Below, in pieces: positions 1-64,000 of a stretch of DNA of 64,000 nucleotides. Source of the DNA: Blastocatellia bacterium. Its GTDB lineage: Bacteria; Acidobacteriota; Blastocatellia; Pyrinomonadales; Pyrinomonadaceae. How positions within the stretch are numbered: position 1 is the first letter of the stretch; each line of letters opens with the position of its first letter. The notes below the pieces were generated by a model. The model was not told where the DNA came from. It saw only the letters and a list, made by a program, of their open reading frames with translations, and searched no databases. Location: positions 210,001 through 274,000 of the forward strand of contig PMSM01000010.1 of assembly GCA_003168335.1 (NCBI GenBank), read 5' to 3'. A program made the position numbers and the translations under genes.

Positions 1-608
1 CTCGGCGCGCTTTTGCTTGTCCGTGAGGTCGCGCTTCCAGGCTTTGGCGCCGTGTCACTCTCACTGGTTTCAGATCCTTTGAGTTTGGGTACGCGCTTCC
101 ACCCGATGATTTCAAAGCTGGATCCGCTATCGAGCCGCATCATGATGTTTTCGTTGTTGCTCCGATCGGATGTCAGCCGAAGGTTCGAACCAGCGTGCAA
201 TTGGCCCGTGGCCTGGGCCGGCGTCCCCTTGTCTTCTTCAGCCAGCTTCCGCGCATTCTCGAGCACTTTGTCCGGCATGATGTTTCGTGCTTCGATCCAG
301 CCTTCAGTTCTATCCGCGTCGTGAGCACGCACGCGAAACCAGCGCTCCCTCTTGCTGTTGTCACTGGGATCGGGAATGTCGATTGAATCCAGAAGATCAA
401 TCACGTCGCCCCGGTTGACCTCAAGCAGATCAGCCGCAACCACTGCCGTCGAACTGCGAATCTGCGCGCTGCGGCTAACCACGACGCCAGTGTTGCTTCG
501 ACTGGCCAGCGTGCTACAACCGCCCAGAAGCAGAGTGGCCAGCAGCATTAACTGTGTAGCGAATAGCGACGAACGTCCCGGATCTCTCATTCTGTTGCGA
601 AACTCCAT
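1..608 (-). CDS. SH3-like lipoprotein, 3' end outside window
   Basis: The reading frame is open from an ATG at 608 to the window edge, so the C-terminus is missing. About 202 residues are visible. The N-terminus has a short basic stretch, a hydrophobic segment and a lipobox LLGGC (Cys near residue 31), so an outer- or inner-membrane lipoprotein is expected. After it comes a stretch resembling bacterial SH3-type domains (LEVNRGDVIDLLD ... WFRVRAHD ... GWIEARNI), and a second similar stretch follows (LHAGSNLRLTSD ... MMRLDSGSSFEIIGW). Such domains commonly bind peptidoglycan or surface ligands; this role is inferred. An ATG at 590 is an alternative start, but AGAGG just before 608 favours the first. 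The tail that can be seen is rich in Ser, Thr and Lys. Confidence 0.7.
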   Translation of the reverse strand, partial: MEFRNRMRDPGRSSLFATQLMLLATLLLGGCSTLASRSNTGVVVSRSAQIRSSTAVVAADLLEVNRGDVIDLLDSIDIPDPSDNSKRERWFRVRAHDADRTEGWIEARNIMPDKVLENARKLAEEDKGTPAQATGQLHAGSNLRLTSDRSNNENIMMRLDSGSSFEIIGWKRVPKLKGSETSESDTAPKPGSATSRTSKSAP

Positions 609-653
609 AATCCTCTGCGAATCCGAAATACTAGTGCGAACACATGGCCAGGC

Positions 654-2321
654 TCAGGATGGTTTTCTCTGCCTCGGCGAACGAACATAGTCATTGTAAC
701 CCAAGTCATGCAACAAATCGCGCTGCTGTCGGGTGAGGGTCTCGCTGACGCCGATGCGGGTTCGCAAACCGAATGTTTCTACCTGCAATCCGAATGGAGC
801 AAGCTGCTCCGCCAAATTGATCGCGGCGGCGTTACTGACGAATAACCGCCCAAAATCCTGCATGCCGGAATAATCACTGAACGCCTTTAGGACTACCTCA
901 CTGCCATCGCTTCCCTGCCTCGCCTGGCGGCCGCGTATTTCCGACGAGTGATATTCGCGAAAGATATTACGGTAGACGTCATCGAGCGAATGCTTATTAT
1001 GACTCAGACTGCGCAGCTTGAGATCGTAAAGAAACGCGATCACCATGCTCTTCGAGTAGACGGAAGACTCTCCGCCTGTCCATCTTCTCTTTGAAGCCTC
1101 AACAAGTGACCAGCGATCATGATCGATCCCGGCAGAATAGCCGTCGTAGGCGCGGCCAATAGCGTTGAGAAACTCTTGAAAGGTCAACCGGTCGAGACGC
1201 ACGGCGATCCGTGCCGCCTGATAGATCGTGAATCCTTCATAGAACCAATCGTAGTCACCGTCGAGAGTAAGCCCATTCGGCACCCAGAAATGAAGAAGCT
1301 CGTGCGTCAGCGGCACGCTCAACTGCGCGAGTGCCGCAACTTTGGACGGGAGCTTCCCTATCAACAACGTAACCGAAGCGCCGCGCGTTTCAGCACTCCA
1401 TTTGTCCGGCGCTCCGCTTTGCGGGAACGGAAACAGAATTAATGTTGCGCGCCGTGACGGCACCGCGCCAAATACGTCACGATGCGCCTTAACGACCTGG
1501 CCGGCCAGTTCGAGCGCGTCACTATCGGTAAAAGCCCAGTCGCCGGCCGCCACCAGACTCAACGTCATTCCTGCTGTGGTGGCAGTTGAAATCCGAAGTT
1601 GATGGCCCACCGCAAACACGGCGAGGTCTGCATCCGCGATTTCGAATTCGCCCGCGGCATTCTGTGCTTCATTTGAATGCGCGACCCAACCCTCCGGAAG
1701 ACTAAGTCGCAGGGTCGCGGGTTCTCCTACCGCCTGGTCCTTAGTTCTGTCGTGATCTTTGGCTGAGGCACCCGATGGTGATACCGGCAGCAAGTCTCTT
1801 AACATCAATAGGCCCCGGTCGGAGTTCAGCCAGGACACCTTGGCCGCATCCGCAGGCCGCAGGGGCGGGGCGAGACTGACTTCATAGCGGAATTTCGACG
1901 CGGGCGTCGCCGCCTGGAATTGCCCGGGCGCAATTTTCCGGTTAGTGATCTCTGTGCCCGCCGCGTCGAACAGCCTTAACCCATCGACTCTGCTACCCAG
2001 ATTTAAGACGCCGGCATAACTATCGCGGAACGACCAGGCCGTGGCCGGTGCACAACTCCCTTCAACGACAACCCGCCCGTTGGAATCAGGAAGGACTCGA
2101 ATCGCGATGCTGGTTTGCTGCGCACTGGCAATTGAGGTTACGCAGCTCAGCAAAGCAATGAAGAAGAGCGTCAGCACCACGTGTCGACAAGTTCTGAGGC
2201 GGATTTTCAATCGACGGGCAGCAACCGGCTGACAAGCAAGAGCCCCTACGCGGTGGTTCGGAGCTGGCCGTGAACCTGGGCACAAATCGCCTCGCGAGCT
2301 TTGGAAAAGTTGGATTGACAT
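654..2321 (-). CDS. M61-like secreted aminopeptidase (gluzincin)
   Basis: The 555-residue product has a hydrophobic export segment around residues 46-67 ending in a plausible signal-peptidase site (IASA/QQ). The zinc site is clear: HELLH near residue 340 and a glutamate 18 residues after the second His in WFYEGFTIY. This is the arrangement of M1/M61 gluzincins, and the WFxEGxT motif fits the M61 glycyl aminopeptidase family. The N-terminal half (about residues 70-260) would be the beta-sandwich domain of that family. The usual C-terminal PDZ domain is not obvious; the last 60 residues may be a degenerate one. The start is uncertain: ATG 2321 is used, but it leaves an unusually long N-region before the signal segment. 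It lies 45 nt upstream of the lipoprotein gene on the same strand. Confidence 0.8.
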   Translation of the reverse strand: MSIQLFQSSRGDLCPGSRPAPNHRVGALACQPVAARRLKIRLRTCRHVVLTLFFIALLSCVTSIASAQQTSIAIRVLPDSNGRVVVEGSCAPATAWSFRDSYAGVLNLGSRVDGLRLFDAAGTEITNRKIAPGQFQAATPASKFRYEVSLAPPLRPADAAKVSWLNSDRGLLMLRDLLPVSPSGASAKDHDRTKDQAVGEPATLRLSLPEGWVAHSNEAQNAAGEFEIADADLAVFAVGHQLRISTATTAGMTLSLVAAGDWAFTDSDALELAGQVVKAHRDVFGAVPSRRATLILFPFPQSGAPDKWSAETRGASVTLLIGKLPSKVAALAQLSVPLTHELLHFWVPNGLTLDGDYDWFYEGFTIYQAARIAVRLDRLTFQEFLNAIGRAYDGYSAGIDHDRWSLVEASKRRWTGGESSVYSKSMVIAFLYDLKLRSLSHNKHSLDDVYRNIFREYHSSEIRGRQARQGSDGSEVVLKAFSDYSGMQDFGRLFVSNAAAINLAEQLAPFGLQVETFGLRTRIGVSETLTRQQRDLLHDLGYNDYVRSPRQRKPS

Positions 2322-2508
2322 GCCTTTCAAGAGGAACCAAAATACAGGCTCAGTCTAGCATCATACTTCAGAACCGTGACCCATAAACCAGCACAAATGC
2401 TTTTCAGTAGCCCGCCAATTGGCGGCGAAAGCCCTATTGACATGGCCCATCGACGCGACTAGAATTAGCCCCCTAAAGTAATTGGGTTTTCCTGCACGAG
2501 GAACGACC

Positions 2509-2586
2509 ATGAGTCTGGTTAAGATCATCGTCATTACGGTCCTGATAATCCTGAGCATCCTGCTCTTCGGGCGCTTTCTTTTCTAG
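2509..2586 (+). CDS. Tiny single-span membrane protein (25 aa)
   Basis: An ORF of 25 codons begins with ATG after a GAGGAACGACC purine-rich ribosome site and encodes MSLVKIIVI...GRFLF, one continuous hydrophobic helix with a Lys near the N-terminus and an Arg near the C-terminus. It ends 11 nt before the VWFA-protein gene, in the same direction, so the two are probably co-transcribed. Size and composition resemble other very small membrane proteins, but no family can be named. A translated leader for the following gene is another possibility. Confidence 0.5.
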   Translation: MSLVKIIVITVLIILSILLFGRFLF

Positions 2587-2597
2587 CCCGCCTGAGC

Positions 2598-3587
2598 ATG
2601 CCAGGGCACAACCCGCACACACGGCGCGGACCGCGATTCCCTCTCTGTCTAGCTACAGCAATTGGCCTGCTACTGTTCCCTTCCTTTGTAACGGCCCAGG
2701 AAACACAACCCGACGACGTCATTCGAGTTCGTACTGATCTGGTCGCTGTTCCCGTCACGGTGGCTGATTCGCGCGGCCGCCGCATTTCAGATTTGAAGCA
2801 GCAGGACTTCGCGCTTACTGACGATGGTCGCAACGCAAGAATCGATTACTTCGCATCTGGGGCAGAGCGAATCGCGCTGTCGTTTGTGCTGGATAATTCG
2901 GGGAGCCTGCGCGAGCAACTCTCCCGGCAGCGCGATGCGGCCATAGAATTGTTCTCGCGTTTCGGTTTAGGCTCGAGCGTGGCCGTAATTCGTTTTGGAC
3001 TACAAGCGAGACTGCTGGTGCCATTCACCAGCGACACCGAGAGTGCGCGAGCGGCCTTCAGCGTTCCCCTTAACCTCAGCGAGCGAACTGCGATATTTGA
3101 CGCTGGGATAGCGGCGGTCCAGGCTTATGCGCCGCGCGGTGAGAATTCAGCAGAGCGGCGGATTGCGATCTTGATTAGCGATGGCCTCGATACCGCCAGC
3201 AGGTCAAACGCCGCTCAGGTTATCGCAGCCGCGGATCGGATGAACGTGTCATTCTACGTAATTCATTTGCCGTTGTTCACTCCCAGCGAAGGGCGTCTGG
3301 TGCCCCGCCGCGCAGCCAAAGGCTTTCGCGATCTGGCGGAGAAAACCGGCGGCCGGTATTTCGTCGCCGGCTCAGCCAAGTCGGCTTTGGATCCTAACGC
3401 TCCGATCGATCTGGCTCCGGTGTTCGCGGCGATCGAAGAAGACCTCCGCAGCCAATATGTGATCGGCTTTTATCCCAGCGCAGCTTCGCGGGACGGGCAA
3501 ATGCATCGCGCCGCGATCACAGTTTCAAATCGTAAACTGAAAGTACGTCAACTCAGAACCAGCTACAGCCTAAAACCGGGACTATGA
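2598..3587 (+). CDS. VWFA domain protein, acidobacterial type
   Basis: This 329-residue protein has a signal peptide (residues about 1-33, ending VTAQ). A short beta-rich region follows, with the typical phrase [21 protein letters not shown], and then a von Willebrand A domain (about residues 88-320) with a MIDAS-like DNSGS. The order matches the VWFA-related acidobacterial family (TIGR03436 type), which is expanded in Acidobacteriota. The protein is presumably secreted or periplasmic; its ligand is unknown. Its stop overlaps the purH start by four bases (ATGA), so purH is translationally coupled to it, which is an unexpected partner for a purine gene. A second protein of this family lies at 40452. 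Confidence 0.85.
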
Positions 3588-5245
3588 CCAAAGATAATCA
3601 CTCACAGTTAGTAAAGATTCGTCGCGCTCTGATTAGCGTCTCGGACAAGACGGGCATCGTTGATCTTGCCCGTGAGCTGCAAGGCTTCGGCGTCGAGATC
3701 ATCAGCACCGGCGGGACCGCAAGAGCCCTTCGCGATGCCGGCATCGAAGTGCGCGAGGTTTCAGATGTCACGAAATTTCCCGAGATGATGGACGGGCGGA
3801 TCAAAACCCTGCATCCGCGCATTCACGGCGCTTTGCTCGGCTTGCGAGATAACGATGGCCATATCGCAGCCATGCGCGAACACGGGATTGAACCGATCGA
3901 CATGGTCATAGTCAATCTCTATCCGTTCGAGCAGACCATCGCCCGCGAAGGTGTCAGCCTTGAAGAAGCAATCGCACAGATCGATATCGGTGGCCCGGCG
4001 ATGATTCGATCGGCGGCGAAGAATCATGAGAGCGTAACTGTGGTCGTGTCGCCCGACGAGTACTCAAGCGTTCTTAAAGAGCTGCGGCTGCACAACGGGT
4101 CGATTTCATCGGAGACCAGACGGACATTGGCCCTTCAGGCGTTTCGCCGAACGGCAACGTATGATGCGATCGTGAGTGTCTTTCTGCAGCGCTCAATTGA
4201 TGACGACGATTTCCCGCAGTCTCTTACCAGCACTCACGGGCCACGCATCCGCTCTTTCGCGGGTGGGATTGGCGGCTCTCAATATGTTTCCATCGAAACT
4301 GCATCAGAGCCCCCGAATCTGGCGCAATGGGTTTTGCGTAAGACTCTCGATTTGCGATACGGCGAAAATCCGCATCAGGTCGCTGCGCTATACGACACGA
4401 AAGCACGCGAAGGCATCGCAACAGCCGAATTGCTTTCCGGCAAAGAGATGTCTTTCAATAACTACGTGGACGCTGATGCCGCCTGGCAACTTGTCTGTGA
4501 CTTTGACGATCTGGCCTGCGCGATTATTAAGCACACGAATCCAGCTGGAGCGGCGCTGGGCACATCGAACGAAGAGGCTTACAAAAAGGCGCTGGCTTGC
4601 GATCCCGTATCAGCATTCGGAGGCATCGTCGCGTTCAATCGTAACGTCGACGAAGCCGCCGCGCGCGCGGTCATAGAAATTTTTACCGAAGTGATTATTG
4701 CCCCGGATTATGAGCCCGCTGCATTGGAAGTTCTGAAAATGAAGAAAAACCTGCGGGTGCTGCGCGCGGGACAGCCTGAACCAATCGCGGGGCTCGAATA
4801 CAAACAAATCTCCGGCGGGATGCTGGTGCAGACGCGCGACACGCACCGTTTGAAACGCGATGATTTGAAAGTCGTAACCGAGCGCGCGCCGTCGGAAAAA
4901 GAGATTGACGATCTGCTTTTCGCGTGGACTGTTTGCAAACATACAAAGTCAAACGCGATCGTTTATGTCCACGACCGGCGGACCGTCGGCGTCGGCGCCG
5001 GCCAAATGTCGCGCGTGGATTCGGTGAAGCTTGGCGCGATGCGCGCGCAGTTGCCGACCACAGGATCCGTTTTAGCCTCAGATGCTTTCTTCCCTTTTCG
5101 TGACGGTCTTGACGAAGCTGCGAAGCACGGAATCACCGCGGTGATTCAGCCCGGAGGATCCGTGCGCGACGCGGAAGTGATCGCCGCGGCGGATGAGCAC
5201 GGCCTGGCGATGGTCTTCACCGGCGTACGGCATTTCAAGCACTGA
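3584..5245 (+). CDS. purH: Bifunctional AICAR formyltransferase / IMP cyclohydrolase
   Basis: PurH catalyses the last two steps of IMP synthesis: formylation of AICAR with 10-formyl-THF, then ring closure. The 553-residue length is slightly above the usual 510-530. The N-terminal MGS-like cyclohydrolase domain shows [13 protein letters not shown] and [10 protein letters not shown]. The C-terminal transformylase domain shows RYGENPHQ, the catalytic-site KHTNPAGAA and the end motif [10 protein letters not shown]. An insertion of about 25 residues near residues 205-245 ([16 protein letters not shown]) lies between the domains. The start overlaps the upstream VWFA gene. A palindromic repeat follows the stop. 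Confidence 0.97.
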
Positions 5246-5260
5246 GAGCGCGCCCTCGTG

Positions 5261-5386
5261 CTGGGAGCGCGGACAGTCTCGTCCGCATTGAGCGCGCCAG
5301 CGCGAACAAGACTCGTTGGAATTCTTCGCCATGCAGCGGTACGCGAGCTTTGCTCGCGTCGGCGGACGAGACGTCCGCGCTCCCGG
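5261..5386. repeat. Palindromic intergenic element, GGGAGCGCGGAC family, copy 1
   Basis: The ends are inverted: CTGGGAGCGCGGAC on the left and GTCCGCGCTCCCGG on the right. Each end contains its own small hairpin (GCGGAC...GTCCGC), and an internal hairpin CGCGAGCTTTGCTCGCG is present. A second copy lies at 43146-43263 in the opposite orientation. The outer arms are nearly identical between copies, while the centre and the inner hairpin differ. It fills the gap between purH and the M48 gene. Confidence 0.8.
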
Positions 5387-5440
5387 CATTAACTTGCTCT
5401 TTCGCCCGAACTTCCTTAATACTTGCGGCGTTAAGAAAAT

Positions 5441-6424
5441 ATGCCGGACGACGAAAGCTCAGCACTGGACACCACCCGCAGATCGATTCGTTGCCGCTAC
5501 TGCGGCCAGCGCAATCAGATCCGCGACGGCGAGGACGTCGAAGCGCGCTGTGGTCGCTGTCGTCTGCTGCTTTCCGCAGAACCTCATAAGAAGTTCGCTG
5601 CTCTAAATAAAGACCAATACGTTCATCCGGCAGACAGACGCGCGCTCGCCGCACTACGCGCGATTCCCGGCATAGATACGGCACTCAAAAAACTTCTCGA
5701 GGTGACCGGCGAATCTGCTATCCGCGTCATCTTCACCGCCAGCGCGGTCAAGGTAACACCAAAGCAATGTCCCGATTTGTATGCCAAGCTTCAGATCGCT
5801 TGCACCACACTTGGCGTGGACATGCCCGAGCTGTTCGTGCAACAGAGTCCGATTCCCAACGCCTTCACCGGAGGCGTCAAGCGTCCGGTGATCGTGCTTT
5901 ACTCTGCTTTGCTTGAGCGACTGACTGACGAAGAAGTACTGGCCGTGGTCTCACACGAAGTCGGACACATACACGCCGAGCATGTGCTCTATCTTACCGC
6001 CGCGCGTTTGATTGAACTGGCCGCAAACGCGGCCATCATTGCCGCCCCACTGGCGATGCTAGTCAAGCAACTAATGTCGCTGACGATGCGATATGCCTTA
6101 CTCGCATGGGCCAGACGCGCCGAGCTTTCCTGCGACCGCGCGGCGCTACTGGTGACGCAGGATCAGCATGTAGTAGGGCGAACGATGATGAAGCTCGCCG
6201 GCGGTACCTTCGCCTCGAAGGTTGATTATGAATTGTTTCTGGAGCAAGGTCGGGACTTTCAGAAGAACTATGACGAGAAAGCCCTGGATCGTTTCTGGGC
6301 CGACATCATCACTGCCGGTTTGTCCCATCCTTTTCCGGTGTGGCGCGTATCTGAAGTTCTGAAATGGGTCGAGAGCGGCGAATATCAAACGCTGATGAAT
6401 CTGCCCGAAAGCGGGGCTGCTTGA
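5441..6424 (+). CDS. M48 family metallopeptidase with N-terminal zinc ribbon
   Basis: The 327-residue product begins with a C4 zinc ribbon (CRYC at 18-21 and CGRC at 37-40). The peptidase domain follows, with the zinc motif HEVGHIHAEH (172-181), and ELSCDRAALL further on supplies the likely third ligand. One or two hydrophobic helices (about residues 185-215) suggest membrane association, as in HtpX-type M48 enzymes. A cytoplasmic zinc ribbon fused to M48 is unusual compared with ordinary HtpX. The ribosome site is weak. The downstream exported protein starts 10 nt after the stop, so the two are probably in one unit. Confidence 0.85.
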   Translation: MPDDESSALDTTRRSIRCRYCGQRNQIRDGEDVEARCGRCRLLLSAEPHKKFAALNKDQYVHPADRRALAALRAIPGIDTALKKLLEVTGESAIRVIFTASAVKVTPKQCPDLYAKLQIACTTLGVDMPELFVQQSPIPNAFTGGVKRPVIVLYSALLERLTDEEVLAVVSHEVGHIHAEHVLYLTAARLIELAANAAIIAAPLAMLVKQLMSLTMRYALLAWARRAELSCDRAALLVTQDQHVVGRTMMKLAGGTFASKVDYELFLEQGRDFQKNYDEKALDRFWADIITAGLSHPFPVWRVSEVLKWVESGEYQTLMNLPESGAA

Positions 6425-6434
6425 TTCGATTGAA

Positions 6435-7199
6435 ATGATGAACTTGAAAGCACTGACGGCCATTACTTGTTTTGTTTTATGCCTAGCCTCCCAAGCGCTG
6501 GGGCAAGCAAAGATCTCCGGCCTGCCCGCCGGAGCCGTAGTAGTCGAGACTCGAAACCTCCCCGCCCTCAAACACGGGGGTCGCGCGCTCGTCCTCTGGA
6601 TGCTGAATCCTAAAAAGAATCCGACGGACTATGCTCCGGACGAGCCTTACCCGTGTCCGGATCAATCCAGAGGCAGTTTCTATTCAGGGCCGACGCGCGT
6701 GTCGTTGGTTAACTCGGCAACGAACAGCATCATCAACACCGTTATCGTGAAAGAAGACGAAGACAGCTTTGACGTGCCGTACGCGATCCGCAAGGGCTAC
6801 TATTATCGAGTCGGGGCGTTGACCAGGAATGGTGTAGAAGCCAAGCCGACAATCATGTGGCTGAAAGACTACAATGGTGACGGCAACGCCCTCGAGTTTG
6901 CTCTATTCGACGCGCCGGCTTGTATGGGCCTCGACACCACGCTGATCGGTTACAGCGAGAAACAGGATCGAGTCATTCAGTATCCGGTTAGTCTGGAAGT
7001 GATCGAGGGCTCGAAACATTCAAACAGGGTCACGATGTGGGCCGATTATCTTTTCAACACCAAGCCGCGCCGGCCGGGGTATTGGAAATACGAGATTGAT
7101 TATCGTGGCCGTGCCGGATCGTTGGACAAATGGGAAGTGCGATACAACGCGGCAAAGGAACGGTTTGAAGGAAAGTTGATCGTGGTGCCGGGTGAATAA
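6435..7199 (+). CDS. Exported protein of unknown function
   Basis: The protein has 254 residues with a clear signal peptide (MMNLKALTAITCFVLCLASQALG). The mature part is beta-rich and polar, with phrases such as RALVLWMLNPKKNP, DYNGDGNALEFALFDAPAC and MWADYLFNTKPRRPGYWKYEIDYRG. Two cysteines (in YPCPDQ and APACMG) could form a disulphide after export. No family was recognised. DYNGDGN resembles a calcium-binding loop, but one such loop is not diagnostic. It follows the M48 gene closely. Confidence 0.7.
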   Translation: MMNLKALTAITCFVLCLASQALGQAKISGLPAGAVVVETRNLPALKHGGRALVLWMLNPKKNPTDYAPDEPYPCPDQSRGSFYSGPTRVSLVNSATNSIINTVIVKEDEDSFDVPYAIRKGYYYRVGALTRNGVEAKPTIMWLKDYNGDGNALEFALFDAPACMGLDTTLIGYSEKQDRVIQYPVSLEVIEGSKHSNRVTMWADYLFNTKPRRPGYWKYEIDYRGRAGSLDKWEVRYNAAKERFEGKLIVVPGE

Positions 7200-7226
7200 G
7201 ACTTTCGAGAGGCTGCATTTTCTGAT

Positions 7227-7331
7227 TTCATTAGCACCTCGCTTAACGAGGTGGAGCGATGGTCGCTAAATAATCGGATCAGCCGCCCGATTGGCCAGCT
7301 GGCACCTTGCTAAAGCAAGGTGCTAATGAGA
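7227..7331. repeat. Palindromic element with ATTAGCACCT ends
   Basis: The left arm TTAGCACCTCGCTTAACGAGGTG and right arm GGCACCTTGCTAAAGCAAGGTGCTAA are inverted to each other at their outer ends. Each arm also folds by itself (CACCTCG/CGAGGTG and CACCTTGC/GCAAGGTG). The inner stems differ by sequence but remain paired. It lies between the exported protein gene and fabI. Confidence 0.75.
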
Positions 7332-7401
7332 TTGGCTCGAGATTTGAAATTCTGCCGGGGAAGGTCTGCCAACTACGATAGAGGACGTTAGAAAATCAGC
7401 T

Positions 7402-8166
7402 ATGCTGCAAAACAAGAACGGAATTATTTTCGGCGTCGCTAACAAGCGCTCGATCGCGTGGGCCACGGCCCAGGCCCTGCACGAGGCCGGCGCGCGGCTG
7501 GCTTTCACTTATCAGGGCGATCGCCTGAAAGATAACGTCGAAGGCCTGACAAAAGCAGCAATGCCCGATTCGCCGTTGTTCTCGTGCGACGTGACGAAGC
7601 AGGAAGAAATTGACGAGACCTTCAAGCGCCTGGCGTCGGAGTTTGGTCGACTTGAGTTTCTGATTCACAGCATCGCTTTCGCGCCCCGGGAAGCCCTGGA
7701 AGGCGAATACCTGAAAACGGATCGCGAGGCTTTTCTCACGGCTTTGGAAATCAGCGCTTACTCGCTGACTCAACTTGCTCGCGCGGCGGCCCCGCTGATG
7801 ACTGCAGGCGGCAGCATTGTCACGATGAGCTTTCACGGAGCTGAGAAGGTCTATCAGGGATACAACGTGATGGGCGTCGCCAAAGCGGCGCTGGAATCCA
7901 GCGTGCGTTATCTGGCGGCGGATCTCGGCCCGCGCAACATCCGCGTCAACGCGATCAGTGCCGGGCCAATTCAGACACTCTCTGCGCGCGGAGTCTCGGG
8001 GCTAAGCACGATGCTCAAGCATCACGCCGAGCGCGCCCCTTTGCATCGCAATGTCGAACCTCGTGAGGTCGGCAACACCGCCCTTTTTCTTTGTAGCGCA
8101 CTATCATCCGGCATCACCGGCGAAACGATCTATGTCGATTGCGGCTACAACATCATGGGCCTTTAG
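7402..8166 (+). CDS. fabI: Enoyl-[acyl-carrier-protein] reductase (NADH)
   Basis: FabI reduces the enoyl-ACP double bond in the last step of each round of fatty-acid elongation in the cytoplasm. The 254-residue length is normal. The Rossmann opening is the FabI-type GIIFGVANKRSIAWATAQAL, and the active-site Tyr154-x6-Lys161 is in YNVMGVAKAALES. The C-terminal region has AISAGPIQTLSARG and SGITGETIYVDCGYNIMG. At the position of the first conserved Tyr (Tyr146 of the E. coli enzyme) the sequence has Phe (SFHGAEKV). The start is an ATG, and a palindromic repeat lies upstream. Confidence 0.95.
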   Translation: MLQNKNGIIFGVANKRSIAWATAQALHEAGARLAFTYQGDRLKDNVEGLTKAAMPDSPLFSCDVTKQEEIDETFKRLASEFGRLEFLIHSIAFAPREALEGEYLKTDREAFLTALEISAYSLTQLARAAAPLMTAGGSIVTMSFHGAEKVYQGYNVMGVAKAALESSVRYLAADLGPRNIRVNAISAGPIQTLSARGVSGLSTMLKHHAERAPLHRNVEPREVGNTALFLCSALSSGITGETIYVDCGYNIMGL

Positions 8167-8188
8167 AGCAGTTTCAGGTTCAAACTAA

Positions 8189-8920
8189 ATGAACGAAGAA
8201 GATCTCGATAAGAAACCACCGGGCGGCACCCAGGACGAACGTTTACTGGAAACGCCGAGGGCGGACGAGTTTCTACACACCGATACCTGGCGTGTCTTTC
8301 GCATCATGGGCGAGTTCGTTCAAGGCTTCGAAGATCTCGCTCATATTAAGAATGGAGTCTCAGTTTTCGGCTCGGCACGAACGGCGCCTGATCATCCCGA
8401 ATACAAAGCCGCCCAGGAAACCGGCGCGCTCCTGGCACACGCAGGCTGCACGGTGATTACCGGCGGAGGTCCCGGAATTATGGAAGCCGCCAACCGCGGC
8501 GCTTTTGAGGCCGGCGGCGCCTCAGTCGGGTGCAACATCGAACTGCCGCACGAGCAAAGCTCCAATGAGTATCTGACGCTCTCGCTAAAGTTTAAGTACT
8601 TCTTTGTGCGCAAGACGATGTTCGTTAAGTACAGCAACGCCTTCATCATCTTTCCCGGCGGCTTCGGCACGCTCGATGAACTGTTCGAAGCGTTGACCTT
8701 GATCCAAACGCACAAGATTCATAACTTTCCGGTTGTGCTCTATGGCTCGGCTTATTGGCAGGGAATGTTGGACTGGTTAAGAGGGCCGATGCTGAGTGAA
8801 GGAAAGATTGTGGAAGACGATTTTCGGCGGCTACATGTTACCGACTCGCCGGAACAAATCGTTCAGGTCGTCAAAGCTTATGACCCTTCGGACAGCGAGC
8901 CAACCAGCCACTTGAGATAG
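8189..8920 (+). CDS. LOG family protein (nucleotide 5'-monophosphate phosphoribohydrolase type)
   Basis: The 243-residue protein carries both LOG-family signatures: the Rossmann-like GGGPGIMEAANRGAFEAGG and the PGGFGTLDELFEALT motif, whose Glu takes part in catalysis. FKYFFVRKTMFVKYS between them is also typical. Enzymes of this family cleave the N-glycosidic bond of (cytokinin) nucleoside monophosphates; the natural substrate here is unknown. The first 50 residues are an extra, charged N-terminus. The gene begins 22 nt after fabI. Its last 43 nt overlap the convergent cutA gene. Confidence 0.9.
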   Translation: MNEEDLDKKPPGGTQDERLLETPRADEFLHTDTWRVFRIMGEFVQGFEDLAHIKNGVSVFGSARTAPDHPEYKAAQETGALLAHAGCTVITGGGPGIMEAANRGAFEAGGASVGCNIELPHEQSSNEYLTLSLKFKYFFVRKTMFVKYSNAFIIFPGGFGTLDELFEALTLIQTHKIHNFPVVLYGSAYWQGMLDWLRGPMLSEGKIVEDDFRRLHVTDSPEQIVQVVKAYDPSDSEPTSHLR

Positions 8921-9216
8921 ATTTCCGCAGCGTCGGTGATCGGCAGGGCAATAATCTCGGGCGTTTCGTAGCTGTGCATTGCGTTAACTCGGCTTGCTAA
9001 ATCGTCGAACCGGGCTCGCGTCGTCTTAGCCAGAAGCAGCACTTCCTGCTCGCGTCGAGTTTCGCCCTTCCAGCGATACACAGATTCGACCTCCGGTAAA
9101 ATCTGTACGCACGCCGCCAGGACCCCGTCCACCAGCATCTCGGCGATCCGGCTGGCTTCTTCGCGATTGGCCGCCGTCATTAGAACGACGATTGGGTCTG
9201 ATGAATTGTCGGCCAT
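8878..9216 (-). CDS. cutA: Divalent-cation tolerance protein CutA
   Basis: The 112-residue protein matches the small trimeric CutA family over its whole length. It shows NREEASRIAEMLVDGVLAACVQI at the start, VYRWKGETRREQEVLLLAKT in the middle and HSYETPEIIALPI in the last third; the final SLSEGS tail is short. CutA has been linked to copper tolerance, but its biochemical role is unsettled. The 3' end overlaps the convergent LOG gene by 43 nt. It is the last gene of a long minus-strand series, separated from the DUF2007 gene by a palindromic element. Confidence 0.95.
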   Translation of the reverse strand: MADNSSDPIVVLMTAANREEASRIAEMLVDGVLAACVQILPEVESVYRWKGETRREQEVLLLAKTTRARFDDLASRVNAMHSYETPEIIALPITDAAEIYLKWLVGSLSEGS

Positions 9217-9219
9217 GTT

Positions 9220-9275
9220 GGGATTTAGCAGCGGGCTACCGCCCGCTGGTCGGGCATTAGCCCGACTCTAAACGA
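9220..9275. repeat. Palindromic element, GTTTAGAGT-end family
   Basis: The ends are GGATTTAGCA and GACTCTAAAC, and each half contains a hairpin (AGCGGGCTACCGCCCGCT and CGGGCATTAGCCCG). It sits in the short gap between the cutA start and the DUF2007 gene stop. Confidence 0.7.
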
Positions 9276-9285
9276 CGGATCATAG

Positions 9286-9675
9286 CTATTCCGATTCGTC
9301 GAACTCTTCTGCCGACGCCGGACCCGTGAGCGGTGAAGTGTCTTCGCCGAAGAAAGACGAATAAAGCTCTCTGGCGCGATCGAGGTCGCGTTCGTCAACG
9401 AGCACCTGCGCGCCGGGCGCCATCACTGAAAACAACGGCGAGAATTGATCCGATGCGCCCGATTGGACGACCGAGCGAATCCCGTTTTGCTGCAAGATGT
9501 CGTTTACCATTTCCGCCTCGGCCGGAGACGATAACGTGTGCAGGGTCACAAAGCGAGACTCGCTGCCGTCGTGCGCGCCGGCCGCGACGCTCAGCCGGTC
9601 GACCAACTCCGCGCCATCGTCGGTGCAACGCGTGATTCCCGGTTCGTATTCGGACTCGCAGGTTGGACAGAACAT
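9286..9675 (-). CDS. DUF2007-type protein with N-terminal CPxC module
   Basis: The 129-residue protein starts with MFCPTCESEYEPGITRCTDDGAEL, a short zinc-ribbon-like module (CPTC, a third Cys and then DDG). A DUF2007-like domain follows (about residues 40-105: FVTLHTLSSPAEAEMVNDILQQNGI ... VLVDERDLDRARELYSSF). DUF2007 is an alpha/beta fold suggested to act in signalling, sometimes ACT-like; the function is not established. The same N-terminal module opens three other proteins in this window (54773, 55624, 56759). The gene is 10 nt downstream of the PfkB kinase gene. Confidence 0.75.
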   Translation of the reverse strand: MFCPTCESEYEPGITRCTDDGAELVDRLSVAAGAHDGSESRFVTLHTLSSPAEAEMVNDILQQNGIRSVVQSGASDQFSPLFSVMAPGAQVLVDERDLDRARELYSSFFGEDTSPLTGPASAEEFDESE

Positions 9676-9685
9676 AATCTTTATC

Positions 9686-10627
9686 TCATTTCACCGCGCT
9701 GACGGCGCGCTCAAACGGAATCTCTTCAAAATGTGTAAAGCGTTTGAAATCACGAAAGCGTTGATTGATCTCGTCATGAGTCAACCTTTGCACCCGTTCG
9801 GTACCGAATTCTTCGACGTTGAAAGAGGCCATCACTGACCCGAAGATCATTGCGCGACGCAGCGCTGCGTGGTCGACCTTTTCCTGGCTCGACAAGTAAC
9901 CCATTAGACCGCCGGCGAAAGTGTCACCCGCGCCCGTCGGATCGAAAACTGCTTCGAGCGGATAAGCCGGAATCGCGAAGTATTCGTCTTTGGTGAACAT
10001 GGCCGCGCCGTACTCACCACGTTTTACGATCAGCGTGCCTGGTCCCCACGAGAGAATCTTGCGAGCCGCCTTTATCAGGTTAGGTTCCTCCGCCAACTGA
10101 CGCGCTTCGGCGTCGTTGATGATGACAAGGTCGACGACCTCGATGGTCTTTTGCAATGAATCGCGGGTCGTCTCAATCCACAGGTTCATCGTGTCCAGGG
10201 CGACCATCTCTGCATCGGGAACCTGCGCGCGCACGCCGCGCTGCAAGTCAGGTTGAATGTTGCCGAGAAAAACCAAACGTGCCTGCTTCGAACTGTCGGA
10301 AAGCTTTGGCTCAAAACCGGCAAAGACATTCAGTTGGGTCTCCAGCGTGTGCGCCACATTCAAGTCATACTCATAGCGGCCATGCCATTGAAATGTTTTG
10401 CCGTCCGGAATTATTTCCAGGTCGGTCGTATCGATATTATGGCGAGCGAAAACATCTCTTTCAGCCGCGCCAAAGTCACCTCCGACAACTGCGACGACCT
10501 GGACGTCGGTAAAGAAACTGGCCGAGATTGAAAAGTGTGAAGCCGAGCCTCCCAGCATGCGCTCGCGTTTGCCGAACGGCGTTTCGACTGCATCAAACGC
10601 AACTGAACCTACGACGAGTAATGACAT
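9686..10627 (-). CDS. PfkB family carbohydrate/nucleoside kinase
   Basis: The 313-residue protein has the ribokinase fold markers: GGSASHFSISASFF near the N-terminus, and the catalytic DPTGAGDTFAGG (anion hole and Asp base) near residue 235. It phosphorylates a sugar or nucleoside hydroxyl with ATP. The substrate cannot be read from the sequence, although proteins with the phrase SVAFDAVETPFG are often annotated as sugar kinases in this phylum. The start codon is immediately followed, on its 5' side, by a TTTCGGA-type heptamer array, so any promoter must lie within or beyond it. Confidence 0.88.
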   Translation of the reverse strand: MSLLVVGSVAFDAVETPFGKRERMLGGSASHFSISASFFTDVQVVAVVGGDFGAAERDVFARHNIDTTDLEIIPDGKTFQWHGRYEYDLNVAHTLETQLNVFAGFEPKLSDSSKQARLVFLGNIQPDLQRGVRAQVPDAEMVALDTMNLWIETTRDSLQKTIEVVDLVIINDAEARQLAEEPNLIKAARKILSWGPGTLIVKRGEYGAAMFTKDEYFAIPAYPLEAVFDPTGAGDTFAGGLMGYLSSQEKVDHAALRRAMIFGSVMASFNVEEFGTERVQRLTHDEINQRFRDFKRFTHFEEIPFERAVSAVK

Positions 10628-10633
10628 AAGTGA

Positions 10634-10668
10634 TTTCGGATTGCGGATTTCGAATTGCGAATTAGTAG
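10634..10668. repeat. Heptamer array, TTTCGGA type, single-sided
   Basis: Five consecutive 7-nt units are TTTCGGA, TTGCGGA, TTTCGAA, TTGCGAA and TTAGTAG. The first begins six bases from the PfkB start codon. The same unit family flanks the S23-type gene at 54374 and the gene-less element at 50432. Confidence 0.85.
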
Positions 10669-10688
10669 AACGCTTTACTGCTTAGATA

Positions 10689-10737
10689 CCTGGTCCTTAC
10701 TACCTGGTACTCGGTCCTCTGCTCACTGCCTGCTCCT
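10689..10737. repeat. Heptamer array, CCTGGTC type
   Basis: Seven degenerate units in register are CCTGGTC, CTTACTA, CCTGGTA, CTCGGTC, CTCTGCT, CACTGCC and TGCTCCT. They run up to the stop codon of the gene at 10740. Together with the array at 10634 they fill almost the whole gap between the two genes. Confidence 0.6.
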
Positions 10738-10739
10738 GC

Positions 10740-11198
10740 TTACGGCTTACTTTCTTTCGGCTTCGGGCCGCCCAGGGGCTTCAGCTCTTGGAGGGCCTCG
10801 TCCTTGAACCTACTGTCGGGATAATTATTCACCAGCATCGACAGATAATCACGCGCATCGTCTCTCAGCTTGTCGGCAGCGGTCTTCACCGACTGCCTTC
10901 CTTTGCTCTCTGACAGCCGCAGACTGCTTTGCCCAGCGAGCAGCAACACTTCGTCGAGTTTTGAAAACGTCGGATTGCCGGCGATGATCTCTTCACAGCG
11001 CGCCAGTGATGCCTTGTAAGCTTTTCTGAGTTTGAAGTATTGCCGCGCTACCTCCAGGTTATGCAGCGAGTCCTTCTCCATATCGGCATCGCGCAGCACG
11101 TTCGGACCTTGTTTCGCACCGCCCTGCGCCCGGCCGGCTTGAGGCGCCACCACGAAAACCGCCAAAGTTATCAGGCTGATCAAACAAATCTTTTTCAT
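10740..11198 (-). CDS. Small exported helical-repeat (BamD/TPR-like) protein
   Basis: The 152-residue protein has a signal peptide (MKKICLISLITLAVFVVAPQAGRAQ). Its mature part is predicted to be helical, with repeat-like pairs (NLEVARQYFKLRKAYKASLARCEEII and LRDDARDYLSMLVNNYPDSRFKDEALQEL). The second resembles the tail of BamD/YbgF-type TPRs, where NNYPDS is a common turn. No lipobox is present. A periplasmic adaptor role is possible but unproved. AGGAG lies 9 nt before the ATG. The stop abuts a heptamer array. Confidence 0.7.
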   Translation of the reverse strand: MKKICLISLITLAVFVVAPQAGRAQGGAKQGPNVLRDADMEKDSLHNLEVARQYFKLRKAYKASLARCEEIIAGNPTFSKLDEVLLLAGQSSLRLSESKGRQSVKTAADKLRDDARDYLSMLVNNYPDSRFKDEALQELKPLGGPKPKESKP

Positions 11199-11227
11199 AG
11201 CCTTACTCCTAAAACTAAACCCTGAGA

Positions 11228-12100
11228 CTAATTTCGGTACTTACTAATGATGGCCGCAAGCTTGCGCGTGGTTGCTTCCGGCCACAAATCTGGAGCGGTA
11301 AAGATCGCATTCTTCAAGGCCGAGCCGCATTTACATTCGCGCGGACTGTTTGCCAGATCTTTGACCGCCTCTCGCATGATAACTTGAGCATTCCGTACAT
11401 TCTTGCCCAGGTATTCAATGACCGCTTCCACAGTAACCGCATCGTGGCCGGGATGCCAGCAGTCATAGTCCGTGACCAAAGCCAGCGTCGCGTAGCAAAT
11501 CTCGGCCTCGCGCGCGAGCTTGGCTTCCTGCAAATTTGTCATGCCGATCACATCCATGCCCCACGAACGGTACACGTTTGATTCAGCTACCGTCGAAAAC
11601 GCCGGCCCTTCCATGCAAATGTAGGTTCCACCCCGATGCACTTTCACGTCGACGGCCTGGCAAGCCTGCTCCAGCGTGTCGCCAAGCCGGGTGCAAACTG
11701 GATGTGCAAACGCCACGTGCGCGACAATGCCTTCACCAAAGAAGGTTGATTCGCGGGCGCGCGCGCGGGTGCGATCGAAAAACTGATCGGGAATCACCAT
11801 ATCCAACGGCGCGTACTTTTCCTGCAGCGAACCCACGGCAGACGCGGACAGGATGCGCTCGACTCCCAGCAGTTTCATGCCGTAGATGTTGGCGCGAAAA
11901 GGAACCTCAGTCGGGGTGAAGCGATGCCCGCGGCCGTGACGCGGCAGAAACGCAACGCGTTCGCCTTCGAGGGTGCCGAGAATGAACTTATCCGAAGGAC
12001 TGCCGAACGGAGTCTCAATCTCGATCTCGTCAATGTCTTTGAGTTCCGGCATTTGATAGAGGCCGCTGCCGCCGATGATGCCGATTTTTGCTGCTGTCAT
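11228..12100 (-). CDS. mtnP: S-methyl-5'-thioadenosine phosphorylase
   Basis: MtnP phosphorolyses methylthioadenosine to adenine and methylthioribose-1-phosphate for methionine salvage. The 290-residue length is normal for the trimeric family. Motifs include [10 protein letters not shown] (phosphate loop), [55 protein letters not shown] (substrate binding) and TDYDCWHPG (the Asp-x-Asp region that selects adenosine analogues). A paralogous purine nucleoside phosphorylase role is less likely given MEGPAFST. Other methionine-salvage genes are not in the window. Confidence 0.93.
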
Positions 12101-12118
12101 CTAAACCCAAGTCTCTCT

Positions 12119-12189
12119 GTTTAGGGGCGGGCTACCGACCGCCCTCGTTTGGCTTGAATCACTTGGCGGGCAGTAGCCCGCCCCTAAAC
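12119..12189. repeat. Palindromic element GTTTAGGGGCGGGCTA / TAGCCCGCCCCTAAAC
   Basis: The 16-nt outer arms are exact inverted repeats, and each half contains a smaller hairpin (GGGCGG...CCGCCC-like and GGCGGGCAGTAGCCCGCC). The right end GTTTAG, read on the minus strand, supplies the TAG stop codon of the MBL gene at 12184. Confidence 0.85.
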
Positions 12190-13032
12190 GGAAGCTTTCA
12201 TCGCGACAGCCCGAAGCTTGCCAGCTTCTTCCACGATTCGGCCCAGAGGCTGATCCGGATCGTGATAGAACAGACACGTCCATCCTTCGCGAGCCGCCTG
12301 CGGTATCAGCTTCTTCTTGGCCGCGAGCGTTTCCACTGGATAGAGATCGAATCCCATGATCCAGGCGAACGGCACGTGCGCTCGCATCGGAACCAGGTCA
12401 GCAAAACCAAAAAGCGTATGGCTCCCCTGCTCCAGTCGCGCGCATTGCATTGAACGATTGTGGCCGGCGTGCGTCTCTATGCGCAGTCCCGGCACCACCT
12501 CGTACTCAGCTTCTTTGAACTCCAGTTGCCCGGTTTCTTTCAATGGACGCCAGTTGTCCGGCAGATAGCTGGCGCGATCGCGTTCCGTTGGCGCTTCCGC
12601 GTGTTCGTATTCGGCTCGTGAGACGAAATAGCGCGCACCTGGAAAGGCCGCGATGGCCTTCCCTGTTCCGTCAGCTTTCGTGTTTCCACCCGCATGATCG
12701 AAATGCAGATGAGTATTGATGACTATCGTGATTTCTTCCGAGCCAACGCCGGCGACGGCCCGCAAGGATTCATCGAACGATCGCTTGCGATCGATCCCGT
12801 ACATCGTTCGATGCTTGTCCGGCCATTTATCGCCGATGCCGGTGTCGATCAGAATCCGCTCTTCCCGGGCTTCGATGAACAAACAATTCATGTTCATGCG
12901 AATGCGGTTCTGCTCATCAGGCGGACAGGTTTTTGACCACAAGTTGCGCGGAACCACGCCGAACATTGCGCCGCCATCGAGACGAAACTCACAGTCAGGA
13001 ATGACTTCGACGCGATAGTCGCCAAACTTCAT
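12184..13032 (-). CDS. Metallo-beta-lactamase-fold hydrolase
   Basis: The 282-residue protein has the MBL metal motif HLHFDHAGG near residue 90, further metal ligands in ETHAGHNRS and FGFADLVPM, and a terminal YHDPDQP. The overall pattern resembles the quorum-quenching lactonase/YtnP-like subgroup, but the substrate is not determined. The start is set at ATG 13032 (MKFGDYRVEVIPDCEF). A longer frame to 13107 would overlap the upstream parvulin gene and add a basic stretch with no similarity. The last codons and stop lie in the end of a palindromic element. Confidence 0.87.
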   Translation of the reverse strand: MKFGDYRVEVIPDCEFRLDGGAMFGVVPRNLWSKTCPPDEQNRIRMNMNCLFIEAREERILIDTGIGDKWPDKHRTMYGIDRKRSFDESLRAVAGVGSEEITIVINTHLHFDHAGGNTKADGTGKAIAAFPGARYFVSRAEYEHAEAPTERDRASYLPDNWRPLKETGQLEFKEAEYEVVPGLRIETHAGHNRSMQCARLEQGSHTLFGFADLVPMRAHVPFAWIMGFDLYPVETLAAKKKLIPQAAREGWTCLFYHDPDQPLGRIVEEAGKLRAVAMKASV

Positions 13033-13045
13033 CGCTTTGGACCGA

Positions 13046-14335
13046 TTACTTTTTCGCTCCCGCCTTAGGGGCCGGCTTGACCTTCGTCTCCGGTGGCGGC
13101 CCTTCATCGGGAGGCCCGGAGGGCATCATGCCCGGGGGCAGGCCCTGTTGCATTTGCTGCGGGGGCGGAGCCGTCACGGCGAAATTATCAGCAATGGTAA
13201 TGTGCGGGCCCTGGCGCTTTACGATCTCTTCGATCATGCCCTTCTCTTTTTCCTGTTCGATGGCATCGCGCGCCTGGTCCTTCGGCGATTTCGGTGTGCC
13301 GCCCATCGGATTAGGCGGGCCGTTGGCAATCAGGATGTGACGAGCATGCACCTGCTCGTCAGGCTTGCCGTCCTTGGTCTCGGTACGCTTCTCGTCAACT
13401 TTGATTATGTGATAGCCAAACTGGCTCTCGACGATGTCACTGACCTGTCCCGGCTGTAGGGCGAACGCGGCCTTTTCAAATTCAGGGACCATTTGTCCGT
13501 GTCCAAACCACCCCAAATCTCCGCCCTTGTCTTTGCTGCCAGGATCGGTCGAGAACTCCTGGGCCAGCTTGGAAAAATCCTCGCCGGCACGCGCTCGCTT
13601 CAGCACGTCCTCTGCTTTGGTTCGCGCTTGTTTGCTGTCAAGTTCCGGATGCTTGGCAATGTAAGCGTTGATTTCCGCGTCAGTCGCCTTGGTGTTGGGA
13701 ATCAGAGTTTCTTTGGCATAGGTCGAAGCCAGCAGCCGGGCTTGCTCAAGCATGATCTGCAGTTCGATGCTTCGCTTCTTGTCGATGCCGGCCGCGGTCC
13801 CGCGCCGCTCGCCGAGCATTACCTGACCCAACTGCTTCTTTATCTCTTTTAGCTGTTCGGGTGGAATTTGCTGTCCGGCCATCATCGGGTTGTTGGCCTG
13901 GGCATCCTTCAGGAACTGATTAAAGCGATCTTCCTGTCCCGGCTCCTTAAAAAATGCTTCGATCTCCGCGTCCGACGCTTGCGCTGCACCGGGAGTACCC
14001 GCTTGCGATTCAGCATAGTTCTGCGAAATCACAATCGCGCGAATCAATTCAAGCTGACGTTTGATGTCCGGACGATAGGCAATGCCTTTTGACCTGGCCT
14101 CTTCGGCAACCGCCAGTAATTCGCGGACGTTTTTCGCAAAGTCCTTCCGGGCTGCGTCGTCCGCGGCCAGACGCTGGCGCGCCTGGGGCGCCTGATCCTG
14201 GGCGATCTGCGTCATATCGTCGGCGCTCAGATTAACCGCCGCGGCATGGCTGGCCTTCACTTGCCAAACGATGAGCCCGATTGAAAAAAGGATGCCGACG
14301 CCGGCGGCGATCCACGCTTTTGTGGTTGAATTCAA
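13046..14335 (-). CDS. Peptidyl-prolyl isomerase of the parvulin (PpiC/SurA) type
   Basis: The 429-residue product has an N-terminal anchor or signal (about residues 8-30). A long helical region follows, and then a rotamase domain (about residues 250-345) with GEDFSKLAQEFSTDPGSKDKGGDLGWFG and PGQVSDIVESQFGYHIIKV. It ends in a Pro/Gly/Lys-rich tail. Such proteins assist folding of outer-membrane or secreted proteins in the periplasm. The start is taken as the TTG at 14335, because GGGAGAG lies 6-8 nt upstream; an in-frame ATG at 14401 would lie inside a palindromic element. It is 13 nt upstream of the MBL gene. Confidence 0.85.
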   Translation of the reverse strand: MNSTTKAWIAAGVGILFSIGLIVWQVKASHAAAVNLSADDMTQIAQDQAPQARQRLAADDAARKDFAKNVRELLAVAEEARSKGIAYRPDIKRQLELIRAIVISQNYAESQAGTPGAAQASDAEIEAFFKEPGQEDRFNQFLKDAQANNPMMAGQQIPPEQLKEIKKQLGQVMLGERRGTAAGIDKKRSIELQIMLEQARLLASTYAKETLIPNTKATDAEINAYIAKHPELDSKQARTKAEDVLKRARAGEDFSKLAQEFSTDPGSKDKGGDLGWFGHGQMVPEFEKAAFALQPGQVSDIVESQFGYHIIKVDEKRTETKDGKPDEQVHARHILIANGPPNPMGGTPKSPKDQARDAIEQEKEKGMIEEIVKRQGPHITIADNFAVTAPPPQQMQQGLPPGMMPSGPPDEGPPPETKVKPAPKAGAKK

Positions 14336-14358
14336 AATATAGCTCTCCCTGTCAATAG

Positions 14359-14431
14359 GGTTTAGAGTACTAACTTCAGTTGGGTTCTTTCTCGACAACA
14401 AAAACCCGACTAAAGTCGGTACTCTGAAACG
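14359..14431. repeat. Palindromic element, GTTTAGAGT-end family
   Basis: The left end GGTTTAGAGTACTAACTTC and right end GTCGGTACTCTGAAACG are inverted. The inner hairpins are CTAACTTCAGTTGGG on the left and CCCGACTAAAGTCGG on the right, with different stems but the same CTTCAG/CTAAAG loop type. Confidence 0.8.
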
Positions 14432-14443
14432 CTGTTACTCAAA

Positions 14444-14854
14444 CTAAGACGCCTTCTGGACCAATTCCAACAGCACTCCACCAGTCGATGATGGATGAAC
14501 AAAGGCCACAAGGCAACCGCCCGCACCCTGGCGCGGCTCTTCGTCAATCAGCCGCGCGCCTTTGTCTCTTAAGTTAGCGAGGGCCGCGCGAATGTCATCC
14601 ACACGCACTGCGATATGATGGATTCCCGGCCCGCGTTTTTCAAGGAACCGGGAAATCGGCGAATCCTCAGATGTTGGCTCGATCAATTCTATGCGCGATT
14701 CGCCGATGGGCAACATGGCGACACGGACCTTCTGCTCTGCCACTTCCTCGGTCTCCGCCCCATCCTCTGACACTTCAAGGCCCAGCACGTCACGATAAAA
14801 CTTCGCGGCATCCTGAATTCCTCGCGTCGCAATTCCGATGTGATCGATTTTCAT
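14444..14854 (-). CDS. mce: Methylmalonyl-CoA epimerase
   Basis: The 136-residue vicinal-oxygen-chelate enzyme interconverts (2S)- and (2R)-methylmalonyl-CoA in the propionate/succinate route. Family signatures are IDHIGIATRGIQDAAKFYRD at the start, the metal ligands His5, Gln49-equivalent, His in GIHHIAVRVDD and the terminal Glu in GVLLELV. It starts at ATG 14854, 7 nt after the meaB stop, so it is almost certainly co-transcribed with meaB. A longer frame to 14908 would overlap meaB. Confidence 0.92.
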   Translation of the reverse strand: MKIDHIGIATRGIQDAAKFYRDVLGLEVSEDGAETEEVAEQKVRVAMLPIGESRIELIEPTSEDSPISRFLEKRGPGIHHIAVRVDDIRAALANLRDKGARLIDEEPRQGAGGCLVAFVHPSSTGGVLLELVQKAS

Positions 14855-14861
14855 CTTTTTG

Positions 14862-15803
14862 TCACTGCTCAGTCGCAAGCAATTCATCAACCGCCGAATA
14901 AGGATCACGCTTCTTGCTGGCTACTTCCGCGGCCAACCGATCAAGTTTCTCTGAGGCGGCATCGCCAGCCAGGGCTCGCGCGACCAGGCGCTCGCGCAGC
15001 AGCTCAAGAATCCGCCAACGCGCAATCGCCTGGCGCCGCCCGGCTGAAGCGGCCGCGGTCTTCTGAAACTCCCGGCTGCGTTCGATCGCCGCAGCCAGGT
15101 CTTCGATGCCTTTGCTTTCGATCGCGACCGTCTTGACGATCGGCGGTTGCCAGTCGGCGTGGGCCAGAAACGACAACAGCGACTCCAGTTCTTTCTCAGT
15201 ACGCAAAACGCCATCGCGATCGGCCTTGTTGATGACCAGCACGTCGCCAATCTCCATGATGCCGGCCTTCATCGTCTGCACGTCATCACCCATGCCCGGC
15301 ACCAACACGACCACACAAACGTCCGCGGTCTTGGCGATCTCGATTTCATCCTGGCCGACACCCACAGTTTCGATAATGATCTTTTGATAGCCCGCCGCAT
15401 CCAGGATAGCCGCCGCCTCAATCGTCGAGCGCGCCAACCCGCCCAGGTTGCCGCGCGTCGCCATCGAGCGAATGAAAACCCCTTTATCGAGCGCCAGGCT
15501 CTGCATGCGAATCCGATCGCCCAAAATGGCACCGCCGGAAAAAGGACTCGAAGGATCGACGGCGATAATGCCGACACGTTCGCCGCCCTTCCGATAAAAC
15601 GCAGCCAGTTTATCAACCAGCGTTGACTTCCCTGCTCCCGGCGATCCGGTGATCCCGATGATCAGCGCCCGGCCGGTGCGCGGAAAGATTTGCTTCATCA
15701 ACTCCGCACTATCAGCCGCGTTGTCTTCGACCTTGGAGATCGCGCGCGCCACCGCAGTCGGCTCTCCGGCTGTAACTCGATCTATGAGCGGCTGACTTCC
15801 CAT
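14862..15803 (-). CDS. meaB: Methylmalonyl-CoA mutase-associated GTPase MeaB
   Basis: MeaB is the G3E-family GTPase that protects and reloads adenosylcobalamin-dependent methylmalonyl-CoA mutase. The 313-residue product has Walker A GSPGAGKST, the IIAVDPSSPFSGGAILGDR signature, the metal-binding IETVGVGQDE and the base-recognition NKAD. The start is ATG 15803, preceded by AAGG at 6 nt; a TTG two codons earlier is possible. It lies between an acyl-CoA dehydrogenase gene and mce, a group expected for propionyl-CoA and branched-chain metabolism. The mutase itself is not in the window. Confidence 0.95.
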   Translation of the reverse strand: MGSQPLIDRVTAGEPTAVARAISKVEDNAADSAELMKQIFPRTGRALIIGITGSPGAGKSTLVDKLAAFYRKGGERVGIIAVDPSSPFSGGAILGDRIRMQSLALDKGVFIRSMATRGNLGGLARSTIEAAAILDAAGYQKIIIETVGVGQDEIEIAKTADVCVVVLVPGMGDDVQTMKAGIMEIGDVLVINKADRDGVLRTEKELESLLSFLAHADWQPPIVKTVAIESKGIEDLAAAIERSREFQKTAAASAGRRQAIARWRILELLRERLVARALAGDAASEKLDRLAAEVASKKRDPYSAVDELLATEQ

Positions 15804-15820
15804 CAACAACCTTATCCGCT

Positions 15821-15878
15821 CGTTTAGAGTTGGGACTTGTCCCCACTGCTCACCGGCACAAGTGCCGATTCTAAACGG
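15821..15878. repeat. Palindromic element, GTTTAGAGT-end family
   Basis: CGTTTAGAGTTGGGAC at the left faces GATTCTAAACGG at the right. The inner hairpins are GGGACTTGTCCC and GGCACAAGTGCC. It occupies the gap between acyl-CoA dehydrogenase and meaB. Confidence 0.8.
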
Positions 15879-15881
15879 TAT

Positions 15882-17027
15882 CTATGCGTGTTTCAGAATT
15901 TCTCGGGCGATGATGATTCGCTGAATCTCTGAGGTGCCTTCGCCGATCGTGCACAGCTTCGAATCGCGCCAGTATTTCTCGGGCGGGTAATCCTTCGTAT
16001 AACCATAGCCGCCGTGAATCTGTATTGCCTCTTCACAAACCCGCACGCTCATTTCCGAAGCGAACAGCTTGGCCATCGAAGACTCTGTGGTAGTCTTCTT
16101 CCCGCCGTCTTTCATCGAGGCGGCGCGATACATCAAGAGACGCGCGGCGGCGATCTGCGTGGCCATGTCGGCCAGCTTGAACTGAATTGCCTGAAACTCT
16201 CGGATTGCTTTGCCAAACTGTTGCCGCTCGCCTGAGTAACGGACCGCCGACTCGTAAGCGCCCTGGGCGATGCCGACTGCCAGAGCGGCAATCGAGATGC
16301 GTCCGCCGTCCAGAATCTGCATCGCGTCGACAAAACCCCTGCCCTCTTCGCCCAGGCGGTTCTCATCCGGGACAAAGCAATCGTCAAACACGACACTGGC
16401 CGTCTCAGAAGCGCGCAGGCCCAACTTGTTTTCTTTTTTCGACGGCGCAAAGCCCTTCATTCCCTTTTCAAAGATGAAGGCGGTGATGCCTTTGCTTTGC
16501 TTCGCGCGATCGGTCGAGGCAAGGGCCACGCAGGTGTCGGCATGAATTGCATGAGTGATGAAGTTCTTCGAACCGTTGACCACCCAGCCACCGTTTTTCT
16601 TTACCGCCGTCGTGCGCGTGCCGGAGGCATCTGAGCCGGCGCCGGGCTCGGTCAGTCCCCACGCGCCGAGGTGTTCGCCGCGCGCCAGCGGCGTCAGATA
16701 TTTCTGCTTCTGCGCTTCATTCCCATATTGATAGATGTGATTCGAGCAAAGCGAATTGTGCGCAGCAATAGAGATCCCGACCGATCCATCGACGCGCGAA
16801 AGCTCTTCAATCGCCGTAGCGTATTCGACATAACCCAGGCCGGCACCGCCGTACTCTTCCGGAAACAGAATGCCTAAAAGTCCCAGCTCAGCCAGTTTGG
16901 GCTGCAGCTCGATGGGAAAATGCTGCGCCTCGTCCCATTCCATCACATGCGGTGCGATCTCGCCTTCGGCGAACTCGCGCACGCTCATCTTCATTTGCAG
17001 TTGTTCTTCAGTGAGTTCGAAATCCAT
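15882..17027 (-). CDS. Acyl-CoA dehydrogenase (short/branched-chain type)
   Basis: The 381-residue FAD enzyme catalyses alpha,beta-dehydrogenation of acyl-CoA. It shows the family signatures [13 protein letters not shown] and [22 protein letters not shown]. The segment [17 protein letters not shown] has Glu at the catalytic-base position used by short-chain and butyryl-CoA dehydrogenases. With meaB and mce downstream, oxidation of short or branched acyl-CoA feeding propionyl-CoA is likely, but chain length cannot be fixed from sequence alone. A palindromic element separates it from meaB. Confidence 0.92.
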
Positions 17028-17067
17028 CTATGTTGTTACGAACCTAGCGGGTCACATCCTGCCAACA

Positions 17068-17116
17068 CTCAAACGACAGGCCGTTGATGCCTGTCGCGAG
17101 ATTATGGAGCCATAAC
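17068..17116. repeat. Two small hairpins (degenerate palindromic element)
   Basis: CGACAGGCCGTTGATGCCTGTCG and ATTATGGAGCCATAAC form adjacent hairpins upstream of the acyl-CoA dehydrogenase gene. The ends typical of the other elements are not clear here. Confidence 0.5.
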
Positions 17117-17157
17117 ATTGTAACTCAATGAGGTCTGAAAGCGTGACCGCAGTCCGC

Positions 17158-17220
17158 GTTCAGAGTTCAACCTTTAGGTTACTATTTGCAAGCACAAGCT
17201 AAAGCTTGAACTCTAAGCTG
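17158..17220. repeat. Palindromic element, GTTCAGAGT-end family
   Basis: CGTTCAGAGTTCAACC on the left mirrors GCTTGAACTCTAAGC on the right. The inner hairpins are AACCTTTAGGTT and CAAGCTAAAGCTTG. Confidence 0.8.
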
Positions 17221-17226
17221 GCTACT

Positions 17227-18030
17227 CTAGCCACGCTTGGGACGAATCGGCGGCCGTGCTTTCTGCGCGCGCACATTCTTGATCGGCGGCGCGGTTTTCT
17301 TCGCCCGCACGTTCTTCAATCGCCTGACTTCAATATCGGTCAGTATGCGCCATTGGCCCGTAGCCAACATTCGATCATCAATTAGTCCGATGCGCGTCCG
17401 CTTTAACTTGGTCACGGAATGGCCGATCGCGTCAAACATGCGGCGGATTTGTTGGTTCCGACCTTGATGGAGAGTGATCTCAAACCATCCGTTGGCTTCG
17501 GTCGAACGTAATTGCCGAACTTCAGCCGGCGCGGTGCGTTCGCCTTCGTCAATCGAGATCCCACGACGCAGCCGCTCGATTGCATTGTCCGGCGGCATTC
17601 CCTTCACTTTAACTTTGTAGACCTTGGGAATTCGATTCCTGGCGGCGGTGACCACGTTAGTGAATTCGCCGTCATTGGTCAGCAGCAAAAGGCCTTCAGT
17701 ATTGAAATCAAGTCGTCCCACCGGATGCAACCGACCGAGCGAGGACGGGATCAGTTCAGTCACCAATGGCCGCCCTTCGGGGTCGGCCATGCTGCTCAGA
17801 TAACCTCTGGGCTTATTCAGGAGTACGTAGATGTTTTCGTGTTGCTGCAGGAGCGAATTGATCAGCCGTCCCTTGACCTTGATGTGATCGGTTGCGGGAT
17901 CAGCCTTGGAGCCCAGCTCGGTTACGATCTTTCCGTTGACGTTGACTTGCCCAGATGTGATCAGTTCCTCTGCGTGACGACGCGAAGCGATGCCGGCTGT
18001 GGCGATTAGTTTTTGAAGGCGCTGCTGCAT
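17227..18030 (-). CDS. rluB: Pseudouridine synthase, RluB/RsuA family
   Basis: The 267-residue enzyme has an N-terminal S4 RNA-binding domain (RLQKLIATAGIASRRHAEELITSGQVNVNG). The catalytic domain follows, with GRLDFNTEGLLLLTNDGE (the catalytic Asp is in GRLD) and the family end motif EGRNQQIRRMF-like LHQGRNQQIRRMFDAIG. A basic C-terminal tail with two VRAxKxxPPI repeats probably adds RNA affinity. RluB acts on 23S rRNA helix 89, and RsuA acts on 16S; B is favoured by the scpA-scpB neighbourhood that it shares in many genomes. The stop lies six bases from a palindromic element. Confidence 0.9.
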   Translation of the reverse strand: MQQRLQKLIATAGIASRRHAEELITSGQVNVNGKIVTELGSKADPATDHIKVKGRLINSLLQQHENIYVLLNKPRGYLSSMADPEGRPLVTELIPSSLGRLHPVGRLDFNTEGLLLLTNDGEFTNVVTAARNRIPKVYKVKVKGMPPDNAIERLRRGISIDEGERTAPAEVRQLRSTEANGWFEITLHQGRNQQIRRMFDAIGHSVTKLKRTRIGLIDDRMLATGQWRILTDIEVRRLKNVRAKKTAPPIKNVRAQKARPPIRPKRG

Positions 18031-18034
18031 TTAT

Positions 18035-18116
18035 TGTCCGACAAACTTCAGTTTGTCGAATGCTTCCTGGAAGGGTCAATCCAGAGCGGCGGCGACAAGC
18101 TAAAGCTTGTCGGACA
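18035..18116. repeat. Palindromic element TGTCCGACAA / TTGTCGGACA
   Basis: The outer arms TGTCCGACAAACTTC and GCTTGTCGGACA are inverted. The inner hairpins are GACAAACTTCAGTTTGTC and GACAAGCTAAAGCTTGTC. It fills the rluB-scpB gap exactly: the scpB stop codon begins at the next base. Confidence 0.85.
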
Positions 18117-18749
18117 TCACGATTCTCCCCCGGCGAGATCCTGAAAATCCTCAATGCTCGGCAATTCCGTCAGATCTTTCAGTCCGAACTGAATCAGAAA
18201 TTCTTTTGACGTGCCGTACATCATCGGGCGGCCCACGGTTTCTTTTCTTCCTTTGGCTACGATCAAGCGCTTGTCGAGCAGTGTCTTGACCGCCGATGGC
18301 GATTGCACTCCACGAATCTCGAGGATCTCCGGCACGGTCACTGGTTGTTTGTAGGCAATGACTGCCAGCGTCTCAAGCGAGGCCAGCGATAATTTCGCGC
18401 TGGGTCTTGATTTCAAATACGCTCGAATTTGTTCGTGGTGCTCGGGTCGGGTCGCGATCTGCCAACCGGCGGCGATTTCCCGCAACTGCAGGCCGCAGTT
18501 GCGCGCGTCGTATTCGGCCACCAGGTCGACGATTGCTACTTCTATCGCCTCGCGATCGACCTTGATGACGTCCGCAATTGTCTTTGCGCTCAGTGGCTCA
18601 TCCGCAACAAAGATCATCGCCTCGGCGATCGCCTTGAGCTCAGCGCTACTGATGTCGCGCTGCCCTTCGATTTCACCGCCGTCGGACGCTGACTGAGCCT
18701 GTTCGTCGGGGTTTGCTTCAGCGTTGGTTGCTTTCGCTGCTTTGCTCAT
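18117..18749 (-). CDS. scpB: Segregation and condensation protein B
   Basis: ScpB is the winged-helix kite subunit that works with ScpA and SMC in chromosome condensation. The 210-residue protein has the core LKAIAEAMIFVADEPLSAKTIADVI and the second winged helix with SLETLAVIAYKQPVTVPEILEIRGVQS and GRPMMYGTSKEFLIQFGL. The first 38 residues are an acidic, low-complexity extension. It follows scpA after a 117-nt gap containing a palindromic element, whereas the two genes often overlap in other bacteria. Confidence 0.95.
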   Translation of the reverse strand: MSKAAKATNAEANPDEQAQSASDGGEIEGQRDISSAELKAIAEAMIFVADEPLSAKTIADVIKVDREAIEVAIVDLVAEYDARNCGLQLREIAAGWQIATRPEHHEQIRAYLKSRPSAKLSLASLETLAVIAYKQPVTVPEILEIRGVQSPSAVKTLLDKRLIVAKGRKETVGRPMMYGTSKEFLIQFGLKDLTELPSIEDFQDLAGGES

Positions 18750-18775
18750 GATTACTCTGCTCGACTACTTATTCC

Positions 18776-18862
18776 GCCCTTGCAGGGCTTAGAACCATTT
18801 TTGTAACGTCGCACCCAGGGCGTTGCCCTGGGCTATTCTATTGCGCGCTTTCAGCGCTCAGA
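18776..18862. repeat. Palindromic element with GCCCTGCAGGGC-like and CCCAGGGC hairpins
   Basis: Three hairpins in a row are GCCCTTGCAGGGC, CCCAGGGCGTTGCCCTGGG and GCGCTTTCAGCGC. The last two recur in the larger compound element at 51237-51454. It lies between scpA and scpB. Confidence 0.7.
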
Positions 18863-18866
18863 TCTG

Positions 18867-19697
18867 TCACGCTTCCATTGGGCTCGCGGTGCGCGCCATG
18901 ATGTCGCCGAAAGTTTCGCTTTGAACCAGCGAGATCTCGCTCATGCGAACCAATTCGAGCACCGACAGAAACGCCACCACCAACTCGCGCCGGGACTTCG
19001 CCCGTTCAAAAAACTTCATTAAGTTCAGCTCGCCCGCCGATCGCACCATGTTGCGCAAGCGATCAATCATCTCGGCCATGGACACTTCTTCGCGCTCAAT
19101 CTCCAAAAGGATTTCTTCCTTATGACGAGCGAGAATCTCCTCAAATACGCGAAGCAGATCGAACAGTCCGACGGACACTTCGGGATTGTTCGTATCGGTT
19201 TCGATTTCGGCCCGCGTGAAAACGGCCTGCTCGACAGTGGCCCGCGACCACAGCATTTGCGCCGCAGCCTTGAATTTCTCGTGCTCCAGCAGCCGGTTCA
19301 TCAACTCGGCCCGTGGGTCGAGCACTTCTTCTTCTTCGGCCAGAGGGTCGCGCGGCAGGAGCATCCGCGACTTTAACTCGATCAACTGCGCCGCCATCAC
19401 CAGGAAATCACCCGCTACCGTGAGATCAAGTTCCTGCATGAGAATCAAATAGCGCAGGTATACATCCGTGATGCGCGCGATCGGGATGTCGTAGATGTTT
19501 ACCTGTTCCTGGCGAATCAGGTACAGAAGGAGATCGAGCGGTCCTTCAAAATCGCCCAGGGTAATTTTCAGCTGATCGCTGTCGCCATCGGGAGTGATCT
19601 CGGGTTGGGAATTAGCCACACTGATCGTCTGGGCCGCCTCAGCCGGGGCTTCCGCGGTCGCGGGAGCTGCCATATCAGTAGGTGCCGTATCTTCCAT
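18867..19697 (-). CDS. scpA: Segregation and condensation protein A
   Basis: ScpA is the kleisin bridging SMC heads. The 276-residue product has the kleisin N-terminal core FEGPLDLLLYLIRQEQVNIYDIPIARIT and the helical LVMAAQLIELKSRMLLP. The C-terminal winged helix is RRELVVAFLSVLELVR. The first 45 residues are an Ala/Pro/Thr-rich linker. The ATG at 19697 is preferred. A TTG at 19724 extends the frame, but it would place the start inside the adjacent palindromic element. Confidence 0.93.
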   Translation of the reverse strand: MEDTAPTDMAAPATAEAPAEAAQTISVANSQPEITPDGDSDQLKITLGDFEGPLDLLLYLIRQEQVNIYDIPIARITDVYLRYLILMQELDLTVAGDFLVMAAQLIELKSRMLLPRDPLAEEEEVLDPRAELMNRLLEHEKFKAAAQMLWSRATVEQAVFTRAEIETDTNNPEVSVGLFDLLRVFEEILARHKEEILLEIEREEVSMAEMIDRLRNMVRSAGELNLMKFFERAKSRRELVVAFLSVLELVRMSEISLVQSETFGDIMARTASPMEA

Positions 19698-19711
19698 CGG
19701 TACAAAGACAG

Positions 19712-19773
19712 GTTCAGAGTTCAAGCTTCAGCTTGTCTCGGTCAAACCTGCAATCCAAAGATTGAACTCTCAG
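19712..19773. repeat. Palindromic element, GTTCAGAGT-end family
   Basis: GTTCAGAGTTCAAGC on the left mirrors GATTGAACTCTCAGC on the right, with an inner hairpin CAAGCTTCAGCTTG. Read on the minus strand, its right end supplies the TGA stop codon of trpS. Confidence 0.8.
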
Positions 19774-20762
19774 CTTTTAGCGCCAGTCAAACCCATGTTC
19801 GCTTTTGCCTGAGCGAGCGTGGGCCCGGCAATTGCCTCGGCGCGCGCCGCGCCGCGCTCTAAAATTTCATCCAGTTTACCATCATCGATGGCCCGCACGC
19901 GCTCCTGGAACGGCTTCAGGAACTCGATCGTCACGTCTGTTAGGTCCGCCTTCAGCTTCGCATAGCCCTGGCCGCCAAAGTGCTCTTCGACCTCTGCCGG
20001 TGTTTTCTCAGTCAGCAGGTGATAAATGGTGAGCAGGTTATTTATCGCCGGTCGCGCGGCGTCAAAGCGAATTTCGGTGCCTGAATCAGTGACGGCACGC
20101 TTGAATTTGCGTCGCACGGCGTCCGCATCATCCAGGAGCATGATGCAGCCGGCTTCGCTTTCCTCGTCTGACTTGGACATCTTCTTCGCCGGATCTGCCA
20201 AAGACATGATCCGCGCGCCAACTTTCGGAATGAAGGGATCGGGCACGCGAAACGTCTCGCCGTAGTCGCGATTGAAACGAATCGCGATATCGCGAGTCAA
20301 TTCCAGATGCTGCTTCTGATCTTCGCCCACCGGCACCAGGTCTGTCTGATAAAGCAGAATGTCGGCAGCCATCAGGACCGGATAATCGAACAAACCAACT
20401 CCTACATTCTCCTGCTGCTTGCGCGCCTTATCTTTGAATTGCGTCATCCGCTCGAGTTCGGACATGCGCGTGACGCAATTAAGCAACCAGGTCAACTCGG
20501 CGTGCGCCGCGACATCGGATTGCACGAACACCGTCGAGACTTCCGGGTCGATTCCAACCGCCAGATAGATGCGCGCCAATTCCCTGGTTTTCGCCGCCAG
20601 TACTTTCGGATCCTGCGGCACCGTGATCGCGTGAAGATTGACGATGCAAAAGAAACTTTCGTAGTCGCGTTGCAGCGCGACCCAGTTCCGCAGCGCACCG
20701 AGATAATTTCCCAGATGCACGTTGCCGGTTGGTTGAGCGCCACTGAAGATTCGTTTAGGCAT
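19770..20762 (-). CDS. trpS: Tryptophanyl-tRNA synthetase
   Basis: This class I aminoacyl-tRNA synthetase has 330 residues, the usual length for the compact bacterial type. The HIGH-like motif is GNVHLGNYLGALRNW near the N-terminus and the signature lysines are in KMSKSDE. RIFSGAQPTG at residues 4-13 is the ATP/Trp-binding opening. The stop codon is formed by the edge of a palindromic element. It starts 27 nt after the M50 protease gene. Confidence 0.97.
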   Translation of the reverse strand: MPKRIFSGAQPTGNVHLGNYLGALRNWVALQRDYESFFCIVNLHAITVPQDPKVLAAKTRELARIYLAVGIDPEVSTVFVQSDVAAHAELTWLLNCVTRMSELERMTQFKDKARKQQENVGVGLFDYPVLMAADILLYQTDLVPVGEDQKQHLELTRDIAIRFNRDYGETFRVPDPFIPKVGARIMSLADPAKKMSKSDEESEAGCIMLLDDADAVRRKFKRAVTDSGTEIRFDAARPAINNLLTIYHLLTEKTPAEVEEHFGGQGYAKLKADLTDVTIEFLKPFQERVRAIDDGKLDEILERGAARAEAIAGPTLAQAKANMGLTGAKS

Positions 20763-20789
20763 GTCTTGTCTTTAACTCAAAGGGACACG

Positions 20790-21473
20790 TTACTGCCGAA
20801 CTCCGAGCAGCAGCAGGTAGTACACCAGAGTCATTATCGGGTTAATGATGGCGCTAAAAACGCCAATATAAATTAAGAGCATCAAGATAATGAAACCGTA
20901 TTGTTCAAGAACAGCCAGGATCGGTTGCATACTCGCGGGTAGAAATGTCTCGAGAATCTTGCTGCCATCCAGCGGCGGAAACGGAAGCAGGTTGAACACT
21001 GCCAGCGAAATGTTCATGGTCAGAAGGTATTGCAGAAAGATGCCAACGGGCTCTTGCAGCGATTCGGGGATCGACTGAGCCGCGCCAGTCATCAAGACCA
21101 CCTTGAAAACGGTGAAAGCACAGATGGCTATGAACAAGTTAGCCATGATACCCGCAGCGGAAACCATCACGTTGGCCAGGTCTTTATTGCGCCACCGCAG
21201 CGGATTGACCGGTGTCGGTTTGCCCCAGCCGATCAGCGGAATCCTGGCGATGGGACCACCCATGCTGCCAATAACGAAACCGGCAATTGGTATTAGAAGG
21301 GTCCCGATCGGATCGATGTGAGCGACCGGATTGAGCGTGATCCGGCCCAGCAGGCGGGCAGTGTCGTCACCGAACCTGTTAGACATCCAAGCGTGCGCCG
21401 CTTCGTGCGCCGAAATGGCGAGGAGCAGCACAACCATAAAGATGACGAGATGGGCTATTAGTCCGGAAGTCAT
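20790..21473 (-). CDS. M50 family site-2-type membrane protease
   Basis: The 227-residue integral membrane protein has the zinc motif HEAAH at residues 23-27 in the first helix and a second motif NLLPFPPLDGSKIL that supplies the third ligand (Asp). About five hydrophobic helices are visible. This is the short S2P/YwhC-like form without PDZ domains, commonly found beside trpS and scpA. It cleaves within membranes; the substrate is unknown, and an S2P-like role in regulated proteolysis is inferred. Confidence 0.88.
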   Translation of the reverse strand: MTSGLIAHLVIFMVVLLLAISAHEAAHAWMSNRFGDDTARLLGRITLNPVAHIDPIGTLLIPIAGFVIGSMGGPIARIPLIGWGKPTPVNPLRWRNKDLANVMVSAAGIMANLFIAICAFTVFKVVLMTGAAQSIPESLQEPVGIFLQYLLTMNISLAVFNLLPFPPLDGSKILETFLPASMQPILAVLEQYGFIILMLLIYIGVFSAIINPIMTLVYYLLLLGVRQ

Positions 21474-21529
21474 TGCGGAGCCAAAAGAAAGTTCAAAGTA
21501 GCATCAGGGATAACGAGAGTCAAAACACC

Positions 21530-21737
21530 GGTGTTTCGGAGTAGCGTCTTAGTTTGGTTTCGTGTTCTTTCCCTCTCCGGACAAAAACGATCCACGAAAT
21601 CACACGAACGAACCCCTTCTGGTTCGTGGGTGGATCATTTACCCAAAATAGGACACCACCGGGCTTCGAGTACCGACTTCACTCGGAATGCTTGCCAACT
21701 AAGAAAGACCCAACTAAAGTTGGCACTCCGAAACACC
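21530..21737. repeat. Nested palindromic element
   Basis: The outer 13-bp perfect inverted repeat is GGTGTTTCGGAGT (21530-21542) and ACTCCGAAACACC (21725-21737). Inside is a copy of the TTCGTGTGATTTCGTGGATC family (21551-21640), with arms CGATCCACGAAATCACACGAA on one side and a diverged TTTCGTG on the other. Also inside is another small hairpin, CCGACTTCACTCGG. One element appears to have landed inside another. Confidence 0.75.
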
Positions 21738-21755
21738 GCTGAACTAACGACACAA

Positions 21756-22793
21756 TTAGTCGAGCAGCGTGCCGTAAATTCCCAGCGGCAAACTGTAAAC
21801 GGCGTCGTTTGTCGCCACGACCATTTCACCTTTCGGGCTGAACGCCAGTCCGACCAAATTCATTCCGGCAACCACAATTTCTGCTCGAGCTGCATCGGGT
21901 GAAATGCGCACGATACCGCGACGGCCGCGCAGTGAAGCAGCTACGTAGAGATTGCCTTCGCGATCAAAAGCCAGGCCCTGTGGCCGGCCGAGCCCGCGAT
22001 AGAACACGGTGGGCTCTCCGTCTTCGTCGATCCGCGTAATCGCGTCAAAGCTGGAGACCGTCGGGCCGGTCACATAAAGGGCGTCGTCAGGTCCAAAGGC
22101 CAGATGATACGCCGAAACCGATGGCTCGAGTTGGGCCCAGTCGTGTGCTTCACCTATTTCATTCACACGATAGATCGTCCCGCTGCGGTCACCCACGAAC
22201 ATCTCTCCGTCCCGGTTGAATGCCAGCCCCGTGGCGATACCCAACTCGCCGGCAAACACCACGACCTCCTTCAACGGTGTGACGCGATAGACGGCGCCAT
22301 CGAGACGGCCGGTAACAAACATTCGGCCGCTTCTATCAAAAGCGATGCTCGTAGGATTTGTGATGTCACCGGAAAACTCTTCCAGTGTCCCCTCAGAGTT
22401 GATCCGAAAGAGCGATACCGGCACGTTCTCGCCCCGTGCGCCTGAACGCGTCACGAACAGTGAGCCATCCGCGGGATCGAACGCCGGGCTGGCGACGGGA
22501 TGAATGCCGTCGGCCAGTTTCTTAGCCACCACGAACTGTGCCGGCTTACCTGTCGCGTCTCCGTTAGCCGCCACTGAGACTTCGATTTCCACTCCTCCAT
22601 CGAGATCGGGAACCAAAACCAAAGCGCGGCCCCGCGTCGCAGCGACGACGTGGGCGGGCTTATCCTTGAACCACACATTTAAGGTTGGCGCGCTGTTTTC
22701 GGAATAGTCGGCGCATTCGATCACTACTTCGCCGCCCGGAATTCCGGCAGTGGGATCGATTCGCTCAATGTGATTCGCGCTACTCATCGCCAT
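21756..22793 (-). CDS. IPT/TIG plus NHL-type beta-propeller protein
   Basis: The product has about 345 residues. An IPT/TIG-like N-terminal Ig domain (residues 10-85: IDPTAGIPGGEVVIECADYS) is followed by a six-bladed NHL/SMP-30-like propeller, with repeated blades such as GDITNPTSIAFDRSGRMFVTGRLDGAVYRV, GIATGLAFNRDGEMFVGDRSGTIYRV and GRPQGLAFDREGNLYVAA. There is no signal peptide, so a cytoplasmic location is expected. It is probably a binding or lactonase-like protein; no catalytic residues can be assigned. Starts at 22805 (TTG) or 22787 are also possible. Confidence 0.75.
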   Translation of the reverse strand: MAMSSANHIERIDPTAGIPGGEVVIECADYSENSAPTLNVWFKDKPAHVVAATRGRALVLVPDLDGGVEIEVSVAANGDATGKPAQFVVAKKLADGIHPVASPAFDPADGSLFVTRSGARGENVPVSLFRINSEGTLEEFSGDITNPTSIAFDRSGRMFVTGRLDGAVYRVTPLKEVVVFAGELGIATGLAFNRDGEMFVGDRSGTIYRVNEIGEAHDWAQLEPSVSAYHLAFGPDDALYVTGPTVSSFDAITRIDEDGEPTVFYRGLGRPQGLAFDREGNLYVAASLRGRRGIVRISPDAARAEIVVAGMNLVGLAFSPKGEMVVATNDAVYSLPLGIYGTLLD

Positions 22794-22885
22794 TTCGGAT
22801 TTCAAAGTCTACATGGTAACGAGCAGATGCGCGATCTCGCACCGCCCCTGGACGATTGCCGGCAACCGCGTAGCAGGTGATCCAC

Positions 22886-23053
22886 TTTCCATTTTTCATT
22901 TTTCATTCGGCATTTGCGGTTTCTTGTTCGGGTCCGTTCGTGTGATTTCGTGGATCGCTCTTCATCCCTCAGCTAAGCAAGCGATCCACCAGGTCACACG
23001 AAACAACGCGAAGCATCAATGAAATATGACAAATGGAAAATGGAAAATGATTC
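22886..23053. mobile_element. Gene-less heptamer element, TTTCCAT type
   Basis: The left array has units TTTCCAT, TTTTCAT, TTTTCAT, TCGGCAT and TTGCGGT (22886-22920). The right array is inverted: ATGAAAT, ATGACAA, ATGGAAA, ATGGAAA and ATGATTC (23019-23053). Each is five 7-nt units. Between them is a palindrome of the TTCGTGTGATTTCGTGGATC family (22935-23004) instead of a gene. It occupies the 345-nt divergent gap between the NHL gene and hflX, which shows no other feature. Confidence 0.75.
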
Positions 23054-23138
23054 GCTCCTGGTTCTGCAACAACTCGCTCATCCCCTGCAATCTCGGCGCA
23101 CTCTAAAGCGCCATGTTATAATTTTGCCTGTCCACTGA

Positions 23139-24854
23139 ATGAAAAGTCTTCACGGCAACACACAGGGTCTGAAGCCAAACCAACTGCGGCGGATTGAGAA
23201 GCTCTACCAGCGTCGCATTCCTCCGCACCAAATCGTGACGCCTGAATTTGCCCGGCAGATAAGCGAACTTTCCCATGAAACACGCCGGCAGATCGGCGCG
23301 CTGATCGATCGCAAAGGCTATGTTGAATTTGTAATTGTGGGCGACGCGCGCCAGATCGAGTTGCCGGACTTCAAGCGTGTGCGCGTGGCCGGAGATCGGT
23401 TTCGCGGCCTGCGTTGCGTGCATACGCATCTTCGCGGCGAAGAACTTACTCGGGATGATCTAACGGACCTGGCGCTCTTGCGACTTGATCTGATGGCCGC
23501 CATCGACGTTGACGAGCAGACTGGTTTGCCCGGCGTCGTACGTTCCGCTCACTTGCTGCCATCGATCGCGCCTGAAGCCGGCTCGAACGGCAGCTCGAAG
23601 CATTTTGCTTTTCTCGATCCAGCAGTGGCGTCACAGTTGGATGTCGATTTTCTCGGCTTGATCGAGGCGCTGGAAAGCGAGATGGCCCGCAACCGGCGTA
23701 CTTCCCGCAGCGCCGCGGGCGCTGACCGGGCAATCCTGGTCAACGTCTCGACCGGCCCGCGGGCCGACGCCGAAGATTCGATGGCCGAATTGCGCGAGTT
23801 GGCGCAATCGGCGGGAGTCGTCGTACTGGACGAGATGATTCAAAGACGATCCACGATCGATCCCCGCACGTTGCTGGGCAAGGGCAAGCTGGACGAATTG
23901 TTGATTAGCGCGATGCAGGTTGGGGCCGACGCAATTATTTTTGATCGCGAATTGCAGGCCGCGCAGGTTCGCTCGGTTTCCGAAGCGACTGACCTGAAAG
24001 TGATTGATCGATCGCAGCTAATTCTGGATATCTTTGCGCAACGAGCCCAGTCGCACGAGGGCAAGATTCAGGTTGAGCTGGCACAATTGAAGTACATCCT
24101 GCCACGTTTGGTGGTCGGACAGAATTCGGCTTTTTCCCGGTTGGCCGGCGGCATCGGCGGCCGTGGCCCGGGAGAAACGAAACTCGAAACCGATCGCCGG
24201 CGCGTGCGCGATCGCATTCATCGTCTGGAAGGGGAACTTGCGTCGCAGCGCAAACGCCGCGAACAACGGCGGAAGGAACGGCTCCGTCATCAAGTGCCGA
24301 TTATTTCCATTGTCGGCTACACCAACGCCGGCAAATCAACTCTGCTGAACGCGCTCACGTCCAGCCACGTGCTGGTCGAGGCGCGAATGTTCGCAACTCT
24401 GGATCCCACGACGCGCAGGTTGCGCTTGCCGCGTGAACAAGAAGTGATAATTAATGATACCGTAGGGTTCATTCGCGATCTGCCGCCGGATTTGCTCGCC
24501 GCATTCCGGTCCACCCTCGAAGAAATTGCCGGCAGTCGCCTGCTGGTACACCTGGTTGACGCGTCGAACCCGCGCTGGCAGCAACAGGTCATTTCAGTTG
24601 ACCGCATTCTGAACGAGCTCGAGTTCGATGAAATTCCGCGGCTGCTGGTTTTTAATAAAGTTGAGGTCGTCGACCAGGCCGCGGTGGACGCGATGCTGCG
24701 ACAGACTTCGATTCAGTACGACAGTGCGTCCATTGCGATATCCGCACTGGACCAAAGCACCCTGGGTACACTATTGCGCAGAATTGGAGAGGCGCTGGGA
24801 CCTTCCGTAGCGCCCTACCCGGCGCCGCCCCTGGCGACAAACACAGTTCAATGA
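23139..24854 (+). CDS. hflX: GTPase HflX
   Basis: HflX is a ribosome-associated GTPase that splits stalled 70S ribosomes. The 571-residue product is longer than the usual 400-430 because of an N-terminal extension of about 150 residues ([24 protein letters not shown] ... [18 protein letters not shown]), seen in some HflX subfamilies. The conserved N-domain has [12 protein letters not shown] and [12 protein letters not shown], and the glycine-rich [18 protein letters not shown] follows. The G domain shows GYTNAGKST near residue 392 and [10 protein letters not shown]. The last codons overlap the HD-protein start by four bases. Confidence 0.95.
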
Positions 24855-26497
24855 TTCCCCGTCTACGATTTACTTCCAGACTGACAAGAGCGCGCAACGC
24901 CGTGCTGGGTGTTGTGCTCCGTCCACTGCGCTGGTTTTCGCCGACGACGCAATTAGTATTCGGCTTCACGTTCATGGTGGTCGTCACTACCTTGCTGCTC
25001 AGCAAATGGCCACTCACTCTGAACTCGCTGGGCCTGTTGGTTCTGGTGCTGGCAAGTTATTTTGTCGTCTGGCGATTTATTGAGTCTCGTGAAGCCGCCG
25101 TGGATCTGTCGATTTCGAAGCGCAGGGCCTTTGCCCTAATCGGGTCGGCGATCGTGGTCGAAACCGCCGTGATGCGTCTTGGATTTATGGTAGCAGCCGG
25201 ACTCGCCGGGCAAAGCACTCAGGCTCCACTCAACGATCCGTCGGTTTGGACCTTTACCATTCCCTTCGCCGCGGCTTCTCTGCTGGTAACCATGCTTCTG
25301 GACCGGCAACTCGGTCTAATCACGGGCGTGATCGCCTGTGTATTTGCGGGTTTGCTCGCTCCTAATGGAGCCCAGGCTACGTTATATGCGTTCATCTCGT
25401 GCTCCGCCGCAGTCTATGGAATCAAGCGATATCGCGAACGCCAATCGGTCACCCTGGCCGGGTTAGTCGTGGCGGGAGTCAACTGCGTCACCGCCCTCGC
25501 GCTAATCGCATTTGCGCAACAACCATTGACCCTGACCGGCGCCCTGGTGGCAGCGAGCTGCGCCACCGGCGGCGGATTGCTGACCATCATTTTCGCCGCG
25601 GGAGGCGTGCCAATCAATGAATCCCTTTTCGGGATTCTCACCGACATCAGACTGCTGGAGCTTTCCCATGCAGACTTGCCGGTCCTCAGCCAATTAGCTT
25701 TGCGGGCACCGGGAACAAATCAACATTCGCATGCGGTCGGGCAACTGGCTGAGGAGGCCAGCCGCGCTATCGGCGCCAACGCGCTCCTGACCCGCGTCGG
25801 ATCGCTTTACCACGACATCGGCAAAGTGGCGGCGCCCGATCACTTTGTCGAGAACCAGATTGGCGGCAACCCGCACGATCGTCTGCGTCCCGTGCAAAGC
25901 GCCAAGATTATTACCAGCCACGTGACCTACGGGCTGAAGCTGGCGAAAGAAATTGGCTTGCCCAAGCGCGTCGCGGACTTTATTCCGCAGCATCATGGAA
26001 CGCGGACACTGCATTTCTTTCTGCAAAAGGCTGAGGCGCAAGCGGGCAGCGGCGAGAAGGTAAACGAGGCTGAGTTTCGCTATCCCGGACCAAAGCCGCA
26101 GTTCAAAGAGGCCGCGATCTTGATGCTGGCTGATTCCGCCGAAGCTGCCGCGCGCTCATTAGCCCATCCTGATCCAGAAAGCATCCGCGCGATCGTAGTG
26201 CGTATCTTTGACGCAATCGTCAGTGACGGCCAGCTTGATGAATCCACTTTGAGCCTGCGAGAGCTAACGCAAATTCGTGAGACCCTCATTGCGTCGCTCA
26301 ACGCTCTCTATCACGCCAGGATTGACTACCCGGGGTTCAACGTCGCGCCGCTGGCTCCAACTGCACAGTCGCAAGCTGACCATGAAGGGCGGGCCGTCGT
26401 TTACGAAAAAGCGTCTGACGTTCCGATCAACCCATCGGGCGAAGTCGAACACGAGGCGATGAGCCACAAAGCGAACAAGACACCCCACTCGAATTAG
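24851..26497 (+). CDS. Membrane HD-family phosphohydrolase (PgpH-like)
   Basis: The 548-residue protein has seven or so hydrophobic helices between residues 35 and 260. An HD domain follows, with NQHSHAVGQLAEEA near 290 and LYHDIGKVAAPDHFVENQ near 321, and later QHHGT. This matches the 7TM-HD proteins such as PgpH, which hydrolyse cyclic di-AMP. The extracellular 7TMR-HDED sensor domain normally found before the membrane part is missing, so this is a shortened version. The ATGA overlap couples its translation to hflX. Cyclic-di-AMP as substrate is inferred from family. Confidence 0.85.
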   Translation: MIPRLRFTSRLTRARNAVLGVVLRPLRWFSPTTQLVFGFTFMVVVTTLLLSKWPLTLNSLGLLVLVLASYFVVWRFIESREAAVDLSISKRRAFALIGSAIVVETAVMRLGFMVAAGLAGQSTQAPLNDPSVWTFTIPFAAASLLVTMLLDRQLGLITGVIACVFAGLLAPNGAQATLYAFISCSAAVYGIKRYRERQSVTLAGLVVAGVNCVTALALIAFAQQPLTLTGALVAASCATGGGLLTIIFAAGGVPINESLFGILTDIRLLELSHADLPVLSQLALRAPGTNQHSHAVGQLAEEASRAIGANALLTRVGSLYHDIGKVAAPDHFVENQIGGNPHDRLRPVQSAKIITSHVTYGLKLAKEIGLPKRVADFIPQHHGTRTLHFFLQKAEAQAGSGEKVNEAEFRYPGPKPQFKEAAILMLADSAEAAARSLAHPDPESIRAIVVRIFDAIVSDGQLDESTLSLRELTQIRETLIASLNALYHARIDYPGFNVAPLAPTAQSQADHEGRAVVYEKASDVPINPSGEVEHEAMSHKANKTPHSN

Positions 26498-26503
26498 ATC
26501 AAG

Positions 26504-26995
26504 CTAGAATTTGGCAAGCAGCTTACGGTAGGTCGTCGGCAAATCTTCCGGCAGTACTCGGGTCTCGCCGACCGACGTCATGAAGTTTGTATCGCCCGCC
26601 CAGCGCGGCATGATGTGCAGATGTAGGTGGTCGGCGATCCCGGCCCCGGCAGCGCGACCAAGGTTCATTCCCACATTGAAACCCTGGGGACTATAAGCTT
26701 CTCGCAGTACAGTCTGACAACGCTTGGCGAGATCCATCATCTCGTCAGTTGCTTCTTTGGGCGATGCATCGAGTTCGCCCAGGTGGGCATAGGGAGCGAT
26801 CATCAGATGACCGCTGATGTAGGGATAAAGATTTAGAATTACAAAGTTATGAGCGCCGCGATGGAGGACGAAATGTTTTTCGTCGTCGGCTGGGTCCTTT
26901 ACGGCATCACAGAAGATACAGGAATCGGCCTGAGACATATCAGCTCCCATCGCGGCGATGTAGGCTTGTCTCCACGGACTCCAGAGTCTTTCCAC
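26504..26995 (-). CDS. HIT family hydrolase (AP4A phosphorylase/hydrolase-like)
   Basis: The 163-residue protein has the histidine triad HLHLHIMPRW near the C-terminus, the second family motif LNLYPYISGHLMIAPYAHLGEL, and an N-terminal CIFCD with a Cys pair. The opening MERLWSPWRQAYI is typical of the AP4A phosphorylase-like HIT subgroup that acts on dinucleoside polyphosphates or adenylated compounds. The start is a GTG with AAGG six bases upstream. It converges on the HD-phosphohydrolase gene with a gap of only 6 nt. Confidence 0.92.
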   Translation of the reverse strand: MERLWSPWRQAYIAAMGADMSQADSCIFCDAVKDPADDEKHFVLHRGAHNFVILNLYPYISGHLMIAPYAHLGELDASPKEATDEMMDLAKRCQTVLREAYSPQGFNVGMNLGRAAGAGIADHLHLHIMPRWAGDTNFMTSVGETRVLPEDLPTTYRKLLAKF

Positions 26996-27057
26996 AAGAA
27001 ACCTTGATGCGAGGGGATTTGCCGGCGCGACTGATTTTACGCAACCCGACGCAGCTG

Positions 27058-27342
27058 CTAAGGCGTATGCTCGTTAATGAGTTCCTTCAATTCCTTGCCG
27101 GCCTTGAAATAAGGAACGCGTTTGGCAGGAATGCTAACCGGGTCGCCTGTCTTAGGGTTACGGCCTCGGCGAGCGCCACGCTCACGCACGCGAAAGCTGC
27201 CAAACCCCCGCAACTCGATCTTCTCGCCCTGATTCAGACTCTCGATTATGCTTTCGAAAACTATTTCGACCAGTCGCTCAGCATCTTTCTTGGTCAGCTC
27301 GGCGGCGTTGGCCACATCATTGACAAGATCGGCTTTAGTCAT
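27058..27342 (-). CDS. DNA-binding protein HU / integration host factor family
   Basis: The 94-residue nucleoid protein spans the whole HU fold. It has the signature GFGSFRVRERGARRGRNPKTGDPVSIPAKRVPYFK, with the RNPKTG arm and conserved Pro that intercalates in DNA. The N-terminal helices carry TKADLVNDVANAAELTKKDAERLV. Sequence alone does not separate HU from IHF-alpha. GAGGTGA precedes the ATG. It lies upstream of the HIT gene on the same strand. Confidence 0.95.
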   Translation of the reverse strand: MTKADLVNDVANAAELTKKDAERLVEIVFESIIESLNQGEKIELRGFGSFRVRERGARRGRNPKTGDPVSIPAKRVPYFKAGKELKELINEHTP

Positions 27343-27592
27343 GCAGTCACCTCGCTCACAAAAAGGCCGTTGGTTCCTAAACCTGGCGAACTAATTTTGC
27401 AAGAACACTCGAAGCAAGATAAAGGAAGCGTGGGGGCTAGATTAGCAGAACGAGCATTCCACGGCAAGACTAAAAGGCTGTGCGGCCAATATCTTACGGT
27501 TGGTGAGTGATAGTCCTCAGGATGAGGGAAGTGGCGAGGGCAGGCGGTAATCTTTCGCCCGAGAATTGGCGGGTTCCAAACCAGCCCGACCT

Positions 27593-29464
27593 TCAGCCTT
27601 CGCTCTCCTCGTCCCCACTCTTGCTGGTACTTCCAAAATCCGCCAGCTCACGCAGTGAGGCCATGCCGCCTCCAGCTTCCGATGTATATATCTTTTGTTC
27701 GGTGATGGGTTCATCATGACCTGCGGCTCGCGCTGATAAACCAATCTTCTTGTTTTCCGCATCAATGCGGAGAATCCGAAACTCCATCTCCTGGCCAAGC
27801 TGTGCGGCGTCCTCGGGTTTTTCGACTCGATCATCTGAGAGCTCAGAAATATGGCACAGGCCCTCGAGGTTGTCGCCCAGTTCAACGAAGGCGCCAAAGC
27901 TGGCAAAGCGCGCGATCTTGCCTTTCACCAAATCACCAGGGTTATGGGACGCAACAAAGTCATTCCACGCGTTGGGCTCGAGTTCCTTTATCGAAAGCGA
28001 CATGCGTCGATTTTCGGGATCGATCCCGGTGATAACTGCGTCTACTTGTTGACCTTTCTTTAGCACCTCGCCCGGATGCTTGACCCGGCGCGACCATGAA
28101 ATGTCAGATACGTGAACCAGCCCGTCAACTCCATCTTCGATCTCAATAAAAGCCCCGAAGTCAGTAAGGTTCCGTACTCTTCCATGCACGCGAGCGCCTA
28201 CCTGGTAGCGGTCACCCAGCGTCTTCCAGGGATTGTCCTGCACCTGCTTCATGCCGAGACTAATGCGCCGGGCCTTTGGATCGACGCCCAGCACCTCAAC
28301 TTCCACGGTGTCGCCGGCGTTCACGATCTTGCTCGGGTGCTTCACGCGTTTGGACCAACTCATCTCCGAAACGTGCACGAGACCTTCGACGCCCGGTTCC
28401 AGTTCTACAAACGCGCCATAGTCTGTGACGCTAGCCACCTTTCCATTCAGGCGAGTGGCGGGCGGAAAGCGTTCTTCGATCGTTTCCCAGGGGTCCGGCA
28501 GAAGCTGTTTGTAGCCCAGCGATACGCGCTCGCGCGAGCGATCGAATCTCAAGACCTTGACTTGCACCGTGTCGCCGACCCGAAAGAGTTCTGCCGGATT
28601 CTGCAGGCGTCCCCAGGACATATCAGTCACGTGCAATAACCCGTCAACCCCGCCCAAATCGACGAACGCGCCATAGTCCGTAAGATTCTTGATCTGCCCT
28701 TCGACGATTATGTCTTCTTCAATTTGTCCGAGGGTCTCTCCCTTGCGGCCTTCATTATGCTCTTCCAGCACCGCCTTGCGGGACAGGACGACGTTTGAGC
28801 GTTTGCGATTTAGCTTGATGACCTTCGCTTCAATTTCACGACCACGCAGAGAATCAAGATTGCGCACCGGGCGCACGTCCACCTGTGACCCCGGCAGGAA
28901 AGCGGCTATACCGTCAACGTCGACGCGGAGGCCGCCCTTGATCCGCTCTACCACGCGGCCCTTGACCGAAGTATTTTCGTTAAAAGCCTTTTCGAGATCA
29001 TCCCAGGCGCGCAAGCGAACTGCATCCGCCCGCGACAATAAGGGAAAGCCCTCCCCGGTTTCCATGTTCTTGACCAGCACGTCCACCTCGTCTCCGGGCT
29101 TGACGGTGATCTGGCCATCTTCCATGAACTCGTTTTGATTGACGATGCCTTCTGATTTGTAACCAAAGTCGATTACCACGCCACGCTCAGTAATGCCCAC
29201 AACGGTGCCGCGGACTACTTCACCTTCCTGCAACGACGATTGCTCCTGCTCAAATTGATCCAGGAGTTGGCCAAAATCTTCACCCGCAGGACGCGTTTCT
29301 TCTTCGTCCTCGCGTTGAGTCGCAGCCGCCGCCGAAGAGCCTCCGCCGACGCTCTCGCCGGCCATCGACTCCGCCGGCCCAGCAGTGGTTTCGGGGTTAA
29401 TGTCGGTAGATTTTTCGTTAGCGTCGGTCTCGCCGACGTTGGTTACAGGTTGTTCCGTAGACAT
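27593..29464 (-). CDS. rpsA: 30S ribosomal protein S1
   Basis: The 623-residue protein has six S1 RNA-binding domains, visible as repeats of the G-x-V-x-x-x-x-x-G-A-F-V-D/E-L type. Examples are VVGITERGVVIDFGYKSEGI, IKNLTDYGAFVDLGGVDGLL, VTDYGAFVELEPGVEGLVH and NLTDFGAFIEIEDGVDGLVH. A 90-residue acidic, Ala/Glu-rich N-terminal extension precedes them. S1 tethers mRNA to the small subunit during initiation. The start is ATG 29464, with AGGAG five bases upstream; the frame begins slightly earlier with GTG. The last 30 residues are Gly/Ser-rich. Confidence 0.95.
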   Translation of the reverse strand: MSTEQPVTNVGETDANEKSTDINPETTAGPAESMAGESVGGGSSAAAATQREDEEETRPAGEDFGQLLDQFEQEQSSLQEGEVVRGTVVGITERGVVIDFGYKSEGIVNQNEFMEDGQITVKPGDEVDVLVKNMETGEGFPLLSRADAVRLRAWDDLEKAFNENTSVKGRVVERIKGGLRVDVDGIAAFLPGSQVDVRPVRNLDSLRGREIEAKVIKLNRKRSNVVLSRKAVLEEHNEGRKGETLGQIEEDIIVEGQIKNLTDYGAFVDLGGVDGLLHVTDMSWGRLQNPAELFRVGDTVQVKVLRFDRSRERVSLGYKQLLPDPWETIEERFPPATRLNGKVASVTDYGAFVELEPGVEGLVHVSEMSWSKRVKHPSKIVNAGDTVEVEVLGVDPKARRISLGMKQVQDNPWKTLGDRYQVGARVHGRVRNLTDFGAFIEIEDGVDGLVHVSDISWSRRVKHPGEVLKKGQQVDAVITGIDPENRRMSLSIKELEPNAWNDFVASHNPGDLVKGKIARFASFGAFVELGDNLEGLCHISELSDDRVEKPEDAAQLGQEMEFRILRIDAENKKIGLSARAAGHDEPITEQKIYTSEAGGGMASLRELADFGSTSKSGDEESEG

Positions 29465-29782
29465 GCACACTCCTACTCAAATTAGCTCTGGCGCGTCGCG
29501 CACGTGGCGCGCCGCTCCGGCGTTCGACGCAAGAACGCTGGCGCTCTTAACGATCTTCGTCTTGATGGTGATGAGTCGGAATAAGATATCAGAGGATGCG
29601 AGCTTAAAGGAGTTGGAAAAGAAGGTTGTCGTTTCGATTTCCGTTGCGCCCGTAGTCTCCCACTTGGTCCGACTATCACCGATCGCGTGACCGGATAGTC
29701 TCGGAATTTACACGGCGGCGAGACTGAGTGTCAAGGCGGCTGCTAACTTTCGCCAGGAAAACTCACCCGGAAAACCCTATCG
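29465..29782. other. rpsA upstream region, no gene seen
   Basis: This 318-nt stretch between the rpsA start and the stop of the propeller-protein gene should contain the rpsA promoter and leader. No clear -35/-10 pair, tRNA or strong terminator was found by eye. Confidence 0.4.
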
Positions 29783-32167
29783 CTACTCATTCAGTGAAGA
29801 CTGGGAGCCACGCGGCACGACATACACGCCGGCTGAATGCGAACCGACAAACAGAGTGTTCTGGTCGCGCGGATCCAACGCGAGGGCCCAGATGCGCAAG
29901 CTCGGCAAGCGATGCTCGCGCCCATCGATGCGTGCCCACGTTGTGCCGGCATCACTCGAACGATAGACGCCACCACCCACTTCGCCGTTCTGATAAGCGT
30001 TGCCCACAAATATCTCGTTGGTGTTCCGAGGATTTATCAAGATGCTGGTGAAGTCCCCAAAAGGAAGATTTCCGCCCCGACGCGACCAATGATCGCCGCC
30101 ATCGTGTGACGAGTAAAACGCTTGCTTCGTCCCGGCATAGATGAACCCCGAGCGCTGGGGATCCTGAACAATAACGTTGACAGGAGCACTCGTCGGGATT
30201 CCGGCGACTTGCTGCCATGTTTCTCCGGCATCGCGGGAAACCAGAACGCCGGCAGTAACAGTTCCCACCAGGATCACGGCCGGATTCTGGGGGCTCGTTG
30301 AAATGCAGGCCGTCCGCACATCGAAACCGCGACCATAAGCGATGCGGTCCCACCCCTGTGCGGGATCAAAGGTGCGATACATTCCACTGTTGGTGGCCGC
30401 GAGTATTCCTGAACGTCCCGCGCGATCGGAAAACGACACCAGGGCGTTTATTGGATCTGAAACAGCAGCCACGTGACCAGACCCTCCTGTAAAGCTCGCG
30501 CCAGCATCAACTACCAAAGCGGCGAGCGTCGCCTCATCGAGCTGGCCGGACACCGGCAAATATCTGTCTGTCTGGAACCTCTTGATGACCGCCACGGTGC
30601 GCGCGCCCAGCTGACCGTCGGGCGTACCAATCTCATAACCAGCTCGTTCAAGAGCTTGCTGTGCGCGTCGCACAACTTCGGCGCTCGGTTTTGCGCTCGC
30701 CGTCCGCTGCGGCGTGGCGCCGGCCCCGCTGTTCGTCGTAGTTGCCGGGCGTCCTTGCGCGACTGTCCTTCGAACCGTGCTTCGTCCCGCTGGCCGCCTT
30801 TTCCCCGGCGCCGGCGATCTGCGCGCAGAGATCGGGGCCCACGATGCACCGCGATCGGGCGAGCGATACATCCCCAGGTTCGTTCCCAGATAGATCACAT
30901 TTCCGTCGCGCTCATCCTGCAGGATCGTGTAACCAATCAGACGGGGAGGCATGTTGCGCATCGAGGGTTGCCATGACGCGCCGCTATCGCTGCTAACAAA
31001 AAAGAATCCTCCACCCGTGGTTGTGTTAATCGTCGTGGCGTAAATGCGGTTGGCGTTTTCGCGATCCGGCATAATAGTATTTACAAACCGTCCACTGAAG
31101 CCGCCGTTACTCGGCAAAAAGTTCTTACCGCCATCGGTCGAGACCATCACCCCATAGTTGTTCGTGCCGATGTAAATGGTGTTTGGATTGTGCGGATGGA
31201 CGGCGATTGAGTTGATTTCAAGTTGACGCGAAGTGGTCACCATCCAGGAATTATTGTCTCCCCCTTTGGCCGAGCGCCAGAAGCCCTCGGTCGTTCCCGC
31301 GAAAACCAGACCAGGAATAGTCGGGTGCTGCAGAATCGCGCGGGTGCGCCGTGATTGAGAGGGGATCCCTTGAATTTTATGCCAGCTTTCTCCAGCGTCG
31401 ACCGTCTCATAAATCCCACTGCAAGCCGAAGCGATTATGTGGTTGGCGTTCCGAGGGTCCATGTTGATGGCAAAGATATCCGAATCGTCGATTATGCCTT
31501 TGTTGATGACTCTCCAGTTCTGGCCACCGTCTGTGCTCTTGTACGGAAGATGCCAGGTGCCGGCGTAAATCACGTTCGTGCTTCGGGGATCCATGGCCAA
31601 CGACTCCACGTCAATCAGATCGGGCGTCCGACTTGTCGGCAACGGGGTCCAGGTTTCGCCGGAATCCTCTGACCGGAAGATGCCAGTAATGGTACCGGCC
31701 AACAGAATATTGGGATCCTGCTCAGATTGCGTCAGCGAATGCACGGCTTCGTTTCTTAACTCCGGTGATTCCCGCCAGGTCAATCCGCCGTCCGTTGATT
31801 TAAAAAAGCCCCCCGGGTCTTTGTGACGGTGCGTCGCGACGTACAGGACTTTTGAGTTCCTTGGATCCACGATGATGTGGTCGACAAACAAGCGCGGGCG
31901 ATTGAAATTAACCAGCAAGCGCCAGTTGCGACCGGCATCGGTCGAAATGTACATCTGGCCGTCGAGCGTGCCGAAGTAAAACCGATCCGGATCACTCGGA
32001 TCGACTACGAGAGCGCGAACGTCCCCGCCGCTTGGCCCGGTTATGCGCCACTCGCTCGAGTAAGGGCCGCCGGAGGTGGCCGTTGCCGATACCTTGCCAC
32101 TGCGGCTGGTCAACGTGAAGGTGAATAGGAGGCCGAGACATAACAGTCGGGATAGGGCTTTGTTCAT
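29783..32167 (-). CDS. Secreted BNR/sortilin-type beta-propeller with internal peptidoglycan-binding domain
   Basis: The 794-residue protein has a signal peptide (MNKALSRLLCLGLLFTFTL). Many Asp-box-like BNR repeats follow, such as YISTDAGRNWRLL, FKSTDGGLTWRESP, FRSEDSGETWTPL and YRSSDAGTTWARI. They make one or two sortilin/BNR propellers (residues about 30-450 and 560-790). Between them, near residues 496-555, lies a peptidoglycan-binding-1-like segment (RAQQALERAGYEIGTPDGQLGARTV ... LPVSGQLDEATLAAL), preceded by a basic Ala/Pro linker. It probably sits in the envelope. The start is ATG 32167, with a GAGAGAG ribosome site at 9 nt. Confidence 0.85.
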   Translation of the reverse strand: MNKALSRLLCLGLLFTFTLTSRSGKVSATATSGGPYSSEWRITGPSGGDVRALVVDPSDPDRFYFGTLDGQMYISTDAGRNWRLLVNFNRPRLFVDHIIVDPRNSKVLYVATHRHKDPGGFFKSTDGGLTWRESPELRNEAVHSLTQSEQDPNILLAGTITGIFRSEDSGETWTPLPTSRTPDLIDVESLAMDPRSTNVIYAGTWHLPYKSTDGGQNWRVINKGIIDDSDIFAINMDPRNANHIIASACSGIYETVDAGESWHKIQGIPSQSRRTRAILQHPTIPGLVFAGTTEGFWRSAKGGDNNSWMVTTSRQLEINSIAVHPHNPNTIYIGTNNYGVMVSTDGGKNFLPSNGGFSGRFVNTIMPDRENANRIYATTINTTTGGGFFFVSSDSGASWQPSMRNMPPRLIGYTILQDERDGNVIYLGTNLGMYRSPDRGASWAPISARRSPAPGKRRPAGRSTVRRTVAQGRPATTTNSGAGATPQRTASAKPSAEVVRRAQQALERAGYEIGTPDGQLGARTVAVIKRFQTDRYLPVSGQLDEATLAALVVDAGASFTGGSGHVAAVSDPINALVSFSDRAGRSGILAATNSGMYRTFDPAQGWDRIAYGRGFDVRTACISTSPQNPAVILVGTVTAGVLVSRDAGETWQQVAGIPTSAPVNVIVQDPQRSGFIYAGTKQAFYSSHDGGDHWSRRGGNLPFGDFTSILINPRNTNEIFVGNAYQNGEVGGGVYRSSDAGTTWARIDGREHRLPSLRIWALALDPRDQNTLFVGSHSAGVYVVPRGSQSSLNE

Positions 32168-32349
32168 TATTTCCATCTCTCTCATCTTGATTCGATGCCA
32201 GGCTCCAGCGGGAGCACGCCAACTCCGGTGCATTATAACTCTTTGCACTCTTTTTTCTGTACTTTACTTCATCTAGCTCTTCAACCCCGGCACCGCGCGA
32301 AACCTCAACGCTCGTGATCTCGGCTACGACCTGCGAGCTTAAAGCCGAA

Positions 32350-32385
32350 GCGGGCGGTGCTTCCCTTTCGGAAAACACCGCCCGC
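32350..32385. terminator. Stem-loop at the 3' side of the OmpA-like gene
   Basis: A 10-bp perfect stem, GCGGGCGGTG at 32350-32359 and CACCGCCCGC at 32376-32385, encloses a 16-nt loop. It lies about 80 nt beyond the OmpA-like stop codon on the minus strand. The T-run that usually follows an intrinsic terminator is weak, so factor-assisted termination or an RNA-stability role is possible. Confidence 0.45.
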
Positions 32386-32467
32386 TTTCGAAAGAAGGTC
32401 GCAACTCTTATTTGAGTGGCGAACGTTACTTAGTTCTTCGGCCAACGAAGAACGAGGCAGCCTGAGG

Positions 32468-35080
32468 CTATTCCTCGCCTCGGCGACCGCCGCGGCGCCG
32501 AGCTGGTTTCTTCTTGCAATCCGGGCACGGCGAGATCACTCCCGTCGCGTCTCCCGTCGGCGCTGCTGCACCCTGCGGGACGACCCAGAGTTGCACGAGC
32601 AACTCAGGGAGACATCCACCGTCCACCACGACGATGCGACCGGCGTCGATGCCGCGAGTGTTGACAAGGTAGTCCTTGGCGCGATTCGCCCGGGTTGTAC
32701 CTTCCGTACCGCAGCCACCGTAGCCAATTATAGAGCCCTGAGCAGCAGGCTCGTTCTGTAGTTGAATCGCAAAGTTGTCGAGTCTGGCCTTCTCATCGTT
32801 GAACCTGATGTTGCCATACTCGTCGAACTTCCGAGCCGGGGCCGCCTTCGGCTTGATCGCCGTCGAGGCGGAACCCGTACGACCGCAACTTGGATCGAGT
32901 CCACCAACCTCTACCGTTGCGGTAATGGTCTGGCCACCCGTCCCCTTCGTATCGACCGTGATGGTGTCCGTACCCTGACCGCCAGTAATCGTGCCGGCCG
33001 AAACCGACCAATTATAGGTTGGCGATACCGTTGGCGTTCCCTGCCCATAGTTAGCATTGAACGTAATCGGTGCGCCATCATCGGCGCTGTCCGGGCCCCT
33101 CGCGCTGACCGTCCCGCAAACCAGATCGGGGACGCAGTCACCGCAACTCGCAATCGTGACCGTGGTCGTCGACGCCGTAATACAACCGCAACCGTCGTCA
33201 ACTTCGACCGAAGCCGTATACGTTCCTGGCCCGACACCACTCAGGTCCCAACTCACGTTGGCGCCTTCGCCGGTGATTCGACCACCGGTGACAGTGTACG
33301 AATAAAGCAGCGTGTCACCGTCTGGGTCGCTTGCCGTAGTGGTAAGTCCAACCGTGGTGTTTGCCGTTGCCGGACAGCTACCAGATTTCGAGTGGCTTCC
33401 CGGCCCGCACGGCATGGTGATCATTGCCGTCGAGGCTGCCAACGAAGCTACTGGCGGCTGGTTCGGCAGAATCGACGGCTCTCGCTTGTTGCGATGACCG
33501 GCAAAGAACTGGAACCCGAACCCATATGGATCGCTCGAAGGCTGGAAGCCCAGCGGGAATCCAGCGGACGTGGATGCGAAAGCCGTCCCGGGAACTACGA
33601 TAATGCCGCGACCCGGAACGTTTACGTTGGTTATCTGCGCTACCGAGGTGGTCGAGTCGGCCGGGTTGAAGTTACCCTGACGCTGGTCATTCAAGGCCCT
33701 GCGATACCAGGCACCGAAGCCCCACCAACGCGAGGGATACAACTTGATGCCGACCAGAAACTCAATCGGGTTGTTCGGAAACGCGTTAGGAGTGTGACCA
33801 GCGACATATTGAGTCGATCGAAACTCAGCGATCGGCTGGACGTACTTGTTGATCGGAAAGTCCACGCCAATACCGGCGATTAACTCGTCAGGTCGATCCA
33901 ACAAAGTTGAGCTGCCGGCTTTCGGGTTGCTGTTAAGAATATAGCCCAAGTTTGCCGAAAGGTTGACTGACTTGCTCAAACGGCCATCCGCGAACAGCAC
34001 CAAACCAAAGTCACCGAGGTTAGCTCCGGGCGACGCTCCGCGCTGGAGCTGATTGAATCCCTGGGCGTCACTAGCCTTATCCGGATACCAGCGATAGAAC
34101 GGAATGAAACCGAAACCGAATGGATTGTTCGGCGAGGTAAGCCGAATCTTGGCGCCGCCCACGAAGTTACCGAAGCTCGACTCACCATAGAGACGATTAA
34201 CAAACGGCGCGTCCGGCAGATAGCTCGGCGCGCTCGTGTAACTGGTCGGCACGATGATCGGATTCAACGAACCCGGACTACCCGGAGGCCGGCAATTGCC
34301 AGTCAGCGCGGTACATGGCAACTGCTGAGTGGCCAGTACAATACCCGGCAAAATGCTTCCTACGGGCGAACCAACACCAGGAAACGAATCAGCATGCCCA
34401 AATGTATTGCCGACGGCTGTCGGCGGTCCCAGCGTCGTAGCGAACCCTGGGAAACCGAACAACGTGCCGAGCCCACCGGGCCCCTGTCCAAAGTTTGGAC
34501 CAGTTCCGCCCGTGAACGGATAAGCCACCCGCGGCTGACCGGCGTTGTAATACACAAACAAAGGACTAGTCGCAGGCACACAGGCCGGACAGAACGGCGG
34601 TCGGAAGACCGCAGTACCGGCGAGCGTACCCACGTTCGGTCCCGACGGCGCCAAAATTATCGCCGGCCCGCTACCGAGCAAGCCTGTTCCAAAGTATCCC
34701 TGCGAATTAGGCAGATAGAAACCGGACAGGTTCTGTGGGCTATTGACCTTAATCCCGCGGTAGGCCTGCGTCTTGAAGAACAGCTCTATATGATCATTCA
34801 GCCCGATATTGACAGTAGCGACATAATCCGTGATATCGGCGTTACCCGGATCGCGATCGTAGTTGCTGTAGGCAACGCTGAATGTATACTCTCCCTTTCT
34901 CAGCGTCGAACCGTCATAGATCGTAAACAACCCGGTGGGACCTCCCTCGGGTCCGCCCGTTCCTACTGACGGCGACTGGTTTCTGGGATCGTTCTCCGGC
35001 CTTGGCGTTTGCGCAAACGCTAGGGAAGAAAAAATAAATATGGCGAGTGCACAAAGGAGCACTCTATTCGCGAGTCTCAT
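32468..35080 (-). CDS. Large OmpA-family outer-membrane protein with PKD/Ig-like domains
   Basis: The 870-residue protein has a signal peptide (MRLANRVLLCALAIFIFSSLAFA). A beta-barrel-like region of about 500 residues follows (FTIYDGSTLRKGEYTFSVAYS ... GFGAWYRRALND). Next come two Ig/PKD-like stretches (TASDPDGDTLLYSYTVTGG and NWSVSAGTITGGQGTDTITV) and a C-terminal OmpA-like domain (DEYGNIRFNDEKARLDNFAIQL ... RGIDAGRIVVVDGG) that should bind peptidoglycan. It ends in a basic Arg/Gly tail. The ATG at 35080 has a perfect AGGAGG 6 nt upstream. A long gap upstream holds a strong promoter. Confidence 0.85.
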   Translation of the reverse strand: MRLANRVLLCALAIFIFSSLAFAQTPRPENDPRNQSPSVGTGGPEGGPTGLFTIYDGSTLRKGEYTFSVAYSNYDRDPGNADITDYVATVNIGLNDHIELFFKTQAYRGIKVNSPQNLSGFYLPNSQGYFGTGLLGSGPAIILAPSGPNVGTLAGTAVFRPPFCPACVPATSPLFVYYNAGQPRVAYPFTGGTGPNFGQGPGGLGTLFGFPGFATTLGPPTAVGNTFGHADSFPGVGSPVGSILPGIVLATQQLPCTALTGNCRPPGSPGSLNPIIVPTSYTSAPSYLPDAPFVNRLYGESSFGNFVGGAKIRLTSPNNPFGFGFIPFYRWYPDKASDAQGFNQLQRGASPGANLGDFGLVLFADGRLSKSVNLSANLGYILNSNPKAGSSTLLDRPDELIAGIGVDFPINKYVQPIAEFRSTQYVAGHTPNAFPNNPIEFLVGIKLYPSRWWGFGAWYRRALNDQRQGNFNPADSTTSVAQITNVNVPGRGIIVVPGTAFASTSAGFPLGFQPSSDPYGFGFQFFAGHRNKREPSILPNQPPVASLAASTAMITMPCGPGSHSKSGSCPATANTTVGLTTTASDPDGDTLLYSYTVTGGRITGEGANVSWDLSGVGPGTYTASVEVDDGCGCITASTTTVTIASCGDCVPDLVCGTVSARGPDSADDGAPITFNANYGQGTPTVSPTYNWSVSAGTITGGQGTDTITVDTKGTGGQTITATVEVGGLDPSCGRTGSASTAIKPKAAPARKFDEYGNIRFNDEKARLDNFAIQLQNEPAAQGSIIGYGGCGTEGTTRANRAKDYLVNTRGIDAGRIVVVDGGCLPELLVQLWVVPQGAAAPTGDATGVISPCPDCKKKPARRRGGRRGEE

Positions 35081-35538
35081 CGCGTTCCTCCTGCGATAGT
35101 GAGTGAAAGTTCCTGCGACCGAGCCGATAGGGCTAACCGAGCGACCGATCTCGATGTGATTCGATTGTCTGCTCGAAGCATCTCGCCGCCAGTTACCCAT
35201 TGGATACGGACGCTCGAACTACTAGCGTCAACGATTACGTTAACAGAACTGCTGCCGCTCTGACACCGGAACTCCGGCGGGAGCGACGCAACAGAGAGGG
35301 TGCCCAAACTTTACAGGACCTCTCTTAAGGTCTTAATACTTCTTAACCTAGCGCTCTTTTATATGCAAACCGAGCGCAAGTGTCAACTATCATCTCGCTG
35401 CTCGCGCGGCACCACACCTCGAACGCCACCTCAGACAATCCATGCGAACAGTAAATACGGCCCGGAGCGTACCATTGCCGTGGCCGGAAATCAAGACTTT
35501 TTCATGACTTAGAGGCGAATTTGTTTATGTTTTTTCCG
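35081..35538. other. Long leader and intergenic region of the OmpA-like gene
   Basis: No gene was seen in these 458 nt. The minus-strand promoter at 35358-35386 implies a 5' leader of roughly 270 nt, unusually long for a simple ribosome site. A regulatory leader is possible, but no known riboswitch fold was recognised. Confidence 0.5.
35358..35386 (-). promoter_or_regulatory. Sigma-70-type promoter for the OmpA-like gene
   Basis: On the minus strand TTGACA (35386-35381) is followed after exactly 17 nt by TATAAA (35363-35358). This is a near-consensus -35/-10 pair pointing at the OmpA-like gene. Confidence 0.6.
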
Positions 35539-36819
35539 TCACGCATAAATGCCGCGCATCCTGGTATCGTACGCAACGCGGTCGATCGCCAGCATGTAGG
35601 CCGCAGTCCTGGTATCCACTGAATGCGCATCGGCATAGCGGCAAAGGTCATTAAAACTGGCTACCATCGTGTCCTGCAGCCGTTCATTGACTACGTCTTC
35701 TCGCCAAAAATAACCCATCCGGTCTTGCACCCACTCAAAGTAAGAAACAGTAACACCCCCGGCATTGGCAAGAATGTCCGGGATTACGAAGATACCTTTC
35801 TGGTACAGAATTTCGTCGGCAGCGGCCGTCGTTGGTCCGTTGGCTCCTTCGGCCAGCACCTTGCATTTCAGTCTCTCGGCATTTAGCGAGGTGATTTGAT
35901 TTTCAGTAGCCGCGGGAATCAAGACATCGCATTCCAATTCCAAGAGGTCTGCATTGCTCACGTGCTCGGCGTCGCGATAACCCTCGAATGATCGAGTTGC
36001 CTGTAGGTACTTTAACGCCGCCGGAATATCGATTCCAGCCGGGTTGTGAATTCCACCGTGAACGTCGGATACACCGACCACTTTGAAGCCCGCCTCGTGG
36101 ATCAAAAGGGCGGCGATTCCGCCAACGTTTCCACTGCCCTGCACCACCACCCTGGTGTTGGCCGGCGTCATCTTAAATCGTTTGACCGCTTCGCTAACAA
36201 CAATCAACAATCCTCTGCCCGTTGCTTCGCGTCGCCCCCTGGAACCTCCCAAGTCTATCGGCTTGCCCGTGACGACGGCGTTCACGGTATGGCGCGCATG
36301 CATTGAGTACGTGTCCATGATCCAGGCCATGGTCTGTTCGTTAGTATTCATGTCGGGCGCCGGAACATCTTTTTCCGGTCCGATGAAATCAAGCAGTTCC
36401 GCTGCATAGCGCCGCGTCATACGCTCAAGCTCTCCGAGAGACATCTGCGATGGATCGCAGATGATGCCTCCCTTCGCACCTCCAAACGGCACATTAACTA
36501 CGGCGCACTTCCAGGTCATCCACGCGGCCAGCGCGCGGATCTCATCAATGTTGACATCGGGCGAATAACGAATTCCGCCCTTCGCCGGCCCCCGGGCGAA
36601 GTTGTGTTGGACTCGAAAGCCTTCGAATACCTGAATGCGGCCCGAGTCCATTCGCGTCGGAACATAAACCTTTAGTTCCCGATTCGGTACGCGCATCACC
36701 GCATAAAGATCGGCATCAAGGTTTAGCAACTGGGCCGCGCGATCAAATCGCGACATCATCGATTCGAAGGGATTGTCTTCCTTGATCTCTTTGATGTCAT
36801 CGACCAGTGCATTAGGCAT
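35539..36819 (-). CDS. gdhA: Glutamate dehydrogenase (Glu/Leu/Phe/Val family)
   Basis: The 426-residue NAD(P)-dependent enzyme interconverts glutamate and 2-oxoglutarate plus ammonia. It shows the catalytic Lys region [46 protein letters not shown], the [22 protein letters not shown] stretch and the Rossmann GSGNVGG. Length and [16 protein letters not shown] fit the hexameric bacterial GDH. Start ATG 36819 has GGAGAG five bases upstream. No promoter was fixed; TTAACA upstream is a weak candidate. Confidence 0.93.
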
Positions 36820-37020
36820 GAGCACTCTCCAGTAAACTAAATTGAATAGCTTTTATGGTATTTGACTGCCGCGAAATGTTAACGCAAGCATTCTGCAGGC
36901 GCAACTGAAGCACTACAAGTCTGAATTTGGACGCAACGCGAACACCGGTGTTAACATCGAAATCCAGCAACGCTAATCAAGCGGCAGCCATTCGACTGTT
37001 ACAACTTATCGAACCTACAA

Positions 37021-38484
37021 ATGTTTTCTCCGTCGCGCTCGCGCCAATCAACCCTTTGGGCCCTGACTCTTCTTTTCGTCGCATTGTGCTTCCAGCTCGC
37101 GCCGGCACAGACCGAAGATCCAACCGACGGCGAAACCGACCCGGTAAAGCTATTTGAGCGCGGCCAAAACGCTCATGCTAAGGGAGACCTCCCGCGCGCG
37201 CTCGCCCTTTATGAAGGCGCGCTCAAACTGCGGCCCGAGTTTCCCGAAGCCGAATATCAACGCGGCGTCGCCCTCGTGGCCCTCGATCGATCACCCGAAG
37301 CTGAGAAGGCCTTCGCTCGCGCCATTGATCTAAAAAAGAATTGGGTTCTTCCAATCAGCGCGCTGGGCAATGTACTCGTCCGTTCTGCGCGAGACAAAGA
37401 CGCCGAACCTCTTCTTCGGCGCGCAATGCAACTGGGTGCAAAGGATTCTGTCACGCTGGATTCACTCTCGACGGTGCGCGCTCGCGCTGGTGACAAAGAC
37501 GAAGCACTGGCGCTGGCCCGGACTGCGACTGACGACGACAATGCCTCGGCTTCGGCCTGGGCCTGGCGAGGAGCAATGGAGAGAGCTACCGGAAATAAGG
37601 AAGCTGCTCTGACCAGCCTCAATCGCGCTCTGCAAATTCAGCCGAATTATGTCGTGGCCGTGAAAGAGCGTGCTGAGTTGCGCCTGGACGCCGCCGACTA
37701 CGCACCGGCAATCGAAGATCTTAAGTCGGCTCTGTCAGTCAAACCTGGCGACAAAGAGATCTCGCTCCGACTCGCCCATGCTTATGAACTGGCGAACAAG
37801 CCGGATGAAGCCCGACGTATCTATGAAAGTATCGGCTATGAAGGCGACGGCCAGGATAAATCACAAAATGGCGGCGCCATCAACGTAGCCGGCACGGCGG
37901 AGGACATCGCCGCTGCCAACAACGACGATCCTAAAGTCGCGCAGCCGGCGCTCGAAAGACTGCTCGTCGCCAATCCGAAGAACGCGAAACTCTTTGCGCG
38001 CCTCGGCGAGGTCACGCGCCGCAGCGACCCTCAAAAAAGCGGCGAGTCGTACGGGCGAGCCAATCAGATCGATCCGGCCAATCCGACATACGCCATCGGG
38101 TATGCCGCGGCGCTGGTCCAGTTGCGGCGCTTTGCCGTCGCCGAGACCATCCTGCGTCGCGTGATTGCCACGGCCCCAAATGAATACACCGCGCATGCAA
38201 ATCTTGCGCTGGCACTCTTCGAGTTGAAGCGTTACTCCGAAGCGCTGCCGGAATACGAGTGGGCGGCGGCGACAAAACCTGAAATCGCGGCGACATACTT
38301 CTTCATCGCCGCGGCGCATGATAATCTCGGTGAGTACCAGCAAGCTCTGGACGCTTATGAAAAGTTTTTGTCGCGAGCCGATCCTACAAACAACAAGCTC
38401 GACATTGAGAAAGTTAACCTGCGCCTCCCCAGGCTTCGAGATCAAATCAGCCGCGGACAGGGCACGAAGCGAAAGAAGCCCTGA
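37021..38484 (+). CDS. Exported TPR-repeat protein
   Basis: The 487-residue protein has a signal peptide (about residues 1-36). Most of the rest is tetratricopeptide helices, with repeats such as LFERGQNAHAKGDLPRALALYEGAL, AEYQRGVALVALDRSPEAEKAFARAI, ASAWAWRGAMERATGNKEAALTSLNRAL and AHDNLGEYQQALDAYEKFLSRADP. A break around residues 290-310 suggests two TPR blocks. It is a periplasmic scaffold by inference. It heads a run of five plus-strand genes of envelope type. Confidence 0.85.
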   Translation: MFSPSRSRQSTLWALTLLFVALCFQLAPAQTEDPTDGETDPVKLFERGQNAHAKGDLPRALALYEGALKLRPEFPEAEYQRGVALVALDRSPEAEKAFARAIDLKKNWVLPISALGNVLVRSARDKDAEPLLRRAMQLGAKDSVTLDSLSTVRARAGDKDEALALARTATDDDNASASAWAWRGAMERATGNKEAALTSLNRALQIQPNYVVAVKERAELRLDAADYAPAIEDLKSALSVKPGDKEISLRLAHAYELANKPDEARRIYESIGYEGDGQDKSQNGGAINVAGTAEDIAAANNDDPKVAQPALERLLVANPKNAKLFARLGEVTRRSDPQKSGESYGRANQIDPANPTYAIGYAAALVQLRRFAVAETILRRVIATAPNEYTAHANLALALFELKRYSEALPEYEWAAATKPEIAATYFFIAAAHDNLGEYQQALDAYEKFLSRADPTNNKLDIEKVNLRLPRLRDQISRGQGTKRKKP

Positions 38485-38512
38485 ATAGACACCTTCGGTG
38501 AGAGTCAAGCGA

Positions 38513-39103
38513 ATGCCGATCTCCCTAAGTCACGGTTGGATGTCCCTGACGCCAGGCATCATGGTCTGTGTCCTGTCAGTCAGCACTTTCGCGCAACAGC
38601 CACGCAGTCCCCAACTCCCTGCGCCACCGCCGATGAGGTTCATCTCGCCCGATGAACGATCCCAATTGACGGCAGCGAAAGATCCCAAGTCGCGGATCCG
38701 TACCACGATCGATTTAGCGGGGGGCCGTCTCACTCGAACTGAGGAGCTCACCTCCGAGAAAAAATTCGCTGCGGCCTCGGAAGAACTTGGTGGCTATCTG
38801 GGTTTGATTGACAACGTTCGCGCGTTTCTCGTTGGCATGAATCGCGACAAGGGCAGCACGCGCGATCTTTATCGTCACCTGGAAATCCATTTGCGCGCGC
38901 ATATTCCGCGGCTTGCAGTAATACGTCGCACCACGCCGGCTGAGTACCAAGGCAACATCAGAGCCGCAGAGGAATACGTGCGCGAAGCGCGCGAGGAGGC
39001 GCTTGACTCGTTTTATGGGCATTCCGTCCTGCGCGAGGATCCGGGCGGCGCGAAGAAACCGGAAGGATCCAAGGACTCGCCCGAGGGAAGCAGGCGCCCA
39101 TGA
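38513..39103 (+). CDS. Exported protein of unknown function
   Basis: The 196-residue protein has an N-terminal signal ending near FAQQ and a Pro-rich stretch. A helical region follows (TIDLAGGRLTRTEELTSEKKFAAASEELGGYLGLIDNVRAFL ... IRAAEEYVREAREEALDSFYG), and the tail is charged and Gly/Ser-rich. No family is recognised. The start is taken as ATG 38513, with GGTGAGAG upstream; a GTG at 38498 is possible. The stop overlaps the next gene by four bases (ATGA), so the two are coupled. Confidence 0.65.
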   Translation: MPISLSHGWMSLTPGIMVCVLSVSTFAQQPRSPQLPAPPPMRFISPDERSQLTAAKDPKSRIRTTIDLAGGRLTRTEELTSEKKFAAASEELGGYLGLIDNVRAFLVGMNRDKGSTRDLYRHLEIHLRAHIPRLAVIRRTTPAEYQGNIRAAEEYVREAREEALDSFYGHSVLREDPGGAKKPEGSKDSPEGSRRP

Positions 39104-39726
39104 TTCAACTCTGTCATAGAATGATCAGCCGCGACTCCGGCACCACCAGTCGACGCCGTGGCTCAGGGCGCCTGCTGGTAATCGTTACAACGATGGGCGG
39201 TCTTTTCGCCGGCCTTCTTCTGATAAGCGGATCGGTTTCAGCGCAAACTCGCGATCATCTCACCGATCAGGAAACCGAGCTGGTCCGTTTTCATCAGGAG
39301 CTCGATAAGCGGATTGAAGTTTTCATCAAAGCGATAGACCGCAGGTTTGCGATCATCAACGGTACGGCGGCGCCGGTTGTAAAGAAGTCGGTGAAAGACG
39401 AGCCGGACTGGGGCGAAGTACCCAGGGGCACTCACACGGAACTGCTGGGAGACATTGCGGGAATCCTGGACGAAGCGATCACCAACATCGACGATGTCAA
39501 TCGCCGCGACGAAAAGAACCCGCTGATCTCACGGTCACTGCGAAAGTTGACCTCCAGCGCGAAGGGATACCTGAACCAGCTCGCCGCGTTGAAGAACCAG
39601 GCTAAAGATCCGGACGAAGCAAACGCCATCGACCGGGTAGCGGATAACGCGAACCAGATCATCGAGGTAGGCAGCAAGCTGCCGCCCCCAACCCCGGAGT
39701 CAGATAAAAAGAAAAAGAAACCGTGA
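39100..39726 (+). CDS. Exported helical protein of unknown function
   Basis: The 208-residue product has a basic N-terminus and a hydrophobic segment (about residues 25-47, ending VSAQ). The rest is a mostly helical polar domain (QETELVRFHQELDKRIEVFIKAIDRRF ... LRKLTSSAKGYLNQLAALKNQAKDPDEANAIDRVADNANQI) with a short Lys-rich tail. The upstream protein shows a comparable helical, signal-bearing design, and the pair may act together. No family is recognised. Confidence 0.65.
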   Translation: MIQLCHRMISRDSGTTSRRRGSGRLLVIVTTMGGLFAGLLLISGSVSAQTRDHLTDQETELVRFHQELDKRIEVFIKAIDRRFAIINGTAAPVVKKSVKDEPDWGEVPRGTHTELLGDIAGILDEAITNIDDVNRRDEKNPLISRSLRKLTSSAKGYLNQLAALKNQAKDPDEANAIDRVADNANQIIEVGSKLPPPTPESDKKKKKP

Positions 39727-39866
39727 AACGCAGAAAGCGGTAGGCGGAGCTTTTGCAGTTCTTCGAGCGTCGAATTATCGCACATGGTATTCGAGCTGCC
39801 GCCGGCTGCCTTTCTTTGAACTATCGACATAGTCATCACGTAGAATGGTCTGAGGAGAAACGAACA

Positions 39867-40436
39867 ATGGAAAGCCGCTACTATCCCGGCGTCGAAGCCG
39901 ACGTAATTGAATTGACCACAGAGCTTCGCGATCTATTTGATGAAGACTTCGATGTTCAGTCAATGCAAGTTTCATCGACGGCTGTGCTGCAGGCGCGTAA
40001 GTCCAGCACGTTGCGCGAAATCACCGGATTGGCCGCGGCGCTCACCATAAAGATCACTCCCGAAACCGGCGGGACGCGCATCGAGATCGGCATGCAGAAG
40101 TGGTTCGACAAAGCTGCCGTGGCGGCCATCGCCCTGGTGTTGTCGGCGGGTCTGCTAATCGCATTGCCCGCGCTCGGCGCCTACTGGCAATACAAATTGA
40201 CTGAAGACGCGTGGAAGATAATCGAAGATCACATCGCCCGCAAAGCCGGCGGCTATGTGCCACCGATGCCCGGTCGCTGCGGTACCTGCGGGACCGCCGC
40301 GAGCGCGGGCTCGAGTTTCTGTTCTTCGTGTGGCGCGAATTTGCGCGTTGGGTTCACGTGCCCTCACTGTAATGCGGTACAAAAAGATCCGAACGCCCGA
40401 TTTTGTAACTCGTGCGGTAAAGCGATTGCGTCTTAA
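39867..40436 (+). CDS. Membrane protein with C-terminal zinc ribbons
   Basis: The 189-residue protein has an alpha/beta N-terminal part (residues 1-75), a transmembrane helix (AAVAAIALVLSAGLLIALPALGAY) and then two C4-type zinc ribbons near the C-terminus (CGTCGTAAS...SFCSSCGANL and CPHCNAVQ...FCNSCGKAI). The ribbons would be on the cytoplasmic or periplasmic side depending on topology, which is not clear. The start is ATG 39867, preceded by GAGGAGAAA; the frame extends further upstream without support. It is followed by a VWFA gene after 15 nt. Confidence 0.7.
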   Translation: MESRYYPGVEADVIELTTELRDLFDEDFDVQSMQVSSTAVLQARKSSTLREITGLAAALTIKITPETGGTRIEIGMQKWFDKAAVAAIALVLSAGLLIALPALGAYWQYKLTEDAWKIIEDHIARKAGGYVPPMPGRCGTCGTAASAGSSFCSSCGANLRVGFTCPHCNAVQKDPNARFCNSCGKAIAS

Positions 40437-40451
40437 AATCCGAATTCCATC

Positions 40452-41420
40452 ATGTCCATGTGCTTACGACGATTCCTCCGCCTACTCGTCCTTCCGGTTG
40501 CCGCGGTTTCACTGCTCGGCGCTTCAAACGCGACCTTCGCCCAAGAGAAAGAACCCTCCGAGGTAATCAAAGTCAATACCGATCTGGTGGTCTTTGATGC
40601 TCAGGTTATCGACAAGAAGTCCAAGCGCGTAATCGGCGACCTCACCAGGGATGATTTCGAGATTTCGGAAAAAGGCGTGAAGCAGCAAATCACTTACTTC
40701 AGTCGCGATGAGCTTCCGTTATCAATCCTGCTGCTGCTCGACGTCAGCGGAAGTGTCCGCCCGATTCTGCGTCAGATACGCGATGGCGCGCTCAATGCCT
40801 TGCAGCGCCTGAAGCCAGACGACCAGGTGGCCGTGATGCCTTTCGCTAATACTTCAAGGCTGGCGCAGGACTTCACTCGGGATCGAAGCCAGGCCGCGCG
40901 AAAGATCGAAGAAGCCACCGCGAGTGACGCCCTCGGCAGCGGAACCTTTCTGGGCCCGGCACTGGCGAGTGCTGCGATCCACATGCAAAAAGCCCCGACT
41001 CTCAGCAGCCGCCGCGTAATCATTATCGTCACCGACAACATTGCCTTCACTGCAGGCAAAGAGCACAAAGAGATTCTGGGGGAACTCTTCGACAGCGGCA
41101 CGGTCGTCTATGGGCTAATTGTTAAGGGCGCGATTGGCAAGCTCTTTAACGTCATGTTCCTGGGACAGATTAAAGGCGTTAACGAATTCGCTGAACAAAC
41201 GGGCGGCGAGATGATTGGAGCAGACAAGAAGGAGGTTGACATCAAACTCGGCGAGGTAATCGATCGGCTGCGCGCTCGCTATGCTTTAGGCTTCCGGCCC
41301 ACCAACGTCGCCGACACTGATGAATTCCGCTCGGTCGAGATCAGTATCTCTTCAGCTAAGAACAGAAAAGAGAAACCAGTCGTGCTCACCAGGCGCGGTT
41401 ATTACCTTCGCAGGAAGTGA
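40452..41420 (+). CDS. VWFA domain protein, acidobacterial type
   Basis: The 322-residue protein has a signal peptide (about residues 1-30). The acidobacterial VWFA arrangement is present: VIKVNTDLVVFDAQVIDKKSKR, then the von Willebrand A domain with a proper MIDAS DVSGS, and a C-terminal ARYALGFRPTN. A shorter relative is at 2598, whose MIDAS-like motif is DNSGS. It is the last gene of the plus-strand run 37021-41420 and converges on the permease gene after 23 nt with no terminator seen. Confidence 0.85.
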   Translation: MSMCLRRFLRLLVLPVAAVSLLGASNATFAQEKEPSEVIKVNTDLVVFDAQVIDKKSKRVIGDLTRDDFEISEKGVKQQITYFSRDELPLSILLLLDVSGSVRPILRQIRDGALNALQRLKPDDQVAVMPFANTSRLAQDFTRDRSQAARKIEEATASDALGSGTFLGPALASAAIHMQKAPTLSSRRVIIIVTDNIAFTAGKEHKEILGELFDSGTVVYGLIVKGAIGKLFNVMFLGQIKGVNEFAEQTGGEMIGADKKEVDIKLGEVIDRLRARYALGFRPTNVADTDEFRSVEISISSAKNRKEKPVVLTRRGYYLRRK

Positions 41421-41443
41421 TTTCCGTTATCTGTGGCTGGTGG

Positions 41444-42937
41444 CTAATCATGCCGCAGCGCCCGTACCGGATCGATGCGCGCCGCGCGCGCCGCCGGATA
41501 AAGCGCCGCCAGAATGGAAACTGCGAGTGCAAATGAAATTGCGCCGAGCGAAAGATAAGGCGGCAGGTAAAAGAAGTCGACAAACGATGCGCCCTGAGGT
41601 TTCAGAATAAAACGGAAAGCCAAACGGTTCGCGACCGCGTCAATTCCCCACGCCGCCAGCGATCCAATGACTCCGCCGGTGAAACCGATCACCGCGGCTT
41701 CAAAAAAGAAGATGAGCTTGATCTCGCGATCTTCCGCGCCGATGGCTTTCATAATTCCAATCTCGCGCGTGCGTTCGAGAATCGACATAATCATCGTGTT
41801 CGCTATCCCGAAACTTGCCACCAGCAAAGAAATGCCGCCGAGTAGTCCCAGCACTGAGTCGATGATCAGGAAGATGGTGCGAATCTGATCCAATTGATCG
41901 ACGATCGAAAAGCTCCCGAAACCCTTTTCGGTAAGTTGCTTTCGCACCTCAGTCATGACGACCGGGTCGGTTACTCTCACGACTGCGGATTCGTATCCTT
42001 CGCTGTCCGATTGCCCTAACGAACCGCTTTCACGCGCGAGCGCCAGAGCCACCATGCCCATCGGGCTCCGATGCTCTCGCGACCATTCCCGCGCCGCCTT
42101 CAGCGGAATGTAAATTCGCGCATCAGGAATTAGTCCTCTCAAGCCGCCCTGTCCCGCGCCTTCCTTGATCTCAGTATTCAATACGCCGACGATGCGAAAT
42201 GTTTTTGCGACCAGCGCGCCGCTAGCAGGACCCGGCGTTGTGTCCTGTTCCAGCGGCAGACCAAAAAACCCGGGCGGCTCTTCGTCTGCGCTCTTCTGTT
42301 TTGTCGATTCCTTCGTCGCATCGCCCGACTCCTTCGGAGCAGCGAGAAACTCGATCGTTTTTCCGATCGCGTCGGCGGGCTTTTCAAAACCAAAGTCCCG
42401 GGCAAAGGTATCTTTTACGATGACTTCATCGGCGTCCGGCGAACTCATCATTTGCCCCGCAGTAAATTCCTTGAAACGGGAACTGGCGTTCGGTACCGAG
42501 GCGCCGGCAATGGGTTCAATCTCCGAATGGCCATTGACGCGGACGTAGGTAAAGATCGACAGGCTGGGCTCGACATAAGCGACTCCCGGAATCTTTGCGA
42601 TTTCAGCAATCGCCGCATCATCGAGATTTCGCGTTGGCTCTTTATCCGGTTTGAAAGAAGGACCACGGCGGTCGTTGGGATTCTCGCCTCTTCTATTCGA
42701 ATTCCGACTGTTGCCCGCCGCCGCCATGAAAACATTCTTGCCAAAGACCCGCATCTCGTTAAATAGATCCAGGGCGCGAAAACGCGAGAGCATGTTGCGC
42801 TGTAAACCGAGACCGAACGAAACCATCGTGACAATGACCGCCACGCCCACGATGACGCCCATCGAGGTCAGCGTCGCGCGCAGTTTGGCTTCGCGCAGGT
42901 TTCTGAAAGCGAGCCGGAGTAGATCGAAGAAGGACAT
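41444..42937 (-). CDS. MacB/FtsX-type ABC transporter permease
   Basis: The 497-residue membrane protein starts with FRNLREAKLRATLTSMGVIVGVAVIVTMVSFG, the MacB_PCD opening. A large periplasmic domain (about residues 45-350) follows, then the FtsX part with IGIMKAIGAEDREIKLIFFFEAAVIGFTGG and RIDPVRALRHD. Such permeases export or handle lipoproteins and macrolide-like substrates with a partner ATPase. The only suitable ATPase in the window (50557) is 8 kb away in the same strand, so pairing is not proved. A periplasmic adaptor (MacA type) is absent. Confidence 0.9.
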   Translation of the reverse strand: MSFFDLLRLAFRNLREAKLRATLTSMGVIVGVAVIVTMVSFGLGLQRNMLSRFRALDLFNEMRVFGKNVFMAAAGNSRNSNRRGENPNDRRGPSFKPDKEPTRNLDDAAIAEIAKIPGVAYVEPSLSIFTYVRVNGHSEIEPIAGASVPNASSRFKEFTAGQMMSSPDADEVIVKDTFARDFGFEKPADAIGKTIEFLAAPKESGDATKESTKQKSADEEPPGFFGLPLEQDTTPGPASGALVAKTFRIVGVLNTEIKEGAGQGGLRGLIPDARIYIPLKAAREWSREHRSPMGMVALALARESGSLGQSDSEGYESAVVRVTDPVVMTEVRKQLTEKGFGSFSIVDQLDQIRTIFLIIDSVLGLLGGISLLVASFGIANTMIMSILERTREIGIMKAIGAEDREIKLIFFFEAAVIGFTGGVIGSLAAWGIDAVANRLAFRFILKPQGASFVDFFYLPPYLSLGAISFALAVSILAALYPAARAARIDPVRALRHD

Positions 42938-43145
42938 AAAACCGTTCGTAGCTTAGCTGATTTTCGGAGGGTATAGAAACCGGACTAAAAACCTGACCGG
43001 ATTAACCCGATCTAGCAGATGCGGAAAAGGGATTCTGTGTTCAGGTAAACGGCTCGCGGTAGCGAGCGAGTAACAACACCGGTATCAAGTCGATAACAAT
43101 TCAGTCGGTACTGGTTCAGTTTCAGTCCCACCAATGAAGATGACG

Positions 43146-43263
43146 CTGGGAGCGCGGACGTCCCGTCCGCACAGCGTGCGAAGCACGCTCCCTTTTTCGA
43201 GCTTCTTGCAGCAATAACTGTTCGCGCTCCGCGCTCAATGCGGACGAGACGTCCGCGCTCCCA
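43146..43263. repeat. Palindromic intergenic element, GGGAGCGCGGAC family, copy 2
   Basis: CTGGGAGCGCGGACGTCCCGTCCGC on the left and GCGGACGAGACGTCCGCGCTCCCAG on the right are inverted (quoted in parts here). The inner hairpin is AGCGTGCGAAGCACGCT. Its reverse complement aligns with the copy at 5261-5386, but the inner stem differs. The surrounding gap 42938-43410 has no gene. Confidence 0.8.
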
Positions 43264-43410
43264 GCAGAAGATCGACCTTTGGCTCAAACTGAACCAATAC
43301 CATTCAGTCCGCTTCTTCCATGCGGCCTTTTTATTTCTTGCAGACAAATCGCGGCCCCAGGCCAGCTCCTGAACCATCGCGAGTTGGAAGCATCTGCCAT
43401 AAGTTGGAGG

Positions 43411-46323
43411 CTATGGAGCCGCGATCTTAATGATGGCTTTATTGCTCAATGGGCCGTGCAGGCTGACGTTCAACCACAAATCTCTGGGAGCGCCTACGAC
43501 GTTGTCTGGTAACCTGACAACAACCTGAGTAACCTCTCCCAAGCCGGGTAAGGGACCGATGTACTCAACCGCCAGATCGTACACTCTGCCTTGATCATCT
43601 TCTGCCAGCACGCTCACATTTGAGGCCTTGTCGTCCGGCAAAAGACCCAGGCGCCAGACAAAGAGTGCCACGCGTCTGCGCAAATCGGTGCTCAAGTTGT
43701 ATGGGTTAATCAGCGAAAACGGGTCGCGTGTCTGGGTCACGGAATCCAGCGCGATGGCGAACTCAGTATTCTGCTCGGTCAACAGCACTGGAGCATCGTT
43801 GATGCCCTGCGCAACCGTCCCACTGCTGTTGAGCCACCCGTTGGTTCCAGTGAAATCGGCCGTGATGGTATGGCTTCCAATGCTCAAAGCGGACGTGCTA
43901 AACGACGCGTGTCCGGTAGCGTCGAGTTGGATAGTACCCAATACCGTTGGGCCGTCCTTGAACGTTACCGAACCTGTGGCTGTGCCCGGTGCAGCATTTG
44001 TAGGTGTCACAGTGGCAGTAAACATGACCGCTTGCCCGAAATTAGAGGGGTTTAATGAAGAGCTGACCGTCGTCGCCGTTCCGTTCTGAACGACGTGAGC
44101 AACGCTTCCGATGCTTGAAGCAAACTGCGTGTCCGAAGCGTAGGTCGCCACGATGCTGTAGCTTCCAATGGCCAGATTCGACTTCGTGATTGACGCGACA
44201 CCGCTGGAACTAAGCGGAACTTGTCCGATAACCGTTGCGCCGTCCTGGAACGTGACCATCCCGGTCGGCGTTCCGAAGCCAGCGGGCAGGGCGGATACGG
44301 TTGCGGTGAATAAAACTGCCTGCCCCAAGCTCGACGGATTAGGAGAGGAAGCGAGAACGGTAGTCGATGCGTTGGCATGAACTTTTTGAACCATAGTCAC
44401 CGACGACGCAGGGTGGCCTGCATCGCCGCTATAGTTGGCCGTAATGAAGTGATTGCCGAGAAAGCCGCCGCCTGCTGTAAGGGATGACGTGGTAACTGAT
44501 GCTTGCCCGTTAGCACTCAAAGGGAGATTGGTGGCCAGAGTCGTCGTGACGGGCGTCGATCCGTTGTAAGTGAGATCGGTGAAAGTTACAGTACCGCCTG
44601 GACCAGCGGGCAAGCCGGTCACGGTGGCCGTGAATGTGATTGGACTTCCGACTACCGTGTTACGTAAATCGGGCGATGATGAGCTGATGACTACGTTGAT
44701 ACCCGGAATATTCCCCAGGGCAAAGAGGGTTCCTCCGTTAAGCGTGTACACCGTGCCGTCAGGACCGATAACAGTTGGGACGTAAGGCGCGCCGATTCCC
44801 GGCGTTAGCACCACGGCCTGGTCCAAAGTGTTAGTTAGTAGATTCCAGCGATAGCTGCGGCCGTCTTCGCTGGTGAAGAATACGCTTTTCGTGGCCGGGT
44901 TGATTGCCGGCGAATTGATGCACCACTCCTTCACTGCGTTCGGAAATGTGTTGTGATCCTGGCCCGGGTCCGGAGTTGGACCGATCGCTGTCAGCACCTC
45001 CCTCATCTCGATCAAGCCAGCCGCTGTGGGGTGTGGATCGATTTGCGTCTCGTTCGGGTCGAGCAGCGCCACCTTATTTATGCCGCTTCCGTCGGCCAAC
45101 GCATAGTCGTTGTACTTGCAGAACAACAGATAAGTGGATGAGCCGGTGTAGGCTGGCACCGCCGAAGCCGGCACGATGCCCGGCGTGTAGTCCCAGCCGA
45201 AAGCGCCGGGGGTCTTGATGACCGACAAATCCCCGCTGAAGTGCAAAAGAAAACCGCGCGATCCATTGTTCGGATTGCTCAGCACTCCGAAATAGACGTC
45301 GCCATCCGGTGCGACCATGGGAGATGCGGTGCCGTCGTCCCTGATTGAAGCTGTGTTGCCATTGCGTGGGTCTTTGAGCAACACCGAAAACTTCGTTGCC
45401 AAAGTGGTCGGGTCCAGGCCCAGCAGCTTCGAGTTGGTCGATCCCCTGGCGACGACGTAAAGCGTATTGCCGTCGTTGCTCAGAGCGGGCGCCAGGTTGT
45501 GACTCACCTGGTTGATGGCGTTGTCGCCGGCGGCGGTGCCGGCAAGAACAAAGGTCCCGTTGCCGCTCGTATCCAGCCGAGCGAAACCACTCTGGCTCGT
45601 ATTCAGTGGCGCGGGAGCATTTCCCTGAACGCGAAAACCAAAATAGATGTTGCCCGCTGCATCGGCGGTAATCGGAGTGTTGACGAAGATAGTGCTGTCA
45701 TATGCAGCGGGATTGGCATTGTAAGCGGCCAACCCGTAGAACACCTCTCTAACGGGTGCACCGGGAGTGTTCGAGTCTGGGTTGTCGATGTGCCAGATGG
45801 TGCCGCCGGCGCCCGCATAATACATTCGCGTCCCGAACGATCCAGTCGCGATGCAGGGGTTGTAGACGGGAATCCAATTATGTGCTGGAAGGATGTAGTC
45901 GCTTCCGACTGAATACTTGAATGCCCCAGTCGCGCCGTCGAAAGCGTCCACCCTAAAGCCATCACTGGCGGTCTTAACCGGCACCAGGACTGTATTGCCC
46001 GCAGTAATAAGAGGTGGGCCATAATGTGTGAGAGCGCCGGTATTATTAAAGTCGATGTTGGTGGTCCACTTAATCGTGTTCAAGTTCTGTGCGGGAGCAG
46101 CGTAGCTGGAGGTGTGCTGAGCGTTGCCGGCGAAGGTCGTAGCCTGCGCGAGCACTCGTCCCGAAGTGAACGCAAAGAGGCAGAACAGAATCAGAAGCGG
46201 GAGCGGTAGCGGTAGCGACCGGGTGGTATTCAGGACCGCAGTCAAACCAGCGACGAAAAAGCTAATGCGGCATCTGCTCTTCCGAAGGACATAGCATGCC
46301 CGAACAAACATGAAATTCGCCAT
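43411..46323 (-). CDS. Large secreted PQQ-propeller protein with three Ig-like repeats
   Basis: The 970-residue protein has a signal sequence (with an unusual TTRSLPLPLPLLIL segment that corresponds to a repeat fragment in the DNA, 46198-46224). Next is an eight-bladed PQQ/YncE-like propeller (about residues 55-540). Three Ig-like domains follow (about 550-645, 648-740 and 741-835) with the recurring GQAVMFTATVTP ... GTVTFTDL/GSVTFKDG pattern of Big_3-type repeats. The C-terminal domain of about 130 residues begins VLLTEQNTEFAIALDSVTQTRDPF, and similar tails appear to be common in this phylum. The role is probably at the cell surface; no enzyme site was seen. Confidence 0.85.
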   Translation of the reverse strand: MANFMFVRACYVLRKSRCRISFFVAGLTAVLNTTRSLPLPLPLLILFCLFAFTSGRVLAQATTFAGNAQHTSSYAAPAQNLNTIKWTTNIDFNNTGALTHYGPPLITAGNTVLVPVKTASDGFRVDAFDGATGAFKYSVGSDYILPAHNWIPVYNPCIATGSFGTRMYYAGAGGTIWHIDNPDSNTPGAPVREVFYGLAAYNANPAAYDSTIFVNTPITADAAGNIYFGFRVQGNAPAPLNTSQSGFARLDTSGNGTFVLAGTAAGDNAINQVSHNLAPALSNDGNTLYVVARGSTNSKLLGLDPTTLATKFSVLLKDPRNGNTASIRDDGTASPMVAPDGDVYFGVLSNPNNGSRGFLLHFSGDLSVIKTPGAFGWDYTPGIVPASAVPAYTGSSTYLLFCKYNDYALADGSGINKVALLDPNETQIDPHPTAAGLIEMREVLTAIGPTPDPGQDHNTFPNAVKEWCINSPAINPATKSVFFTSEDGRSYRWNLLTNTLDQAVVLTPGIGAPYVPTVIGPDGTVYTLNGGTLFALGNIPGINVVISSSSPDLRNTVVGSPITFTATVTGLPAGPGGTVTFTDLTYNGSTPVTTTLATNLPLSANGQASVTTSSLTAGGGFLGNHFITANYSGDAGHPASSVTMVQKVHANASTTVLASSPNPSSLGQAVLFTATVSALPAGFGTPTGMVTFQDGATVIGQVPLSSSGVASITKSNLAIGSYSIVATYASDTQFASSIGSVAHVVQNGTATTVSSSLNPSNFGQAVMFTATVTPTNAAPGTATGSVTFKDGPTVLGTIQLDATGHASFSTSALSIGSHTITADFTGTNGWLNSSGTVAQGINDAPVLLTEQNTEFAIALDSVTQTRDPFSLINPYNLSTDLRRRVALFVWRLGLLPDDKASNVSVLAEDDQGRVYDLAVEYIGPLPGLGEVTQVVVRLPDNVVGAPRDLWLNVSLHGPLSNKAIIKIAAP

Positions 46324-46489
46324 AACCTTGTTGAGGGCGCTCGCAGATAGATTTCAACCCGACGCCTTACCGCCACCTTGAAGTAGCAGCGGTTTCTTTG
46401 ATGCGTGTTCCTACGCGTTAGTGCGCATCTCTTTTCCGCCGCTTCAAACTCCAAAACGGTCGACTCTCTCGAATTAGTTTTTCAGCAAC

Positions 46490-46999
46490 CTACCGGGAGA
46501 GCCGCGCCAAACGGTCCGCGCGCGCGGGGCCGGCTACAAGCCGCATCACGGCGTGGCCCACGATCACGATACCAGCATAGGTCGCGCTGTCCGCGAGGAT
46601 GGGCGCAACGCCCGGTGCGAACACCATCCACTTCGGGAACATCGCCGCGATAAAGTAATCCCGCGGCGCTCCGATGAGCGTCACGATGCCAGTGAACACC
46701 GCCAGACCGCGCCACCCGAACCGCCGGGCCAGCCGCCAGGTGACGGGGTAGATTGGCATAAGTGAGATCGAGGCGCCGAGGTAGAAAAGCGCCAGGAAGG
46801 ATGGCGTCGAGGCATATGGTACCCACCACCAACCGAGGGACTCGCAGAGAGCGATCGCGCCCACCCCAAACAACCCGGCCGCAGCTCCACCGGCCATCGC
46901 CCCCAGGACGCGCCGCGCGGTCGCGCGCGTGAAATAGATCACCGCGACGAGCGCGATCAGATACCCACAGGTATACAGAATGAGCTGCTGAGTTGTCAT
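46490..46999 (-). CDS. Membrane protein of unknown function
   Basis: The 169-residue protein is almost wholly hydrophobic, with four or five helices (LILYTCGYLIALVAVIYF, VLGAMAGGAAAGLFGVGAIAL, FLALFYLGASISLMPIYPVTW, LAVFTGIVTLIGAPRDYFI, SATYAGIVIVGHAVMRLV). The sequence DYFIAAMFPKW and the conserved Arg/Trp pattern give no family that can be named. Its strand and spacing (about 166 nt from the propeller gene) suggest an independent unit. Confidence 0.65.
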   Translation of the reverse strand: MTTQQLILYTCGYLIALVAVIYFTRATARRVLGAMAGGAAAGLFGVGAIALCESLGWWWVPYASTPSFLALFYLGASISLMPIYPVTWRLARRFGWRGLAVFTGIVTLIGAPRDYFIAAMFPKWMVFAPGVAPILADSATYAGIVIVGHAVMRLVAGPARADRLARLSR

Positions 47000-47303
47000 G
47001 TGCCTTCCTTGAGCGATCCAGCGTTGGAATTCAGGTGGCGAGCCGCCTTCAAGCTGGATGCGATCACTGAACTTGAGAGGCTAATAAGCGCGTTCGCGTG
47101 GATTGACGCGTTGTGTGGCCCGCACGACGTACGTGATTGTCTCGGCCTGCCCGGAGCGGCGCCAGCCACGCGATGTGCCAGGGCCGGCGATGCAGATGAA
47201 GCACTAGCTAATAAGCTCTAAGGACTGTCTTAAGTTTTGGTGTGGGCCTTTGTTGCGCTGGTTGGCAATGAATGACTCCTCCTGTGTTGCTCGAACGCGC
47301 CCC
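47000..47303. other. Intergenic region, nothing recognised
   Basis: These 304 nt lie between the small membrane protein and the following 394-residue membrane protein gene. A short plus-strand ORF exists but looks spurious. No repeat element of the families found elsewhere was seen. Confidence 0.4.
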
Positions 47304-48488
47304 TTACTTCTTTTCCGCCTCAGGCTTTTTTGATTCGCCCGTCAATTGCTGCGTCTTTGTCTTCACAGTTGTCTCGAACCGAGCCAGAAATAGTGCAGTC
47401 ACGCTATCGATGCTGTAGCCGGCAAAAAAGGCGGTCTGCCATTCCAGTTTCGGCATTCCCCATGACAGGAGAACATAGCCAAGAAGAATCCAGGCCAGGC
47501 CCCAGAGGATCGAAATGAATCGGACGTGGAGCCACAGGATCCAATTGTTCATGGCCTGAAAGCTGGGTCGTGTTTGCGCTCTTGCAGCTTTCAACGCTTC
47601 AATCGCGACGTGCACGCCGCTGCCGATCAATATGAAGATGAGCGTCCCGTACAGACGCCCCAAATCCGTCGCCTTAAACGGATATTGCTCAGCCGACATC
47701 CCCGTCCGGGTTAACATCCAGGGTACGCCTCTGGATAGGATCCAAGGCACCCCAATCCCGCAGGCCACTATAATGAGAGCCAGATACAATGCGCTTAGGC
47801 TTTGCGCCGCCCTCGACTTGGCAACCTTGTAAATGAGGCGGTGCTCTACATCCACTACAGCCGAATCGAGCACCCCTCCCTCTTGGGCCAGTTCCTCAAG
47901 CAAACGCTTGCTCAGCTCTGGGTCGGTGGGCAGTTCCGGCCCGAATTCGAAGTCCCAATCCAAAGGCTGGCCAACCCGCAAATTTTTAAGGGTTTCAGAC
48001 ACCCGCGGTGACAAGGTAAGCGAGGCACACTGGTAGATGATCTGGTCCAGCGGGACCTTCACTTGCTCAAGCTGTTGGCGCTGTTTCTCATAGTCGATGA
48101 CCGTCGCACCCGGCCAGAGATCGCTGACTTCCAACCAATTGAGTCGGACGAATTCGACACTGTCGGAGCACCAATCTCGCTCCTCGACGGCGTCCCCAAA
48201 TAGCTTGTCAATCCTCGCAAGGTTGGGTGTAATCGTCTCGTCAATCCGGCGCCACATCTTATCGCCCAGGAGTCTGGCCATGAGAGCGGTCCTGCCTGCA
48301 GGGTCCAATTTGGAAGCTTGGTCGAGGGTCTCCACTACACGCTTCTGCAGGTATTGGGCAGAGGCCCGAATCTCCCGAAGGAGCCCGAAAATGAGTTGGT
48401 CGTGTACTCGCCTCAATTCGTCCTGTGCTTGCTTCAGTTCGGCGGGCGTCGGCTTTTTCGACTCTGTGGGTGAAATAGGGGTCGACAT
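47304..48488 (-). CDS. Multi-pass membrane protein of unknown function
   Basis: The 394-residue protein has a long hydrophilic, helical N-terminal half (about residues 1-235, with LIFGLLREIRASAQYLQKRVVETLD and WCSDSVEFVRLNWLEVSDLWPG). Four hydrophobic helices follow between 236 and 375 (LALIIVACGIGVPWILS, LIFILIGSGVHVAIEAL, FISILWGLAWILLGYVLLSW, FFAGYSIDSVTALFLA), and the tail is Lys-rich. No known motif is present. A topology with a large cytoplasmic domain is likely. No close neighbours share its strand within 100 nt except the HAD gene, at 124 nt. Confidence 0.7.
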   Translation of the reverse strand: MSTPISPTESKKPTPAELKQAQDELRRVHDQLIFGLLREIRASAQYLQKRVVETLDQASKLDPAGRTALMARLLGDKMWRRIDETITPNLARIDKLFGDAVEERDWCSDSVEFVRLNWLEVSDLWPGATVIDYEKQRQQLEQVKVPLDQIIYQCASLTLSPRVSETLKNLRVGQPLDWDFEFGPELPTDPELSKRLLEELAQEGGVLDSAVVDVEHRLIYKVAKSRAAQSLSALYLALIIVACGIGVPWILSRGVPWMLTRTGMSAEQYPFKATDLGRLYGTLIFILIGSGVHVAIEALKAARAQTRPSFQAMNNWILWLHVRFISILWGLAWILLGYVLLSWGMPKLEWQTAFFAGYSIDSVTALFLARFETTVKTKTQQLTGESKKPEAEKK

Positions 48489-48612
48489 TGCATGAAAATG
48501 CGCTAGTTAATCCGGATTGTCAAAGGAATTTGCGAAAACTGGATCCTATGATTGTCGCTCACGTTTCGCCTCTATGTGTCACGAATTATAATCGTGGGCC
48601 CATCTGTGGTGA

Positions 48613-49305
48613 CTAATCAAACAGATGATGTACCGCGTCAGGAGTCCAGTCGGAGAGGTTGGGTGTAACGACCTCAGCCCGGGCGTCGCGCAACTGGTTA
48701 TCGGAGACCGTATTAGTGACGCCGATTGTTCGCATCCCGGCCGCCCGCGCGGCAGAAATGCCCGGCGGCGCATCCTCGATCACCAGGCATTCGTCTGCGA
48801 GCAGCGGCAACTCGCGCGCAACTCGTCGCCTTTCGTTCAGCAACTCCAAAGCACTTTGGTAGCAGTCGGGCGCGGGCTTATGTTTCAATCCCGGTCCCGC
48901 GCTCACGATCACGTCAAATAATTTGGCGAGTCCGGCCAGCCCCAGCACATGATCGATCTCACCGCGCTCAGCCATGCTGACTATGCCCAGTTCATAGCGC
49001 CGCGCGGCCGCCTTAATAAACGTAACCACGCCGGAAGGCACTGGCAGCTCGTTCGTGATGAACTCGCGATGCAATTCATGTTCACGCTTGATGACTGCGT
49101 GCATCACTTCGTCAGTCAGCGGCCGTGCGGCCCGCGCGTATGCGGCCCGCACGAAGGCCGCATCGTCCATTCCCAGCGAGGCGAAATAGTCTTCGTCCGT
49201 GAGCGCGATGTCTTCGGCGAGCAATATTTCCCGATAAGCTTTTAGATGGATGCGCTCGTCATCGATGATGACGCCGTTGAAGTCAAAAAAGATCGCCTGG
49301 ATCAT
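48613..49305 (-). CDS. HAD-superfamily hydrolase (beta-phosphoglucomutase-like)
   Basis: The 230-residue protein has the HAD motifs in order: FFDFNGVIIDDE (motif I, nucleophile Asp and acid Asp replaced by Asn in DFNG), GIVSMAERGEI (motif II), HKPAPDC (motif III Lys) and VIEDAPPGISAARAAGM (motif IV). The cap lies between motifs I and II, as in the beta-phosphoglucomutase and phosphatase group. The second motif-I residue is Asn instead of the usual Asp general acid, which is unusual for phosphatases and may change or reduce activity; the substrate is unknown. Confidence 0.85.
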   Translation of the reverse strand: MIQAIFFDFNGVIIDDERIHLKAYREILLAEDIALTDEDYFASLGMDDAAFVRAAYARAARPLTDEVMHAVIKREHELHREFITNELPVPSGVVTFIKAAARRYELGIVSMAERGEIDHVLGLAGLAKLFDVIVSAGPGLKHKPAPDCYQSALELLNERRRVARELPLLADECLVIEDAPPGISAARAAGMRTIGVTNTVSDNQLRDARAEVVTPNLSDWTPDAVHHLFD

Positions 49306-49389
49306 TGTGAATGCGGGCCCTGGCAGGCTGATGAAAAAGTCCTCTTGTTATGCTCGGTAAGATCGGCCAGCCGGCGACACGGCAGCAAT

Positions 49390-49468
49390 GCGATCCACTA
49401 AACCACACTAAACGGCACGAAACCGAAGGCTTTGGTTCGAGCTATTTCGTGTGAGTTCGTGGATCGCC
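49390..49468. repeat. TTCGTGTGA..GTTCGTGGATCG palindrome family, copy 3
   Basis: Left part GCGATCCACTAAACCACACTAAA and right part TTTCGTGTGAGTTCGTGGATCGC are imperfectly inverted around a centre with CGAAACCGAAGGCTTTGGTTCG. Copies 1 and 2 of this family lie within other elements at 21551-21640 and 22935-23004. It lies between the cNMP-DUF1003 gene and the HAD gene. Confidence 0.7.
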
Positions 49469-49518
49469 TTTATGTTGTCATCAGCAATCTCTTACTTGAA
49501 CCTTTCTTAGTAGCCAAC

Positions 49519-50418
49519 CTAGGGGGCGCTCTTGATTGAGGCTATTGAACCCGGCGATTTCAATTCCGTGATCTTCGCATTTTGCGCCTCGAACAGAAGC
49601 GGCAGCCGTTCACTCTCGAGCACATCGAGCCGGCGCAGCACCTCAATCAACGACAGTTCGTTCTTCAGATTTACCTGGAAGTCGAGATCGGCGCGCAGAC
49701 GGTCCTTTCCCGATTGCCGGTTCTGCGACATCATAATGATCGGGGCCTGTAATCCGGCTACGACGGCCAGCACCAGGTTGAGCATCTGGTACGGCACTGG
49801 ATCAAACCCACGGACCAGAATCCACGAGTTCAGCAAGATCCAAAACAGGATTAAGGCAAGAGCGAAGCCGATAAACTTCCAACTGCCGCCAAACTCCGCC
49901 AGCATGTCAGCCGCGCGATCCGCAACCGTCGAACGCTTGTCCTGTTCTTCGTTGACGTTGCGCGATACGCGTTGCTGCAACATCTTGTCCGTGGTCCGCA
50001 GCCGCGAGAAAGTAGCGCTCAACATTTCCAGCGCCACCATGGGGTTATTTCGAATGAAACGCAGAAAGTTGTCTCGGGACAAAACGGCCAGCCGGGCATC
50101 CTCGGCAATCACGGCGTCGGCTGACCGTTTCTTGCCGTCGATGATCGCCATCTCGCCAAAGAAGTCTCCGCGGGCCAGCTCGGCCAGCATAATTTCTTTT
50201 TTATCTTCGTCGGTGATGGAAATCCGCACGCGGCCATTTTCAATCAGATACATCGCATCGCCATCGTCGCCAGTGCGAAAAAGCGGGGTACCGGTTTTGG
50301 CTTCGCGGGTCCTTAGCAAGCTGCGCAGCTCGGACGCTGCCTCGTCGTCGAGCGAAGCAAAGAGCGGCACCGAACGAATTGCATCAAGCGTCATCTCCTG
50401 GGGGGTTGGTGTTGACAT
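49519..50418 (-). CDS. cNMP-binding and DUF1003 membrane protein
   Basis: The 299-residue protein joins an N-terminal cyclic-nucleotide-binding (CRP-like) domain (residues about 12-130: LFRTGDDGDAMYLIENGRVRISI ... ARGDFFGEMAIIDGKKRSADAVI) to a DUF1003 domain. DUF1003 shows two membrane helices (FIGFALALILFWILLNSWI and MLNLVLAVVAGLQAPIIMMSQNRQ) and the DLDFQVNLKNELSLIEVLRRLD end. The phosphate-binding cassette FGEMAIIDGKKRSA has Gly-Glu but Lys-Lys-Arg-Ser-Ala for the usual Arg-Ser/Thr-Ala region, so ligand binding is plausible. This could be a cyclic-nucleotide-gated membrane regulator. Confidence 0.88.
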   Translation of the reverse strand: MSTPTPQEMTLDAIRSVPLFASLDDEAASELRSLLRTREAKTGTPLFRTGDDGDAMYLIENGRVRISITDEDKKEIMLAELARGDFFGEMAIIDGKKRSADAVIAEDARLAVLSRDNFLRFIRNNPMVALEMLSATFSRLRTTDKMLQQRVSRNVNEEQDKRSTVADRAADMLAEFGGSWKFIGFALALILFWILLNSWILVRGFDPVPYQMLNLVLAVVAGLQAPIIMMSQNRQSGKDRLRADLDFQVNLKNELSLIEVLRRLDVLESERLPLLFEAQNAKITELKSPGSIASIKSAP

Positions 50419-50431
50419 GGCGTTACCTCAA

Positions 50432-50562
50432 TTTCGAATTTCGAAGTTCGAATTGCGAATTTCGATCAGGATTCGTCAATGTCAACAGAGGCGGGGATTC
50501 AGCCACTAATTCACAGCAGTCCTGGAATCCGCAATTCGAAATTCGCAATCCGAAATTCATAC
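50432..50562. mobile_element. Gene-less heptamer element, TTTCGAA type
   Basis: Left array: TTTCGAA, TTTCGAA, GTTCGAA, TTGCGAA, TTTCGAT (50432-50466). Right array, inverted: TCCGCAA, TTCGAAA, TTCGCAA, TCCGAAA, TTCATAC (50528-50562). Both are five 7-nt units. The 61-nt centre has no ORF. The right array supplies the TGA stop of the ABC ATPase gene, and the left starts 13 nt from the cNMP-DUF1003 start codon. Confidence 0.85.
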
Positions 50563-51231
50563 TTGGACCCTTCCGTCTTTCATCATGATGATTCGATCCG
50601 CGAAGCTGCTCGCCAGTTCGTGATCGTGAGTTACGAGCAGGACTGTCAAGCCTTCACGCTCGACCATCTCGCGCAACAAAGCCAGCAGCTCGCGCGCGCG
50701 GGTTGAGTCTAAATTCCCGGTCGGCTCGTCGGCAAGCAAAACCCGCGGCCGGTTCGCCAGGGCGCGGGCGATGGCCACCCGTTGTTGTTCGCCGCCGGAC
50801 AATTCCAGGGGCCGGTGTTCCATTCGATCCGACAAGCCCACGCGCTCAAGCAGGCCTTCAGCGCGCCGGCGTCGCTCGGTGCCGCGGACCCCGCCGAACG
50901 CCAATGCCAGTCGCACATTCTCGGCGGCGGTCATGGTGGTAATCAGATTGAAGTTCTGGAAAATCATTCCTACCGAGTGGCGACGATAACGCGCCATTTC
51001 TTTCTTCGTTAAGGGCCCCAGTGGGTTTGAGTCGAACAGCACTTCACCACTGGTGGGCCGATCGAGTCCGCCCAGCAAATTCAGCAAAGTCGATTTACCC
51101 GAACCCGACGTTCCCTGAATCGCGACGAATTCACCTTCGGCGAGGCTCATGTTTACGTGCTCCAGCGCGGTCACCAGATTGGTGCCCATCTGATAGACGC
51201 GCGTAACTTCCTGAGTTTCGATCAAAGACAT
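50557..51231 (-). CDS. ABC transporter ATPase (LolD/MacB type)
   Basis: The 224-residue protein has Walker A GTSGSGKST, the Q-loop region FQNFNLITTMTAAENV, signature LSGGEQQRVAIARAL and Walker B VLLADEPTGNLD. The subgroup with LIETQEVTRVYQMG and LLREMVEREGLTVLLVTHDHELASSFADRII is that of LolD/MacB/FtsE partners. No permease gene is adjacent; the one at 41444 is 8 kb away. The stop codon lies in a heptamer unit, and a compound palindromic element lies just upstream of the start. Confidence 0.93.
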   Translation of the reverse strand: MSLIETQEVTRVYQMGTNLVTALEHVNMSLAEGEFVAIQGTSGSGKSTLLNLLGGLDRPTSGEVLFDSNPLGPLTKKEMARYRRHSVGMIFQNFNLITTMTAAENVRLALAFGGVRGTERRRRAEGLLERVGLSDRMEHRPLELSGGEQQRVAIARALANRPRVLLADEPTGNLDSTRARELLALLREMVEREGLTVLLVTHDHELASSFADRIIMMKDGRVQV

Positions 51232-51236
51232 AGGGT

Positions 51237-51454
51237 CTCAGCGCCAACGGCGCGAAATGCGACAGCCTGGGCCAACGGCCCAGGTGGAAGCGTTTGAATG
51301 TTCTTAGCGCTGAAAGCGCGAAATGATTTTGGAGGCAGCACACCCACTGCTATTTTCAGTTTCCTATTTCGCGCCTTCAGCGCTTCCACAATTCATGGGC
51401 CCCTGACCTGGGGCGTTGCCCCAGGCTGTCGCATTTCGCGCCCTTGGCGCTGAC
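51237..51454. repeat. Compound palindromic element with many GCGC hairpins
   Basis: The outer arms CTCAGCGCCAACGGCGCGAAATGCGACAG and CTGTCGCATTTCGCGCC...GGCGCTGA are inverted (given in parts). Internal hairpins are CCTGGGCCAACGGCCCAGG, AGCGCTGAAAGCGC, GCGCCTTCAGCGC and CCTGGGGCGTTGCCCCAGG. Related hairpins occur at 18776-18862. It fills the gap between the ABC ATPase and the cyclase. Confidence 0.8.
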
Positions 51455-51475
51455 GCCCGCAGTTTTGCCAAGTCC

Positions 51476-53341
51476 TTAACTTGACCGGTTCTGCACTCGC
51501 CAAAGCTCAAATTGTTCCCGGTCAAATCCCTTCAGAGGCATTTCGAACCGCGTGGCCGAAAGGCCTTTCTCAGGATCGCTCAAGAGCTCGCGCACCTCCG
51601 GATCGGAATAAACTGCAGTTGAGATAACCACGTCGTCTCCGGTCGATTGTGCTTCTAAACGCGCCGCCAGATTGACCGTCGATCCAAAATAATCCAAACG
51701 GTCGTTCAGCGTCACGGCAATACAGGGACCTGTGTGCACGCCGGCCTTAAGAGTGAGCGGCGACATTCCTTCCGGCGGAGAGCCGAGCCGCTGTTGCGCG
51801 TGGAGCATGGCCCGCACCGCGCCCGCAGGAGAACGGAAGACCGCCATCACCGCGTCGCCGATCGTCTTCACCAAAGCGCCATCTTCGTCGGCGATTACCT
51901 GTTTCAAAACATCAAAGTGGTTCATCACCCGTCCGAACGCCGTCGCGTCCCCAATCTCACGGTACATGCGGGTCGAGTTTCTCAAATCTGTAAACAACAC
52001 CGTCAGCGTACCGACGGAAATCTGTTCGCCGGGTCGCAGTGCTTCACTCGCAAACAGATCGCGGAAGACCTGCAGGGCCGTGACCTCGGCGGCGGTAGCC
52101 GCGTCATCGCTCCAGGCGGTGCGTTCGAGAATGAATAGCTGCTCGTCATCGGTCGCGTTCTCAAAATTGATGTGACCTGTCGTATCGATCGCTATCTCTT
52201 CATTAGCCCAGCCACTGTTCGTGGCGCGCAACGTCACGACGCCCGGGCCGTTTTCCGCAGCGCGCAGGTGTTGCCAGCCGGCGAGACTCATCGTGCGTAG
52301 CCGGTATCGCCCGGCCGGAAGAGCCAAATCGATCGCGCGAGTCGTATGCGGCGCGACCAGTTGTTGGGCCGCGACATGCGGCTGCACCTGCGGCCCACCA
52401 ATGCAAAAGGTTTCGGCGTCGGTTTCGCGAATCGACGGGTTCGGTCGAAAAGTAAGCTCGACTGATTGTTCAAAGTTCACGGCGAAATCGATGTTGCAGC
52501 CAGGACAATGAACGTTTGACGCGATGTCTTTTAGCGAACCGCTAGGGCCGCCGCCCCGGCACATCGGGCAGATCAAGTTCCACTGCAAATCGAGCATCCC
52601 GGTCCGCGTCGCGCACAGGCACGTTTCGAGCATCGCGCGCTGAGGTTGCTTCCATTGTCTTGCCAATTCGTATGGCCGAATTCGCGCGAGCGCAAAATCA
52701 TCGGCGTTCTCAATATGATCCACCAACAGCGCGACCAGCTCACCGTCGCTTCCTTCGGCGGCCAGTCTTTCGCTCAGCGCCAGCAAACGGGCCCGGCCGC
52801 CGGGAACGAATTCAACCGTCGTTGAAAGGTTCGCGGCAGAGCGTCCATGCTTAGCCAGTTCGTCGTAGTCACGAAGGGTCCGAGCAAAGTTCCGCGCGCT
52901 CAAGATGCCAATTTGAATTGGAATAGCAATCAATCCAACAATATTCTTTGGCGTTGCCCAGACTTCATAAACCAGCTTTGAGCCCAATGGCTGATGCGCC
53001 CGAATCGGCGACTCGCCTGGCGGTTTCTCCCGGGGCGTTAGTTCCACCAGGACGCGCAACTCGCTAATTGGTCCGCTAGTGTAGCGACGCACAACGCCGA
53101 ACCGACTTGGCCGTATCCACTCGAATGGCTGCTCTTCCCACTCGACCGGAATGCCGAAGGCCGAAAGCCGCAGACGCCGGCGCGCATTTTTTAAGTTACG
53201 GGTTTCGCTCTTTAAGACCTCAACCGCCGGCACTCCCGTGTCACGATTGAAACGATTGGTATCGGCTACCAGCGGCCACAGTTGTTCAGGCGACGATTCG
53301 AGATCGAATTCCCAGCGATAATGGAATTCACGGTAGGGCAT
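51476..53341 (-). CDS. Adenylate/guanylate cyclase with N-terminal SRPBCC-like domain
   Basis: The 621-residue protein starts with a START/SRPBCC-like ligand domain (about residues 1-165: FHYRWEFDLESSPEQLWPLVADT). A middle domain of DUF5939 type follows, with CPMCRGGG ... VHCPGCNIDF (two CxxC pairs, a possible zinc site) near residues 258-282. The C-terminal class III cyclase domain (about 440-610) shows LFTDLRNST and GDAVMAVF with both metal-binding Asp residues, and FGSTVNLAARLE with the catalytic Asn and Arg. It is a ligand- or metal-controlled cNMP producer by inference. The cNMP-binding protein at 49519 could respond to it. The start codon touches a heptamer array. Confidence 0.88.
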   Translation of the reverse strand: MPYREFHYRWEFDLESSPEQLWPLVADTNRFNRDTGVPAVEVLKSETRNLKNARRRLRLSAFGIPVEWEEQPFEWIRPSRFGVVRRYTSGPISELRVLVELTPREKPPGESPIRAHQPLGSKLVYEVWATPKNIVGLIAIPIQIGILSARNFARTLRDYDELAKHGRSAANLSTTVEFVPGGRARLLALSERLAAEGSDGELVALLVDHIENADDFALARIRPYELARQWKQPQRAMLETCLCATRTGMLDLQWNLICPMCRGGGPSGSLKDIASNVHCPGCNIDFAVNFEQSVELTFRPNPSIRETDAETFCIGGPQVQPHVAAQQLVAPHTTRAIDLALPAGRYRLRTMSLAGWQHLRAAENGPGVVTLRATNSGWANEEIAIDTTGHINFENATDDEQLFILERTAWSDDAATAAEVTALQVFRDLFASEALRPGEQISVGTLTVLFTDLRNSTRMYREIGDATAFGRVMNHFDVLKQVIADEDGALVKTIGDAVMAVFRSPAGAVRAMLHAQQRLGSPPEGMSPLTLKAGVHTGPCIAVTLNDRLDYFGSTVNLAARLEAQSTGDDVVISTAVYSDPEVRELLSDPEKGLSATRFEMPLKGFDREQFELWRVQNRSS

Positions 53342-53819
53342 CAGAAGTCGGAGGTCAGAAGTCAGAAGTCAGTGGCTCAGGAAACTGCCAGGATTCTTGA
53401 TCATACTCCCGAGCATTCTGCCAATTTCCTCGCACAGAGCAGCAAGTTTCGCATGCTGATCGGCCGCGATATACTTACAATCTTTGGCAAAATCGAGTGA
53501 GGAGTCGGTTTCGCTGTTCTCGCCATCACAATCCGTCAGCTTGTTAACAAAATGGGCTTCACACCTTCGCTTTGCCCAAGCTTCACGCAAATTCAGACAT
53601 ACTGAACGCGACGATCTGCGGATTTGATTAGTTAATGCAAATCTCTCCTCTAATGGAAGAGTTTTGCTTAGCTCAAACACTCTCATCGCAAGTTCATACG
53701 CGGCTTTGTACACTTTCAAATCCTTTGCAGAATTAATTTGCATTCTGAGCTCCACCCGCCACGCTGACCTCTGACTTCCGATCTCTGACCTCTGACCCCC
53801 GACCTCTGGTCTCTAGACT
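53341..53819. mobile_element. S23-family gene inside inverted TCAGAAG heptamer arrays
   Basis: The left array is TCAGAAG, TCGGAGG, TCAGAAG, TCAGAAG, TCAGTGG (53341-53375). The right array, inverted, is CTGACCT, CTGACTT, CCGATCT, CTGACCT, CTGACCC, CCGACCT, CTGGTCT, CTAGACT (53764-53819). The only gene inside is the four-helix-bundle gene at 53369. The left array carries the stop codon of that gene and touches the cyclase start. The right array carries the TAG stop of nuoI in its last unit. Confidence 0.8.
53369..53743 (-). CDS. Four-helix-bundle protein, 23S rRNA-intervening-sequence (S23/Avd) family
   Basis: The 124-residue protein is all-helical and shows the family pattern: AKDLKVYKAAYELAMRVFELSKTLPLEERFALTNQIRRSSRSVCLNLREAWAKR (read in parts), followed by a helix with FVNKLTDCDGENSETDSSLDFA and a final helix around LAALCEEIGRMLGSMIK. 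Members of this family form pentameric barrels and include the IVPs encoded in 23S rRNA intervening sequences and the Avd accessory protein of diversity-generating retroelements. Start: ATG 53743, with GGTGGAG upstream; the frame also allows GTG 53755. The stop is in the first-side heptamer array. Confidence 0.9.
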   Translation of the reverse strand: MQINSAKDLKVYKAAYELAMRVFELSKTLPLEERFALTNQIRRSSRSVCLNLREAWAKRRCEAHFVNKLTDCDGENSETDSSLDFAKDCKYIAADQHAKLAALCEEIGRMLGSMIKNPGSFLSH

Positions 53820-54334
53820 TCTTTCCATTCCGAATCCACGTCCTCGTCCGAAAACGCCACGCGATAATTCTTCGACTGTACTTGCTTGGTGATCAGCAGG
53901 TCGTCTTTCCTTTTCAGCAGATCCGCACGGTTATAGACCGACAGCTCAAAGTTGTAGCCATGGGTGATCGCGTCTTTCGGACAGGCTTCAACACAGTAAC
54001 CGCAAAAAATGCAGCGCCCATAGTCGATGTTGTAGATCTTCGCATAGCGCTCATCAACACCCGTGCGTTCCTCGGGCGCGCGCGGATCGTCGGCCGCCTC
54101 GATATAGATGCACTCCGACGGGCAGGCCGCCGCACACAGAAAACACGCAACGCACTTCTCGCGGCCCAGTTCGTCGACGTGCAGCAAGTGCTGGCCGCGA
54201 TAACGCGGCTGCACCGTGACGGGCTCTTCGGGATACTGAACGGTCTGCTTACGCTTCGGAATGTAAGACAGAGTGACGCTCATCCCCTGGATGATTGCCC
54301 TCGTTGATTCGATGACTTCAGTAATGATGGACAT
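53813..54334 (-). CDS. nuoI: NADH-quinone oxidoreductase subunit I
   Basis: The 173-residue iron-sulphur subunit of complex I carries two [4Fe-4S] ferredoxin motifs: CVACFLCAAACPSECIYIE and CIFCGYCVEACPKDAI. NuoI conducts electrons towards the quinone site at the membrane side. The C-terminal 35 residues are polar. No other nuo gene is nearby: the flanks are two S23-type elements, a cyclase and zinc-ribbon genes. It is therefore an isolated copy, or the operon has been split. Its promoter would have to lie in or beyond the heptamer array adjoining the ATG. Confidence 0.93.
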   Translation of the reverse strand: MSIITEVIESTRAIIQGMSVTLSYIPKRKQTVQYPEEPVTVQPRYRGQHLLHVDELGREKCVACFLCAAACPSECIYIEAADDPRAPEERTGVDERYAKIYNIDYGRCIFCGYCVEACPKDAITHGYNFELSVYNRADLLKRKDDLLITKQVQSKNYRVAFSDEDVDSEWKEV

Positions 54335-54342
54335 GTTCTTAA

Positions 54343-54771
54343 TTTCGGATTTCGGATTGCGAATTGCGAATTTTCAGGCCCTCGCTGCTTTCGCCGTTCT
54401 CCCGGCGCTGGTGAAGATCGCTAAGAGCTCGCCAGATTCCTGCAGTAACCAGTCGCGCTGTTTAGCGTCACCAAGTTCCGCCTCGTCGCAGATCTCCAAC
54501 CAGTACTGACTCTCTGAAGCTTCCTTTTCGACGATGGCAATCTTATGAATGAAGTCATTGCGCGATTCGGCCCGGTTTGCCTCACGATAGTTTGCTCCAA
54601 CCGAGGTTCCAGCCTTAACCAATTGATATCTGATCACATCCCCAGTTCTTCCATTCGGCAACGTCGCAGCAAACGCAATAATTTTCAGCGCAAACTGCTT
54701 CGTTCTTTTTTCTAATTCAAGCTTGTCCATTGCCAATTCGCAATTCGAAATTCGAATTTCGCAATTCCAAG
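54343..54771. mobile_element. S23-family gene inside inverted TTTCGAA heptamer arrays
   Basis: Left array: TTTCGGA, TTTCGGA, TTGCGAA, TTGCGAA, TTTTCAG (54343-54377). Right array, inverted: TTGCCAA, TTCGCAA, TTCGAAA, TTCGAAT, TTCGCAA, TTCCAAG (54730-54771). The S23-type gene at 54374 lies between them, its stop inside the left array and its start touching the right array. The whole element fills the gap between nuoI and the next gene exactly: two bases remain on the right. Confidence 0.85.
54374..54730 (-). CDS. Four-helix-bundle protein, 23S rRNA-intervening-sequence (S23/Avd) family
   Basis: The 118-residue all-helical protein shows the family core KIIAFAATLPNGRTGDVIRYQLVKAGTSVGANYREANRAESRNDFIHKIAIVEKEASESQYWLEI (read in parts) and an Ala/Arg/Lys-rich tail. 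The GTSVGANYREA motif marks the commoner subfamily, different from the SSRSVCLNLREA type at 53369. Function is unknown for stand-alone members; relatives are pentameric. ATG 54730 follows the right heptamer array directly, without a clear ribosome site; a TTG at 54736 is also in frame. Confidence 0.9.
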   Translation of the reverse strand: MDKLELEKRTKQFALKIIAFAATLPNGRTGDVIRYQLVKAGTSVGANYREANRAESRNDFIHKIAIVEKEASESQYWLEICDEAELGDAKQRDWLLQESGELLAIFTSAGRTAKAARA

Positions 54772-54772
54772 G

Positions 54773-55591
54773 TTATTTTACACTAGTGGTATGCGATGCC
54801 ACAGCTTGCCAGTGATGATCCCGCCAAATGAACGTGTCGGCGAAATTGTAAACCTCCGTGCCTTTCGGTTTTTCTTCGCTTAACGTTCCGCGCACCGTCG
54901 CGCGGTCACCATTTTGGTCGACAGTCAGATCCTTTAGCTCCCAGGACTTGATCGAAGGGTCCGGCGTCAGCGAATCGATATACTCCCGTTTATTATGTTC
55001 ATTGGCGCCGCCGGAATACTCTTCCGCCAGAATCTTCTCCAGCGCTTGCTTGTCGCCGTTGACGTTTGCTCGCGTCCAGTCATCTTCCAGCTTGGTGAGT
55101 TGGGCCAAAACCGCGTCTTCGTCGTCCGGCACGTCGTCGGCCTCTGCGACAGGCGATGTCTTCCACGTCGGGGTAGCCGTGGACTCAGGACGAGCCGGCG
55201 TCGGCTGGGCGCGATGGTCATCGCGCGAAGCACGCAGTATCGGCGGAATCACTATCGCGGCCACCACAATTCCGCCAATCACGATGAAGACAATCGCCAG
55301 GATAGCGACCACCCAGAGCCAGGTCCGGCGCGGTGCCGGAGCCGAAGGCTGCGCGGCTGGGATGTTAATTTGCGATACGTTGACAGTTGCTTTTCCAGGG
55401 AGCTGACCATAGGTCTGCGTCGCCGGCAATCCGCTGGTCTCGGGCGGCGGCACGGACGGTGATGGTGACACAAGGGTTTCCTGGGAATCGGCCCGGCCCG
55501 CGGATACGCGAATCAAAGGTGTGCCGTCTTCCAGGCAGAAGCTCAGGGTGGCATCATCGAAAGAGCGGTTACAGGTGGGACAGTGCTTCAC
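54773..55591 (-). CDS. CPxC-module, single-span protein with SnoaL/DUF4440-like domain
   Basis: The 272-residue protein opens with MKHCPTCNRSFDDATLSFCLEDGTPL, the CPxC zinc-ribbon-like module. Next are a Pro/Ser linker, a transmembrane helix (TWLWVVAILAIVFIVIGGIVVAAIVIPPIL), a second Pro/Thr linker and a DUF4440/SnoaL-like domain (VLAQLTKLEDDWTRANVNGDKQALEKILAEEYSG ... TFIWRDHHWQAVASHTTSVK). The last is an NTF2-like fold probably outside the membrane, binding an unknown ligand. The start is a GTG with GGAAA upstream. It has a zinc module on the inside and a ligand domain on the other side, as in 56759. Confidence 0.8.
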   Translation of the reverse strand: MKHCPTCNRSFDDATLSFCLEDGTPLIRVSAGRADSQETLVSPSPSVPPPETSGLPATQTYGQLPGKATVNVSQINIPAAQPSAPAPRRTWLWVVAILAIVFIVIGGIVVAAIVIPPILRASRDDHRAQPTPARPESTATPTWKTSPVAEADDVPDDEDAVLAQLTKLEDDWTRANVNGDKQALEKILAEEYSGGANEHNKREYIDSLTPDPSIKSWELKDLTVDQNGDRATVRGTLSEEKPKGTEVYNFADTFIWRDHHWQAVASHTTSVK

Positions 55592-55623
55592 GGTAAGTTT
55601 CCACTAAACATTCCGCGCCCTAC

Positions 55624-56175
55624 CTATCGCGATAGAGAGCCCATGAAAATAGCCATACCGTAAAGCAAGACCAAAAGCGCCAGAACCACGAAGTAGACAG
55701 CGCTAGTGATAATTCCCGTCATCGCGAAAGGCTTTCCCCCAAACTTATCCGGATAATTCTTCAGCTGGACCAAAGAATAAATTCCCAGACCGATCGCGAT
55801 CGGGCCGGTGATCACTCCCAGATAGCAACACCACCCGATAGTCACCGTGAAGATGCCGCAGATCATGGACGCCACGGCCAGCCCCTGCTGCGGGCCGGCA
55901 ACGTAAGCCGGCGGTGGCGGCGGTTGCCATCCGGACTGGATCGGTTGCGGCGCTTGATATGGTGGCTCTGGAACTTGTGCCGAGCCAAAGCCGCCTGAGG
56001 GCTGATTCCAGTTTGCCTGGGGAGCCGAGACGGGCGGGGGAGGCCCTGACGACATGATCGTAGGCGGTGGCTCACTCCTGGCCACCGAATCGTCAATCAA
56101 GGTGGTGCCGTCCTGAGTACAAAAACTCAGCCAGCTTTCTGAAAATACCTGGTTACACTTTGGGCAGCGTTTCAT
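55624..56175 (-). CDS. CPxC-module protein with DUF4190-like membrane domain
   Basis: The 183-residue protein starts with MKRCPKCNQVFSESWLSFCTQDGTTL, the same module as its neighbours. A Pro/Gly/Ala-rich linker of about 70 residues follows. Its C-terminal part resembles DUF4190: LAVASMICGIFTVTIGWCCYLGVITGPIAIGLGIYSLVQLKN and YFVVLALLVLLYGMAIFM, two hydrophobic hairpins. It is a membrane-anchored protein with a cytoplasmic metal module; function is unknown. It lies 32 nt before the next zinc-module gene in transcription order and shares its strand. Confidence 0.8.
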   Translation of the reverse strand: MKRCPKCNQVFSESWLSFCTQDGTTLIDDSVARSEPPPTIMSSGPPPPVSAPQANWNQPSGGFGSAQVPEPPYQAPQPIQSGWQPPPPPAYVAGPQQGLAVASMICGIFTVTIGWCCYLGVITGPIAIGLGIYSLVQLKNYPDKFGGKPFAMTGIITSAVYFVVLALLVLLYGMAIFMGSLSR

Positions 56176-56240
56176 ATTGAAAACCGTCCTTCGTCACTGA
56201 TCCGTAGTTCAGTTGGAATTTCAATCAAGTTGCAATGATG

Positions 56241-56275
56241 CCACTGACAACTGACGACTGACCATTGGCAGTTTC
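56241..56275. repeat. Heptamer array, CCACTGA type, next to ndk stop
   Basis: Units CCACTGA, CAACTGA, CGACTGA, CCATTGG, CAGTTTC (56241-56275), five in register, run up to the ndk stop codon. No mirrored partner array was recognised on the other side, so it is a solitary end or a degraded element. Confidence 0.6.
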
Positions 56276-56703
56276 TAAACAATCTCAAGCCGGTTGAAAA
56301 AATATCCAATCTCGATCGCCGCGTTCTCGTCAGAGTCCGAGCCATGGGTCGCATTTTCTCCCACCGACGCACCGAACTCTTTGCGAATGGTTCCTTCGTC
56401 AGCTTTCGCCGGATCGGTTGCGCCCATCAGATCGCGCCAGGCCCTCACCGCGCCATCTTTCTCGAGCACCATCACCACGCACGGCGCGCTCGACATGAAC
56501 TCGGTCAGGCCGGCAAAGAACGGCTTGCTGCGATGCACATCGTAAAAGCCCTCGGCCTGCGCGCGCGATTGTTGAATCATCTTCAGGGCGCGAATGCGAA
56601 AGCCGCCGCCAATGATCCGATCAATTATCTTGCCGGTGTGACCCGCACGCACTGCGTCGGGTTTGATGATTGCGAATGTAAGATTGTTTATCTGTTCCGC
56701 CAT
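56275..56703 (-). CDS. ndk: Nucleoside diphosphate kinase
   Basis: The 142-residue enzyme transfers the gamma phosphate between nucleoside triphosphates and diphosphates. The catalytic His is in NATHGSDS, and AIIKPDAVRAGHTGKII is the N-terminal signature. The usual Kpn-loop and FYDVHRSKPFFAGLTEFM are present. The length is normal. In many related genomes ndk follows sucCD; here sucD lies upstream of it after the PAN-domain gene. Confidence 0.96.
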   Translation of the reverse strand: MAEQINNLTFAIIKPDAVRAGHTGKIIDRIIGGGFRIRALKMIQQSRAQAEGFYDVHRSKPFFAGLTEFMSSAPCVVMVLEKDGAVRAWRDLMGATDPAKADEGTIRKEFGASVGENATHGSDSDENAAIEIGYFFNRLEIV

Positions 56704-56758
56704 GGTGCTCTTGAGTATTCTCTCAATTCGTTGGATTTAGTCGATGCAAAGATCGCCC

Positions 56759-57523
56759 TTAGTTCTTGACCGCCGAGATACAGCACGGGTGCGATACTTT
56801 TGCAGTAACCGCGGCCATCAGATAGCACATCCCCGGGTCGCTCGGATTATACGCGCCCGGCCTGATCCACGTTAGACCTTTGCAGTTTGCATTGCCGGCG
56901 CAGTCTGCCTGGCACAGCGCGAAGCTCGCCCTCTGATAGTAGGTAATTCGGGATCCATTAAAGCTCGTGTTGTTCATCATAGCGAACATAGGTTTTGGAC
57001 GCGATGGCGTGGGCGAGGGCGGTTTATCGATCTCTTTCGTCGGTCGGTTCGGCGTCGCGGATGGTCTGTCATTAGGTGTAGAAGACTTAGCTATTTCGGT
57101 CGTTGCTACCGGCGACGGTGTGGCCATGACACTGGGTACGGACGTCGGCGCCGGATACCGGGCGCTCGTGTCGCCGGCGCGGCCGCGCGTCATGAACCAA
57201 GCGATGAGGACACCGGAAGCGCCGAGAACCAGGACAATCGCAAACACCCAGGGCAAGGCGCCTCTTCGTGATTCGCCCCCGGCCTCGTCATTACCAACCT
57301 GCGCCGGCGGCCTCTGAAATTGTTCCGGCAGAGACGTTATCGTCGACGGCGCTGTCAGATGAGCTGGACGTGGACTGGCAACAGTTGGCCCAGGCACTGG
57401 CAGATTCCCCGTGGCATTCGCATCGAGTGCGGCATCTTCTCGCACCAGTCTCGTTCCGTCGTCCAGACAAAACACCAGCGACTCGTCTCCGTAGGTTCTA
57501 CGACAAGAAGGACAGGTCTTCAT
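56759..57523 (-). CDS. CPxC-module, single-span protein with PAN/Apple-like domain
   Basis: The 254-residue protein starts with MKTCPSCRRTYGDESLVFCLDDGTRL, the CPxC module. A linker follows, then a membrane helix (LPWVFAIVLVLGASGVLIAWFM), a Pro/Thr-rich linker and a C-terminal domain of about 70 residues with six Cys (FALCQADCAGNANCKGLTWIRPGAYNPSDPGMCYLM ... HPCCISAVK). The cysteine pattern CxxxC...C...C...CC is that of PAN/Apple-like extracellular adhesion domains. The inside-zinc, outside-domain layout parallels 54773. Confidence 0.8.
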   Translation of the reverse strand: MKTCPSCRRTYGDESLVFCLDDGTRLVREDAALDANATGNLPVPGPTVASPRPAHLTAPSTITSLPEQFQRPPAQVGNDEAGGESRRGALPWVFAIVLVLGASGVLIAWFMTRGRAGDTSARYPAPTSVPSVMATPSPVATTEIAKSSTPNDRPSATPNRPTKEIDKPPSPTPSRPKPMFAMMNNTSFNGSRITYYQRASFALCQADCAGNANCKGLTWIRPGAYNPSDPGMCYLMAAVTAKVSHPCCISAVKN

Positions 57524-57572
57524 TGATGTTCTGATGCTGACTCGACACAGTACTCAGCGGTTGTTGGCAAGC

Positions 57573-58442
57573 TCACGCCAGCGCTTCCTTCATCGCCGAT
57601 CCAATATCCGCCGGCGAGTTAACGACATGAATACCTGCCGCAGTGAGCGCCGCCATTTTCTCCGCGGCAGTTCCCTTCCCGCCGGCGATGATCGCTCCGG
57701 CGTGGCCCATGCGCCGTCCGGGCGGCGCAGTCTGTCCGGCGATGAATGCGACGATTGGCTTCGTAACATTCTCTTTCGCGAAGGCCGCCGCTTCTTCTTC
57801 CGCTGTCCCGCCAATCTCGCCAATCATCACGATGCCATCTGTCTCACTGTCGTCCTGAAATAACCTAAGAGCATCAACATGCGTCGTGCCCACAATCGGA
57901 TCGCCGCCTATCCCAATCGCACTCGACTGGCCCAAGCCAAGGGCCGTCAACTGGCCGACGGCTTCATACGTCAAAGTCCCCGACCGCGACACAACTCCGA
58001 CGCGTCCTTCACGGTGAATATGACCGGGCATGATACCAATCTTGCACTTACCGGGAGAGATAATTCCCGGACAATTCGGGCCGATCAGACGAGTTGACTT
58101 GCCGGCCAGGTATTCCTTCACCTTCACCATGTCCAGTGTTGGGATACCTTCGGTGATGCACACGACGACCGGAATGCCCGCGTCTGCTGCTTCCATGATT
58201 GCGTCCGCGGCAAACGCGGGCGGCACATAAATCACCGACGCGTTGGCGCCGGCTTCTCTGACGGCGTCGGCAACGGTGTTGAAGACGGGAATGCGTTCGT
58301 GCGTGGTGCCGCCTTTGCCGGGCGTCACACCACCAACGACGTTGGTTCCATACTCAACCATCTGTTTGGTATGGAAGGTTCCTTCTTTGCCGGTGATGCC
58401 CTGCACGACGAGGCGCGTGGATTTGTCTACCAGAACACTCAA
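57573..58442 (-). CDS. sucD: Succinyl-CoA synthetase alpha subunit
   Basis: The 289-residue alpha subunit binds CoA and carries the phosphohistidine. Markers are the opening [28 protein letters not shown], the CoA-site [29 protein letters not shown] and the catalytic His in [20 protein letters not shown]. The enzyme makes ATP or GTP from succinyl-CoA in the citric-acid cycle. It starts with TTG, with AAGGAAAA upstream. SucC is not adjacent; it is at 62006 with three other genes in between. Confidence 0.96.
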
Positions 58443-58532
58443 ATGCTTTTCCTTAGGATGACGTAGTGAACGAACGAATGGCGGAGTATAACAATTGGCG
58501 CGGACAGGGACAACGACTGTAGCAATAGCGGA

Positions 58533-58627
58533 GTCAGTACCGCGAGCGGTAGCGACCGGGTCTCAATCCACGCGAGATTCAAGTTTGGCATGACAACAAC
58601 CCGGTCGCTACCGCTCCCGGTACTGAC
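58533..58627. repeat. Palindromic element GTCAGTACCG..GAGCGGTAGCGACCGG, copy 1
   Basis: GTCAGTACCGCGAGCGGTAGCGACCGGGT on the left mirrors ACCCGGTCGCTACCGCTCCCGGTACTGAC on the right (given in parts), with a 37-nt centre. A second copy is at 60141-60236 and a fragment is in coding DNA at 46198-46224. Confidence 0.85.
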
Positions 58628-58635
58628 TTCAACGC

Positions 58636-60039
58636 TCAAGCCAACTCAAACTTCTCGCCATACTCCGGGACTTCGACCTGCCAACCGAAACGATCGCGAA
58701 GATGACCGGCCATGGCTTGCGCGGCATCGGGCTCGCCGTGGGTGACGAACACCCGGCGAGGCGGCGCCGGCATGTCTGCGAGCCAACGTACTACTTCTTT
58801 CCAATCGGCGTGCGCCGAAAAGCCGCCGATCTTTTCTATCTTGCAGCGCACCGGGATCCATTGCCCCAGAACTTTCACTTCCTTTTCGCCGTCAGCGACG
58901 CGACGGCCGAGCGTGCCGGCGGCCTGATATCCGACAAAAACCACGATGGCGTTTTCGTCGGGCAGAAGCCGCAGCGCATGATGAAGGACGCGACCACCAT
59001 TCATCATTCCCGACGCAGAGATGATTATTCGCGCGCCTTCGGCCGCATTCAAACGCTTCGACTCTTCCCTGGTTGTCGAAGCGATCATCGAGTGCGTGCG
59101 CAACGGCGTGGGGGTAATCTTCAGAGCATCTTCATACTCCTGATCGTGTTCGTCGGTTGGCCGCGCATACGCCTGAGTAGCGGCGGCAGCCATGGGCGAG
59201 TCCACCGACACCCGCAAGATCGGAATTCGCTTTTCGTCTTCCAGCTCGCGAATCAAATAGACAAGTTCCTGCGCGCGCCCGACCGCAAAAGCAGGAATCA
59301 GAATCGCACTCTTTTGCGCCGCTGCATCTTTGATAATCCGCTCGAGAGCGTCCTTCGGCTCCTCAGTGTCGTGCAGCCGGTTGCCGTACGTCGATTCGAC
59401 CACCAGATAATCACACTCAGGCGGCGCAACCGGATCGCGAATAATCGGCTGATCGTATTTACCCAGGTCACCGGAAAAGAGCACGCTCCGACTCTCGCGA
59501 TCCTCACCCGCGCCGTCTACCTGCACCAGCACGTGACTGGAACCCAGAATGTGGCCGGCCATCCGAAACTGCGCAGAAATTCCTTTCACGACTTGAAACG
59601 CTCCGCCCGTATTCTTAACTACCTGGAGCAGCTTGAGCGCCGCTCTCGCATCCTGCTCGGTGTAAAGCGGCAGCGCCGGCAGGTGCTTGGTGATCTTGTG
59701 CCGGTTGCGATAGTCGGCATCTTCTTCCTGCAAACGCGCCGAATCCGGCAAAAGAATCTTCAGCAAGTCGGCAGTCCCGCGCGAGCAATAAACCGGCCCG
59801 CGAAAACCCTGCCTGACAAAGCGCGGCAGATAACCCGTGTGATCGATATGCGCGTGCGTGAGGATGACCGCGTCAACCGCCGCGGCATTGAACGGGAGTT
59901 CCTGCCAGTTACGTAAACGTAATTCCTTCAAACCCTGAAACAAGCCGCAGTCGACCAGCACCCGAGCGTGGTCGGACTCGATTAAATATTTCGAGCCGGT
60001 TACTGTGCCGGCTGCGCCCCAGAATGAAAGTGATGACAT
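58636..60039 (-). CDS. MBL-fold beta-CASP RNA nuclease
   Basis: The 467-residue protein has the beta-lactamase-like metal motif HAHIDHTGYLPRF near residue 60, and VLFSGDLGKYDQPI and SASGMMNGGRVLHH later. The second His set FSAHADW is in the beta-CASP part (about residues 215-420), with VDSPMAAAATQAY in the cap. This is the pattern of CPSF73/YsiA-type beta-CASP exonucleases. RNA as substrate is inferred from family. A palindromic element lies on each side (58533 and 60141). Confidence 0.9.
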   Translation of the reverse strand: MSSLSFWGAAGTVTGSKYLIESDHARVLVDCGLFQGLKELRLRNWQELPFNAAAVDAVILTHAHIDHTGYLPRFVRQGFRGPVYCSRGTADLLKILLPDSARLQEEDADYRNRHKITKHLPALPLYTEQDARAALKLLQVVKNTGGAFQVVKGISAQFRMAGHILGSSHVLVQVDGAGEDRESRSVLFSGDLGKYDQPIIRDPVAPPECDYLVVESTYGNRLHDTEEPKDALERIIKDAAAQKSAILIPAFAVGRAQELVYLIRELEDEKRIPILRVSVDSPMAAAATQAYARPTDEHDQEYEDALKITPTPLRTHSMIASTTREESKRLNAAEGARIIISASGMMNGGRVLHHALRLLPDENAIVVFVGYQAAGTLGRRVADGEKEVKVLGQWIPVRCKIEKIGGFSAHADWKEVVRWLADMPAPPRRVFVTHGEPDAAQAMAGHLRDRFGWQVEVPEYGEKFELA

Positions 60040-60140
60040 AATTTTCCGTTTAGCTTTTCAGAGAGTGCAAAATATCTGAATTCACCAGACATGTCTATCA
60101 GGGCAATCAACCCAGCAGTATTAGTGCCGTGCCAGGGTAC

Positions 60141-60236
60141 GGTCAGTACCGGGAGCGGTAGCGACGGGGTCCCAACTCTCCACACGACCAAGACCGCCAG
60201 AACGAAACCCGGTCGCTACCGCTCCCGGTACTGACC
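60141..60236. repeat. Palindromic element GTCAGTACCG family, copy 2
   Basis: GGTCAGTACCGGGAGCGGTAGCGACGGGG on the left mirrors CCCGGTCGCTACCGCTCCCGGTACTGACC on the right (in parts). Centre sequence differs from copy 1. It sits in the 308-nt gap between the beta-CASP and M48 genes, which has no gene. Confidence 0.85.
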
Positions 60237-60347
60237 TCATCGCCAGACGGGCGCCATCGGCAAACGAAAGAAAACGCGCCGGGCTTTTCACAGACGGCTT
60301 GCTCGCTTATCATTCCAATCCGAAAGGTCTCAGAACAAACTAGTCAA

Positions 60348-61211
60348 ATGAAAAGAACAAAACTCCGCTTCAACTTCTTCGTGGCAACATTTGCCGCAAT
60401 GCTCTGCGCAACCACGGCGCAGAGTCTGGCCCCGATTCAATCGCATAGGCTTTTGGGCGCATCGGCGAATCATGCTCGCACGACAACCACGTTTGTCCAA
60501 TACGACGATCCATACGCGGACTTTCGCAACGCCCGCTACACAAACGCCGGATTATTGAACGAGCGCGACGAGATGAAGCTGGGCACGCAGCTGCATCGCG
60601 AAGTTACCAAGAAATACAACTTAACGGACGTGGGACTCGACCGGGTGGATCGCATCGGCCAACGCTGCGCAAAAGCCAGCCTGCGTCCAACCATGCTCTA
60701 CAAGTTCCACGTAATTCAGAGCCGGGAGATTAACGGATTCTCACTTCCCGGTGGACACATCTACATCACTACCGCGCTCCTTAAACTGGCCAACGACAAC
60801 GAACTCGCCTCGGTGTTGGCTCATGAAGTCGGGCACGTGGTTGCGCGACACAGCTTGAAAACGCTCAAACAGTCCCAGGAATACGACGAAATTGCGAAGT
60901 CACTGGGCGAACTCACGGGAGTCGCCGGCGACGTCGGGCGAGATTTGGGAGTTGCACTGGGACAGATAGTCGGCGCAGGCTTGCTAACTTTTCACACTCG
61001 CGACGAAGAGCGCGAAGCGGATTTCCTCGGAGTGCGAACGATGCCGAAGGCTGGATTCGATCCGCAGGGCATGGTCACCATGTTCCAGAAACTGCAGCGC
61101 ATCGAGGAACAGAATTCGGACCTGCTGGGCTCGCTCTTTTCCGATCATCCGGATGCTGAGGAACGAATCAATAATACAAGATACGAAATTGCGCGGATGA
61201 AAAGAAGATAG
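60348..61211 (+). CDS. Secreted M48 family metalloprotease
   Basis: The 287-residue protein has a signal peptide (about residues 1-27). The M48 domain shows the zinc motif HEVGHVVARHSLKTLKQ, the substrate-groove SLPGGHIYITTALLKLANDNELASVLAHE before it, and the third ligand Glu in READFLGVRTMPKAGFDPQGM. This matches the periplasmic BepA/LoiP-like group that cleaves or refolds outer-membrane proteins. It has no TPR domain. It is the only plus-strand gene between minus-strand neighbours. Confidence 0.9.
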   Translation: MKRTKLRFNFFVATFAAMLCATTAQSLAPIQSHRLLGASANHARTTTTFVQYDDPYADFRNARYTNAGLLNERDEMKLGTQLHREVTKKYNLTDVGLDRVDRIGQRCAKASLRPTMLYKFHVIQSREINGFSLPGGHIYITTALLKLANDNELASVLAHEVGHVVARHSLKTLKQSQEYDEIAKSLGELTGVAGDVGRDLGVALGQIVGAGLLTFHTRDEEREADFLGVRTMPKAGFDPQGMVTMFQKLQRIEEQNSDLLGSLFSDHPDAEERINNTRYEIARMKRR

Positions 61212-61215
61212 GCAG

Positions 61216-61308
61216 TGTCAGAAGCCCGACCGTGAGGGAGGGCCCGATGCGTTGCCTCGGCGCGCAAATTCAAGGTTAGCCCTCCCTCACGGTCGGGCTT
61301 CTGACACG
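61216..61308. repeat. Palindromic element GTGTCAGAAGCCCGACCGTGAGGGAGGG family
   Basis: The left arm GTGTCAGAAGCCCGACCGTG continues with AGGGAGGG, and the right arm CCCTCCCTCACGGTCGGGCTTCTGACAC is its exact reverse complement (arms of 27-28 nt). The centre is 37 nt. The right arm encodes the last codons and stop of the MauE-like gene at 61287. Confidence 0.9.
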
Positions 61309-61757
61309 CTCGCTGCCTTCCCCTGAGCACCGAAGAAAACGATTATCGCCGGCACGAGTAAGCCAAGATTTCTCAGCGCCGTCTTCAAACCCAACTGGCT
61401 CCCGATAATCCCGCCGAAGCAGCCGCATTCCAATGGTTCTCCGTGCAGAATGTAAACATAGTAGAGAGCAAAGGCACTGAAGCCGATTAGCATCAGCGCG
61501 GCCAGAACTGCGCCCAATCGCACCGTGCGCGGAACAATCAAACAGACCGCAGCGATTATCTCAGCAGCGATGACCGCGATCGTCGCCGGCCATTTCCAGC
61601 GTTCGTAATTAATCGCGGCCGAACTCAGGAGTTCCGCGACGTTGCCGGCGAACCTCTTCAAGATCCAGAGTTTTGCTCCGGCGGTGAAAAGAAAAAGTGC
61701 CGCCAGCCCGAAGCGGCTGATCAGGACTACAAGCTTGATCATCGGGCGAGCATTCAT
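61287..61757 (-). CDS. MauE/DoxX family membrane protein
   Basis: The 156-residue protein has four hydrophobic helices (FGLAALFLFTAGAKLWIL, WPATIAVIAAEIIAAVCLIV, LGAVLAALMLIGFSAFALYYVYIL, LGLLVPAIIVFFGA). The Cys pair in EPLECGCFGG is the MauE feature, where these proteins assist disulphide chemistry or redox maturation. The last residues AASVSEARP and the TGA stop are encoded by a palindromic repeat arm, so the C-terminus is probably not functional. The start is ATG 61757. Confidence 0.85.
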   Translation of the reverse strand: MNARPMIKLVVLISRFGLAALFLFTAGAKLWILKRFAGNVAELLSSAAINYERWKWPATIAVIAAEIIAAVCLIVPRTVRLGAVLAALMLIGFSAFALYYVYILHGEPLECGCFGGIIGSQLGLKTALRNLGLLVPAIIVFFGAQGKAASVSEARP

Positions 61758-61770
61758 CTGAATTCCAGGA

Positions 61771-61985
61771 GTTCGGTGGCTCTGCCACCCGATGTGCGGA
61801 AAGGCTTCGCCTTTCCGGCTCCGTTCAAAAAACTCATAGGAGGCTATGCCTCCTTATCTTGTCGCCGAGGCATAGCCTCGGCGAAGAATCGGTAGTGAGA
61901 CCGACGGAAAGGCTGAGCCTTTCCGCACATCAAGCGGCGAAGCCGCTTTTCTCGCGAAGCTGCTTTTCTCGCGAAGCCGCCCCTC
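61771..61985. repeat. Compound palindromic element with many hairpins
   Basis: The outer arms are GATGTGCGGAAAGGCTTCGCC and GGCTGAGCCTTTCCGCACATC. Inside are GGTGGCTCTGCCACC, GGAAAGGCTTCGCCTTTCC, GGAGGCTATGCCTCC, GCCGAGGCATAGCCTCGGC and, at the right, a direct repeat of GCTTTTCTCGCGAAGC. It fills the gap between MauE-like and sucC. Confidence 0.8.
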
Positions 61986-62005
61986 TCTCAGCCGAGCTAA
62001 ACGCA

Positions 62006-63166
62006 CTACGCCGCCGCTGCCACCACCTTCTCCGCCGCGTCTTTCATTCCCGTAGCCACCGTAAAGCCCAATCCTGATTCACGGATTACGCGCTGGCCTT
62101 CTTCGACGTTAGTTCCTTCCAGACGAACTACGACTGGAACCTTCACCCCAAGATTCTTCGCGGCACCCACCACGCCACGAGCAACCATGTCGCAGCGAAC
62201 GATGCCGCCGAAAATATTGACCAGCACCGCGCGCACGTTTGGATCCGCGAGCAGGATGCGGAACCCAGCTTCGACCCGCTCCTGGGAAGCGCCGCCGCCC
62301 ACGTCGAGAAAGTTTGCCGGCTCGCCGCCCGCGAGTTTGATGATATCCATCGTGGCCATCGCCAGGCCCGCACCGTTGACCATGCAGGCAATGTTTCCAT
62401 CCAGCTTGATATAGTTGAGATCGAACTTCGACGCTTCGATCTCCAGCGGTTCCTCTTCATTCAGGTCCCGCAGCTCGAGAAAGTCCGAATGACGAAACAA
62501 GGCGTTATCATCAAAGTTCACCTTCGCATCCAAAGCGATCAGACGATTGTCTTTGGTCAGCAGAAAAGGATTGATCTCCATCAAAGACGCGTCCATCGAT
62601 TCATAGGCAGTGTAGAGCGATAGCATGAACTTTGTGGCTGTTGAAATTAATTCGCTCGACAAGCCCAGGGCAAACGCCAGCTTGCGCGCCTGGAAAGGAC
62701 GGAACCCCACGGCCGGATCGATCGTCTCTTTGAAAATCTTTTCCGGGGTCTTCGCCGCTACTTCCTCGATGTCCATCCCCCCGGCGGCCGAAGCCATGAA
62801 GACCGGGCGGCCGCTCGCACGATCCAGAACGATGCCGAGATAGAACTCCTTGTCGATCGGCAATCCTTCCTCGATCAAAAGCACGCGCACTTCCCTGCCC
62901 TCGGGCCCGGTCTGATGGGTAATCAGTTTCATGCCCAGCATCTGCTTTGCGATCTCGCGCGCTTCGTCAGCGTTCTTTGCCAACCTCACGCCGCCGCCCT
63001 TGCCACGCCCGCCGGCATGAATCTGCGCCTTGACCACGACCGGCTCGCAGGCCAGGTCTTTCGCGGCCTGGTACGCTTCATCTGCCGAGTGCGCGACGAT
63101 GCCGCGCGGCACCGGCACACCAAACTTTTTTATTAACTCTTTGGCCTGATACTCGTGTATCTTCAT
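62006..63166 (-). CDS. sucC: Succinyl-CoA synthetase beta subunit
   Basis: The 386-residue ADP/GDP-forming beta subunit has an N-terminal ATP-grasp domain ([21 protein letters not shown] and [17 protein letters not shown]) and a C-terminal domain with [32 protein letters not shown] and [16 protein letters not shown]. SucC partners with SucD at 57573. The ATG at 63166 is preceded by GGGA; a TTG at 63184 is alternative. The gap to sucD holds MauE-like, M48 and beta-CASP genes and several repeats, so the usual sucCD operon is interrupted. Confidence 0.96.
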
Positions 63167-63866
63167 GCTCAATTCCCGATTCAAATGACGTTGAGAAAAA
63201 CGCGATGAGTGTACTCAGAGCTTAACCGCGCCGCAAGCGAGCACCTTGCAAAGTAGACAATAATGGGTCTGGTTCGACTTGAAATTGACCGGCGTTCTTT
63301 TCTCAAGGCGGCGGCGCCCCCTTGCCCTCGGGTTCCGCGCTATCGCTCGCGGCCAGATTCCGATCGAACGTGGACGGTTCACTACTATATTTGCCAGGCG
63401 CTGGATTAACGCAACGATTCTGTCAGGCGATGTCAAAGGCCCTGTAATAAAGAACTTGCCTTTTGGAATCTTGCGGTCTATGATGCCGCCACGTCGCGAA
63501 CAAGGGTCCTGAGTTAGTTTGATCCGGTCAGCCTCAATCGACTGATTGATCGCGACTTAACCTTCCACGAGATTTGTTTGGTGCTTCACTTCCTCAGATC
63601 GTCGTGGCTACGTTGGGACTTCACCAACACGCTAAGTGTGGACATCGTAAAGAATTCGATTCGGTATGAGAAACGCAAGAAAATGTCGGCAAAGCTGTCT
63701 CCTGACGCTTTATCCGGGGAGTTATCATCCCGTAAGTCGTGAAGACTGAAGCTCGGTATGGTCCATAAGGGCTAAGCACTCTCACCGCTTCCCATTTGCT
63801 GCGATGCCTCTCACTCTCAAACTAAACCAATACTAGAGCAGCGATCGCGCTGTAAAGGAGGCAGAT
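63167..63866. other. 700-nt gene-free region at right
   Basis: No gene, tRNA, known repeat family or strong terminator is visible here. It should contain the promoters of sucC and of the gene starting at 63867. A short minus-strand frame (63215-63436) was judged spurious. Confidence 0.5.
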
Positions 63867-64000
63867 ATGTCAGGAACTTGGCAACCATTGGCTCACCAAC
63901 CAACCTTCAATGCCAGCACAATGCTTCTACTCAATGACGGAAGCGTAATGTGTCAGGAGTCAGGCGGCTTGAATTGGTCACGATTGACGCCCGATCAGTT
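63867..64000 (+). CDS. Kelch/galactose-oxidase-like protein, 5' end only
   Basis: A perfect AAAGGAGG stands six bases before the ATG. The 44 visible residues include W5QPLAHQPTFNASTMLLLNDG and SVMCQESGGLNWSRLTPDQ. This resembles the first blade of Kelch/galactose-oxidase-like proteins, in which a motif like TMLLLNDGSVMCQ recurs (compare FNASTMLLLNDG). No signal peptide is present at this start. The rest lies beyond the window. Confidence 0.55.
   Translation, partial: MSGTWQPLAHQPTFNASTMLLLNDGSVMCQESGGLNWSRLTPDQ

Follow-up and report, generated by a model that had tools for sequence, protein, structure and literature searches.

Pairs of a gene-bearing form and many gene-less forms with common inverted ends are familiar from the REPIN/RAYT and MITE/transposon systems. 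Also close to the locus described here is the intervening sequence (IVS) of the Coxiella 23S rRNA, a 428-nt insert with terminal inverted repeats whose ORF belongs to the same protein family, S23, which first came to light in such rRNA inserts, and is preceded by GACAGAT heptamers of variable number (PMC4990558). That paper, as far as its text was accessible, concerns this single IVS and does not state a general array rule; its authors cite the older idea that IVSs were once mobile, with the ORF as the mobility part. Heptamers are also on record for Xanthomonas and Nostoc (GGGAATC and GGGGA(C/T)T), two Xanthomonas genomes having 70 and 75 convergent pairs and the authors generally seeing no association with mobile elements (PMC4692102), as well as for Beggiatoaceae, where TAACTGA repeats adjoin start codons in 169 direct sets and one inverted set (PMC4679880). 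The main text of the former does not mention S23, four helix or xcc0516, and that of the latter mentions neither S23 nor four helix. The Beggiatoaceae sets are like ours in being 7-nt tandem repeats and differ in being almost all direct. No earlier report linking S23 genes to arrays was found, in a search made mostly at the level of titles and listings, with bioRxiv and most of the subscription literature outside its scope.

The locus lies in a window of 64,000 nucleotides, the whole stretch of DNA analysed, and comprises two S23 genes and the host gene between them:

53341..53372, minus strand: element 1, TCAGAAG-type array (plus-strand reading) on the downstream side of the S23 gene, holding the gene's stop codon
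53369..53755, minus strand: element 1, S23/IVP gene for a four-helix bundle, scoring 103.7 bits with PF05635 and probably starting at ATG 53743
53764..53819, minus strand: element 1, eight-unit array on the upstream side of the S23 gene, inverse complement of 53341-53372, overlapping the nuoI stop
53813..54334, minus strand: nuoI, host gene between elements 1 and 2 (TIGR01971, 141.4 bits, cut-off 113.05)
54342..54372, minus strand: element 2, ATTTCGG/ATTGCGA-type array on the downstream side of the S23 gene
54374..54736, minus strand: element 2, S23/IVP gene from a different subfamily, scoring 61.5 bits with PF05635 and probably starting at ATG 54730
54723..54767, minus strand: element 2, array upstream of the S23 gene, overlapping its start, inverse complement of 54342-54372

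The sequence-only reading had held that each S23 gene is enclosed by inverted heptamer arrays that touch or contain the ORF ends, and that the two elements fill both flanks of nuoI; all of this stands. Both proteins exceed the cut-offs of PF05635 (33.8 bits) and TIGR02436 (97.5 and 80 bits, cut-off 24), and the inverted arms measure 41 nt with 80% complementarity in element 1 and 32 nt with 84% in element 2. The stop of gene 1 is inside its own downstream array and the start of gene 2 inside its own upstream array. The outer edges of element 1 run into the nuoI stop (53813-53815) on one side and the initial base of a cyclase-like start codon (53341) on the other, and those of element 2 lie 5-7 nt from the stop of the next gene (54773) and the nuoI start (54334); the elements therefore fill both nuoI flanks. 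Unlike the IVS, they sit between protein genes, nuoI and others, and not in rRNA. Insertion into 23S rRNA was rejected as a rule, no 23S rRNA (Rfam) being detected in any of the 20 loci of relatives that were scanned. Terminal inverted repeats able to form a stem, as in the IVS, are present in element 1, which folds better than its shuffles (z -5.1); element 2 has the repeats and folds no better than its own shuffles (z -1.26). At the nuoI site, 30 of 55 matches were inspected, and remnants of an internally deleted S23 gene were recognised by eye in two loci (L073 and L078).

The monomer model of protein 1, the only one modelled (pLDDT 96.1), is a four-helix bundle that matches 2gsc (TMt 0.91), a structure reported to be a pentamer. 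Foldseek recovers the same fold in Avd (4dwl, E 5.3e-3, TMt 0.87), a protein of diversity-generating retroelements, but neither window protein reaches the Avd equivalog cut-off: protein 1 scores 40.3 of the 80 bits needed, and protein 2 has no match to the profile. The median dN/dS is 0.083 over 85 pairs drawn from 14 orthologues. Among frames of at least 60 aa reaching between the arrays, only the S23 ORFs match a Pfam family, in agreement with the earlier claim that no transposase is encoded and in distinction from an insertion sequence. No catalytic motif was identified.

Arrays are not confined to the two genes. With a score of at least 9.5, the window contains 11 period-7 arrays, against 0 or 1 in five block shuffles, and 3, 0 and 3 arrays at periods 6, 8 and 9; the period-7 arrays are not due to chance. 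One of these, 53149-53170, falls within a coding frame. The following lack an S23 gene or are single, and no strand is assigned to them:

10632..10663: single array, element-2 unit type, from the window array scan
22881..23049: S23-less inverted array pair (22881-22914 and 23019-23049) around an inner inverted repeat
50430..50556: S23-less inverted array pair, element-2 unit type (50430-50465 and 50526-50556, 60-nt spacer), hairpin z -3.58
56243..56267: short single array, ACTGACA type, from the window array scan

The flanking of S23 genes by arrays of short units is general across many bacterial groups. All four over-cut-off S23 genes of the source genome lie between inverted heptamer arrays (by eye), and in the genus, for which all 68 S23 matches were taken, 7 is the best period in 55/70 upstream and 59/70 downstream flanks. 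Among the full-length S23 genes examined (n=151, many phyla), 112 carry arrays of one and the same period (7, 8 or 9 nt) on both sides and 144 an array on at least one side; the figures for 496 control ORFs are 22 and 125. The sequence-only reading would have fallen had most S23 genes lacked arrays, and most of those examined have them; seven have none above threshold on either side (L034, L120, L150, L160, L168, L178 and L223). The 151 genes, each with 150 nt or more to either side, were kept from 182 unique pieces, the other 31 being fragments, low scores or short flanks that were not itemised. The loci covered include 80 contigs, the best 80 of 586 and biased to one protein clade, 30 loci from 59 matches in 12 genomes, which added 12 full-length genes, and plasmids (29 records with S23, of which 11 were taken first and more later). 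Control ORFs were stop-to-stop frames of at least 110 residues, some of them not real genes; arrays are common enough for a good part of these controls to have at least one. Period 7 as a law was rejected, since the unit length need not be 7 nt and octamers and nonamers occur. Four or five units are present in 128 of 210 arrays, within a range of 2 to 20.

Unit sequence goes with the protein. Among the 105 genes with 7-nt arrays on both sides, the two arrays of an element match as inverse complements, the own partner ranking first in 55/105 and in the top five in 94/105. The units have an A-G-T core of fixed polarity (AGT in 54/105, ACT in 5/105) and a profile of 4.13 bits, whereas shuffling the letters of the units gives 2.91 +/- 0.16 with a maximum of 3.31. 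The proposed co-variation with the S23 protein is borne out by a Mantel r of 0.31 over all pairs, 0.24 below 60% identity and 0.18 below 45% identity (0/2000 permutations each), a correlation that can reflect shared descent alone. Support for registered pairing by unit order is only weak, the observed value being above the permuted median in 22 elements, tied in 23 and below it in 8 (n=53).

That the elements are small and mobile or repeat-linked, as had been suggested, gains support from filled and empty sites in related DNA and from MITE-like copies, although movement itself has not been demonstrated and no transposition event was observed. A 428-bp S23 element is absent from plasmids with ~97-98% identical flanks, and a Mesorhizobium site exists in three states, empty, S23-filled and S23-less-filled, with different unit types at this one site (20 best matches, plus 20 chosen among those without the S23 part). 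In one case the copy splits a sequence with relatives annotated as IS4 transposase genes (~75% identity). The insertions are present or absent as discrete units beside stop codons. Three sites are suggestive of a target-site duplication (Trichormus plasmid, ribonucleotide reductase and Mesorhizobium), and a GTAAT(TAA)-like repeat marks one clean site, with nothing firm elsewhere; a clear duplication is absent at the IS4-like copy and at two other plasmid sites, and therefore we make no claim of target-site duplication. At one of those two plasmid sites, ~40 bp present in the empty form are in addition missing from the filled one. In the genus and in Mesorhizobium alike, orthologous sites give the impression of vertical inheritance, and movement may therefore be infrequent.

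Copies without the gene abound. Eight of nine strict convergent pairs of the element-2 type here lack S23, and the cyanobacterial plasmids contain a MITE-like family at 114 places in 48 records, many partial and a few of them S23 elements. Such relatives, which sit in intergenic spaces beside stops and starts, meet the criterion for MITEs: they are short, non-coding, present in many copies and have ends in common with a gene-bearing element. The likeness to REPIN/RAYT and MITE/transposon pairs lies here; the difference from REPIN/RAYT is that the S23 element has no transposase match and that its ends are tandem arrays of short clade-linked units. The prediction that GGGAATC arrays lead to S23 genes was met in part. 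Four perfect GGGAATC units occur in one of 369 genomes, whose genus (8 genomes) falls in the class of Thiohalocapsa G061, and this genome, picked by its arrays alone, led to three S23 loci in the genus, one with GGGAATC arrays on both sides (L276), another, a truncated S23 match, with them upstream only (L277) and the last with neither (L278). In this genus, in contrast to the published description of Xanthomonas and Nostoc, GGGAATC arrays thus flank S23 genes.

Could the arrays be ordinary simple repeats that accumulate beside fast-evolving genes, with no element at all? Unit number does vary among orthologues, by two units between L105 and L190 and also in Mesorhizobium, but slippage makes neither mirror-image partners on both sides of a gene nor a fixed AGT polarity nor clean empty sites; the empty sites and the both-flank census already disfavour this reading, which we regard as highly improbable. 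It is also conceivable that S23 binds RNA and regulates genes post-transcriptionally, with autoregulation through hairpins of the flanking arrays and a regulon made up of the S23-less hairpins scattered at gene ends. The intergenic position of the arrays beside stops and starts would suit such a role, as would the folding of element 1 and of the 50430 pair (z -3.6) beyond their shuffles and the activity of the S23 relative Avd, which is reported to work with RNA. We nonetheless think it unlikely: element 2 shows no such folding, close plasmids differ by the presence or absence of the insertion, a single Mesorhizobium site contains different unit types and one copy interrupts a relative of annotated IS4 transposase genes.

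A further reading makes S23 mere cargo or a helper, the hairpins being moved by an unrelated enzyme, either a RAYT/Y1 transposase or a reverse transcriptase as in diversity-generating retroelements, of which the S23-like Avd is an accessory. Y1_Tnp matches are indeed found in 14 of 16 S23-bearing genomes, with 14 in the source genome, and RVT_1 matches in 11 of 16, 10 of them over the cut-off. However, two of the 16 genomes have no Y1 match, and none of 20 Y1 loci (10 of the 14 in the source genome and 5 each in two relatives) has a period-7 array within 330 nt, so that the REPIN/RAYT criterion of a Y1 gene flanked by repeats is not met and RAYT/Y1 was rejected as the partner. A general need for a reverse transcriptase in trans was likewise rejected: RVT_1 has no match in 5 of the 16 genomes, including one that is 100% complete and has 9 S23 matches, with the reservation that these are draft genomes searched with a single profile. 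In the source genome itself RVT_1 matches only once, on another contig and at a sub-threshold 28.9 bits, a further difference from a diversity-generating retroelement. With transposase families other than Y1 outside the search, we consider the passenger role unlikely rather than excluded.

We thus consider it probable that each of the two is a minimal mobile element, an S23 element, in which a four-helix-bundle gene lies between inverted arrays of 7-9 nt units linked to the protein clade. What has been observed is the architecture and how general it is, the way unit and protein correlate, the fixed unit polarity, the discrete insertions and the S23-less copies with common ends. As for the mechanism, we infer, in the absence of binding data, that the array is bound by the S23 protein, whose solved relatives are pentamers; each subunit might take one unit, and the array might be bound as a folded hairpin strand. 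A match of five units to the pentamer is not established. Such binding would let the S23 element and its S23-less derivatives be copied or moved, with the chemistry supplied by the S23 protein itself or by a host enzyme, although neither movement nor a catalyst has been demonstrated. Most insertions would survive in the few bases between operon genes, which may be why two are found at nuoI, and the 23S rRNA IVSs would be S23 elements that an rRNA helix can bear, their stem being cut by RNase III.

It is tempting to go further, although we would not wager on it: S23/IVP proteins may be what makes a pan-bacterial class of minimal elements mobile. A small pentameric helical bundle without a known nuclease fold would read tandem units of 7-9 nt, each subunit taking one, and would promote or permit its own spread and that of gene-less hairpin swarms, the rRNA IVSs, the Xanthomonas GGGAATC repeats and the cyanobacterial heptamers all being its products. 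If S23 itself moves the elements, it would be a transposition protein without a counterpart known to us. The S23 family, with solved structures and no known role, gains a home and a testable function; the heptamer repeats described one by one from various phyla receive a common explanation; and the long-standing puzzle of the IVS ORF's function becomes a test of binding and mobility.

Both S23 genes of the window exceed the PF05635 and TIGR02436 cut-offs in profile searches, and each is indeed placed, as the sequence-only reading had claimed, between inverted arrays of 7-nt units whose types differ:

53369-53755, minus strand: S23 gene of element 1, PF05635 and TIGR02436 over cut-off
53341-53372 and 53764-53819: inverted array pair, 7-nt units of TCAGAAG type, bracketing gene 53369-53755
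54374-54736, minus strand: S23 gene of element 2, PF05635 and TIGR02436 over cut-off
54342-54372 and 54723-54767: inverted array pair, 7-nt units of ATTGCGA/ATTTCGG type, bracketing gene 54374-54736

On their outer sides the arrays run into the adjacent genes or stop no more than 7 nt short of them, and the two elements thus occupy both intergenic spaces of nuoI, as had been proposed. In the window, eleven period-7 arrays reached the threshold, whereas each of five block shuffles gave at most one; one of the eleven (at 53149) falls within a coding frame. The earlier statement that the elements encode no transposase or reverse transcriptase can be made more precise: among the frames between the arrays, Pfam matches were to S23 and to no other family. 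The predicted fold of the element 1 product (pLDDT 96.1) matches XCC0516 (2gsc) and BT_0352 (2rld) and, more weakly, Avd (4dwl), the accessory protein of diversity-generating retroelements. The S23 protein is under selection, because the median dN/dS was 0.083 over 85 pairs of 14 Mesorhizobium orthologues.

The arrays are a general feature of S23 genes. All four S23 genes over the cut-off in the window's own genome (GCA_003168335.1) are bracketed, by eye, by inverted heptamer arrays, each pair with a different unit; a fifth match below the cut-off (26.4 bits) has no bracketing arrays. When the best tandem period between 4 and 12 was determined in the flanks, period 7 prevailed in seven genomes of the source genus (55/70 upstream, 59/70 downstream) and in 80 contigs from many phyla, the best 80 of 586, where periods 7, 8 and 9 came first in 61, 12 and 2 upstream flanks and in 64, 10 and 2 downstream flanks. 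On cyanobacterial and Azospirillum plasmids, ten of the 11 loci first examined carried heptamers and one octamers. Full-length S23 genes had arrays of equal period (7, 8 or 9) on both flanks in 112/151 cases vs 22/496 control ORFs, an array on at least one flank in 144/151 vs 125/496, and inverted matching of the flank arrays in 101/151 vs 15/496, the controls being stop-to-stop frames of at least 110 residues from the same loci, some of which are not real genes. The expectation that such arrays accompany S23 genes elsewhere was thus met. Seven of the 151 genes (L034, L120, L150, L160, L168, L178 and L223) had no array at threshold on either side; some are near misses or show another periodicity, and others may form an array-free group.

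The unit sequence co-varies with the protein, as predicted. For the 105 elements whose two arrays are both heptameric, similarity to the upstream unit was higher for the inverse of the same element's downstream unit (mean 0.617) than for the inverses of other elements' downstream units (0.415), the true partner ranking first in 55 and among the top five in 94. Unit similarity correlated with protein identity (r 0.308, a value that 2000 permutations never reached), and the correlation was still 0.177 below 45% identity; shared descent alone could account for part of it. On the coding strand, the units of the upstream arrays have a common core, A-G-T-N-N-N-N (A 0.76, G 0.79, T 0.63), and of the 105 units 54 contain AGT vs 5 with ACT. 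After rotation alignment their profile carries 4.13 bits vs a maximum of 3.31 over 200 letter shuffles. Subfamilies of the GTSxGANY kind, which include the gene of element 2, have ATT-type units and not this core. Two Mesorhizobium proteins that are 68% identical (L152 and L169) are accompanied by AGTAGGGC octamers vs AGTAGGC heptamers; the period seems to have been altered through one base of the unit.

Published repeats touch on this association. According to the accessible part of PMC4692102, Xanthomonas GGGAATC heptamers form many convergent pairs generally unassociated with mobile elements. GGGAATC arrays alone picked out one of 369 genomes, and S23 matches were then found in two of eight genomes of its genus, the three genes having arrays on both sides, upstream only and on neither side. 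As far as PMC4990558 was available, GACAGAT heptamers precede the S23 ORF of one intervening sequence (IVS) in 23S rRNA, a disposition resembling that of the window elements, and the old notion of a mobile IVS origin is brought up there. No stated link between S23 and arrays was found in the literature searched, which was partly accessible and did not cover bioRxiv and most subscription papers.

Comparison of filled and empty sites shows the elements to be discrete insertions. For a plasmid backbone common to Nostocales, the records with query coverage of 80% or more number ten: three with an S23 element, six without (97.4-97.8% identity) and one, L191, that retains an array and part of the S23 gene. 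Aligned with two of the six empty records, the filled site is longer by 428 bp in L105 and 414 bp in L190, the insertion point lying directly 3' of the upstream gene's stop codon with GTAAT flanking both sides. S23-less alleles, with less clean junctions, also occur beside ribonucleotide reductase genes, an integrase gene and a TraM-like gene. At a single Mesorhizobium intergenic site, S23 matches are present in all of the 20 best hits, together with octamers of AGTAGGGC type (upstream in 20, downstream in 17). Among 20 further regions, picked by hand from matches in which the S23 part is absent, three are empty with flanks 6-8 nt apart, 15 hold short S23-less inserts consisting of inverted arrays of about four other unit types (by eye), and two are cut off by contig ends. 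Depending on the species, the same few bases after the stop codon (L256-L275) hold the S23 element or hairpins of various units, a pattern suggestive of an insertion hot spot or of unit types being swapped in place. Of 30 nuoI loci from the family of the source organism, four have an adjoining S23 gene, 21 have arrays without an S23 match and five have no array at threshold within 200 nt; two of these loci, L073 and L078, keep, by eye, the start of an S23 gene, followed by a deletion. Two genomes of the source genus (L068, L072) have a further inverted repeat close to nuoI, of GGAGCGACAT / ATGTCGCTCC type. S23 elements also occur within CRISPR operons of cyanobacterial plasmids (L097, L103, L107). 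In two genera they separate cas6 from cas4 and differ in their units; a third genus has one, with octamers, that separates cas10/cmr2 from cmr3.

Arrays without S23 are widespread. The own genome contains 58 matches to the element 2 unit pattern, distributed over 22 places, vs none to the reversed pattern. The strict form of the pattern makes convergent pairs at nine places, of which the window's alone encloses an S23 match, and the TCAGAAG pattern matches five times at four places, one with S23. Cyanobacterial plasmids carry S23-less elements that span about 172 nt from one array to the other, around an unrelated core. Their 30-nt array on one side is identical in sequence to the array of the L105 S23 element, and the array on the other side nearly so. 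One of these elements, used as a query, matched 114 places in 48 records (27 of the records covering at least 80% of it), a few being S23 elements themselves, and one copy, L199, breaks a sequence whose relatives bear an IS4 transposase annotation. Near 37275-37465 of NZ_CP026682, an annotated S23 gene and an S23-less element with arrays of this type overlap, perhaps through insertion of one element into another. Within the window, 22881-23049 is an S23-less array pair around a second inverted repeat of TTCGTGTGATTTCGTGGATCGC type, forming a nested hairpin. As for candidate movers, the search was restricted to reverse transcriptase (RVT_1) and Y1_Tnp profiles and included no other transposase families: RVT_1 had no match in five, and Y1_Tnp none in two, of 16 S23-bearing genomes, and none of 20 Y1 loci from three genomes of the genus had heptamer arrays within 330 nt.

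Arrays have four or five units in 128 of 210 cases, with a tail up to 20, which fits a pentamer reading five units and is no test of that reading. In the absence of binding data, we infer from the co-variation, polarity and generality of the arrays that they are recognised by the S23 protein.
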